35,593 nt of DNA from Candidatus Scalindua sp. (GTDB taxonomy: Bacteria; Planctomycetota; Brocadiia; Brocadiales; Scalinduaceae), in contig JAIQZU010000039.1 in the NCBI GenBank assembly GCA_021776915.1, forward strand, positions 121,720-157,312, written 5' to 3'. Each line of letters opens with the position of its first letter. Positions within the stretch are counted from its first letter, which is position 1. The notes beneath the pieces were generated by a model. That model saw only the letters and a program-made list of their open reading frames with translations. It made no database searches and was not told the origin of the DNA. Both the position numbers and the translations under genes were made by a program. This document shows, one piece after another, positions 1-35,593 of this stretch.

Positions 1-1
1 T

Positions 2-847
2 GGCACCAGCAGAACGAATCCTTTTGGAAAAGACAATAAGGGCGACCCTGAAAGAATCCTGGAAAATATAAAGAAGTTAGATCTTTATGCTATTGCGACT
101 ATAGGGGGAGAAGACACTCAGGGCGCTGCATTCAAGCTGTCTGAAATGGGCGTCAATGTTGTTGGAGTCCCGAAGACTATAGATAATGATTTACCGGGTA
201 CGGATTATACATTTGGATTTGATACTGCCGTAAATATAGCAACGGAGGCTATTGACAGGCTCCACACGACGGCAGAGTCACATAACAGAGTTATGGTAGT
301 AGAGGTTATGGGAAGACACACGGGATGGATTGCTACGTTTGCAGGCATTGCCGGAGGAGCCGACCTTATCTTGATACCGGAAAAACCAGTTGATATGGAA
401 GAAGTTTATGAAACAATCAAAAGACGGCACAAGCGTGGCAAAAACTTCAGTATTGTGGTTGTGTCAGAAGGCATAAAGCTGCCTGTTGGAGACAAAGAAG
501 AAGGCGGATTCATTCTTCAAAGTACTGAAAAAGACGCCTATGGACACGTAATGCTGGGAGGTGTGGGTTCAGTCCTTGCAAAAATGATTGAAAAAGGCAC
601 TGGTTTTGAGGCACGGTGTACAGTACTCGGCCATACCCAGAGGGGAGGCACGCCTACCGTCTTCGACCGGGTATTGGGTACCCGCTTCGGTATAGCGGCG
701 ATAGACTTGATACATAAAGGTGAATTTGGAAAGATTGTTGTCTTAAGGGGAAATGAAATCATACCAATAGAGCTGAAGGACATAATGGGAAAATATAAAA
801 CTGTTGATGACTACTGGTATGACCTCGCAAAAGTATTTTTTGGATAA
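2..847 (+). CDS. 6-phosphofructokinase, PPi-dependent type (5' end missing)
   Basis: The frame is open from base 2, so the N-terminus lies outside the window; 281 residues are visible. The enzyme phosphorylates fructose 6-phosphate to fructose 1,6-bisphosphate in cytoplasmic glycolysis. The phosphoryl-donor site reads GGEDT and the catalytic loop reads PKTIDND. Aspartate in the first motif and lysine in the second are the residues that, in characterised members, select pyrophosphate over ATP (ATP enzymes carry glycine at both). MGRHTGW and GHTQRGG are further family signatures. The reaction is therefore likely the reversible diphosphate-fructose-6-phosphate 1-phosphotransferase, though the donor is inferred from two residues only. 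mobA starts 5 bases after the stop, so the two are probably co-transcribed. Confidence 0.93.
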   Translation, partial: GTSRTNPFGKDNKGDPERILENIKKLDLYAIATIGGEDTQGAAFKLSEMGVNVVGVPKTIDNDLPGTDYTFGFDTAVNIATEAIDRLHTTAESHNRVMVVEVMGRHTGWIATFAGIAGGADLILIPEKPVDMEEVYETIKRRHKRGKNFSIVVVSEGIKLPVGDKEEGGFILQSTEKDAYGHVMLGGVGSVLAKMIEKGTGFEARCTVLGHTQRGGTPTVFDRVLGTRFGIAAIDLIHKGEFGKIVVLRGNEIIPIELKDIMGKYKTVDDYWYDLAKVFFG

Positions 848-852
848 CAACT

Positions 853-1437
853 ATGACAGCAGTAATACTCGCCGGCGGTAAGAGCAGCAGAATGGGCTCT
901 AACAAGGCATTTCTTAAACTCAAGGGCAAGACGTTCATAGAACGGCAAATAGGCTTGCTCCGGGAAATGTTTGATGAAATTTTCATTTCAGCCAATACAC
1001 CATCGGAGTATGAGTATCTGAACCTGCCTGTCTTTAAGGACATCTATCCTGAAAAAGGACCACTGTGCGGAATATATACCAGCCTCATTAATTCAAGTAG
1101 TTTTTATACATTTATGCTTGCCTGTGACATGCCTTTTGTCGAATCAGGACTGATAAAACATCTTAAAGATTTTACAAAAGAGTATGACGTAGTTGTTCCA
1201 AAAAGCGAAAGAGGTCTGGAACCTTTACATGCATTCTATTCAAAGAATTGTATTGATCCAATCAAGAGAGAACTTGACGCAGACAACCTGAGAATAATCA
1301 GTTTCTTTCCTCACGTAAAGGTGAAAATAGTAGAGCTGGAAAGCTTGACTTCACCAGATAGTTTTAAAAACTCAATTAAAAACCTGAATACCAGGGATGA
1401 ATACGAGGTAGTAAAAAATGTGAAACTTCCATCTTAA
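853..1437 (+). CDS. mobA: Molybdenum cofactor guanylyltransferase MobA
   Basis: A 194-residue protein opening with the nucleotidyltransferase signature LAGGKSSRMGSNKAF (residues 6-20), which binds GTP, followed by LACDMPF, whose aspartate coordinates magnesium in the MobA family. MobA transfers GMP to molybdopterin-Mo to make the bis-MGD cofactor of DMSO-reductase-type enzymes such as formate dehydrogenases and nitrate reductases. The length matches the family. It follows the phosphofructokinase by 5 bases with no terminator between them, so the pair is probably one transcript although the functions are unrelated. An alternative in the same fold would be a CTP- or sugar-nucleotide transferase, but the short length and motif spacing favour MobA. 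Confidence 0.88.
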   Translation: MTAVILAGGKSSRMGSNKAFLKLKGKTFIERQIGLLREMFDEIFISANTPSEYEYLNLPVFKDIYPEKGPLCGIYTSLINSSSFYTFMLACDMPFVESGLIKHLKDFTKEYDVVVPKSERGLEPLHAFYSKNCIDPIKRELDADNLRIISFFPHVKVKIVELESLTSPDSFKNSIKNLNTRDEYEVVKNVKLPS

Positions 1438-1495
1438 GCCTTCAAAATTTAAACCCTTAGCCTTTTACTTAACTGTTGCAGCAGAAACCTTTAGG

Positions 1496-1660
1496 CCACC
1501 CACCAACACTATATTTTACTTGCTCCCATGCTCCCACCACACTACAAGTCGGTCAAACTGCGTGTAAACAAGTCATGTTTCTGGTAGCTTCAAATATCAA
1601 GACTGACTGGTGGAAAATAATATATCGAATAGATTTACTTTTTGCTATGGTTATGTTTCC
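1496..1660. repeat. Duplicated segment, copy A
   Basis: This stretch is nearly identical to 2926-3090; only a handful of substitutions are visible by eye over about 160 bases. It corresponds to the region just downstream of the mlaC-like gene plus the last codons of that gene (minus strand). A plus-strand frame stays open through both copies, but I see no start or ribosome site that would make it a gene. Confidence 0.85.
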
Positions 1661-1703
1661 TTCAGAGAAGTATCCTTAAGGAAAGAGAACCTCTGTATCT
1701 CAT
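1635..1703 (-). pseudogene. mlaC-like gene remnant with internal deletions
   Basis: The two ends of the intact mlaC-like gene at 3065-3640 can be recognised here: the last codons and stop at 1635-1660, and the first codons (Met-Arg-Tyr-Arg) read from 1703. A short middle piece at about 1661-1680 resembles 3507-3530 of the intact gene. About 500 bases in between are missing, so this copy cannot encode a functional protein. The sequence upstream of its former start (1704-1762) still matches 3641-3710, confirming that it is the same locus duplicated. Confidence 0.75.
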
Positions 1704-1763
1704 AACTTAACCGCCTTAACTCGAAATTTTACCAACATCATCCCGGAAAATTATTAATATCTA

Positions 1764-1917
1764 AATTGAGTGATTTCGTAGCCGCAACCTTAAGGTTGCA
1801 TAACTTGCACAAATCCATCAGGTGATATAAAACGCAGGCTAAAGTCGTGCCGAAGGACAGACCTGCCTCTGGCATGGCTAGAGGCTACAACGGCATGTAA
1901 AATAAAATCGCTCAATT
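1764..1917. mobile_element. MITE-like element with 13-bp inverted ends
   Basis: Terminal inverted repeats AATTGAGTGATTT (1764-1776) and AAATCGCTCAATT (1905-1917) differ at one position. They enclose about 128 bases with no coding capacity that contain the perfect palindrome GCAACCTTAAGGTTGC (1784-1799) and a GTAGCCGC/GGCTAC pair. The matching part of the second duplicated segment (3641-3770) runs straight through without this block, so it looks like an insertion into copy A. No clear target-site duplication was seen. Confidence 0.6.
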
Positions 1918-1955
1918 CAGGTAATAATACCTTTTTCTGAAATGTGTCATGTTAC

Positions 1956-1995
1956 AAAAGTGTGCTATTACACTACTGTGACATGGCACACTTTT
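1956..1995. repeat. Inverted repeat, copy A
   Basis: AAAAGTGTGC (1956-1965) pairs with GCACACTTTT (1986-1995) around a loop that contains a second small CAC/GTG pairing. The same structure is kept in the other duplicated segment at 3729-3764. It could be a terminator, an attenuator or a regulator site. Confidence 0.6.
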
Positions 1996-2400
1996 CATCT
2001 AAATAATTTAGTGTCATCAAATCAGCAAACATAACTCATAGCCATATAATTTTCTCATAAGCTGGTACATACTCATGAATTACGAATTCTTTACACTTCT
2101 TTTTAAGTATACAACAAATATTTATCTGACACTGGCACAGAATTTGAAAATATGTATTTTCTAACTTTTATTTTAAATTAATGTCTTCCAGTCAGAGACT
2201 ACGATTGCCAAATGTAGAGAAACGGCCTCAGCCTTGCACCTCCATAGGTTTATTAGTAAAGATGGTTATAAAAAGATTTAAACTGGTATTGAGCCCGTTG
2301 CGTGTGAAAGTTTAAGAACCACTGCTACGAATAAAATTAATAATTCTATTTGCACAGATTTCTAATAATTCTCAATTTTACATATGGAGAAAGGCTAAAA

Positions 2401-2799
2401 ATGAGTAAGTTGGTTGAAGAATTTAAAAAGGAACATTCCTTGATTGTAGACGCTCTTAGTAAATCCAGGAAAATTGGCGTTGATTCAAGAGAGGGTCAGG
2501 CTGAAATTTTGACAGCAAAGGATTTTATACTTGCCCACTTGAAAAAGGAAGATGAGAAACTCTATCCAATACTCAGAAAGGCTGCAGAATCGAGCCAGAG
2601 ATTGAAGGAGCTTTTGAGTGAATTTGATAAAGACTTGAGTGAAACAACAAGCTTTACCCTTAAGTTCTTTAACGATTACACTGCAATAAAAGGAAGCAAA
2701 CTTGCGATGAAGTTAGAAACGCTTATTACAATTTTTGAAAGAAGGATACTTCGGGAAGAGACGTTTCTTTTTGCAGAATTTGAAAAGTTGCATAAGTAA
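2401..2799 (+). CDS. Hemerythrin HHE-domain protein
   Basis: A 132-residue, all-helical protein. The start at 2401 is chosen because a strong ribosome site (GGAGAAAGG, 2386-2394) lies 6 bases before it; the longer in-frame extension to 2350 crosses that site and has no support. Visible candidate iron ligands are His in KKEHSL (residue 11), His-x3-Glu in AHLKKEDE and Glu in REETF. The second HxxxE pair of classical hemerythrin is weak, so the metal site may be reduced compared with the second hemerythrin at 4149. HHE proteins bind a di-iron centre and act in oxygen, nitric oxide or iron handling; the exact role here cannot be read. The gene sits in the duplicated zone downstream of the mlaC remnant. 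Confidence 0.75.
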   Translation: MSKLVEEFKKEHSLIVDALSKSRKIGVDSREGQAEILTAKDFILAHLKKEDEKLYPILRKAAESSQRLKELLSEFDKDLSETTSFTLKFFNDYTAIKGSKLAMKLETLITIFERRILREETFLFAEFEKLHK

Positions 2800-2845
2800 G
2801 GTCTATTACATGGATTAGTATGTAGTTGATTATCCCTCTGTCGCA

Positions 2846-2929
2846 TTAAGGTATATACCCCCTTTTAATAAGCTCTTGTCTCATAATCTCTTATTTTCCT
2901 TCAATTTCTCTTATCTTCTCAATATCCAC
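2846..2929 (-). pseudogene. 3' fragment of the small lipoprotein gene at 5037-5330
   Basis: Read on the minus strand, this stretch encodes a degenerate copy of the last 27 or so residues of the lipoprotein at 5037-5330, ending in RQELIKRGYIP and a stop; the intact gene ends RQELLKRGYMP. One in-frame stop interrupts it and no upstream part is present. Its left end abuts the repeat that begins at 2926, so the junction is probably a recombination breakpoint. Confidence 0.75.
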
Positions 2930-3090
2930 CCATTAACACTATATTTTACTTGCTCCCATGCTCCCGCCACACTACAAGTCGGTCAAACTGCGTGTGAACA
3001 AGTCATGTTTCTGGTAGCTTCAAATATCAAGACTGACTGGTGGAAAATAATCCATCGAATAGATTTACTTTTTGCCCTGGTTCTGTTTCA
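2926..3090. repeat. Duplicated segment, copy B
   Basis: Partner of 1496-1660, collinear at an offset of 1430 bases. It covers the sequence downstream of the intact mlaC-like gene and that gene's last codons. Beyond 3090 the similarity stops because copy A has lost most of the gene, then resumes at 3629 (matching 1692). Confidence 0.85.
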
Positions 3091-3640
3091 ACTTTTGAAC
3101 CAATTCTTCATATGAAGATTTACTCAAAAAACTATAAATTTGTCGGCGGTAGTTGTTGACTATACTTACCCCTTCAAAAACCACGTCAAAAATTCTCCAT
3201 TTCCCATTTTTTCTGAATAAGCGAAAATCTACTGACATTTCATCTTCTGTTCTTTTAAGGAGTTCGACTTGTACTTTGGCGTATTTATTACCTTGTTTTT
3301 CCCTTAGAGAAATGATTTTTTTCCCAAAATGAGAGCCTGACTTTCTAATGTAAGCAGATTTAATGTTATTGGTAAACAATTCGACAAACTCATTCTTTTC
3401 ATCAGGTGAAAGTTTTTTCCAATGCTTCCACATAGCTCTTTTAGCCATTTCTTCAAAGCTGAAAGAAGGTGAAATCTCTTTCCACAGCTTTTGTTTACGT
3501 TCCTTCGTGTTAAGAGAAGCATCCTTAAAGATGACATCCTTAACTACTTCTCCCGGTTCCCCTGACCACAGAGGAGTGGAAGTGAACGTAAGAAAAAAAA
3601 TACCAATAAATATTTTAAATGCAATTCTTCTGTATCTCAT
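3065..3640 (-). CDS. MlaC/Ttg2D-family phospholipid-binding protein
   Basis: A 191-residue protein with an N-terminal hydrophobic signal (residues 7-25, likely cleaved near WSG). Family features are FSFEEMAKRAMWKHW, SPDEKNEFVELF and, near the C-terminus, WRIFDVVFEGVSIVNNYR, typical of MlaC, the periplasmic shuttle that carries phospholipids between outer and inner membrane in Mla pathways. Length is slightly under the usual 200-210. No MlaD, MlaE or MlaF gene is nearby, so it is an orphan in this window. A degraded duplicate lies at 1635-1703, and a conserved inverted repeat lies about 90 bases upstream of its start. Confidence 0.85.
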   Translation of the reverse strand: MRYRRIAFKIFIGIFFLTFTSTPLWSGEPGEVVKDVIFKDASLNTKERKQKLWKEISPSFSFEEMAKRAMWKHWKKLSPDEKNEFVELFTNNIKSAYIRKSGSHFGKKIISLREKQGNKYAKVQVELLKRTEDEMSVDFRLFRKNGKWRIFDVVFEGVSIVNNYRRQIYSFLSKSSYEELVQKLKQNQGKK

Positions 3641-3728
3641 AACTTAACCGCCTTAACATAGCATTTTACAAATATCATTCCTGAAAATCATTATTAATAT
3701 CTTTCTTTTGGGAAATATCATGCTACAC

Positions 3729-3764
3729 AAGTGTGCCATTGCACTACTGTGACATGGCACACTT
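3729..3764. repeat. Inverted repeat, copy B (11-bp perfect stem)
   Basis: AAGTGTGCCAT (3729-3739) is perfectly complementary to ATGGCACACTT (3754-3764), with a small CAC/GTG pairing inside the loop and TT following on the plus strand. It lies upstream of the minus-strand mlaC-like start at 3640 and is shared with 1956-1995. A terminator reading rightward or an operator for mlaC are both possible. Confidence 0.6.
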
Positions 3765-3903
3765 TTAATCTATACAATTTAGTATCGCCTATTACACGGC
3801 ACAACTCACAAATCACTTAACACTATTCGTATACTTATGTTACATAGTGGCTTAGAGAAACGTGATGCCTGCTGTAAATTTATAATATAAATTACACGGC
3901 TCT

Positions 3904-4027
3904 GGCACAGGTTTTGTTAATTTAAGCATTAGTAGGTGCGTATCCGTGTGAATGACACAGCCTGGCTTAGCCGTTCGCCAGCTCGACAAAATAGTTTCGG
4001 CGGGGAATGGGAAGTTGGACCTGTGCC
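3904..4027 (+). other. GC-rich structured leader or intron remnant
   Basis: GGCACAGGT (3904-3912) pairs with ACCTGTGCC (4019-4027) across about 106 bases. Inside are CTGGC/GCCAG (3962-3966 with 3977-3981) and a possible GCCG/CGGC crossing pair. The stretch is clearly richer in G and C than the flanking AT-rich DNA and has no coding signs. It lies about 120 bases before the second hemerythrin, so it may be a structured 5' leader. The 5' part of a decayed group II intron (GTGCG at about 3934) is an alternative. Confidence 0.3.
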
Positions 4028-4148
4028 TACAAGTGATATTATTCTTTGCACCTCCTCTATCAGAAAGGCAAAACGTCGTTATAGTGTTTATGATCTATTT
4101 GTACTGATTGTTTTACTTTTTCATTTTACACAGGCTGGGAGATTAAGA

Positions 4149-4571
4149 ATGATTACACAGGAAGACAAATATAATCTTTATGTATCATTAATCAGTGAAG
4201 ATCACAAGAAGCTCATTGGTGCTATTGATAAAGCTATTGCTGCAAAACAACACAAGAAGAGACCGGAAGAAATGAAGGAAATATTACATGATATAATCAG
4301 GCATGCTATTAAACATTTTGCAACTGAAGAGATTTACATGATAGAGTTTAAATATCCGGAGTATCAATACCATAAAGAATCCCACATGGATTTTTCTATT
4401 AAAGCGCTTGCTTATCATAATAGGATAATCAATAGTGACTACCAGACCGCAAATGAGATGCTTGAATATTTAAAGCAATGGTTAATTAATCACTTTCAGG
4501 AAACTGACAAAAAATATAATGAATATTTCAGCAAGAATGGCCATAGTAAACCTTTACACTATTCTCCATAA
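4149..4571 (+). CDS. Bacteriohemerythrin
   Basis: A 140-residue protein. The start at 4149 is preferred: a GGGAG ribosome site lies about 8 bases upstream and the hemerythrin fold begins there, whereas the in-frame extension to 3936 runs through the structured GC-rich leader and has no domain character. Di-iron ligand pattern is well kept: His in EDHKKL, His and HFATEE (HxxxE), His residues in YHKESH and HFQETD (HxxxD). Such single-domain proteins bind oxygen reversibly and are used for oxygen delivery, detoxification or sensing in low-oxygen bacteria. It is followed 45 bases later by a PilZ protein, suggesting co-expression with c-di-GMP signalling. It is only distantly similar to the hemerythrin at 2401. 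Confidence 0.85.
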   Translation: MITQEDKYNLYVSLISEDHKKLIGAIDKAIAAKQHKKRPEEMKEILHDIIRHAIKHFATEEIYMIEFKYPEYQYHKESHMDFSIKALAYHNRIINSDYQTANEMLEYLKQWLINHFQETDKKYNEYFSKNGHSKPLHYSP

Positions 4572-4616
4572 ATAACTCAGCTAAGACTTATTAACATGCA
4601 GAAGAGGAGAGATATG

Positions 4617-4955
4617 ATGTCAACCAATGAAAGAGATTCTGACAAAAGGGCAAACAGACGACTAGGTCTTGCATTACAGATAATGTTCCCCGGTCAGAAA
4701 GGCGAGACAATAAATATTAGTGCAACTGGAGTTTATTTCGAAGTTATAACAAATGATATGGAGGCATTTTCTCCTGGGACAACAATCCCTATTCAGATAA
4801 AAGCATCAACTACACAGGCTTCTGAACCAAGAGATATCAATCTTAAGGGAAATGGTACTGTTGTCAGGAATGATATAAAAAATGTTACCAATCATGGCAA
4901 CAAATTGGGTGTGGCTTTGGAATTCAAGGAGAAGCTTAATATTTTCGTTGATTAA
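4617..4955 (+). CDS. PilZ-domain protein (c-di-GMP receptor candidate)
   Basis: About 112 residues from the ATG at 4617, which sits 7 bases after GGAG (4606-4609); ATGs at 4614 and 4596 are in frame, but the latter lies upstream of the ribosome site. The c-di-GMP signature is visible: an arginine cluster (RANRR) near the N-terminus and NISATG, matching the (D/N)xSxxG motif, followed by a beta-rich C-terminal part ending in GVALEF. PilZ proteins bind c-di-GMP and adjust motility, adhesion or exopolysaccharide output. No effector domain is attached, so it would act through a partner. It probably shares a transcript with the bacteriohemerythrin just upstream. Confidence 0.82.
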   Translation: MSTNERDSDKRANRRLGLALQIMFPGQKGETINISATGVYFEVITNDMEAFSPGTTIPIQIKASTTQASEPRDINLKGNGTVVRNDIKNVTNHGNKLGVALEFKEKLNIFVD

Positions 4956-5036
4956 TCTTAGAATTATGGCAATTCAGATCAAACAGCTTCCAACTTAATA
5001 ATTTTTTAATGGAGTTTTTCCCCCACACAGTAGCAT

Positions 5037-5330
5037 TTAAGGCATATACCCCCTTTTAAGAAGCTCTTGTCTTACAACCCCAAGTTTTTCTTCAAGATTT
5101 TTTATCTTCTTAATGTCACCGTTGCTATAACCACTCTCCGAACTTCCAGATCCACTGGGATACTTTGCCGGATTATCTTTTGAAGCGGCACGTTTCACCA
5201 TATAAATTTGAAGATCAATTTTATCATACCTATCTGCCAGTTCATTATCCGTCAGCTTTTCCACAGGTTTAAGTGCAGTACAGGCAAAGAGAAATACCGG
5301 TAATAAGATAATTATTATTTTCTTACACAT
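5037..5330 (-). CDS. Small lipoprotein of unknown function
   Basis: A 97-residue protein starting with a lipoprotein signal (MCKKIIIILLPVFLFAC); the lipobox LFAC puts the lipidated cysteine at residue 17, so it is membrane-tethered on the outer side of the inner membrane. After the anchor comes a charged helix-rich part, a Gly/Ser/Tyr-rich linker (about residues 58-70) and a short coiled-coil-like tail. I do not recognise the family. A broken copy of its 3' end at 2846-2929 shows that this locus took part in the local duplications. Confidence 0.7.
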   Translation of the reverse strand: MCKKIIIILLPVFLFACTALKPVEKLTDNELADRYDKIDLQIYMVKRAASKDNPAKYPSGSGSSESGYSNGDIKKIKNLEEKLGVVRQELLKRGYMP

Positions 5331-5385
5331 GTTGGCAATGCTACATAATTACAGGTAGATTATCAAGTCGAAATAGTAAGTTGTA

Positions 5386-5553
5386 TTGCCCAATTTAAAG
5401 CCATCAACTAGGACAATTTCTCTTCGTCTTCCAGCGTCTATGTTAGAAGAGCTTAAACTTCTGTCAAACAAAAGAGATGTACCATATCAATCGTTGTTAA
5501 AAATCTTTTTGTCAGAGAGAATCGAAGAGGAACTGCATATGACTAAGACATAA
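5386..5553 (+). pseudogene. CopG/RHH antitoxin remnant (N-terminus lost)
   Basis: The frame from 5386 (a possible TTG codon) to the stop at 5553 gives 55 residues containing RTISLRLP, a ribbon-helix-helix strand motif, then LEELKLLSNKRDVPYQSLL and KIFLSERIEEE, a typical C-terminal part of CopG/BrnA-type antitoxins. The protein lacks the usual first 30-40 residues. A neighbouring frame just upstream (about 5352-5380) reads DYQVEIV, which would fit the missing sequence, so one frameshift probably broke the gene. No toxin partner is visible on either side. Confidence 0.6.
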
Positions 5554-5562
5554 CAAGTCCCT

Positions 5563-6477
5563 TTAATTCCTTCCTCTGCGGCTTTGTGCCTTTGCCATGC
5601 TCAGAGGGGCTTTGCGAGGGACGTGAATAAGGGTTCTCAATCTGTTTGAATTAAGTGAGACGTTACCAATCCGCGGCGGACCGTTTTCTTCCTGATGACG
5701 CATTCTGCCGTTTAGTAAACCGGGAGAGTATCCTCCCTTCTCCAGTACATATTTGCCAATGTCATAGAGGCTCCATGTCTTTTCTCCACCTAGATGAAAT
5801 AGCCCTTTTAGTTCAAGGGTAAGGGCGGAGATAGCCATTATGCCAATCTCCTCGCAATCGATACAGCTACGGTATTCATCGTAGAAAAGAGTTACCGGCA
5901 GGTTACGTCTGAATCTGCCCTCTATCCAGTCAATCGCCCCTTTGTTACCCAGGATTGAATCACCGAGCGGCAGCCCCAGTCTGACAACACAATAATCTTT
6001 GCAACTTTGAATGTATGTTTCTGCTTCGGCAAAGGTCCTGCCTACAACGTTAATGGGGTCAGGCTGATCATCCTCCGAATAACCGCCTGCCGGTTGATTA
6101 TAACCGGAAAACACGAGATCGGTACTCATGTACAGAATGGGTATGTCATTACCGAATACATCTGCAACGGCCCTTGTGCCCTGTACATTAAGGGCATGCG
6201 CCCATTCCGGCCGCTCTTCACAGACGTCCAGATCACAGACGCCAGCACAGTGTATTACGTGTGTGGGTCTGAATCCACCTCTTATTCTTTCTAATTCTGC
6301 CCGTTCGGTAATGCAGAAAGACGAAACATTGTCTGAGTCAGGAACATCCGATTTAGGCGGCCTCAGGCCATACAAAGAGGTCTCTGGCAGCAGTTCACGT
6401 AACTGAGTGAATATAGGCCATCCGTGTATTGATGTGACTCCTGTTACAAGTATCCTCCATGAATCAGGAATTTTCAT
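5563..6477 (-). CDS. RmlD-like SDR family protein lacking the YxxxK pair
   Basis: A 304-residue Rossmann-fold protein of the extended SDR/dTDP-4-dehydrorhamnose reductase type. The nucleotide-binding loop is VTGVTSIHG (residues 11-19), followed by HCAGVCDLDVCE, NVQGT and MSTDLVFSG (117-125), a strand motif typical of RmlD. The catalytic site normally reads PxNxYGxTK; here it reads PINVVGRTF (141-149), so the catalytic tyrosine is Val145 and the lysine is Phe149. The fold and cofactor loop are kept, so it may bind NAD(P) or a nucleotide sugar without normal dehydrogenase chemistry. It stands alone, without other rml genes. Sequence identity to true RmlD cannot be measured here. Confidence 0.75.
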   Translation of the reverse strand: MKIPDSWRILVTGVTSIHGWPIFTQLRELLPETSLYGLRPPKSDVPDSDNVSSFCITERAELERIRGGFRPTHVIHCAGVCDLDVCEERPEWAHALNVQGTRAVADVFGNDIPILYMSTDLVFSGYNQPAGGYSEDDQPDPINVVGRTFAEAETYIQSCKDYCVVRLGLPLGDSILGNKGAIDWIEGRFRRNLPVTLFYDEYRSCIDCEEIGIMAISALTLELKGLFHLGGEKTWSLYDIGKYVLEKGGYSPGLLNGRMRHQEENGPPRIGNVSLNSNRLRTLIHVPRKAPLSMAKAQSRRGRN

Positions 6478-6617
6478 TTGATCAGTATGATAGCAAAAAG
6501 ATTATTGACATGAAATCACAAATTTGTGTCTGGCAAGATTGAAGCACAGATGCTATATTCTTAATCCACTTTTGAAGAAAACAGTATGAATAAACTAAAT
6601 TGAAACAGGAGACAGAA

Positions 6618-7283
6618 ATGAGAAAAATGTATTTTCACCTTATTACGTTGCTAATGATTATTACAATGAATATTTCGTGTACAACGATTGAACCTGTTAC
6701 TGATATAAAAACAGCAACAAAAACAGTTGCAGAAGTATCCAGGCGCTACCCTGAGTTGGAATCCGCAATCATTAAGTACAATGTTTCCGGTATGGACACC
6801 GGCACTGAGGTAGTTTATATTGATGACTGGGGAAGACGTGAAGCAATATACAGAGAAGTAACCACAATGATGATGGGTATAAAAATAGAGAGAAACTACA
6901 TGACCTTAATAACAGATAATGGCAAATGGATATATAATGTTGACCTTAACACCAGGACGGCTGTAAAGATGAATAACGCCAGGTATAAGGCGCTTGCAGG
7001 CAATTCCAGTACAAACATGGGTGAAATAATTGGTGCAGTGAATATTGGCACAGAAGAGGTCGCCGGCAAGGTGTGTGAAGTCTGGAAAAAGGGTTATCCC
7101 TACAGCATGGCCTGGATATGGAAAGGAATTGCCCTGAAGAAGGACAAGAATGTATCATCTACCGGGGTACTCACAGTGGCTACAGATGTTCAGGAAAATA
7201 TATCTATTCCAGAGGACAAATTTACAATACCGGCGGATATCAAGATTAAGGTTCTGGACGCACGCACATTAATTGGAGATTGA
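6618..7283 (+). CDS. Outer-membrane-type lipoprotein, LolA-like fold possible
   Basis: A 221-residue protein. The ATG at 6618 is chosen because AGGAG (6607-6611) lies 6 bases before it. An N-terminal hydrophobic segment (about residues 6-18) ends in NISC, an imperfect lipobox. The rest is beta-rich, with alternating segments such as TEVVYIDDWGRREAIYRE and ITDNGKWIYNVDL that resemble the half-barrel LolA/DUF4412 proteins carrying lipid or lipoprotein cargo; this link is by pattern only. It converges with the gene at 7367-8146, and a strong hairpin separates them. Confidence 0.7.
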   Translation: MRKMYFHLITLLMIITMNISCTTIEPVTDIKTATKTVAEVSRRYPELESAIIKYNVSGMDTGTEVVYIDDWGRREAIYREVTTMMMGIKIERNYMTLITDNGKWIYNVDLNTRTAVKMNNARYKALAGNSSTNMGEIIGAVNIGTEEVAGKVCEVWKKGYPYSMAWIWKGIALKKDKNVSSTGVLTVATDVQENISIPEDKFTIPADIKIKVLDARTLIGD

Positions 7284-7293
7284 ATGGAAATAA

Positions 7294-7334
7294 AAAATGG
7301 ACAGACACGTATCGTAAAAGCGTCTGTCCATTTT
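7294..7334. terminator. Bidirectional intrinsic terminator
   Basis: A 13-bp perfect stem, AAAATGGACAGAC (7294-7306) with GTCTGTCCATTTT (7322-7334), flanked by A-runs on the left and T-runs on the right. It lies between two convergent genes and would terminate transcripts from both sides. Confidence 0.85.
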
Positions 7335-7366
7335 ATTCAAAAAGTTTTAATCCGTGTACAAATGAC

Positions 7367-8146
7367 TTACTTTGAAACCTGTCCAAACTCAACAATCGCA
7401 TCATATCTGTAACCGCTTCCAAAATCTTTATCAGAGAATAAGACCCCTTTTACGGTAACGGTGTCTCCAACCGATGGAAGGTCCATGGTTGTTACAACCA
7501 TATCATTAGTACCATCTTGTGCGCTTCCGGTCCCGTCCTGGATATGAAGCCAGTTTTTGTTCATGATTTGGGCCGTAACCTTAACTACTTCTCCCTTGAG
7601 AACTATATCCTGATTATCAAGTTCTTTTCTATTTTCAAAGAGTTCGGCGACAGTGTATGCATTTTCCCCTGTAGCTTTTTCAGCCTTTATGTTTTCTTTA
7701 GCTGCCGGTTTGGCGCCCTTGCTGCCTAATGTCTCTTCTTGAGCATCTGCACTTCCGTGCGCACTACCCTGTCCGGCAGCAGAACCTCCCTGAGTAATCA
7801 GACCTTCTGAAAAGATGATTGAATCAAAGGTACGGTCAAGAGATTTGCTATTGAAATCAATCATTTCCATACCCGGCGCCAGGACGACTTCCTGCCCGAG
7901 ATCTACCTTCGTTTCAGCTATTGCAACCCAGAACATCTTTGCCTTGGTTTGAAGGAGGATATAAGTATAACCGCCGCTGTTCATGGTCTCTGCCACTTTG
8001 CCCACATGCGGTTCCTGGGCAAGAGCTTGAGAGCCGGCCTGTTTCTCCTCATTTGATAGTGAGTATTGTGATGCGTAAGTACAATTAACAGCGATGGTCG
8101 CCGCAAGCATCAAAATAAAAGATAAAACAGTTACTTGTTTAATCAT
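7367..8146 (-). CDS. Exported two-domain protein, NrfJ-like plus OB-fold
   Basis: A 259-residue protein with a signal peptide (residues 1-25, cleavage near TYAS). Residues about 48-110 (HVGKVAETMNSGGYTYILL through FDSIIFSEG) look like the small exported domain found next to cytochrome c nitrite reductase genes in Geobacter-type bacteria (NrfJ-like). A low-complexity Gly/Ala/Lys linker follows (about 118-158). The C-terminal part, with LKGEVVKV, NWLHIQDGTG and DTVTVKGVL, is an OB-fold of the kind annotated as nucleic-acid-binding, but in an exported protein this more likely binds a small ligand or metal. It is transcribed alone. Assignment is by recalled family pattern. Confidence 0.7.
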   Translation of the reverse strand: MIKQVTVLSFILMLAATIAVNCTYASQYSLSNEEKQAGSQALAQEPHVGKVAETMNSGGYTYILLQTKAKMFWVAIAETKVDLGQEVVLAPGMEMIDFNSKSLDRTFDSIIFSEGLITQGGSAAGQGSAHGSADAQEETLGSKGAKPAAKENIKAEKATGENAYTVAELFENRKELDNQDIVLKGEVVKVTAQIMNKNWLHIQDGTGSAQDGTNDMVVTTMDLPSVGDTVTVKGVLFSDKDFGSGYRYDAIVEFGQVSK

Positions 8147-8329
8147 TTTAATACACCTTTCTGATCTAATAGTTCATCACAAAATAAATTGAATAGTATC
8201 TATAATTGACTAACAATAAAGGGTAAACGCCGGTTCCCTTAATTGTAAGAAATATATACTTCTTTTATATAAAAAAATAGTACAATATTCAAAGCCAAAA
8301 TATTTTTATGAGACTTGTCTGGTAACTAC

Positions 8330-9184
8330 ATGAAAACATTCCTGATCTGTCATCGTGGAGCGCTTGGAGATTTTATACTTACGTGGCCTGCACTTATCTG
8401 CCTGCGTAAAGCCTTGCCAGATTATCAATTCATGGGGATTGGACGTACTGAATATATGCGTCTGGCCATCAGCTTCGGTTTATTGGATACTTATATTGAC
8501 AAGGAATCGGCAGGTTTGCTTGATTTCTTCTGTGGAAAATCAATTCCGGAGAAAATAGGTTTGCCACATGGCGCTGTCCTATGGCTGACAGAGGGGCAAA
8601 AGGTAGTCGATCTCTTAAAAAAGTCCGCTTCACTACCAGTTGTCTCTATCTCTCCCTTTCCGAATGAACAGATTCATCTGGCACAATATTATTGCTCGAC
8701 CGTGCAATCTCATTTCCCAATAACTGTCCCTCAAGACCTTTCTGATTGTTTCCCTGTCAGAGTAACAGAAGGGGAATATGTGCTGATTCATCCGGGAAGC
8801 GGTAGTTCAAAAAAAAACTATTCACCACAATTTTATCGAGTTCTGGCTGATGAACTGAGACGACTTGGTTACACTGAGACAGGTTTTATTTTCGGGCCTG
8901 TTGAAGATGAAAAAATAAATGTAGAAGATTTTGCCGGAGAGTGGATAGAACGCCCAAAGAATGTAGAAGCGTTAGCCGACTTATTATCAGGTGCGTCGCT
9001 CTATATCGGAAATGATTCAGGCGTAAGCCATCTTTCAGGATTTGTAGGGACACCAACAATAGCTCTCTACAAAACTACAGATTCAAAGAAATGGGGTGTT
9101 TTAGGTAAAAAGGTAGTTCATATTTCAGATACCAACGAGAAATCAGCTATGCGTAAGATACAGGAATGTTTGAGTAGCTGGTAA
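8330..9184 (+). CDS. Glycosyltransferase family 9 (heptosyltransferase-like)
   Basis: A 284-residue protein. The ATG at 8330 is used, because the conserved N-terminal GT9 strand (FLICHRGALGDFILTWPAL) begins right after it; a TTG at 8315 in frame would add five residues with no benefit. The C-terminal donor-binding half shows LIHPGSGSSKKNY and GNDSGVSHLSGFVGTPTIALY, hallmarks of ADP-heptose:LPS heptosyltransferases, which add sugars to lipopolysaccharide core on the cytoplasmic face. At 284 residues it is shorter than typical WaaC/WaaF (about 320-350), so the true acceptor or donor may differ. There are no neighbouring LPS genes. Confidence 0.85.
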   Translation: MKTFLICHRGALGDFILTWPALICLRKALPDYQFMGIGRTEYMRLAISFGLLDTYIDKESAGLLDFFCGKSIPEKIGLPHGAVLWLTEGQKVVDLLKKSASLPVVSISPFPNEQIHLAQYYCSTVQSHFPITVPQDLSDCFPVRVTEGEYVLIHPGSGSSKKNYSPQFYRVLADELRRLGYTETGFIFGPVEDEKINVEDFAGEWIERPKNVEALADLLSGASLYIGNDSGVSHLSGFVGTPTIALYKTTDSKKWGVLGKKVVHISDTNEKSAMRKIQECLSSW

Positions 9185-9284
9185 AAAAATGAATTGTACA
9201 TGAAAGTAATTGGTGATAAGCTTACCACTCCATTCTACTATTAGCGTGTAAAATAGCAAGATTAAAGGCCTGACTCGTTTCCCT

Positions 9285-9539
9285 CTACAAATATGGAGAT
9301 ATAATATCAGCTTGAAGGCCTTCGCTAGGATAGTCGTTACAGAAGAATTGCCATTCACCGGATGTATTGGGTTGTTTGATTTCCTGTTCCAGCCAGGCAA
9401 TACTTTCGTTGCTGACTCGACTAAAACTAAATACCCTCTTATCTGTTTTGCTTATGTAAAAATCTCTATCATCTATTGTATAATTATTATCTTCTAAAAG
9501 TTTTTGTTTATTCATCTCTACAAAATCGTACTCTATCAC
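9285..9539 (-). CDS. Small protein of unknown function
   Basis: An 84-residue protein starting with GTG at 9537-9539. The start is supported by a near-perfect ribosome site (AGGAGG read on the minus strand, 7 bases upstream), which is rare among the dubious frames here and argues for a real gene. The composition is charged with several Tyr, Trp and Phe residues, and there is no signal peptide or membrane segment. I do not recognise a family. It stands alone between the GT9 gene and the cystathionine synthase gene. Confidence 0.55.
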   Translation of the reverse strand: MIEYDFVEMNKQKLLEDNNYTIDDRDFYISKTDKRVFSFSRVSNESIAWLEQEIKQPNTSGEWQFFCNDYPSEGLQADIISPYL

Positions 9540-9631
9540 TTCAAGACCTCCTCTAAATATCCATCTTATCAGTTTAATTGCTAACGAAATGGGACAGTTT
9601 ATAGCTTAACTGTAATTCCTTTTTCATATAA

Positions 9632-10780
9632 CTAAGCGCCCAAAGCCTTCTCAATGTCATCAATTAAATCATCAACATTTTCTATTCCGACAGAGATTCG
9701 GATAAGTTCGTCTGATATACCCAGCTTTTCTTTGACCTCTTGCGGGAGAGAGGTATGAGTCATTATTGCCGGATGCTCTATCAGCGACTCAACACCACCC
9801 AGGCTTTCTGCCAGTGAAAATATTTTAACTTTCTCAAGAAAACTCCTTGAAGCCTCCAATCCTCCCTTTACAAAGAATGAGATTATACCTCCAAAACCTG
9901 ACATCTGCGTCTTCGCGAGTTCATACTGAGGATGAGATTTAAGGCCGGGGTATATGACCTTCCTCACCTTTGGGTGTTTTTCCAGAAATTGCGCTATCTT
10001 CATTGCGTTTTCTGCATGCCTCTCCATCCTGACCGCAAGGGTTTTAATCCCACGCAATACAAGGAAACAATCAAAAGGGCCCGGTACTGAGCCTGTTGCA
10101 TTTTGAACAAACTGGATTCTATCATATAATCCCCTATCACTAGTCACAACGGCACCGCCAATAATATCACTGTGTCCGTTCAGATACTTGGTAGTACTGT
10201 GTACGACAATGTCGACCCCAAGGTTCAGGGGTTTCTGGAAGAATGGGGTTGCAAAGGTATTATCAATAACGGTTAATATGTTTTTGCTCTTTGCAATCCT
10301 GGTAATTGATTCAATATCTGTTATTTTCAGGAGCGGGTTTGAGGGGCTTTCAAGCCAAATTATCTTCGTATTATCTTTAATATGTTCTTCTATAGACTGA
10401 GGGTCGGTAAAATCTATAAAATCAAATTCGAGATTATGCCTCTTGAATACCTTTTCAAATACCCTGAAAGTTCCGCTGTAGACATCATCACAACTGAGAA
10501 CGTGGTCTCCTGCATTTAACATTTGAATAACCGCTGAGATAGCGGCCATTCCTGAAGAAAATGCGAGTCCGTACTCTCCCTCTTCAAGAGAGGCTATGTT
10601 TTTTTCTAATGCCGTTCTGGTGGGATTATGAGTCCTGGCATAAGCGTATCCTTCTTTCTTCTTGCCGGGAGACTCCTGAACGAATGTGCTTGTCTGGAAT
10701 ATTGGCGTCATAACGGCGCCTGTAACAGGCTCAGGTTCACATCCAGCGTGGATTGCACGTGTTTCAAATTTCTGCTTCAT
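9632..10780 (-). CDS. Cystathionine gamma-synthase/gamma-lyase, PLP enzyme
   Basis: A 382-residue Cys/Met-metabolism PLP enzyme. The start at 10780 is chosen because the family begins there (FETRAIHAG) and AGGAAA precedes it; the in-frame extension to 10861 lies in a palindromic repeat. Motifs: YARTHNPTR (substrate and phosphate binding), SSGMAAISA, ESPSNPL, DNTFATPFFQ and the PLP lysine in HSTTKYLNGHSD. The enzyme works in transsulfuration or methionine synthesis; synthase and lyase cannot be separated by eye, and O-acetylhomoserine sulfhydrylase is less likely because of length. Monocistronic. Confidence 0.9.
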   Translation of the reverse strand: MKQKFETRAIHAGCEPEPVTGAVMTPIFQTSTFVQESPGKKKEGYAYARTHNPTRTALEKNIASLEEGEYGLAFSSGMAAISAVIQMLNAGDHVLSCDDVYSGTFRVFEKVFKRHNLEFDFIDFTDPQSIEEHIKDNTKIIWLESPSNPLLKITDIESITRIAKSKNILTVIDNTFATPFFQKPLNLGVDIVVHSTTKYLNGHSDIIGGAVVTSDRGLYDRIQFVQNATGSVPGPFDCFLVLRGIKTLAVRMERHAENAMKIAQFLEKHPKVRKVIYPGLKSHPQYELAKTQMSGFGGIISFFVKGGLEASRSFLEKVKIFSLAESLGGVESLIEHPAIMTHTSLPQEVKEKLGISDELIRISVGIENVDDLIDDIEKALGA

Positions 10781-10851
10781 TTGTTTTTCCTGATTTCCAG
10801 CATTGTCTTTGTGTAAGCTATTAAATAAGGCTGCCAAAGGCAACGACTTGA

Positions 10852-10880
10852 GTAGCCGCACGGTTTTAGTCTGCGGCTAC
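10852..10880. repeat. GTAGCCGC-type palindrome
   Basis: GTAGCCGCA (10852-10860) pairs perfectly with TGCGGCTAC (10872-10880). The same GTAGCCGC/GGCTAC arms occur in the element at 1764-1917. The adjoining 15 bases (10877-10891) reappear inverted at 14044-14058. It looks like a dispersed REP-type repeat. Confidence 0.6.
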
Positions 10881-11007
10881 CAGTTTGAATCTCCTATGCA
10901 TTAATTTAATGACACTGTTTAGCCGGGGATGTGTACGCTGGATACTTAACTCACCCACCATTTGCACCGTTAAAGTGCAGTGCGAATGGTTATTCTGATA
11001 TTCTTTC

Positions 11008-11418
11008 TTATCCTTCAGAGGCCGAAAATCCTACCTGTTTAACTGCCTCGATAAGCACCTCCTTATTTGCCTTTCCCTTCTCAACCTGAATAACGGCCTT
11101 ACCATCTTTATGGCTTACCTGGGCATCCGTAACACCCTCGCATGCAGTCAGTGCACCCTTTACCCTGCCTTCACAGCCTGCGCATGTCATCCCGCTTACG
11201 CTTAAGACTAATTCTTCAATATCGGCAGATTCTGCTGTGGATATTTTTTGAAATTTTGCTTTCGCTTCTTTCATCGGGCATGCCTCATCTTTACATGGCT
11301 CATTGCAGCAAGCTTTACCTGGAATCACCGCACATGCCTGCAGAACTGAAAAAGAAAATACGAATACAACCATCACTGCAAATAAAGAAATAAAACTAAA
11401 TTTTAAATATTTAGACAT
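11008..11418 (-). CDS. Exported heavy-metal-associated (HMA) domain protein
   Basis: About 136 residues from the ATG at 11418, which has AAGGAG 7 bases upstream. The N-terminus is a hydrophobic signal ending in LQAC, a fair lipobox, so the protein is either a lipoprotein or secreted. A Cys-rich region follows (ACCNEPCKDEACPM), then a charged linker and a MerP/CopZ-like domain with the metal motif MTCAGC. It probably binds Cu(I), Zn or Hg outside the cytoplasm; the extra cysteine cluster may add a second metal site. It is the last gene of the 12950-11008 set, after the Rid protein (54-base gap). Confidence 0.85.
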   Translation of the reverse strand: MSKYLKFSFISLFAVMVVFVFSFSVLQACAVIPGKACCNEPCKDEACPMKEAKAKFQKISTAESADIEELVLSVSGMTCAGCEGRVKGALTACEGVTDAQVSHKDGKAVIQVEKGKANKEVLIEAVKQVGFSASEG

Positions 11419-11472
11419 TTTACAACTCCTTTTTTCTGACAATTTTTCCAAAAATTAAATATACTAACTATT

Positions 11473-12000
11473 TTATTTTGCAACCTTATATGCGAAAAGA
11501 TTAACTATCTCAATCTGGTATAACTTATTAAGATCCTGACAGCCTATTGCCGCACGTGTCGGAGAACATTTGATATATTTCCTGTAAATATCATTCATCT
11601 GTCCCCAGTAATCAATGTTCTTCATGAAAATAAGGGAATTAACAACTCTGTCCATGTTGCTACCTGCCTTTATAACAGCAGCCTTTGCGTTTTCAAACAC
11701 CTGCCTGATCTGTCCTTTTGGGTCCAGTGTGGTCACTTCACCGGTTGAATCAACCGGTATGAAACCTCCACAACATATTTTCACTGCCTTAATCTTCTGG
11801 AGACGGACGACATCTTCCTCGAACCAATCACACATCAGGCCCACCTGCCTTGCAGGCTGCTTGCCTCCAATCTTCCTGCCATCTGCAAGTACTATATCAA
11901 GAAGGTTGTCCCTCACTGCAAACGGAAGTTTCTGTGCCTCGTCTGTTGACATCTTATCCAGATCCTTCAAGGTATATTTTTTCTGTACTTTCTTTGCCAT
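11473..12000 (-). CDS. Rid-family (RidA/YjgF) protein
   Basis: A 175-residue protein starting at the ATG at 12000, with AAGGAG 6 bases before it. The Rid fold appears in the C-terminal two thirds: GQIRQVFENAKAAVIKAGSNMDRVVNSLIFM, SPTRAAIG with the conserved arginine that binds substrate carboxylates, and QIEIVNLFA with the conserved glutamate. RidA-type proteins hydrolyse reactive enamine/imine intermediates such as 2-aminoacrylate. An N-terminal extension of about 45 residues is unusual for the family and may change its job. Its ATG overlaps the stop of the aldo/keto reductase (TGATG), implying translational coupling. Confidence 0.85.
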   Translation of the reverse strand: MAKKVQKKYTLKDLDKMSTDEAQKLPFAVRDNLLDIVLADGRKIGGKQPARQVGLMCDWFEEDVVRLQKIKAVKICCGGFIPVDSTGEVTTLDPKGQIRQVFENAKAAVIKAGSNMDRVVNSLIFMKNIDYWGQMNDIYRKYIKCSPTRAAIGCQDLNKLYQIEIVNLFAYKVAK

Positions 12001-12950
12001 CAACAACTCCTTTTTTCTAGAATATCTGATATAGTTTTCAAATCATCACCCGGAATATCCCAGCCAACTGCACCTGTATTTTGTTCAACCTGATTCGGGT
12101 TTTTTACCCCGACAATTGCCGTAGTCACTCCTCTTTGATGGAGTAACCAGTTTATGGCCAGTTGAGCCGTCGTCTTACCATGTTTCTGTGCAATCTTTGC
12201 AATTTCTTTGACCTTTTTAATATGTGAAACAAACACATCTCCGGTAAAGTTGCCAATAATTCCTTTTCCGCGCCAATCCTCAAATTTAGTGTTCTCATTG
12301 TACTTACCTGTCAGTACCCCTGAAGCAAGCGGGCTATAGCAGATTATACCGATATCGTTTTCTACACAAAACGGAAGAATCTCTTTTTCTATCTCTCTCT
12401 CCAGCATACTGTACATTGGTTGAAGAGAAACTATCTGACCGTATTTAAGGCTCTCCTTCATTTGATCAACTGAATAATTACTCACGCCTATATATCGAAT
12501 CTTCCCGGCCTCCTGTATCTGAAGGAGAGTATCCATTGTCTCTTCAATTGGTGTGCTTTCGTCCGGCCAGTGTACCTGGTACAAGTCAATGCAATCTGTA
12601 CGCAACCTCTTCAGACTCAGGTCAATTTCTTCTAATATTGATTCTCTGGTAGCCCTTTTCTCAATAGCCTTTAACTCTTCCCTGCCCCATCGCAGTCCGC
12701 ATTTTGTTGCGATTATTACATCTTTGCGTTTTGAATCCAGGGCTTTGCCTAATAACTCTTCGGAATATCCGAAGCCGTACACAGGGGCGGTATCAAAGAA
12801 GTTTATGCCCAGGTCAATTGCCTTCTCAATAGAACGAGTGGAATTTTCCTCTCCTTCCGTTTTCCAGAATGGCTCCCCCCCAATACCCCATGCACCATAA
12901 CCTATAGTTGAAACACTTAAATCGGTCTTCCCGAGAATCCTGTACTCCAT
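12000..12950 (-). CDS. Aldo/keto reductase
   Basis: A 316-residue TIM-barrel NADPH-dependent oxidoreductase. The catalytic tetrad is complete: Asp53 and Tyr58 in FDTAPVYG, Lys83 in TKCGL and His127 in QVHWPD. GKIRYIGVSNYS and YSPLASGVLTGKY are typical of the AKR groups that include general stress proteins and L-glyceraldehyde 3-phosphate reductases. The natural substrate is not evident. First gene of a three-gene operon with the Rid protein (overlapping by one base) and the HMA protein. Confidence 0.9.
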   Translation of the reverse strand: MEYRILGKTDLSVSTIGYGAWGIGGEPFWKTEGEENSTRSIEKAIDLGINFFDTAPVYGFGYSEELLGKALDSKRKDVIIATKCGLRWGREELKAIEKRATRESILEEIDLSLKRLRTDCIDLYQVHWPDESTPIEETMDTLLQIQEAGKIRYIGVSNYSVDQMKESLKYGQIVSLQPMYSMLEREIEKEILPFCVENDIGIICYSPLASGVLTGKYNENTKFEDWRGKGIIGNFTGDVFVSHIKKVKEIAKIAQKHGKTTAQLAINWLLHQRGVTTAIVGVKNPNQVEQNTGAVGWDIPGDDLKTISDILEKRSC

Positions 12951-13166
12951 ATAAACCAGTTTCCTTTAGCTATCAGGGTTTTTCCTGTTTCTTACATACC
13001 TGCTGACAAGTCGATTCTAATGAAAAAGTATTTTAAATGAAAGTAAATTTTGCATATAAAGACTGGTGTGAGTAAAGGTTCAAACTTTATTGGCTTCAGG
13101 TGTGTAATATCAGCTTTGTGATTACAGGAATTGAAAAACTGAGATTATTGTTGAAACAGTTCAAAC

Positions 13167-13940
13167 CTATTTTGCGGCTTTCTCTTCTTCTACAAGAGGT
13201 ACGAATCGTACGGGGATGGTTTTTTTTGTGTCAATGTTTCCTGCTTCGTCTTTCTCCACTATCAGCAGGTCCTGGCTATAGAGTAAATTGTTAACCGGAA
13301 TAACCATCCTGCCGCCTGGTTTCAGCTGTTTCACTAGAGGACCAGGAATTTCCTCTGCTGCTGCCGTTACTATAATAGCATCGAATGGTCCCTTGTCAGG
13401 CCAGCCGAGTGAACCGTCTGATATCTTGAAATTGACATTATCATATCCAAGACGTTTCAACCTTTCATCTGCCAGTAGCCCTAACTCCTCAATAATTTCA
13501 ATTGTATATACTTCCCTGGCAATTGTAGACAAGACTGCTGCCTGATAACCAGAGCCTGTTCCTATTTCGAGTACTATATCGTCATTATCAACATCCAGCA
13601 TTTCAGTCATCAACGCAACAATGTAAGGTTGAGAAATTGTTTGCCCCAATCCAATCGGTAATGGCTGGTCGTAGTAGCTGTATTTCCTGTACTCTATCGG
13701 AACAAACAGATGCCGACGCACACTTTCCATTGCATCCAGGACTTTTTTGTCCTTTACGCCTCGCTCCATTATCTGTTGCTCAACCATCCTCTTTCTTTCA
13801 CGGGCATAATTCTCTTCTGTTAATTCTGTATTCTTTCCGTCAGCTATCGAATCCTCCCCTTTAAAGTTCATAAAAGGGCGATAGCTGTAGAAGACACAGG
13901 AGAGAACGATCATAATTAATATAAATGTTACATATTTCAT
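13167..13940 (-). CDS. pcm: Protein-L-isoaspartate O-methyltransferase, membrane-anchored
   Basis: A 257-residue protein whose C-terminal 200 or so residues form a standard PIMT: GLGQTISQPYIVALMTEML (residues 97-115), the SAM-binding loop VLEIGTGSGYQAAVL (123-137) and FDAIIVTAAAEEIP. PIMT repairs isoaspartyl damage in ageing proteins using S-adenosylmethionine. Unusually, the N-terminus is a hydrophobic segment (residues 4-20) with a possible lipobox VLSC at 12-15, followed by a linker to about residue 42, so the enzyme appears to be membrane-anchored or exported. Since SAM is cytoplasmic, an outward location raises the question of methyl donor. No survival-protein (surE) neighbour. Confidence 0.9.
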   Translation of the reverse strand: MKYVTFILIMIVLSCVFYSYRPFMNFKGEDSIADGKNTELTEENYARERKRMVEQQIMERGVKDKKVLDAMESVRRHLFVPIEYRKYSYYDQPLPIGLGQTISQPYIVALMTEMLDVDNDDIVLEIGTGSGYQAAVLSTIAREVYTIEIIEELGLLADERLKRLGYDNVNFKISDGSLGWPDKGPFDAIIVTAAAEEIPGPLVKQLKPGGRMVIPVNNLLYSQDLLIVEKDEAGNIDTKKTIPVRFVPLVEEEKAAK

Positions 13941-13979
13941 TTCTCAAATTTCCCGATAGTTTTGCGAGCACATGACCAG

Positions 13980-14027
13980 CCTCTCTTTCGAGAGGATTCC
14001 AGAATTGGAGTCCTCTCGAAAGAGAGG
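13980..14027. repeat. Long perfect palindrome (17-bp arms)
   Basis: The arms 13980-13996 (CCTCTCTTTCGAGAGGA) and 14011-14027 are exact reverse complements around a 14-base loop. A smaller GTCTG/CAGAC hairpin follows directly. No T-run follows, so it is not a typical terminator; it lies upstream of pcm and looks like a dispersed palindromic repeat. Nothing else is recognisable in the gap 13941-14305. Confidence 0.65.
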
Positions 14028-14305
14028 TCTGTCGTCAGACAGGGATTCAAACTGGTAGGCCAGAAAGTCAACCGTCCGAATTTGTCGTTCGCAAAAGGAA
14101 AAGTTTTCCCGCTTTCCTCGGCCTAACCTTATTTAGCCACACTCATATAGCTGGTGGTCTATTTAACATTTATTATATCACTATAGAATACACTGTCAAG
14201 AAAGTGATAAGGTACGGTTGAAAAGAGGGACATAAGGGTTTTGCTTGCATTAGACCTGTTTAACAACTATACTCACATACTCAAGATAATTGATATTTTT
14301 TGTGA

Positions 14306-14923
14306 ATGAGAATGAAAAAAGCGAAGAAAATAAAAATTCTAAAAAAAGAAAAGTTTGTTATAGACACAAGCATTTTCACTAATCCTGATGTTTATATTTC
14401 ATTTGGCAGGACACCGACTACGGCTCTCAGGAATTTCCTGAAGTTGATAAGCAAACTGGATGGCCCAAATTTCTATATGCCCCCATCAATTTATGAAGAA
14501 CTCATGGATTTTATAGATGGTGACAAGATACCAAAGGATCTCCAGATTAGAATTTTCCAGAAACCACCAAAGAAGTATGAGATGAACGTTCCGGCTTTTC
14601 TGCTTTATGAGCTGATAGAGGATGTACGCCACCGCATTGACAAGGGATTAAGGGTGGCGGAACAGGCGGTAAGGGACGTAATATCGGATACCGGGCCGGT
14701 AGCTATAACTAACCTCAGAAAGAAATACCGTTCAGCACTGAGGGAGGGGATCATTGACAGCAAGGAGGATGTAGACTTGATATTATTGGCAAAGGAATTG
14801 GATGGTATTCTGGTTACTGCTGATACCGGAATACTGACCTGGGCAGACAAACTGGGAATCCGTTTCGTTGAATCACGTAACCTCCGCGGGATTATAAACA
14901 GTTTAGGGCTCAAGAAAAAATAA
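14306..14923 (+). CDS. RNA ligase partner protein (PIN-like)
   Basis: A 205-residue protein. After a basic N-terminus comes FVIDTSIF (Asp20), the first acidic residue of a PIN nuclease site; YEELMDF and [23 protein letters not shown] supply further acidic residues in the order expected for PIN domains. The whole pattern matches the conserved partner of Pab1020-type RNA ligases (MJ0950-like family), mainly known from archaea and some bacteria. A nuclease that makes ends for the ligase is a reasonable idea, but its activity is not established to my knowledge. The ligase gene faces it at 15103-16227, convergently. Either of two ATGs six bases apart (14306, 14312) could be used. Confidence 0.8.
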
Positions 14924-15020
14924 CTTTACATTCTCGCATCTCATTTTCAAGCCATCTTTGTCCGATCTTCATTCGCCGAATCCTCAACGCAGCTAAGGCT
15001 GGGCTTCCGGTTCGGCTCAA

Positions 15021-15045
15021 TCCCCGGACAGAAAGCGCCGAGGAC
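15021..15045. repeat. 25-nt dispersed repeat, copy 1
   Basis: This GC-rich block (beginning TCCCCGGACAGAA, ending GCGCCGAGGAC) matches 24773-24797 with a single mismatch. It lies in the gap between the two convergent RNA ligase genes, inside an unusually GC-rich stretch (about 14960-15060). Confidence 0.7.
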
Positions 15046-15102
15046 TTTCAGACCGACCAAACCTGAGCGCGATAAATTTTAAATTTATTTTTTCCTGAGC
15101 CC

Positions 15103-16227
15103 TTAATCAAAATGTGAATGACCTGACCAGTGCTTTTGAATCACCTCATACGAAGGAAAGCATCTCCTTGCAAATCTTACATGCCAATACCGACCAACCT
15201 TTTTCTGGCTTACCAGGTTTGCATCTACTTTGCAATTGTGAAAATGTTCAAATAATTTCTTGATGCTCTCTTCTTTATTGAATCTTACATTAAATTCTTC
15301 TGTTATCATTTCTCCATTTGCTGCTTTCTTCACGCTTTCATAGAGTGGTTTCAGCAGTGATTCACCTGCTTCCTTAAGGAATGCCTTGTCCAGTGGTACA
15401 TTGTGCTCCAAAAGATAAAAGAGTGCCCTTAACATTCTATGTGTGAAAAATTCTGCTTGATACTCTATCATCACATGAGAAGTTGCTCTCATATCCCTGA
15501 AACACGAACCTGCTGTGACGTATTTCACCGTTCTTTCTGACGGATTTGTGGGTTTGAATACAAGCCCTTCACAACCGTTCCCGTTCAGGTCTTGAATTTG
15601 TTGCTTCAGTTTTTTGATGTCAGAAACTTTATACTTGCCAAAACGTGTTACCGTTGGAATGTTATATTTCTCAAACAGCCTGTATCTTTTTTCTATAGGC
15701 ATTTGCCGGTCTGTACCTTTAGTCATTATATCAAATGCAAAGAGCCTGACGTCCTCAATTACATAAGGAGGTGTTTCCTTGTTGTATGGATTCTCAGGGC
15801 CGGCTATTTCGCCACAAACAATCAGATCTGGATTTTCATCAAAGAATTTATCAATGTTAAAGAAGTCAATCAACCTGTCTGTACTGAACGGGCAAACATA
15901 ACTCCCTCTGGTAAAGGCAAATACCCGGCCCTCTACCCTTGCAATTCTAACGTTATAACCATCCACCTTTTCCTCTACGTAGAAAGGAGTGGCAAATGTT
16001 AATTTGATACCATTTTCTAACTGTAGAATTCTTGCTATACGTGGAAAGTCAAAGAGGACCTCTGCATTGGTTACGACCGTGCCCCTGTTTAGATGCCCTA
16101 CTTTCTTAACTACCCTGTAGAAGGTGACGCCATCAAACACATCAGGCAATATACTATGTTCTTCTACCGCCTCATTCCAAGAGTCTTCTGTTATATTAAG
16201 CTTTGATACAGTTTCTAGAATGCCCAT
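15103..16227 (-). CDS. ATP-dependent RNA ligase, Pab1020 (Rnl3) family
   Basis: A 374-residue nucleotidyltransferase. Motif I is EEKVDGYN, with Lys87 as the AMP-accepting lysine; VCGEIAGPENPY fits motif III, EGLVFKP motif IV and TVKYV motif V. After this comes a helical C-terminal domain that in the archaeal enzymes mediates dimerisation. Family members seal or circularise single-stranded RNA. It pairs by family association with the PIN-like protein at 14306-14923, although the two genes converge instead of forming an operon. In the bacterium the substrate is unknown; tRNA repair or RNA circularisation are possible. Confidence 0.9.
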   Translation of the reverse strand: MGILETVSKLNITEDSWNEAVEEHSILPDVFDGVTFYRVVKKVGHLNRGTVVTNAEVLFDFPRIARILQLENGIKLTFATPFYVEEKVDGYNVRIARVEGRVFAFTRGSYVCPFSTDRLIDFFNIDKFFDENPDLIVCGEIAGPENPYNKETPPYVIEDVRLFAFDIMTKGTDRQMPIEKRYRLFEKYNIPTVTRFGKYKVSDIKKLKQQIQDLNGNGCEGLVFKPTNPSERTVKYVTAGSCFRDMRATSHVMIEYQAEFFTHRMLRALFYLLEHNVPLDKAFLKEAGESLLKPLYESVKKAANGEMITEEFNVRFNKEESIKKLFEHFHNCKVDANLVSQKKVGRYWHVRFARRCFPSYEVIQKHWSGHSHFD

Positions 16228-16348
16228 GGTTGCTTATCTTTTATGAATGAAGTCGATTAAAATAAGTATAAATATTATTATAAGTGAAGTACTGGTTTAC
16301 CATCATTATAATCATATTACAACACCTGTGATATTCAATTTTTTAATA

Positions 16349-16377
16349 TTGACAGTTATATTAATCAAAAGTATAAT
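16349..16377 (+). promoter_or_regulatory. Consensus sigma-70-type promoter
   Basis: TTGACA (16349-16354) and TATAAT (16372-16377) are both exact consensus hexamers with the optimal 17-base spacer. It reads rightward, toward a terminator-like hairpin at 16486 and the RCK-DHH gene at 16654. Confidence 0.8.
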
Positions 16378-16383
16378 TCCTTC

Positions 16384-16518
16384 TTATCATTTCCTGTCTT
16401 GCCTGTACATATTCTCAAAATAACATATACGTAAAAGTATATTACATACATATTGCAAGTCATTATTCCCAATCACCAGTATAATAAATTAGCGTCTCTT
16501 AATCGCTAATTTGTTTTT
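16384..16518 (+). ncRNA. Putative small RNA or attenuated leader
   Basis: About 135 bases run from the expected start of the consensus promoter to the T-run after the hairpin at 16486-16512. No open reading frame of note is present. Either it is an independent small RNA or the 5' leader of the RCK-DHH gene with an attenuator. I recognise no known riboswitch class in it. Confidence 0.4.
16486..16518 (+). terminator. Terminator-like hairpin with T-run
   Basis: AAATTAGCG (16486-16494) pairs perfectly with CGCTAATTT (16504-16512), followed by GTTTTT. The U-rich tail is on the plus strand only, and no plus-strand gene lies upstream apart from the candidate RNA. Confidence 0.6.
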
Positions 16519-16653
16519 ATCATATTCCCAGGCATTTGAAGGCATAGAAAAGGTTTTTCTATCCTGCAGACTAACACTTATTCTAATGTGATATGATATA
16601 CCGTTGCAACTTATTTTTGATATATTAAATTATTCATAAGTCGGAGAAATTTT

Positions 16654-18117
16654 ATGTACATTGTTTTCGGTTGTGGTGCAACTGGAAATGCAGTTGTTGA
16701 TGCATTGAACAAGGCCTGCAAGGATATATTAATAGTAGATAAGGACGAGAACGCATTATCTTTATGGAGAGAAAAACAGCTTAATGTAATGGTTTCTGAT
16801 ATGGAATCTTTTGATTTGGACTCTCAGTACTGCGAGAAGGCAAATATGTTTGCAATCCTTACCGGAGACTCGAAAGGTAATTTGTTACTGGCTAAAAGAA
16901 TAAAAGAAAAGATGCCAGACAATTTCGTCCTTGTTAAGTCTTCCGGACAGGGAGAGGCTGAAGCCCCGGACTCAAATGGAGCTGACATGATATTACAGAC
17001 AGGCAATGTCCTGGCTCAGGAAATATTGTCTGCTTTTGAAACTGCAGAAATGGAGCATTCTGCTTTCATATTAGTTAATATTATCAAAGAATCGAAGAAC
17101 AAAGAATTGGCGATTTTCCTACAGGACAATCCTGATCCGGATGCCATAGCTTCAGGACTTACTTTGAAACATATATGTAAAGTCTGTGATGTAGAGAGCA
17201 GTATCTATTATGGAGGTAGTATCACTCATCAGAAAAACATGGCGCTGATAAAGTTGTTGAATATAGATTTGATAAATACAAAGACAAGTGAAGAAGTTAT
17301 GAAGGTGGTGAGGTCTGCCGGTAAGATTGCATTAATAGAGGCATCGATACCATCAAAGAACAATGTCTTGCCTATAGAGGTCACTCCAAATTTGATATTT
17401 GATCATCACCAGATAGATATCAGTTCGGTTAAAGGAGATTTTATTGATATTCAACCTGAGATAGGCGCCACCGCTACAATCATGACAAAATATATTCGTC
17501 AGTTAAACATAAAACCGGATGTGTCACTTGCAACGGCATTATTATATGGTATTCGAACGGACACAAAAGAGTTTACCAGAAATACCACTTCTGATGACAT
17601 GGATGCTGCAGCATATCTTTCTCCCCTGGCAGATACAACTATTATGAGTCAGTTGGAGTTTCCTCCAATGAGGCTAGAAACCATGGATATTATCGGAAGG
17701 GCAATCATAAACAAAGAAATCAAGGGGTCATACCTTACGTCATTTGTGGAATTTATCAGTGATAGAGATGCCCTGCCACAGGCTGCGGAAATGATGTTAC
17801 AGTTGGAGGGCGTATACACTGTACTTGTCTTCGGAATTAATGAAGACAAGGTACAACTATCTGCAAGAAGCAGAGACACAAGAGTTAATCTGGGATTAAT
17901 TCTGCAGAGTGCATTTGGTGAATTAAATAGTGGCGGCCATGCTACAATGGCAGCCGGAGCCATCAATCTTGAAATACTTGGCGATGCAAATGACAAGACG
18001 TCTCTTTTGAAAGCAACTTCCGACGCCGTCAGGAAAAAGTTTTTTTCCGCAGTTGATGCTGAGCTTGAACAAGAAACATTCCCGTCAGATGGAAAACCTC
18101 AGCTGCACTCAAAGTAG
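16654..18117 (+). CDS. RCK (TrkA-N)-DHH/DHHA1 phosphoesterase fusion
   Basis: A 487-residue cytoplasmic protein. Residues 1-130 form a Rossmann RCK domain: GCGATG at 6-11, then an acidic residue after the second strand (IVDKD) as in NAD-binding TrkA-N domains. Residues about 150-470 are a DHH/DHHA1 phosphoesterase: NPDPDA (159-164), Asp303 in GIRTDTKEF, DHH (250-252) and GGH (427-429). The histidine that starts motif I in many DHH enzymes is Gln157 here. Relatives degrade c-di-AMP, nanoRNA or pAp; which one applies is open. A GGAG ribosome site lies just before the ATG. The fusion suggests nucleotide- or NAD-gated hydrolysis. Confidence 0.88.
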   Translation: MYIVFGCGATGNAVVDALNKACKDILIVDKDENALSLWREKQLNVMVSDMESFDLDSQYCEKANMFAILTGDSKGNLLLAKRIKEKMPDNFVLVKSSGQGEAEAPDSNGADMILQTGNVLAQEILSAFETAEMEHSAFILVNIIKESKNKELAIFLQDNPDPDAIASGLTLKHICKVCDVESSIYYGGSITHQKNMALIKLLNIDLINTKTSEEVMKVVRSAGKIALIEASIPSKNNVLPIEVTPNLIFDHHQIDISSVKGDFIDIQPEIGATATIMTKYIRQLNIKPDVSLATALLYGIRTDTKEFTRNTTSDDMDAAAYLSPLADTTIMSQLEFPPMRLETMDIIGRAIINKEIKGSYLTSFVEFISDRDALPQAAEMMLQLEGVYTVLVFGINEDKVQLSARSRDTRVNLGLILQSAFGELNSGGHATMAAGAINLEILGDANDKTSLLKATSDAVRKKFFSAVDAELEQETFPSDGKPQLHSK

Positions 18118-18165
18118 GATTTAAATTGCCGGCCTGCCCGTCAGTCTGTCAGGCGGTGTCTGCAG

Positions 18166-18594
18166 TCAAAAACCATCATCATTTCTCCAATCTGCGGAAT
18201 GATAGTTGGAGTGAACTTGAAATCGTCCGGATTCAAGCTTACGCCTGAAACTATCCTTTAGTTTCCTTCTCAACCAACCTCTGAATCCCGGAACCATTAA
18301 GAGAAAACCAAGTACATCTGTTATCATTCCCGGTGTGATTAATAAAGCGCCGGCAATCAAAATAAACAAGCCATCGATTAGACTGTCTGTCGGAATAGTT
18401 CCATTCTGTAAATCCATCCTTATCTTACTATAAATACTTAGACCCTGGCTTCTGGCAAGCAAACCTCCTATTATACCTGTTATGAGTACGATCATTATAG
18501 TTGGAGAGGCTCCAAGGTACCTTCCCACCTGTATCAAAAGATACAACTCTGTTAAGGGAAGAACTGTGAACAATAGAATAAGCCGGATAAACAT
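18166..18594 (-). CDS. fxsA: FxsA-family membrane protein
   Basis: A 142-residue inner-membrane protein with hydrophobic segments at about residues 4-22, 30-48 and 75-105. PLTELYLLIQVG, the ITGIIGGLLARSQG loop and LLITPGMITDVLGFLLMVPG are the family's characteristic stretches. The E. coli member (suppressor of F exclusion of phage T7) has no clear biochemical role. The charged C-terminal tail (about residues 108-142) is cytoplasmic. The gene converges with the RCK-DHH gene, separated by 48 bases containing a GC-rich inverted repeat (GCCTG/CAGGC at about 18132-18153). Confidence 0.88.
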   Translation of the reverse strand: MFIRLILLFTVLPLTELYLLIQVGRYLGASPTIMIVLITGIIGGLLARSQGLSIYSKIRMDLQNGTIPTDSLIDGLFILIAGALLITPGMITDVLGFLLMVPGFRGWLRRKLKDSFRRKLESGRFQVHSNYHSADWRNDDGF

Positions 18595-18641
18595 GTTCTT
18601 TTATCTTATATAAACAAACTGCTGATAGATTTGAAAAATGC

Positions 18642-18669
18642 TTGACTTAAAGCATCTATATTATATTAA
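18642..18669 (+). promoter_or_regulatory. Likely promoter of pabB
   Basis: TTGACT (18642-18647) and TATTAA (18664-18669) with a 16-base spacer, about 45 bases before the pabB start. Both hexamers are near consensus, but the surroundings are AT-rich, so a chance match is possible. Confidence 0.45.
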
Positions 18670-18713
18670 ATAGCTACATATTATACCATATTTTTAAGCA
18701 ATAAATTTATCTT

Positions 18714-20174
18714 ATGGCAAACTTTATAAGCAGAACAAAAATGAAATTCATAACCAGGGAGCTAGACCCTGACATCGACTTGTTGAAGGTCGTTCAATAT
18801 ACCCAGGCATACCAGAAAAGTTTTTTCCTTGATAGCGCTGCTAAAAACGAAGAGACAGGAAGATTCTCATTTATTGGATATGATCCCTTTCTTACCGTTA
18901 TGTCAAAAGGCAATAATATATTGATGCAAGGCCGTCATAATATTACCAGGAAGGTCGGGAATCCTCTTGATGAACTAAAAACTTTGTTAAGAGAATTCCA
19001 TCTGGATGATAACTTTGAGCCTATTCCATTTACGTGTGGCGCAGTTGGATACTTTGCTTATGATCTATGCCACTTCATAGAAAAGCTACCTGATACAACA
19101 ATCGACGACATTGAATTCCCGGAAATGTGCTTCAGCTTTTATGACACAATTATCGGTTTTGACCATCTTAAGAATAAGTGTTACTTAATGGCTGTCGACA
19201 TTAATCCGTATTCCAGCAAAAGTACAGAGAAAAGAATTGATCAGGTTTTAAGGGCGATTGGTAATAGCGGGAATATACCTCACGAAGAAGAATCAAGGTT
19301 TAGCGGGAGCATGATAAAGCGAAAGATAATAAGTAATTTTTCTAAAGAAGACTATTTAAGGACTGTGGAATGCGCAAAACAATATATCAATGCAGGTGAT
19401 ATTTATCAGGTAAATCTTTCACAGAGATTTCACACTCAGATAGAGACATCACCTTACGAGATATATAAGAGATTAAGAAAGATTAATCCGGCGCCATTTT
19501 CAAGTTATTTGAGGTTTGATAATAAATATGTACTCAGTTCATCTCCGGAAAGGTTCTTATCACTGCGAAGCACATTAGACAGTACCGGCAAACATAGTGG
19601 CAGTGTAGTGCGGAATATTCAAACAAAGCCGATCAAGGGCACTCGCCCCAGATATAAAGATGAAACCATAAATACAAAAATGAAGGAGGATTTACTATCG
19701 AGTGAGAAAGACGATGCTGAACTGGCAATGATTGTAGACCTCGAGAGGAACGACCTTGGACGAGTATGTAAATATAATACAGTCAAGGTTACTGAAAAGA
19801 AAAAACTGGAAGAACACCCTACCGTCTATCACCTTGTTGCAACAATCGAAGGAGAGCTTCACTCACGGTATGATTCTATCGACTTGTTAAAGGCCACATT
19901 TCCTGGAGGTTCAATAACAGGTGCTCCCAAAGTAAGGGCTATGCAGATTATTGATGAACTGGAACCCACCAAGCGCAGTGTATACACAGGCGCAATGGGA
20001 TATTTAAGTTTTAATGGAAATATCGACTTTAACATTGCCATAAGAACATTTCTAGTGAAAGATGATCATATCTTTTTTCAGGTAGGAGGTGGGATTGTTG
20101 CTGACTCAAACCCGGAAGACGAGTACGAAGAAACATTGCATAAAGCCAGGGCACTGGTAGAGACACTAAGTTAA
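18714..20174 (+). CDS. pabB: Aminodeoxychorismate synthase component I
   Basis: A 486-residue chorismate-utilising enzyme. PabB and TrpE are close relatives; the motif PIKGTRPR with Lys308 points to PabB, since anthranilate synthase has alanine at that site. Other signatures are INAGDIYQVNLSQRF, SSSPERFLSL, DLERNDLGRVC and PGGSITGAPKVRAMQIIDELEP. It makes 4-amino-4-deoxychorismate from chorismate and ammonia for folate, normally with the glutaminase PabA, which is not in this window. pabC follows after 62 bases. Confidence 0.92.
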   Translation: MANFISRTKMKFITRELDPDIDLLKVVQYTQAYQKSFFLDSAAKNEETGRFSFIGYDPFLTVMSKGNNILMQGRHNITRKVGNPLDELKTLLREFHLDDNFEPIPFTCGAVGYFAYDLCHFIEKLPDTTIDDIEFPEMCFSFYDTIIGFDHLKNKCYLMAVDINPYSSKSTEKRIDQVLRAIGNSGNIPHEEESRFSGSMIKRKIISNFSKEDYLRTVECAKQYINAGDIYQVNLSQRFHTQIETSPYEIYKRLRKINPAPFSSYLRFDNKYVLSSSPERFLSLRSTLDSTGKHSGSVVRNIQTKPIKGTRPRYKDETINTKMKEDLLSSEKDDAELAMIVDLERNDLGRVCKYNTVKVTEKKKLEEHPTVYHLVATIEGELHSRYDSIDLLKATFPGGSITGAPKVRAMQIIDELEPTKRSVYTGAMGYLSFNGNIDFNIAIRTFLVKDDHIFFQVGGGIVADSNPEDEYEETLHKARALVETLS

Positions 20175-20236
20175 GATTGATGATTGACGATTGTCGACCG
20201 ACAGACACGAATTTCACGAATTTACACTAATGACCA

Positions 20237-21085
20237 ATGACGAATTATATTTTCTTTAATGGTAAAATAATCCCCGTTACAGAGGGATCGATCTCTACGG
20301 GAGACAGAGGTTTCCTCTACGGTGATGGCATCTTTGAAACTCTCCGCACGTACAATGGGAAACCTTTCAAGCTTGCTGAGCATCTTGAGCGTATGCGTTG
20401 TTCTGCAGAGAAACTCAGGATATCTTTCGCATACACAAATGCAGAGATTAGTGAGAGTATTACGAAACTGCTTGAGAAAAACAGTGTTCAGGATGCTTAT
20501 GTCAGGATTACGCTTTCAAGAGGTGAAGGCGGCAGTGCGCTCCAGATGAGTGGTGGCCTCAAGTCGACGAGCCTGATACAGGTCAAACCTTTTACGCCTT
20601 ATGAGAAAGGGCTGTATGAAAAAGGCATGTCACTGGGTGTTTCGAAATACAGAAGGAGTACGACGAGTCCGATCTGCCGTCACAAAACAACTAACCTGCT
20701 GACAAGTATTCTACTGAAGGAAGAGGCAAGGGAGATATCTGTCCATGATTCAATAGTTCTCAATACAGACGGAGATGTGGCCGAATGCATTGTAAGCAAC
20801 ATTTTTATGGTGAATAATGGAAATGTAGTTACCCCTCCGCTTGATACCAACATCCTACCAGGAATAACAAGGAAGACGGTACTTGATATTTGTCAAAACA
20901 GTGGTATTCCTGCCAGAGAAGAATCCTTCAAGATAGAGACATTAATCAAAGCAGAAGAGGTATTTATTACTAATTCACTGATGGAAATAATGCCTGTATC
21001 AAGGATTGACGATTGTCAAATTGGAAAGGCCGTTCCCGGAAAGATTACGCAGCAGATCATAAACGCTTACAAAAGCTTAATTTAA
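20237..21085 (+). CDS. pabC: Aminodeoxychorismate lyase (class IV PLP enzyme)
   Basis: A 282-residue fold-IV PLP protein with the catalytic Lys150 in RHKTTNLL and the PLP-contacting VAECIVSNIF (residues 181-190), plus DRGFLYGDGIFETLR near the N-terminus. Branched-chain aminotransferase and D-amino-acid transaminase share this fold; placement 62 bases after pabB makes 4-amino-4-deoxychorismate lyase the best call, giving p-aminobenzoate. The spacer between the genes includes a tandem CACGAATTT pair and no good ribosome site. The last 52 codons are repeated, in degenerate form, at 21997-22155. Confidence 0.87.
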   Translation: MTNYIFFNGKIIPVTEGSISTGDRGFLYGDGIFETLRTYNGKPFKLAEHLERMRCSAEKLRISFAYTNAEISESITKLLEKNSVQDAYVRITLSRGEGGSALQMSGGLKSTSLIQVKPFTPYEKGLYEKGMSLGVSKYRRSTTSPICRHKTTNLLTSILLKEEAREISVHDSIVLNTDGDVAECIVSNIFMVNNGNVVTPPLDTNILPGITRKTVLDICQNSGIPAREESFKIETLIKAEEVFITNSLMEIMPVSRIDDCQIGKAVPGKITQQIINAYKSLI

Positions 21086-21190
21086 AAACCAAGTGGGCTT
21101 ATTGACTCATTAACGGATTTGCACTTACATCACTTGGAATATCCTTGAAATTTATCAAATAGTATATAAACTTCGTTACTATACAGAAAC

Positions 21191-21214
21191 TATAGAATAA
21201 CTTATAGAATAACT
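21191..21214. repeat. Tandem 12-bp repeat upstream of the MntA-HepT pair
   Basis: TATAGAATAACT occurs twice in direct succession (21191-21202 and 21203-21214), 27 bases before the MntA start. The position suits an operator for autoregulation of the pair, and TATAGAAT could also serve as a -10 element. Confidence 0.5.
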
Positions 21215-21241
21215 TGTTAGAGTAATAGAAAAAAAGGGGAA

Positions 21242-21541
21242 ATGATTACTATTCACGACATAAAAAATATATTACCTGATATATGCGATACATATAGGAT
21301 CAAATATGTTGAGTTATTTGGTTCCATTGCCAGGAATGAAGAAAAAGATGACTATGATATCGATTTAATTATAGAATTTGAAGATCCCGTTGAAGAGAAT
21401 GTATCTGAAAGGTATTTTGGATTTCTTCACTTTCTTGAAGACAAATTTGGCAAGAAAGTAGATTTACTTACACCCAGGTCTATAAGAAACCCATACCTGA
21501 GGAGATCAATAGAAAGAGATAAGATTAAAATATATGGATGA
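21242..21541 (+). CDS. mntA: MntA-type minimal nucleotidyltransferase antitoxin
   Basis: A 99-residue protein with the nucleotidyltransferase signature GS-x10-DxD complete: Gly27-Ser28 in ELFGSIAR and Asp39/Asp41 in YDIDLI. In characterised pairs MntA neutralises the HepT RNase by adding AMP groups to a tyrosine in HepT. A ribosome site (AAAGGGG) precedes the ATG. The stop overlaps the HepT start by 8 bases, as usual for these modules. The antitoxin-first order also matches many known pairs. Confidence 0.88.
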   Translation: MITIHDIKNILPDICDTYRIKYVELFGSIARNEEKDDYDIDLIIEFEDPVEENVSERYFGFLHFLEDKFGKKVDLLTPRSIRNPYLRRSIERDKIKIYG

Positions 21542-21869
21542 AAAGATATTAAAGTATTCATATGATGCACTACAAGCAATAGACAAAATAACACGCTTTG
21601 TGGAAGGAAAGACATTCGAAGAATATAATAAAGATGATTTTCTTCGTTCTGCCGTTGAAAGACAATTTGAAATTTTAGGAGAAGCGTTGAATAACATAAA
21701 GAAAATGGATGAAGAAATATTTAATTCGATTGAAGGAAGTAGAGGTGCAATATCCTTCAGAAATATTTTGTCTCATGGATATGATACGGTAGATAATGTG
21801 ATTGTATGGGGAATTATTAAGAAGGATTTATCAAAACTTAAATACAGCATAGAAAAACTAATGGAATGA
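21534..21869 (+). CDS. hepT: HepT-type HEPN ribonuclease toxin
   Basis: A 111-residue all-helical HEPN (DUF86) protein. The RNase motif Rx4HxY is intact: Arg76, His81 and Tyr83 in RNILSHGY. HepT dimers cut RNA, tRNA in studied cases, and the tyrosine of this motif is the AMP-acceptor site modified by MntA. Its start lies within the last codons of mntA, so the genes are translationally coupled. The module lies between pabC and a broken second copy of pabC's 3' end. Confidence 0.88.
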   Translation: MDEKILKYSYDALQAIDKITRFVEGKTFEEYNKDDFLRSAVERQFEILGEALNNIKKMDEEIFNSIEGSRGAISFRNILSHGYDTVDNVIVWGIIKKDLSKLKYSIEKLME

Positions 21870-21996
21870 ACCGGCTCTAACAAATCAACATAAAACCTTT
21901 CCAGAATCAGAAACGGTTGTTCCCCGATATAAACCAGGATTATCTGTTCCCCCTTGACAAGAATGTCCAATGTCAAAAGCATCCTGTACTACTTAT

Positions 21997-22155
21997 TTCA
22001 AGATAGAGACATTAATCAAAGCAGATGAAGTATTTATTACCAATTCATTGATGGAGATAATCCCGGTTTCAATGATTGAAGATAATAAGATTGGAAAGGT
22101 AACACCGGGAAAGATTACGCAGCAACTTATGAGCGCTTACAAACGCTTGATTTAA
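21997..22155 (+). pseudogene. 3' fragment of a second pabC copy
   Basis: The reading frame ending at 22155 repeats residues 231-282 of PabC (FKIETLIKA through the final LI) with scattered substitutions, while the upstream 230 codons are missing. DNA similarity starts at 21997 and ends at the stop codon. This is a partial duplicate separated from the intact gene by the MntA-HepT module. Confidence 0.85.
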
Positions 22156-22256
22156 AGATCACTATAACTATACCGAAGAATAGGGGGCAGGTGTTCCTAT
22201 TTATTAGAGTTGAGTATAAAAGTTGCAATTATTGTTATGTGAAGAAATGATTAAAA

Positions 22257-23633
22257 ATGGCGATTACACATTCAGAAAAATATTTAACTTGTCTTTGCAA
22301 AGATACTTTTCTAAACCTTTGGAGCTGGCCTCATATTTACCGTAAGTCACATTGGACTGGTGGTGATGGGAAAGAGGTTTGTGATCTTTTGGTTGTATTT
22401 GGGGATAATATAATAATCTTCTCAGATAAGTATTGTAAATTCCCAGATACTGGAGACTTAATACTCGATTGGTGTAGGTGGTTTAAGAGGGCAATCTTGC
22501 AATCCGCTAAACAAATTTGGGGAGCCGAAAGGTGGATACGTCAATATCCTGACAATTTATTTTTAGATAAAGACTGTAAAATACCGTTCCCATATCCTCT
22601 TGCAAATATTGAAACAGCAAAAATACACAGAATCGTAGTTGCTCACGGATCCTCAAAGAGATGTCAACAAACGTTAGGAGGCTTAGGTAGTTTGATGATC
22701 AATCCAAACATTGTTGGTCGGGATCATTATAATTCGCAGGCTTGTAGTGTGTTGCCATTCACTATTGGAAAGATAGATGAAGAAAAAGGGTTTGTTCATG
22801 TTCTTGATGACTTTAGTCTGGATGCCGTTCTTCAAACCGTCGACACTATAACAGACTTTACAAATTATTTAGAAAAGAAACAGAACTTTTTCGAGTCTGG
22901 CCAGCTTGGTAGAGCGGCAGGTGAAGAAGATCTTTTAGCGGCTTATTTGCTACATCTTAACGAGAAAGGAGAGCATGATTTTGAAATAAAAGAAAATGTT
23001 GATTTTGTAGCCTACGAAGAAGGTTTTTGGGAAGATTTTATTGAAAGCCAAGAAAGAGCGTCTCAGATTGAAGCTGACAAAATCAGTTATTTATGGGATG
23101 CACTTATTGATGAATTCTCTGCCCACATTCTTGAAGGAACATTATATGATTCACATACCAATAAAGTAGAGTATCACGAAAAAGGGTTGCGTGTTTTAGC
23201 CAGTGAACCTAGAATTAGACGAAGAGTGCTTTCAGCAAACTTAATGATAGTTCCTGAAAGAGCAGAACATGAGATGAGGTCTGTAAGAGTTGATGTTGGA
23301 GTTCATCCAGGAGAAGCTTATTATGTTTTTTTGGCTCTTGTTCGAAAAGAGGATAAGTCGATAGAGGATTACAGGAGCATAAGGCAAAACATATTGCACA
23401 ATTATTGCATGGCTACAAAGGTTAGATTTCCAAAGGCTGAAAAGATTATTGGGATAGCTACAGAACCTATAAGTTGCCAAAGAAGATCGCATGATTTGAT
23501 TTATATCGATGCTAGAAATTGGACCCGGGATCATCAAAAGGAGGCAGAAGAAATTAGGGATAAATACAATCTATTAGTCAATGCTAAGATGAGTCAAGGT
23601 GTTGAAAGAGAATTTCCAAGTGTGCATGAATAG
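22257..23633 (+). CDS. Unrecognised protein, possible NERD-like nuclease core
   Basis: A 458-residue soluble protein of unknown function. Residues 34-60 (GGDGKE, VCDLLVVFGDNIIIFSDKYC) resemble the strand-loop-strand core of NERD/PD-(D/E)xK nucleases: an acidic residue (Asp43), a hydrophobic strand, then S-D-K where the nuclease family usually has E-x-K. If the alignment is right, the catalytic glutamate is replaced by Ser56, so activity is uncertain. WFKRAILQSAKQIWGAERWI (74-93) follows. The rest is mixed alpha/beta with no motif I know. Its position after a toxin-antitoxin pair suggests an accessory or defence role, an inference only. No convincing ribosome site precedes the ATG. Confidence 0.7.
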   Translation: MAITHSEKYLTCLCKDTFLNLWSWPHIYRKSHWTGGDGKEVCDLLVVFGDNIIIFSDKYCKFPDTGDLILDWCRWFKRAILQSAKQIWGAERWIRQYPDNLFLDKDCKIPFPYPLANIETAKIHRIVVAHGSSKRCQQTLGGLGSLMINPNIVGRDHYNSQACSVLPFTIGKIDEEKGFVHVLDDFSLDAVLQTVDTITDFTNYLEKKQNFFESGQLGRAAGEEDLLAAYLLHLNEKGEHDFEIKENVDFVAYEEGFWEDFIESQERASQIEADKISYLWDALIDEFSAHILEGTLYDSHTNKVEYHEKGLRVLASEPRIRRRVLSANLMIVPERAEHEMRSVRVDVGVHPGEAYYVFLALVRKEDKSIEDYRSIRQNILHNYCMATKVRFPKAEKIIGIATEPISCQRRSHDLIYIDARNWTRDHQKEAEEIRDKYNLLVNAKMSQGVEREFPSVHE

Positions 23634-23789
23634 GCACCAAGGAATACTTTAGGAAAATTTATTGTTTTCAGTATTAACATTCTCATGACATAGAAAATAG
23701 AGTAGGGAACGGTGGGAAGAACAAATAGGTGCAGTGCCCATTTAATTACTATTCCATTCTATTAGACAGATTAGATTCAACAACATACT

Positions 23790-24122
23790 ATGTTAATTAC
23801 TAAGTCTATCGTACTATTCATACTTGCCGGGCTTTGCGAAATAGGCGGTGGATACCTTGTCTGGCTATGGCTGCGAAAAGGGAATAGTGTCTGGGTTGGT
23901 ATATTGGGAGGGGTAGTTCTGGTGCTTTATGGAATAATACCAACCCTCCAGCCGGCCCATTTTGGTAGAGTTTACGCTGCCTATGGTGGAGTATTTGTAG
24001 TCATGTCAATCCTGTGGGGGTGGAAGATTGACAAAACAATTCCGGACAGGTATGACCTGATTGGCGGTATAATATGCCTTATTGGTGTCTTTGTAATAAT
24101 GTATTGGCCAAGAAATATTTGA
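23790..24122 (+). CDS. YnfA/UPF0060-family small membrane protein
   Basis: A 110-residue, four-helix inner-membrane protein. [28 protein letters not shown] and [21 protein letters not shown] are the family's typical stretches. The fold resembles small multidrug resistance transporters, and drug efflux has been proposed for E. coli YnfA, but the substrate is unclear. Single gene, with no strong ribosome site visible. Confidence 0.88.
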
Positions 24123-24147
24123 CACATATTAGATTTTCTTCAGTATA

Positions 24148-24175
24148 TTGACAAATATTATTTTTAATGTAGAAT
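24148..24175 (+). promoter_or_regulatory. Likely promoter of the exported protein at 24245
   Basis: TTGACA (24148-24153, exact consensus) and TAGAAT (24170-24175, one mismatch) with a 16-base spacer, about 70 bases before the start codon at 24245. Confidence 0.6.
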
Positions 24176-24244
24176 TGATATGCAACTGGCTTAAAAGAAT
24201 GTTCGGAAAAGTATGTATTTTTTTAGAAAAAGGAAGGTGAAATT

Positions 24245-24736
24245 ATGTTAAATAGTTACAAGAAATGTATAATCCCGACGACAGCCTTATTTGTGTTTGT
24301 TGTATTAAATTTTACAACCGATGGACTTTCTAAGGTACAGGCGGCAGATTATATTAAGAAACCATCGGAAACTCATCATCAGTCATTTGAGCCGTATCCA
24401 AATAAAATAGTTATTCCAGACCCAAAACCCAGAGGTATTACTGTCAGGGTAAAAGAGGTAATGACATACGAAGTCGTTGTTGACGAGCAAAAAGTGGCAT
24501 CAAATTCTGTCACAATGGAAGACCTCGAGCTTACTGTGGTAAAAGACAAGAAAAAGATCAATTTCCATCAGGCAGACTGTTACTTTTATGCAAAGGTAAA
24601 GCAGACACAGGAAAGATCCACAGACTATGTATCAAGTTCGCGATGGAGAGAGGGTGAACAATATTGGCTGTCAGATGGTGGAAAATATGTAGAGTGGGAG
24701 CCATGGTCAGAATGGTATTCCGGCAGTAAATGGTGA
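24245..24736 (+). CDS. Exported protein of unknown function
   Basis: A 163-residue protein with a signal peptide (residues 1-34, cleavage near VQA-AD). The start is fixed by AGGAAGGTG just upstream and a good promoter further up. The mature part has a proline-rich entry, a beta-strand-rich middle and a Trp/Ser/Tyr-rich tail (SSRWREGEQYWLSDGG, EWEPWSEWY). One cysteine is present in the mature part. I do not recognise the family; the aromatic tail would suit binding to a surface or carbohydrate, which is speculation. Confidence 0.7.
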   Translation: MLNSYKKCIIPTTALFVFVVLNFTTDGLSKVQAADYIKKPSETHHQSFEPYPNKIVIPDPKPRGITVRVKEVMTYEVVVDEQKVASNSVTMEDLELTVVKDKKKINFHQADCYFYAKVKQTQERSTDYVSSSRWREGEQYWLSDGGKYVEWEPWSEWYSGSKW

Positions 24737-24772
24737 TTTGCCTGTATCGATAGTAACAGTTCTGTCCACCGC

Positions 24773-24797
24773 TCCCCGGACAGAAGGCGCCGAGGAC
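24773..24797. repeat. 25-nt dispersed repeat, copy 2
   Basis: Partner of 15021-15045 with one mismatch, in the intergenic stretch after the exported-protein gene. The flanking sequences at the two sites do not match. Confidence 0.7.
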
Positions 24798-24827
24798 AAG
24801 AAGACGTAAAGAAAAGATTTACAGAAA

Positions 24828-24864
24828 TAGTGGCGTCCGTCAGACTGATAGGCGGACGCCACTA
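24828..24864. terminator. Strong hairpin between convergent genes
   Basis: TAGTGGCGTCCG (24828-24839) pairs perfectly with CGGACGCCACTA (24853-24864) around a 13-base loop. It lies between the exported-protein gene and the end of the moxR gene, so it may terminate both. T-runs are weak, so it could instead be a repeat. The loop sequence resembles part of the inverted repeat at about 18132-18153. Confidence 0.45.
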
Positions 24865-24962
24865 CAGTATTTTGTACGGTAAGCTTCTTTCTACTGATCT
24901 ATAGTCACTTTCACCCTGGTTTTGTATAACTTGAAGGATTCAAGGACTTTTGTTGCACGGCA

Positions 24963-25955
24963 TCATGGTACTTCTATATTATCAAAGATGTTTTGTATGA
25001 CTTTTTCAGAGGTCATCTCTTCTGCCTCTGCTTCATAAGTTATGATTACACGGTGCCTCAAGACATCCATTCCTATAGACTTTACATCCTGAGGAGTGAC
25101 GTAACCCCTGCCTTTAAGGAAAGCATATGCCTTTGATGCAATAGCCAGATAAATGGTTGCTCTTGGCGATGCACCATACTCAATGAACTCGTCCAGATCA
25201 AGGTTGTATTTTCCAGGTTCCCTGGTAGCGATTACCAAGTCTACTATATAATCTTTTATTTTATCATCGATATAAATCTGGTCAACTACCGAGCGCAAAC
25301 GCTTTATGTCGCCCGGCGCTATTACTGAATTTACCTTAATATCTGTGTCTGTTACTGCCATTCTCTCCAGGATTTCACGCTCTTCAGATTTACTTGGATA
25401 ATCTACATTTAATTTCAGCATAAATCGATCTACCTGTGCTTCAGGTAAAGGATATGTACCTTCCTGTTCAATTGGATTCTGAGTTGCCAATACGAGAAAT
25501 GGATCATCAAGTTTGAAGGTTTCGTCACCAATCGTTACCTGCCTTTCCTGCATAGACTCTAAAAGTGCGCTTTGTACCTTTGCAGGTGCCCTGTTTATTT
25601 CGTCAGCAAGAATAATATTTGCGAAGACAGGCCCCTTTTTTGTGGTAAATTCGCCACTACGAGGATTGTAAATAAGCGTTCCCAGCAAATCTGCAGGCAG
25701 GAGATCAGGTGTAAATTGAATCCTCTGGTATTTTACCTGCATTGCTTTTGCAAGTGTCATAACAGACAGTGTCTTTGCTAATCCGGGGACGCCTTCCAAC
25801 AGAATATGACCGTTTGCCAGGATGCCTATTAACAACCTTTCAATCAGTTGCTTCTGCCCTACAATCACCTTCCCCATTTCATCAATCAAGCTGGAAAGAA
25901 CACTGCTCTCTTCTTTGATGACATCTGTAATATTTTTAATATCTGCTGATCCCAT
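24963..25955 (-). CDS. MoxR-family AAA+ ATPase
   Basis: A 330-residue ATPase with Walker A GVPGLAKT, Walker B ILADEINRAPAKVQSALLESMQERQVTI, sensor LATQNPIEQEGTYPLPEAQVDRFM and the helical lid (SPRATIYLAIASKAYA). MoxR proteins act as chaperones that assemble or activate cofactor-containing or membrane complexes, usually with a DUF58/VWA partner. No such partner is within the window; instead the gene closes the minus-strand set of ABC, GldG-like and DUF4340 genes, 276 bases after the DUF4340 gene, so it may have its own promoter. Confidence 0.93.
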   Translation of the reverse strand: MGSADIKNITDVIKEESSVLSSLIDEMGKVIVGQKQLIERLLIGILANGHILLEGVPGLAKTLSVMTLAKAMQVKYQRIQFTPDLLPADLLGTLIYNPRSGEFTTKKGPVFANIILADEINRAPAKVQSALLESMQERQVTIGDETFKLDDPFLVLATQNPIEQEGTYPLPEAQVDRFMLKLNVDYPSKSEEREILERMAVTDTDIKVNSVIAPGDIKRLRSVVDQIYIDDKIKDYIVDLVIATREPGKYNLDLDEFIEYGASPRATIYLAIASKAYAFLKGRGYVTPQDVKSIGMDVLRHRVIITYEAEAEEMTSEKVIQNIFDNIEVP

Positions 25956-26165
25956 AAGTGTGATTGTACAAAAAAACTATTTCTGTGTGTAGTATAAAAA
26001 ATGTTTTAAATTACGTCATTCCGTGTATTGGCTACCATTGTATCTACAGAAAAAAGAAGAGTGCTGTCACCGGAAAATAACCCTAAACAGGCCTTATAGT
26101 TTTTCTCTCGTTCGGCAAAAGATTATGGTATGAACTACTTAAGGAGCAGAGCGGTATTTCGGTCA

Positions 26166-26188
26166 TTCTACAGCTTTTTGCTGTAGAA
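26166..26188. repeat. Short perfect hairpin
   Basis: TTCTACAGC and GCTGTAGAA form a 9-bp stem around TTTTT, in the gap between the DUF4340 and moxR genes. It has no U-tract on the minus strand, so it could be an RNA-processing or stability element. Confidence 0.4.
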
Positions 26189-26231
26189 AAGAATATTTAC
26201 CTGCATTATTTCACAGCTAAATATTTTTCTC

Positions 26232-28544
26232 TTATTTAATTTCAGTTGAGACACATTCCTCTATAATATCGTCTATCTTTTTTCCGCGTACAATGTAGAC
26301 AAAGCCTGTGGCTTTGCTCATAACAAAATAGTTAGACTCGTACTCTCTACCCACCAGCAATGAGTTCTCGCTATCGCCAGAACCTACTGTAACACTGAAC
26401 AGTGGTTGATCAAGCTCATATTTAGACAAATCTTCACTTGAGTATTGGACGATAGACTCAGCCTTCAATGAGTTCATTGCCGTTATGATACGGTCTGCAA
26501 AATTTCCTTTTAAAAGCTTGTTTTCAGGTTGTACCATTTCCCATTTATTATCATTGTTTTTCAGGAAAGACAGCTCCCTTTCTGGATGTTTTATCTGTAG
26601 TGACTTTGTTTTTGAAGAGTCAAGTTTAAACAGCGTCTTTGATACAAGCTCGACACTGTAATCTCTGACGTCAGACCATCCAATTTGAAAAACCATATCT
26701 TCATCAGCAAACTTTGCATAGTACTTTGATTGTTCATTCTCAGGTTCTAATCTTCCCCCGACCAGAAGTGTCTTCGTTACAATTTCCTTTGGCTTTGTTA
26801 AGTCACCTTTTTCACTAATAACGTCACCATGAACTGTAACACTATCAGAATCTTCATAAACTACAGATACTTTCATCCCGGGACTGTCAAGCCCATAGAT
26901 GCCAAGGTCTTCTGCGGCAAGGTCAATAATCTTACCAACCGTTAGAAATGACAAGTTCCAGACTACCTGATTTACGGAATTTATATCAGCTTCCATATTA
27001 ACAGGGCTGGTTAAAGTCCATTTTACTATAGGACCATCCTCATTCTTCCTACATATGAATGTTTCTCCATCCCTATCTACAATAATTTCCTTTGCATTTT
27101 CTTTAGGAAATTCCAGAACCAATTTATCCCTGAAAGCGATAAACCCGCTTTTAGCAACGTCATAGAACTTCTCAGTGGGCACAGAATAAACAGCAGCTTC
27201 ACCATCTTTCCTTACATAACACAAACCGCCATCAGGATCAGAATCTCCGATCATAAACTTTACGGTTTCACCCTCTCCAATCTTTCTAAATACAGAAACT
27301 TCTACACTTGAATCGCCTAACCCATAGTTATCAAGGTTCTCACCGCTGTCATCAACATAAAGCTGTATCTGCAAATCCTTAATCTTTTCTACGAAATCTC
27401 TGACTGCATCTCTGTCCGCTAAAATCCTGGTTGGTGATGTAATCATCCAGTCATACTGTTTTGTCTTTACCATAGACAGGGTTGTATCAGGATATTTCAG
27501 TTCAACCTGTTCAATCCCATAGGTGCCTATTGAATCAAATCTCAACAACTGCTTGTCTCGCAGGTCATTTGCTTCCAAATCAAGATCACCAAGTACTACA
27601 TCATGTACAAAAAATATAGAGCTTTCGTCATCTCGCTTTGCATAGATCCTGTTATCCAGGCTGTGTCCCAGTAGGAGGCTCTGTACATCCCCTTCTGCAG
27701 AAGAACCAATACTGATAGTAAGCCTTGGTTTGTCCAGGCCGTGCTTGGCTATATCTTCTTTTTTATCTGACACAAAATCAGCTTCAGCAATCTTTAAGTT
27801 TTTCAATTCGCTAAGAATGTCTCTGATTCTTTCAGAATCACCCCGGTCTGAGATCGGCTGTGTCACCCACCAGTGCTGATCAGCCCTGGAACACACAATA
27901 GGCTCTTTCGAACCGCTCTGTAATCTAATCCTTTCTATAGCATCTATGTCATACTCAAACGCCCATTTATTTCTTAGATCATTTATGTTCTTGTCGATTT
28001 TTTCCAGAAACTTTGCAGGAACAACAATAACGTCTTTGCTCCCTTCAATATTTATGTAAACAGTGTTCTGCCCGGCGGCCAACCTGTCACCTATATTTAT
28101 TGTATATTTGGATTCAACTCCTGTCATTTCCTCAGTTCCCTTTAGAATGGCACCCTTTTTCATCCAGAGGTTGACTGCAATTTGTGGTTTATCCAAACCG
28201 TAATCTTTCAAGTCGAAGTTTTCAGTTTCGCCTTCTTTGATGGTGCCTATTTTTCTTAAAAACTCAAATTGAGAGAGAATGTCATTCACTTCAGATCTAT
28301 CAGCTCTTAACTGCAAAGGCTGCAACATTCTCCATCGCACATTGTCAGTACTCTCAAGGACTATTGCGTCTTTCTCCTTTTTTAATTCAATCTTATTGAT
28401 TTGGCCTGCTTTGTAGTCAGGTAAAACCATTTGCTGCCGTTGCACCCATTCTTCTGTCCTGAATTGCTTCCTGTCATACAGGAATATGTATGCAGCTCCT
28501 ATGGCGGCAATTATTAAGAGTATTATAGTTGTTCTAAACTTCAT
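26232..28544 (-). CDS. Large membrane-anchored DUF4340 repeat protein
   Basis: A 770-residue protein with an N-terminal membrane segment (about residues 7-23) and a long outer part made of five units about 150 residues apart. Each unit has a W-x-(M/V/L)-x-x-P type line (Trp71, Trp225-226, Trp366, Trp509, Trp668), a helix for domain separation and, in most units, a DL..YGLD-P line. These match DUF4340 repeats, which accompany GldG-like proteins and ABC-2 transporters in several bacterial phyla. The function is unknown; a periplasmic scaffold or partner for the ABC export machine is a reasonable inference. It follows the GldG-like gene by 101 bases. Confidence 0.88.
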   Translation of the reverse strand: MKFRTTIILLIIAAIGAAYIFLYDRKQFRTEEWVQRQQMVLPDYKAGQINKIELKKEKDAIVLESTDNVRWRMLQPLQLRADRSEVNDILSQFEFLRKIGTIKEGETENFDLKDYGLDKPQIAVNLWMKKGAILKGTEEMTGVESKYTINIGDRLAAGQNTVYINIEGSKDVIVVPAKFLEKIDKNINDLRNKWAFEYDIDAIERIRLQSGSKEPIVCSRADQHWWVTQPISDRGDSERIRDILSELKNLKIAEADFVSDKKEDIAKHGLDKPRLTISIGSSAEGDVQSLLLGHSLDNRIYAKRDDESSIFFVHDVVLGDLDLEANDLRDKQLLRFDSIGTYGIEQVELKYPDTTLSMVKTKQYDWMITSPTRILADRDAVRDFVEKIKDLQIQLYVDDSGENLDNYGLGDSSVEVSVFRKIGEGETVKFMIGDSDPDGGLCYVRKDGEAAVYSVPTEKFYDVAKSGFIAFRDKLVLEFPKENAKEIIVDRDGETFICRKNEDGPIVKWTLTSPVNMEADINSVNQVVWNLSFLTVGKIIDLAAEDLGIYGLDSPGMKVSVVYEDSDSVTVHGDVISEKGDLTKPKEIVTKTLLVGGRLEPENEQSKYYAKFADEDMVFQIGWSDVRDYSVELVSKTLFKLDSSKTKSLQIKHPERELSFLKNNDNKWEMVQPENKLLKGNFADRIITAMNSLKAESIVQYSSEDLSKYELDQPLFSVTVGSGDSENSLLVGREYESNYFVMSKATGFVYIVRGKKIDDIIEECVSTEIK

Positions 28545-28645
28545 AATTTTATATTAAGATAATTTTCGACTCTAATGTTAAGACAATAAGAATATTACAA
28601 GGTTAAGTTCTATAAATTTCGTTGCTCCAGTAAGTACATTCCTGC

Positions 28646-30244
28646 CTACCTTCTTCTTCTCCACCAGACATAACCACCAATTACAATGCCAATAGATGGT
28701 AGCCCTGCAATAGACAACCAGAAAATAAGAGTTAGTTGTGCAGGTTTAATAATAGCCCTTCTGACGTCGGGAGCTTTAGGTGATATACCAAGCTCTTTTT
28801 CTCTGCGAGCCAGCCAGCTTATGGAGTTTAATACAAGGTCCTGATTCCCCGGGTTGTCAGAGAATGCGTTTGCTGCAAAATCCGTATCACCGAACACCAC
28901 AATACGCGACCCCCTTTTCCCTATACCTTCAAACGTCTTTGTGGCATGTGGCGGGGTTGTAACATCCTGATGTGGAGTTGGTTCAGGTTCCCTCAGCTCG
29001 GCTGCTATTGCTAAGGTAATAGGAGATGAAATATCTGCATCATCATCATATTTCGGTCTTTTTTTACCGGCAATCTCAGTTTCACCCCAACTGCTGTCAG
29101 GCGCTCGTATAATAGCTTTTGCAGAGAATGCCATTGTATCTGTCACTGGAGCCAGACTAACTACACTTGAACCATAAAATACTGTTGTCAGTTTTTCAAT
29201 ATCTTTTGTTATTTCGTGTTCTAAATACGTATCATCACTAATATATATCTCAACAACAGTTTGCATACCATAAAGCGGCATATTCACTTTGTTGTATACG
29301 ACTGCATCATCCCTGACAAGAATACCATATTCTCCAAGCATAGCCTTTAAACCGGAGGGCTTATTCGCACCCACAACCGGCTCAAGCATTACCAGTAATT
29401 TCCCATCTTTAAGTTCACCTTTCTCATCCACTAGTCTTGCTGACGTTCCAAGGTAGTTGCGAATATAGTTTGTTTCTTCTGTCGAAAAAGCTTTTGTAGG
29501 TCCGGCAATAAAGAGTATATCGCAATTTTCGGGAACCCGTTTCTTTTCTAATAAATCAAGCGGTATGATGTTATAATTAGCACGTTTTATCGAACTTGCC
29601 AGGTTACCAAAACCTGCACGTTCAAAATCTCCAGGATCTCTTTCTCCATGCCCTTTGACAAAATAGACGGTTGTCTGTTTTTCCTGTGTTACGTTTAATA
29701 CCGCAGAGGTAAAAACTTCTTCTCCCTTGAACTTAAAAGGAAATTCTTTTTCGATTACCTCAGCTTGCTGCACATGCTTGCTTTTATCTCCGCATGTAAA
29801 GATTATTGAATTTAACTGCAATTGCTCCAGGTCCATCTTCAACTTTTCTGCCAACTCTGTTATTTTAGTACGATCGGTCAAAGGATTCAGGAGAGTAACA
29901 TTTATCTTGTCTGTTACATACCTGTACTCTTCTAGAATATCTATGATCTGCCCGTAAAAGCGATAATCCTGCTTTTGTACCAACAGTGAAGTTACAAAAA
30001 CCGGCTGATCAAGGTTTTTCAGGATTTTCTTCGTTTTGGCTGATAATGTATATCTTCCGGATGCAGTAAGGTCAAAACGGTAATAATGCCTATCATTTAA
30101 ATAGCTGACAAAGACAAAGATAACTATAGCAATAAGTATCATGGAAATGACATTAGCGCCGATTAAAGTTTTCTTTTTTCTCAGGCCATGTAGTGATTCT
30201 GATGTTTTTGCTTCTTCGTTATTCAATGGCTTCTCTACCTCCAT
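28646..30244 (-). CDS. GldG-like ABC transport auxiliary protein
   Basis: A 532-residue protein with membrane segments near the N-terminus (about residues 30-50) and C-terminus (about 502-525), so most of it is outside the cytoplasm. Signature lines are RYTLSAKTKKILKNLDQPV, TVYFVKGHGERDP, CDILFIAGPTKAFSTEE and RIVVFGDTDFAANAF, as in GldG and similar ABC auxiliary proteins of the PF09822 type. In Bacteroidetes, GldA-GldF-GldG are needed for gliding motility. The start overlaps the permease end by 10 bases. Confidence 0.88.
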   Translation of the reverse strand: MEVEKPLNNEEAKTSESLHGLRKKKTLIGANVISMILIAIVIFVFVSYLNDRHYYRFDLTASGRYTLSAKTKKILKNLDQPVFVTSLLVQKQDYRFYGQIIDILEEYRYVTDKINVTLLNPLTDRTKITELAEKLKMDLEQLQLNSIIFTCGDKSKHVQQAEVIEKEFPFKFKGEEVFTSAVLNVTQEKQTTVYFVKGHGERDPGDFERAGFGNLASSIKRANYNIIPLDLLEKKRVPENCDILFIAGPTKAFSTEETNYIRNYLGTSARLVDEKGELKDGKLLVMLEPVVGANKPSGLKAMLGEYGILVRDDAVVYNKVNMPLYGMQTVVEIYISDDTYLEHEITKDIEKLTTVFYGSSVVSLAPVTDTMAFSAKAIIRAPDSSWGETEIAGKKRPKYDDDADISSPITLAIAAELREPEPTPHQDVTTPPHATKTFEGIGKRGSRIVVFGDTDFAANAFSDNPGNQDLVLNSISWLARREKELGISPKAPDVRRAIIKPAQLTLIFWLSIAGLPSIGIVIGGYVWWRRRR

Positions 30245-30945
30245 TTTCTGCTTTCAACATTTCTTACAGTAATAAACAAAAGTAATGTCGTAAAGCTCAG
30301 ATAGTATATTACATCCCTTGTATCTACTATGCCTTTTGTAAAAGACTCCCAATGATCGAAAGTCCCTGCATATCTGAGAGTCTCGTAAAACCACCCATCG
30401 CCATATGAGCTCAAAAACCCAATTACCCATAAAATTATTAATGAAACTATCCCGATTACGGCTGCAACAACCTGATTTCTCGTAAATGATGATACCAGCA
30501 AACCAACAGAAACGAATAGACCTCCCATAAGCAGCAGACCTATATAGCTGGAATAGATTGGTCCGAAGTCAGGATTTCCAAAAATAGTCAGGAATAAAAC
30601 AAATATCCATGTTGGCAGAATCATCACAATATATAAACTCAAAGCTGCGAGAAATTTACCAAATACTACATCAAAATCTGTAACCGGCGAAGTCATAAGC
30701 GTCTCAATCGTTCCGGATTTTGTTTCGTCTGCAAAGAGCTTCATGGTGATTACAGGTGTAAGCAAAAGGAGGAAAAATTGGATTGAATCCAGACTGCCTT
30801 TCAATGATGCCTCCTGCCAGAATTGTAAATTTCCGGCAAAGAAAAAACCAGAGGCAATCAGGAATACAGAAATTACAACGTATGCTATTGGTGAATAGAA
30901 GTAGGACATGATCTCTCTTTGATATATAGTAGGTACGTTACGCAT
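30235..30945 (-). CDS. ABC-2 type transporter permease (GldF-like)
   Basis: A 236-residue permease with about six membrane segments. It opens with IYQREIMSYFYSPIAYVV, typical of GldF/ABC-2 permeases, and ADETKSGTIETLMTSPV forms the coupling-helix region. It pairs with the ATPase whose end it overlaps by 8 bases and the GldG-like protein whose start it overlaps by 10. Together they are likely an inner-membrane export complex for an unknown substrate. Confidence 0.92.
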   Translation of the reverse strand: MRNVPTIYQREIMSYFYSPIAYVVISVFLIASGFFFAGNLQFWQEASLKGSLDSIQFFLLLLTPVITMKLFADETKSGTIETLMTSPVTDFDVVFGKFLAALSLYIVMILPTWIFVLFLTIFGNPDFGPIYSSYIGLLLMGGLFVSVGLLVSSFTRNQVVAAVIGIVSLIILWVIGFLSSYGDGWFYETLRYAGTFDHWESFTKGIVDTRDVIYYLSFTTLLLFITVRNVESRKWR

Positions 30946-31891
30946 TTTCTGAGACTTCCTCCGTTTCCCTGGTAGTAATTTGATGAAAGATTTCCTCTAA
31001 TGTGACGGTCTGTCGTCTCATTTCGCGAAGTATGTAATTATCTTTCACAATACGCTTAAAGACGGCTTCCCTTATATCTTCCTCTCCAGAACCTTCGACA
31101 AAGAATTCATTTGCATCACCCTTTTCACTAAACCTTACCGAACTGACACTGCCTATTTTGGACAAACTTTCTTTTATCTTCTCTCCATTGCCCTTTATCT
31201 CTAAAACCAGGCTTGAACCTGTTTTTAACTGTTTTACGAGGTTTGCAGGTGTGTCCATAGCCACTATCTTGCCTTTGTCTATTATCATAATTCTATCGCA
31301 GACCATTTCAACTTCCGGAAGGATGTGCGTTGACAGCAAAACGGTATGTTTTTCACCTAACCCTTTAATTACCTGCCTGATCTGCATGATCTGGTTTGGA
31401 TCAAGACCAATGGTTGGCTCATCAAGAATAAGGACTTTCGGATCATGTATCAAGGTATCAGCAAGGCCAACCCTCTGTCTGTAACCCTTTGACAAAGTAC
31501 CTGTAATCTGATTTTGCACATTTGATATGCCAGTCATCTCGAGGCAATAATCTATTTTCTTTCTTCTTTCTCTCCTGGGAATATTCTTTAGTTTGGCACG
31601 AAACATCAGATATTCATTTACCCTCATATCCAGATAAAGCGGAACATTCTCAGGTAAATATCCAATCTGCTGACGCACATTCAGTGAATCTGCAAACACA
31701 TCGAAACCGGCTACGGTTACGGTACCGGCTGTTGCCGGCATGAAGCAGGTTAGAATCCGCATGGTAGTCGTCTTGCCTGCACCGTTTGGACCTAGCAGTC
31801 CTACCGTTTCGTTTTCTTCCACATTAAAAGATATGTCATCTACCGCATTGATATTTACGTAACGTTTTATTAAATTTTTGACATTAATCAT
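30938..31891 (-). CDS. ABC transporter ATP-binding protein (GldA/CcmA-like)
   Basis: A 317-residue ATPase. Walker A is GPNGAGKT, the signature is LSKGYRQRVGLA, Walker B is VLILDEPTIGLDP, and the H-loop is LLSTHILPEVE. The C-terminal extension of about 90 residues ends in QTVTLEEIFHQIT, common in GldA/DrrA-type exporters. It is the first transporter gene of the set and follows the omega-like gene by 83 bases. Confidence 0.93.
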   Translation of the reverse strand: MINVKNLIKRYVNINAVDDISFNVEENETVGLLGPNGAGKTTTMRILTCFMPATAGTVTVAGFDVFADSLNVRQQIGYLPENVPLYLDMRVNEYLMFRAKLKNIPRRERRKKIDYCLEMTGISNVQNQITGTLSKGYRQRVGLADTLIHDPKVLILDEPTIGLDPNQIMQIRQVIKGLGEKHTVLLSTHILPEVEMVCDRIMIIDKGKIVAMDTPANLVKQLKTGSSLVLEIKGNGEKIKESLSKIGSVSSVRFSEKGDANEFFVEGSGEEDIREAVFKRIVKDNYILREMRRQTVTLEEIFHQITTRETEEVSENA

Positions 31892-31974
31892 ATTGCAGAT
31901 CTCCAGATCAGGCTTTTCGGATACTTCGAGCTTTTTTAGGGTAACAACACTTTGAGCAATAAAGTTCCCGTATT

Positions 31975-32175
31975 TTAATCTTTTGTTACAACTTCATCAG
32001 TAATGCTAAGCTTTCCACTCGCAAGCTCTTCAAATACCGTTTTAACAGGGTCACTCGAATCTGTCGCAACCAAAGCTGGTGAACCAGCCATCAATTCCCT
32101 CACCCTCTTTATCAATAAAGAAGTCAGGTGGAATGAACCAAGATCCTTTGTTAATTCTTCGGTGTGATTAGTCAT
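31975..32175 (-). CDS. rpoZ: RNA polymerase omega subunit-like protein
   Basis: A 66-residue protein. The stretch FHLTSLLIKRVRELMAGSPALV followed by VFEELASGKLSI matches the omega pattern (x-L-x-x-x-x-x-K-R-x-x-x-L-x-x-G ... E-I/L-x-x-G-K-L). Omega helps assemble RNA polymerase and may bind ppGpp. No gmk or coaBC neighbour is present, unlike the common bacterial order. It precedes the ABC/Gld set by 83 bases and probably shares its transcript. The short size limits certainty. Confidence 0.65.
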   Translation of the reverse strand: MTNHTEELTKDLGSFHLTSLLIKRVRELMAGSPALVATDSSDPVKTVFEELASGKLSITDEVVTKD

Positions 32176-32212
32176 AATATATGTTAAAAGGTTGAAATTA
32201 TTAAAGCTATTA

Positions 32213-32240
32213 CTTTTACCATGTTTTCTGTTTTCGTCAA
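32213..32240 (-). promoter_or_regulatory. Possible promoter for the omega/Gld set
   Basis: Read on the minus strand, TTGACG (32235-32240) and TAAAAG (32213-32218) are separated by 16 bases, about 40 bases before the start at 32175. The -35 is good and the -10 weak. Confidence 0.35.
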
Positions 32241-32406
32241 GAAAAAAACTTCACTTCGAGGCAATAAGCATCAAATTCAGATATTTGCACTTATTAGTAG
32301 TAGTTAAGCTTGTAAGGTTTAACAGCAAGTTAATATCCAGAAAAAAATTCAAGATAATTTAAATGAGAGTATCCATAATATGGTTGCTGAGTGCGGAAAC
32401 ACTGCT

Positions 32407-32435
32407 TTGTCACCCTAAACTCGTTTCAGGGTCTC
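32407..32435. repeat. Dispersed repeat-type hairpin
   Basis: CACCCTAAAC and GTTTCAGGGTCT form an imperfect hairpin of a type scattered in many bacterial genomes. It lies in the 480-base gap 32176-32655, which otherwise holds only the two promoters and a GC-rich patch near 32470-32510; I see no gene there. Confidence 0.4.
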
Positions 32436-32587
32436 TTAACATATTTACACATATTGATTCTGAAACTAACCCGACTCCCCCGTCCGAACGGCCTGGCCGG
32501 GTGTGCGTTATTCAGGTGGGCAAATTTAGAATGGTACTTTTAGCTATTTTGACCTTCCGTAACAGTTACTAATAATATAGTTATAAC

Positions 32588-32616
32588 TTGACTTTGTGCT
32601 TTTACAGAAGTATTTT
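32588..32616 (+). promoter_or_regulatory. Likely promoter of the CNB-PqqD-HprK operon
   Basis: TTGACT (32588-32593) and TATTTT (32611-32616) with an ideal 17-base spacer, 39 bases before the first start codon at 32656. Confidence 0.55.
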
Positions 32617-32655
32617 ATGTGAAATATAAACTGAATCTAAAGTGGAGATGTTGAT

Positions 32656-33063
32656 ATGCGTTTAGCGGGTACAACGTTCAAAGAGGCTGGGAAAAAATTT
32701 CCGAAAGGAACTGTGTTATTTAAAGAGGGCGATATTGGCACAGAAATGTTTTTAATAAACTCAGGCGAAGTAAAACTGAGCAAGAAAACAAACCAAGGAA
32801 ATGTAATTTTAGCAACATTAGGTTTTGGAGAATTCTTCGGGGAGATGTCCGTTATTACAAACAAACCAAGGACAATTACGGCTGAAACTGTTTCCGACTG
32901 CAGACTGAATGTTATAAGCAAGGACGTTTTGGAAACATTGATAACAGGCAATCCATTAGTCGCCCTGAGTATTCTGAAAAAACTGGTGCTCAGACTGGAA
33001 AGTGCATATGAACTCATTGAAGACCTTTTCGTCAAGCACATTAAACAAGATAAAAACAAGTAA
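32656..33063 (+). CDS. Cyclic-nucleotide-binding domain protein
   Basis: A 135-residue single-domain protein. The beta-roll core includes GTVLFKEGDIGTEMFLINSGEVKL and the phosphate-binding cassette FFGEMSVITNKPRTITAE, with the conserved Glu and Arg. No DNA-binding domain or enzyme is attached, so it would work by contact with other proteins. It is the first gene of a tight operon: PqqD-like starts 11 bases later. AAAGTGGAG precedes the start. Confidence 0.9.
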   Translation: MRLAGTTFKEAGKKFPKGTVLFKEGDIGTEMFLINSGEVKLSKKTNQGNVILATLGFGEFFGEMSVITNKPRTITAETVSDCRLNVISKDVLETLITGNPLVALSILKKLVLRLESAYELIEDLFVKHIKQDKNK

Positions 33064-33074
33064 TATGTTTTAAA

Positions 33075-33350
33075 ATGGAAATAAATGCGGACTTTGTACC
33101 AGCAACAAAAGAATGCATTGAAATTGAGGAACTTGATGACGGCTGCATACTTTATGATACCGAAAAAGATGTAGCACATAGTTTAAACGTTACAGCAGCT
33201 TCTACCTGGACATGTTGTGACGGAAAACATTCAATAAAAGAAATAGCCGCCATTGTGGAGGAATGCTTCGAACCAAAAAGCAAATCAGTCATTGAAGACA
33301 TAATAAAGATCGTTAAAGTTTTTTCAAAAAAAGAACTCTTAAGATCATAA
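33075..33350 (+). CDS. PqqD-like protein
   Basis: A 91-residue protein with the PqqD pattern: ILYDTEKDVAHSLNVTAASTWTCCDGKHSIKEIAAIV, then a helix-rich tail. PqqD folds bind leader peptides of ribosomally made, modified peptides and hand them to the modifying enzyme. Two adjacent cysteines are unusual. It is followed by an HprK-related kinase, an arrangement I know as the HPr-rel-A type set. No precursor peptide gene is visible in this window. Confidence 0.8.
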   Translation: MEINADFVPATKECIEIEELDDGCILYDTEKDVAHSLNVTAASTWTCCDGKHSIKEIAAIVEECFEPKSKSVIEDIIKIVKVFSKKELLRS

Positions 33351-33375
33351 GCTTCATACCGTTAATTTTAATAGT

Positions 33376-34248
33376 ATGGAGCTTTTTTTACAGCCAGACT
33401 CCACCATGTATTTATTAAATTACAAACTTCAATCACACCGGTTTTCCATACAAACTGGAAACAGAAAATTGGCAGATTTGTGCTCACAGCTTTATCCCAA
33501 CTCAAGATTTATACACAACAGCCGCAACGGGCATGCAGATATAATTTATTCACTGAAGATGAAAACCGATAGTGTTACCGGTACGATATACGAGATTTAT
33601 ATAGACGGCAGAAAGAAGTATAGAACTAACAGTAAATCAGAATTGTTTTCACATCTTGAATGGATAGTTACGTGCAATACACTGTCCCATCTTCAGGAGT
33701 TTTTCCAAATACATGCCGGCGCTGTGGTAAAGGGCAGAAAGGTTATACTGCTGCCTGCCAACCATGGTTCAGGCAAGACCACTCTTACACTAAGCCTTAC
33801 CATGAATAATTATCGCTGCCTTTCCGATGATATAGTCTTGATAGACCCGAAGTCACTCATGGTCATCCCTTTCCCGAGAAGTTTTTTGATAAAGGAGGGT
33901 GCAATTAAAAAGCTGGCCGGATCCAATTTAATAGATAAGAGGAACGGGTATTATTGCAGGTCAGATAATATCTTATATTTTAATCCTGATATCAAAAATA
34001 AATTATCTACCGAAAAAATGAAACCGTATGCCATAGTAGAATTAAAACACAACCGCCGCTTCAAAAACGAACTAAGGCCTATCAGCAAATCTCAGATGTG
34101 TATTAAGCTGCTGAGACAGTCGTTTAACGTTCACAATTACAAGAGGAAAGCAGTCACAATCCTGACTGGACTGGTTAGAAACTGTAAATGTTATTCTCTG
34201 AAGACAAACAATGTGGATGATGCCGTACGCCTGATATCTCAGATATGA
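33376..34248 (+). CDS. HprK-related kinase (HPr-rel-A type)
   Basis: A 290-residue protein related to HPr kinase/phosphorylase. The P-loop is ANHGSGKTT (residues 128-136), with alanine where the first glycine usually sits; IHAGAVV (112-118) and SDDIVLIDP (150-158) are further HprK-like motifs. True HprK phosphorylates a serine of the phosphotransferase protein HPr, but there is no HPr nearby, so the target is likely another protein or a peptide presented by the adjacent PqqD-like protein. It overlaps the next gene by 4 bases (ATGA). Confidence 0.82.
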   Translation: MELFLQPDSTMYLLNYKLQSHRFSIQTGNRKLADLCSQLYPNSRFIHNSRNGHADIIYSLKMKTDSVTGTIYEIYIDGRKKYRTNSKSELFSHLEWIVTCNTLSHLQEFFQIHAGAVVKGRKVILLPANHGSGKTTLTLSLTMNNYRCLSDDIVLIDPKSLMVIPFPRSFLIKEGAIKKLAGSNLIDKRNGYYCRSDNILYFNPDIKNKLSTEKMKPYAIVELKHNRRFKNELRPISKSQMCIKLLRQSFNVHNYKRKAVTILTGLVRNCKCYSLKTNNVDDAVRLISQI

Positions 34249-35540
34249 ATGATCCAACCGCCAAAAGACATATTGCCCGACTCTTAAGCCTTAAACCGGG
34301 TGATGAGGACATTGATAAACTATGGAATAAATTGGAATCCATAGAGTGGGAAGACATCATCGATATTGCACAAGCAAATCGCGTAATGACGCTGTTATTT
34401 TACAAGATCAGGCAACTGGGGCTTGAATCCAGGCTGAAACCGGAAACGCACCGGATTATGTCCCTCGAATATAAAAAAGGTGTAGCGCTGAACGTTGTCT
34501 TAAGGCATGTGTTAAAGGACGTAATGCGTTCGTTAAATCAACATGGCATCAAGGCCGTCATTTTAAAGGGTGCAATAAATTTCTGTGAAAATATTTATGA
34601 GAATTGGAATTTGAGGTCAATGGAAGACCTGGATATCCTCATTAAGGAAGAAGATTTCCCTGCTGCCAGAAAATGTATGCAGACAGCAGGCCTCACTTAT
34701 ATAGGAGGCCGAATCCCTTACGACCTCAGCGAGGACTTTGAAGGCAGGGATATAGCCGTCGATATGCACTATCAACCGGTACCTCAGAAATATATTGGCC
34801 TGTTTGATATGGATGCATTCTGGGCAAATACAATCGAAGTAAATATGGATGGTATTAAAATGCATATTCCATGTCCAACAGATCAAATCTACCACAAGTT
34901 TGTTCATGATGTAATCCGGCATCAGGAATTAATCAATTTCCAGATTCAGGATTTATGTGATTTTGTTATGACCTGCCAATATTATAAAGAGAGGATAGAC
35001 TGGGAAGAGATACTGTACAGAGTCAGGAAAAACAGTATTGAATCTTTATTTAAACTGCACTGCTGGCAGATTAAAAAGAACCTCGGATCGGAATTACCGA
35101 AACCCATAAAAAATTTGAGTGATGACAATATTCAGTACTACGAGAAATGGTGCGACCTGCTGAGCAAATGCCCCGAATGGCTTGAGTCTGCAAGTGAACG
35201 CCTTATGGCAATATTAGTCAGGGGTGGCAATCCCCTGGAACACATCAAGAACTCATTTAATGTCCTGGTGAAAGAATCCGTGCTGGATGAGTCAAGGGAG
35301 TTTCTGTTCTCTATATATCATATAAAGGGAATAGGTATTTTATTACCATTCCTCCGTATAATACACCTATTCAGAGTCGTTTTCCTACACATCATAATTA
35401 TTGCCTACCTCTCAATAAGAAAGAGGGAAGGGGGGGGGGTAAAGGGGGAAATGGGTCACCCATTAGTAGGCTCCTGTCAAGCACAAAAGACCTCCCTTGC
35501 ACAAAAATATCAGCTTTTTTTGCGTTATCAATTTCGATGA
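34245..35540 (+). CDS. NTP_transf_5 family nucleotidyltransferase
   Basis: A 431-residue protein of the uncharacterised nucleotidyltransferase family. The active-site region ILKGA (residues 106-110) followed by RSMEDLDILI (124-133), with Asp128 and Asp130 as metal ligands, is typical. Family members often accompany HprK-related kinases and PqqD-like proteins in polysaccharide or peptide gene clusters. The start overlaps the kinase stop. The C-terminal 40 residues follow a run of ten G (35430-35439) and have odd composition, so a frame error or phase switch there may have altered the natural end. Confidence 0.85.
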   Translation: MNDPTAKRHIARLLSLKPGDEDIDKLWNKLESIEWEDIIDIAQANRVMTLLFYKIRQLGLESRLKPETHRIMSLEYKKGVALNVVLRHVLKDVMRSLNQHGIKAVILKGAINFCENIYENWNLRSMEDLDILIKEEDFPAARKCMQTAGLTYIGGRIPYDLSEDFEGRDIAVDMHYQPVPQKYIGLFDMDAFWANTIEVNMDGIKMHIPCPTDQIYHKFVHDVIRHQELINFQIQDLCDFVMTCQYYKERIDWEEILYRVRKNSIESLFKLHCWQIKKNLGSELPKPIKNLSDDNIQYYEKWCDLLSKCPEWLESASERLMAILVRGGNPLEHIKNSFNVLVKESVLDESREFLFSIYHIKGIGILLPFLRIIHLFRVVFLHIIIIAYLSIRKREGGGVKGEMGHPLVGSCQAQKTSLAQKYQLFLRYQFR

Positions 35541-35556
35541 TAACAGGGATTTCAGA

Positions 35557-35593
35557 TTGAGGGTTTTTGTAATTGATGTGGAAGGCTATGCAT
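35557..35593 (+). CDS. Possible start of the next gene (cut by window end)
   Basis: A TTG at 35557 with GGGA upstream opens a frame reading LRVFVIDVEGYA to the window edge. It looks like the first beta-strand of a nucleotide-binding fold, but only 12 codons are visible, so no family can be named. Confidence 0.35.
   Translation, partial: MRVFVIDVEGYA

Follow-up and report, generated by a model that had tools for sequence, protein, structure and literature searches.

What do four adjacent genes of Candidatus Scalindua, a marine anammox Planctomycetota, act on, if they join a cyclic-nucleotide-binding (CNB) protein to a PqqD-like protein, an HprK-related kinase and a nucleotidyltransferase-like protein? 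The genes lie in the stretch of 35,593 nucleotides analysed here (the window), which is the end of the 157-kb contig C33 in a genome of 3.8 Mb. In the following, G numbers denote genomes, with G000 as the window's own genome, and L numbers denote loci. The cassette and its upstream surroundings consist of these features:

31975..32175, minus strand: RNA polymerase omega-like subunit, 66 aa (PF01192, 1.4e-7); divergent neighbour, also present in Scalindua-type loci
32176..32655, plus strand: intergenic region, presumed cassette promoter, from the divergent gene arrangement
32656..33063, plus strand: CNB, 135 aa, stand-alone cyclic-nucleotide-binding domain (PF00027 cNMP_binding, 1.2e-23)
33075..33350, plus strand: PqqD-type discrete RiPP recognition element (RRE) (PF05402, 6.8e-9)
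33406..34248 (longest ORF from 33376), plus strand: HprK_rel_A-like kinase (TIGR04352, 1.1e-34)
34245..35540, plus strand: NTP_transf_5 nucleotidyltransferase-like protein (PF14907, 2.6e-40)

The four genes described in a previous sequence-only reading are genuine and complete, as open reading frames and Pfam and NCBIfam matches showed, and pN/pS values of 0.14-0.32 for each gene (compared with three relatives) indicate purifying selection. That reading named the CNB gene in its text, but set the start at 33075, which omits it. The four ORFs follow each other on the plus strand in the order CNB, RRE, kinase and NTP_transf_5, with gaps of 11 bp between CNB and PqqD and 55 bp between PqqD and the kinase (from start 33406), and with a 4-bp overlap between kinase and NTP_transf_5. 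This spacing suits one transcript, and no terminator-like site was found on the plus strand of the cassette. A single promoter for all four genes is plausible; promoter-like matches numbered 16 vs 12.5 +/- 4.1 in shuffles, which is not clearly above chance. The omega-like gene marks where the cassette is inserted in Scalindua, a conserved position, and is no functional part of it. At 35431-35540, the NTP_transf_5 frame crosses a run of about 10 G into about 40 residues unlike any relative; the contig ends close by, and this odd C-terminus may stem from an indel or be a genuine lineage-specific tail.

The PqqD-like protein had been read as presenting peptides, and its closest solved relatives agree with this. 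Searches with its profile (A3) revealed the lasso and LPP RREs TbiB1 (5v1u; 1.4e-13) and LppB (9x8z; 4.7e-10) as best matches of solved structure, ahead of the PqqD of PQQ. The Pfam match to the PqqD family held, but TIGR04353, a profile proposed for checking it, was not reported at E<=1 in the NCBIfam search, where ScmD (TIGR04248; 7e-7, 29.3 bits) was best. In an alignment, the window's PqqD has N38, D75 and L88, all conserved, at the positions of N33, D70 and L83 of LppB (LppB numbers were obtained by locating in the alignment the residues that PMC13381572 names). LppB holds the Tyr through a hydrogen bond from D70 and the kink at the Pro through N33, and its L83 forms part of the lining of the second pocket; the motif bound by discrete lasso and LPP RREs is YxxPx[hydrophobic] (PMC13381572).

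The kinase aligned with TIGR04352 (HprK_rel_A) over 273 residues. With 119.8 bits, below the cut-off of 200, it is a diverged relative of this family and no formal member; the gene set is related to HPr-rel-A, as had been suggested, with a kinase that falls short of membership. Its start is better placed at 33406, as orthologues open with MYxLxYKL. The catalytic His, the P-loop HGSGKTT and the SDD are present, and H103, G123, K124, T126 and D141 are invariant in 12 diverse kinases, which bears out the identification as an HprK-related kinase. The profile check likewise confirmed the NTP_transf_5 protein, which has the KGA...LRSMEDLDI motif and H175, so that its catalytic residues (KG, RxxxDxD, H175) are present, with K108, G109, D128, D130 and H175 invariant. 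AlphaFold models from shallow alignments reached a mean pLDDT of 42 for the kinase and 55 for the transferase.

Neighbouring PqqD, kinase and NTP_transf_5 genes recur in diverse Planctomycetota, and the linkage expected in relatives was thus found for this trio. The kinase is present in 10 of 13 genomes of the genus (own included) and, at high identity, in two other genera of the family; the closer-kinase alignment matched Scalindua-type loci only. In Scalindua and the sister genus genome G014, the four genes lie together beside the divergent omega-like gene and an ABC-transporter operon, the downstream side varies, and no conserved downstream neighbour was found in relatives, where neighbours are annotated in part. 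In G012 (L042, 9541-10395) an in-frame TAG breaks the kinase gene, while the frames of PqqD and transferase are uninterrupted; a counterpart of the secretion operon described below was not found in this genome. The window's own genome has a second set on another contig (L045, G000:C80, 7898-11085) of PqqD, a lasso B2-type protein (NF033537), an HprK-like kinase and NTP_transf_5, and no cyclase gene or precursor was recognised near it. A similar set in G016 (L051) also has genes resembling radical SAM and GNAT enzymes.

A search of the neighbourhoods for a conserved small gene, as the sequence-only reading had advised, detected one beside the PqqD, kinase or transferase gene in most well-resolved cassettes outside Scalindua. 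It is unannotated, and no Pfam or NCBIfam family above cut-off was found for its products. Their shared layout is [RK]R-x-[FL]-[LI]-K followed by a brief hydrophobic segment that contains Y-x-x-P-x-[IV], in many cases A-x-A, and finally a variable tail. YxxPx[hydrophobic] occurs in 31/33 small proteins vs 0.92 expected from shuffles of the same segments, a count that measures conservation and not independent events, since the sequences are related. Shuffles served as control for the motif; a Tat-signal control set from the loci had only 3 sequences. The [RK]Rx[FL]-type motif is found in nearly all small proteins and AxA in about half, with no Tat family above cut-off. The association is not universal: the small gene was not found at L104-L106, L109, L113, L118, L119, L045 and L051, and several of the loci without it represent other subtypes (B2-type, or long Brocadiaceae-type kinases). 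A 177-aa candidate beside a kinase in G186 (L112, 10588-11121) has a long Ser-Lys repeat tail (SKSKSGSKSRSKSG...) and is possibly a multi-phosphorylated substrate.

The statement that no precursor peptide is visible was true for the window, but a candidate exists elsewhere in the genome. The own small gene (G000:C63:34007-34300) lies away from the cassette, within an operon of T2SS/T4P (type II secretion/type IV pilus) type, and the motif of its product reads YVTPAI, with Y58 and P61. Profile A6, which contains no Scalindua-genus sequences, detected small ORFs in G000, G001, G004 and G014 with E values of 5e-6 to 3e-7 (own 5e-7). Profile A8, of which the own protein is part, gave one strong match in the own genome (3e-20). 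Among 294 Planctomycetota genomes, A8 revealed ten small ORFs at E<1e-5 outside the profile, a count that leaves out L115, a close homologue of a profile member. Nine of the ten lie beside the kinase and/or transferase (L103, L108, L111 (twice), a second L114 copy, L269, L270, L047 and L273), and the tenth (L271) is on a 4.5-kb contig without kinase or transferase genes. The specificity of A8 is imperfect, as it also matches large Tat proteins in a few genomes, one at 9e-7 (G256). A DNA pattern for RRxFLK was also tried on the own genome and rejected; it returned a Rieske protein and others, and the true gene has Ser at x, outside the RAN pattern. The own Rieske protein reads AYAIPLI, so RR with a hydrophobic YxxPx is possible in ordinary Tat anchors. 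YxxP was also sought in plasmid loci of Proteobacteria, where the Vibrio RR-signal protein upstream of the kinase has none and Sphingomonas likewise; we therefore limit the YxxP reading to Planctomycetota. On the Vibrio alfacsensis plasmid (L274, 4875-5687), a gene for a 270-aa protein carrying a Tat-like signal immediately precedes genes annotated as HprK-related kinase A and nucleotidyltransferase, a hint that the targets in Proteobacteria are larger exported proteins.

In nine Scalinduaceae genomes the small gene occupies a syntenic site, before a GspE-type ATPase gene and together with T2SSE, T2SSF and pseudopilin genes in one operon; in G016 the small gene adjoins the kinase. It is present in all nine genomes that have an intact kinase and could be assessed at the locus, and in one of the six whose orthologous kinase is absent or broken (Fisher p=0.002, or 0.035 with G002 and G009 scored absent, phylogeny ignored). 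In these two genomes the cassette is present and the small gene was not detected; the G002 contig breaks there, and the operon was not found in G009. G010 retains the secretion operon and has neither small gene nor kinase. G015 was scored as lacking; its cassette is of another kind and comes with a W-type small protein of its own (WMIPVI). The exception is G001, which kept the small gene and PqqD and lost kinase and transferase. At this locus (L221, 1-1895), unrelated DNA directly after PqqD replaces the two genes; PqqD, CNB and the distant small gene remain.

The tails of ten Scalinduaceae small proteins vary in length and sequence, and a Pro-Thr is invariant in all of them (10/10). Its Thr is the sole hydroxyl residue after the leader in several (L232, L233, G014, G001). 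KPTGP occurs in three proteins of family f19, and five small proteins of Brocadiales have a terminal Ser (GLS or SLS), a feature shared with paeninodin precursors (PMC9266682). From this invariant Pro-Thr or terminal Ser, the kinase is predicted to act on that Thr or Ser. In the own protein, T80 of the Pro-Thr would most likely be the phosphorylation site, with other Ser residues of the tail as possible sites. LppK rejects Thr for Ser in LPP, since S3T is not phosphorylated (PMC13381572), and a Thr site would thus be a real difference from LPP.

We infer, with somewhat better than even confidence, that the cassette is a linear phospho-RiPP-like pathway in which PqqD binds the C63 small protein and the kinase phosphorylates its tail; gene content, conservation, linkage, motif and candidate are observed, and the chemistry is proposed from them. 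Before export, PqqD would dock on YxxPx[IV] in the N-terminal part of the RR-type protein, which is encoded in trans, and the HprK-like kinase would phosphorylate a hydroxyl residue of its short basic tail. By analogy with the proposal for PsmN, NTP_transf_5 might then lengthen this phosphate by a nucleotide or a sugar. The leader would double as a Tat-like signal (RRxFLK, a weakly hydrophobic segment and an AxA-like site) and export the product, after which cleavage by a signal peptidase of the host would free the tail; the neighbouring secretion/pilus machine may be the partner of the freed tail or its way out. LppK, PadeK and PsmK/PsmN are precedents for the action of kinase and transferase (PMC13381572, PMC9266682). 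Among the transferase precedents, PsmN and LppN, the chemistry itself is unsettled (PMC9266682, PMC13381572). Transferase step and export route are held with less confidence than the binding and phosphorylation, and the transferase step is the weakest part, because deletion of LppN had no visible effect in LPP (PMC13381572). Against the proposal stand a motif that is buried in the signal segment and must stay free for the RRE before export, a cassette without leader peptidase or transporter, the kinase score below the TIGR04352 cut-off, and the small gene kept in G001 after the loss of kinase and transferase. A wider form of the proposal, which we hold tentatively and at slightly below even chances, sees a widespread phospho-RiPP-like family of Planctomycetota (perhaps of HPr-rel-A as a whole) whose RRE would find its docking motif within an export signal. 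One N-terminal segment would be the recognition leader at first and the Tat/Sec signal later, with the anammox substrate placed in the T2SS/pilus operon and modified at a single Thr.

The position of the Scalindua gene between T2SS/T4P genes (T2SSE, T2SSF, T2SSG and N_methyl domains) would also suit a small protein that is not the substrate but a partner or membrane anchor, drawing RRE and kinase to the secretion apparatus or inner membrane; another protein, such as a pseudopilin or an ATPase of the operon, would then be modified instead. The very basic and short tail and the better conservation of the membrane-like segment fit this as well. In other Planctomycetota, however, the small gene lies beside the cassette and no T2SS genes were noticed; its tails diverge in length and composition like RiPP cores, the Thr is invariant within an otherwise variable tail, and motif and RRE pocket fit a leader-RRE pair. 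We therefore regard an anchor as rather unlikely. It is highly improbable that the cassette is associated with exosortase/PEP-CTERM and acts on exported surface proteins or glycans. The general link to such genes, one of the neighbourhood checks suggested earlier, did not hold up: TIGR02602 (E<=0.001) revealed no exosortase in the own genome nor in G001, G002, G006-G008 and G012, most of which carry the cassette, and G010 has an exosortase and no cassette. Exosortase is present in some relatives, and in one sister genus (G016) a PqqD-kinase-small gene-transferase set does lie beside the exosortase-A-associated genes TIGR03098 and TIGR03099.

The CNB gene raises the further idea of a cyclic-nucleotide-gated phosphorylation switch, in which CNB would sense cAMP or cGMP and control the kinase, with PqqD and transferase in signalling instead of peptide maturation. 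The phosphate-binding cassette of CNB (FGEMSVITNKPRT) is intact, with G62, E63, R72 and T73 invariant, the genome has five class III cyclase matches, one of them on the window's contig, and the gene is fixed in Scalindua-type cassettes; no DNA-binding domain was found in the protein. The gene is, however, restricted to cassettes of Scalindua and one sister genus (G014) and absent from every other cassette checked, G010 keeps it without the RRE-kinase-transferase trio, and a switch leaves the small gene and its YxxP motif unexplained, so we consider it very unlikely. In G011 the CNB gene is shortened beside transposase-like ORFs. Since it is missing from trios elsewhere in the phylum, the trio is the module and CNB a later, lineage-specific addition, possibly with a regulatory role; its earlier description as an addition to the HPr-rel-A arrangement is supported.

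The phospho-RiPP-like reading has consequences beyond this locus. The PqqD/HprK-like/NTP_transf_5 trio recurs in many genomes, and a concrete candidate substrate, a docking motif, pocket residues and a predicted site are now proposed for it. If true, polyphosphorylated RiPPs would reach beyond Bacillota and be connected with export signals as well as with a secretion/pilus operon, and an orphan gene set of marine anammox bacteria would gain a function. The open literature searched here did not name the HPr-rel-A system or describe the small proteins. DUF2063-associated RiPPs use different modifying enzymes and another RRE-bearing protein. They resemble our candidate in that their precursors (DUF2282) have a Sec export signal ahead of the modified part, and no specific recognition motif is predicted for them (PMC12710340).

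HPr-rel-A has the same three gene types adjacent and in the same order (TIGR04352 kinase, PqqD-family chaperone, nucleotidyltransferase); the window set differs in the lower kinase score, in ScmD as best match of its PqqD and in the added CNB. Two Planctomycetota kinases above the TIGR04352 cut-off (L101, L102) have a small RR...VxxPxL gene directly upstream, and the proposal may thus hold for HPr-rel-A at large. Tailoring of paeninodin and pseudomycoidin (PadeK, PsmK, PsmN; PMC9266682) is similar in RRE-guided Ser phosphorylation by an HprK-like kinase, followed by an NTP_transf-type enzyme on the phosphate. In contrast to these lasso systems, the window cassette has no asparagine-synthetase-like cyclase or B2 peptidase; the B2-type protein is in the second set of the genome. 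With LPP of Bacillota (PMC13381572), the cassette shares a discrete RRE, an HprK-like kinase, an NTP_transf-type enzyme, the absence of a macrolactam cyclase, a Tyr-type YxxPx[V/I] motif and a short precursor with variable tail. It differs in that its four genes include no SpI-like peptidase LppS or MsbA-like exporter, in that YxxPx[IV] follows a Tat-like RR signal instead of standing in the LPP leader YxxPxVLxHQxIxFETxxS, and in its substrate gene in trans in Scalindua, the added CNB gene and the other phylum. As leader consensus, LppS and exporter are missing, we do not count the cassette as a member of LPP, but we infer that it works like LPP and paeninodin phosphorylation.
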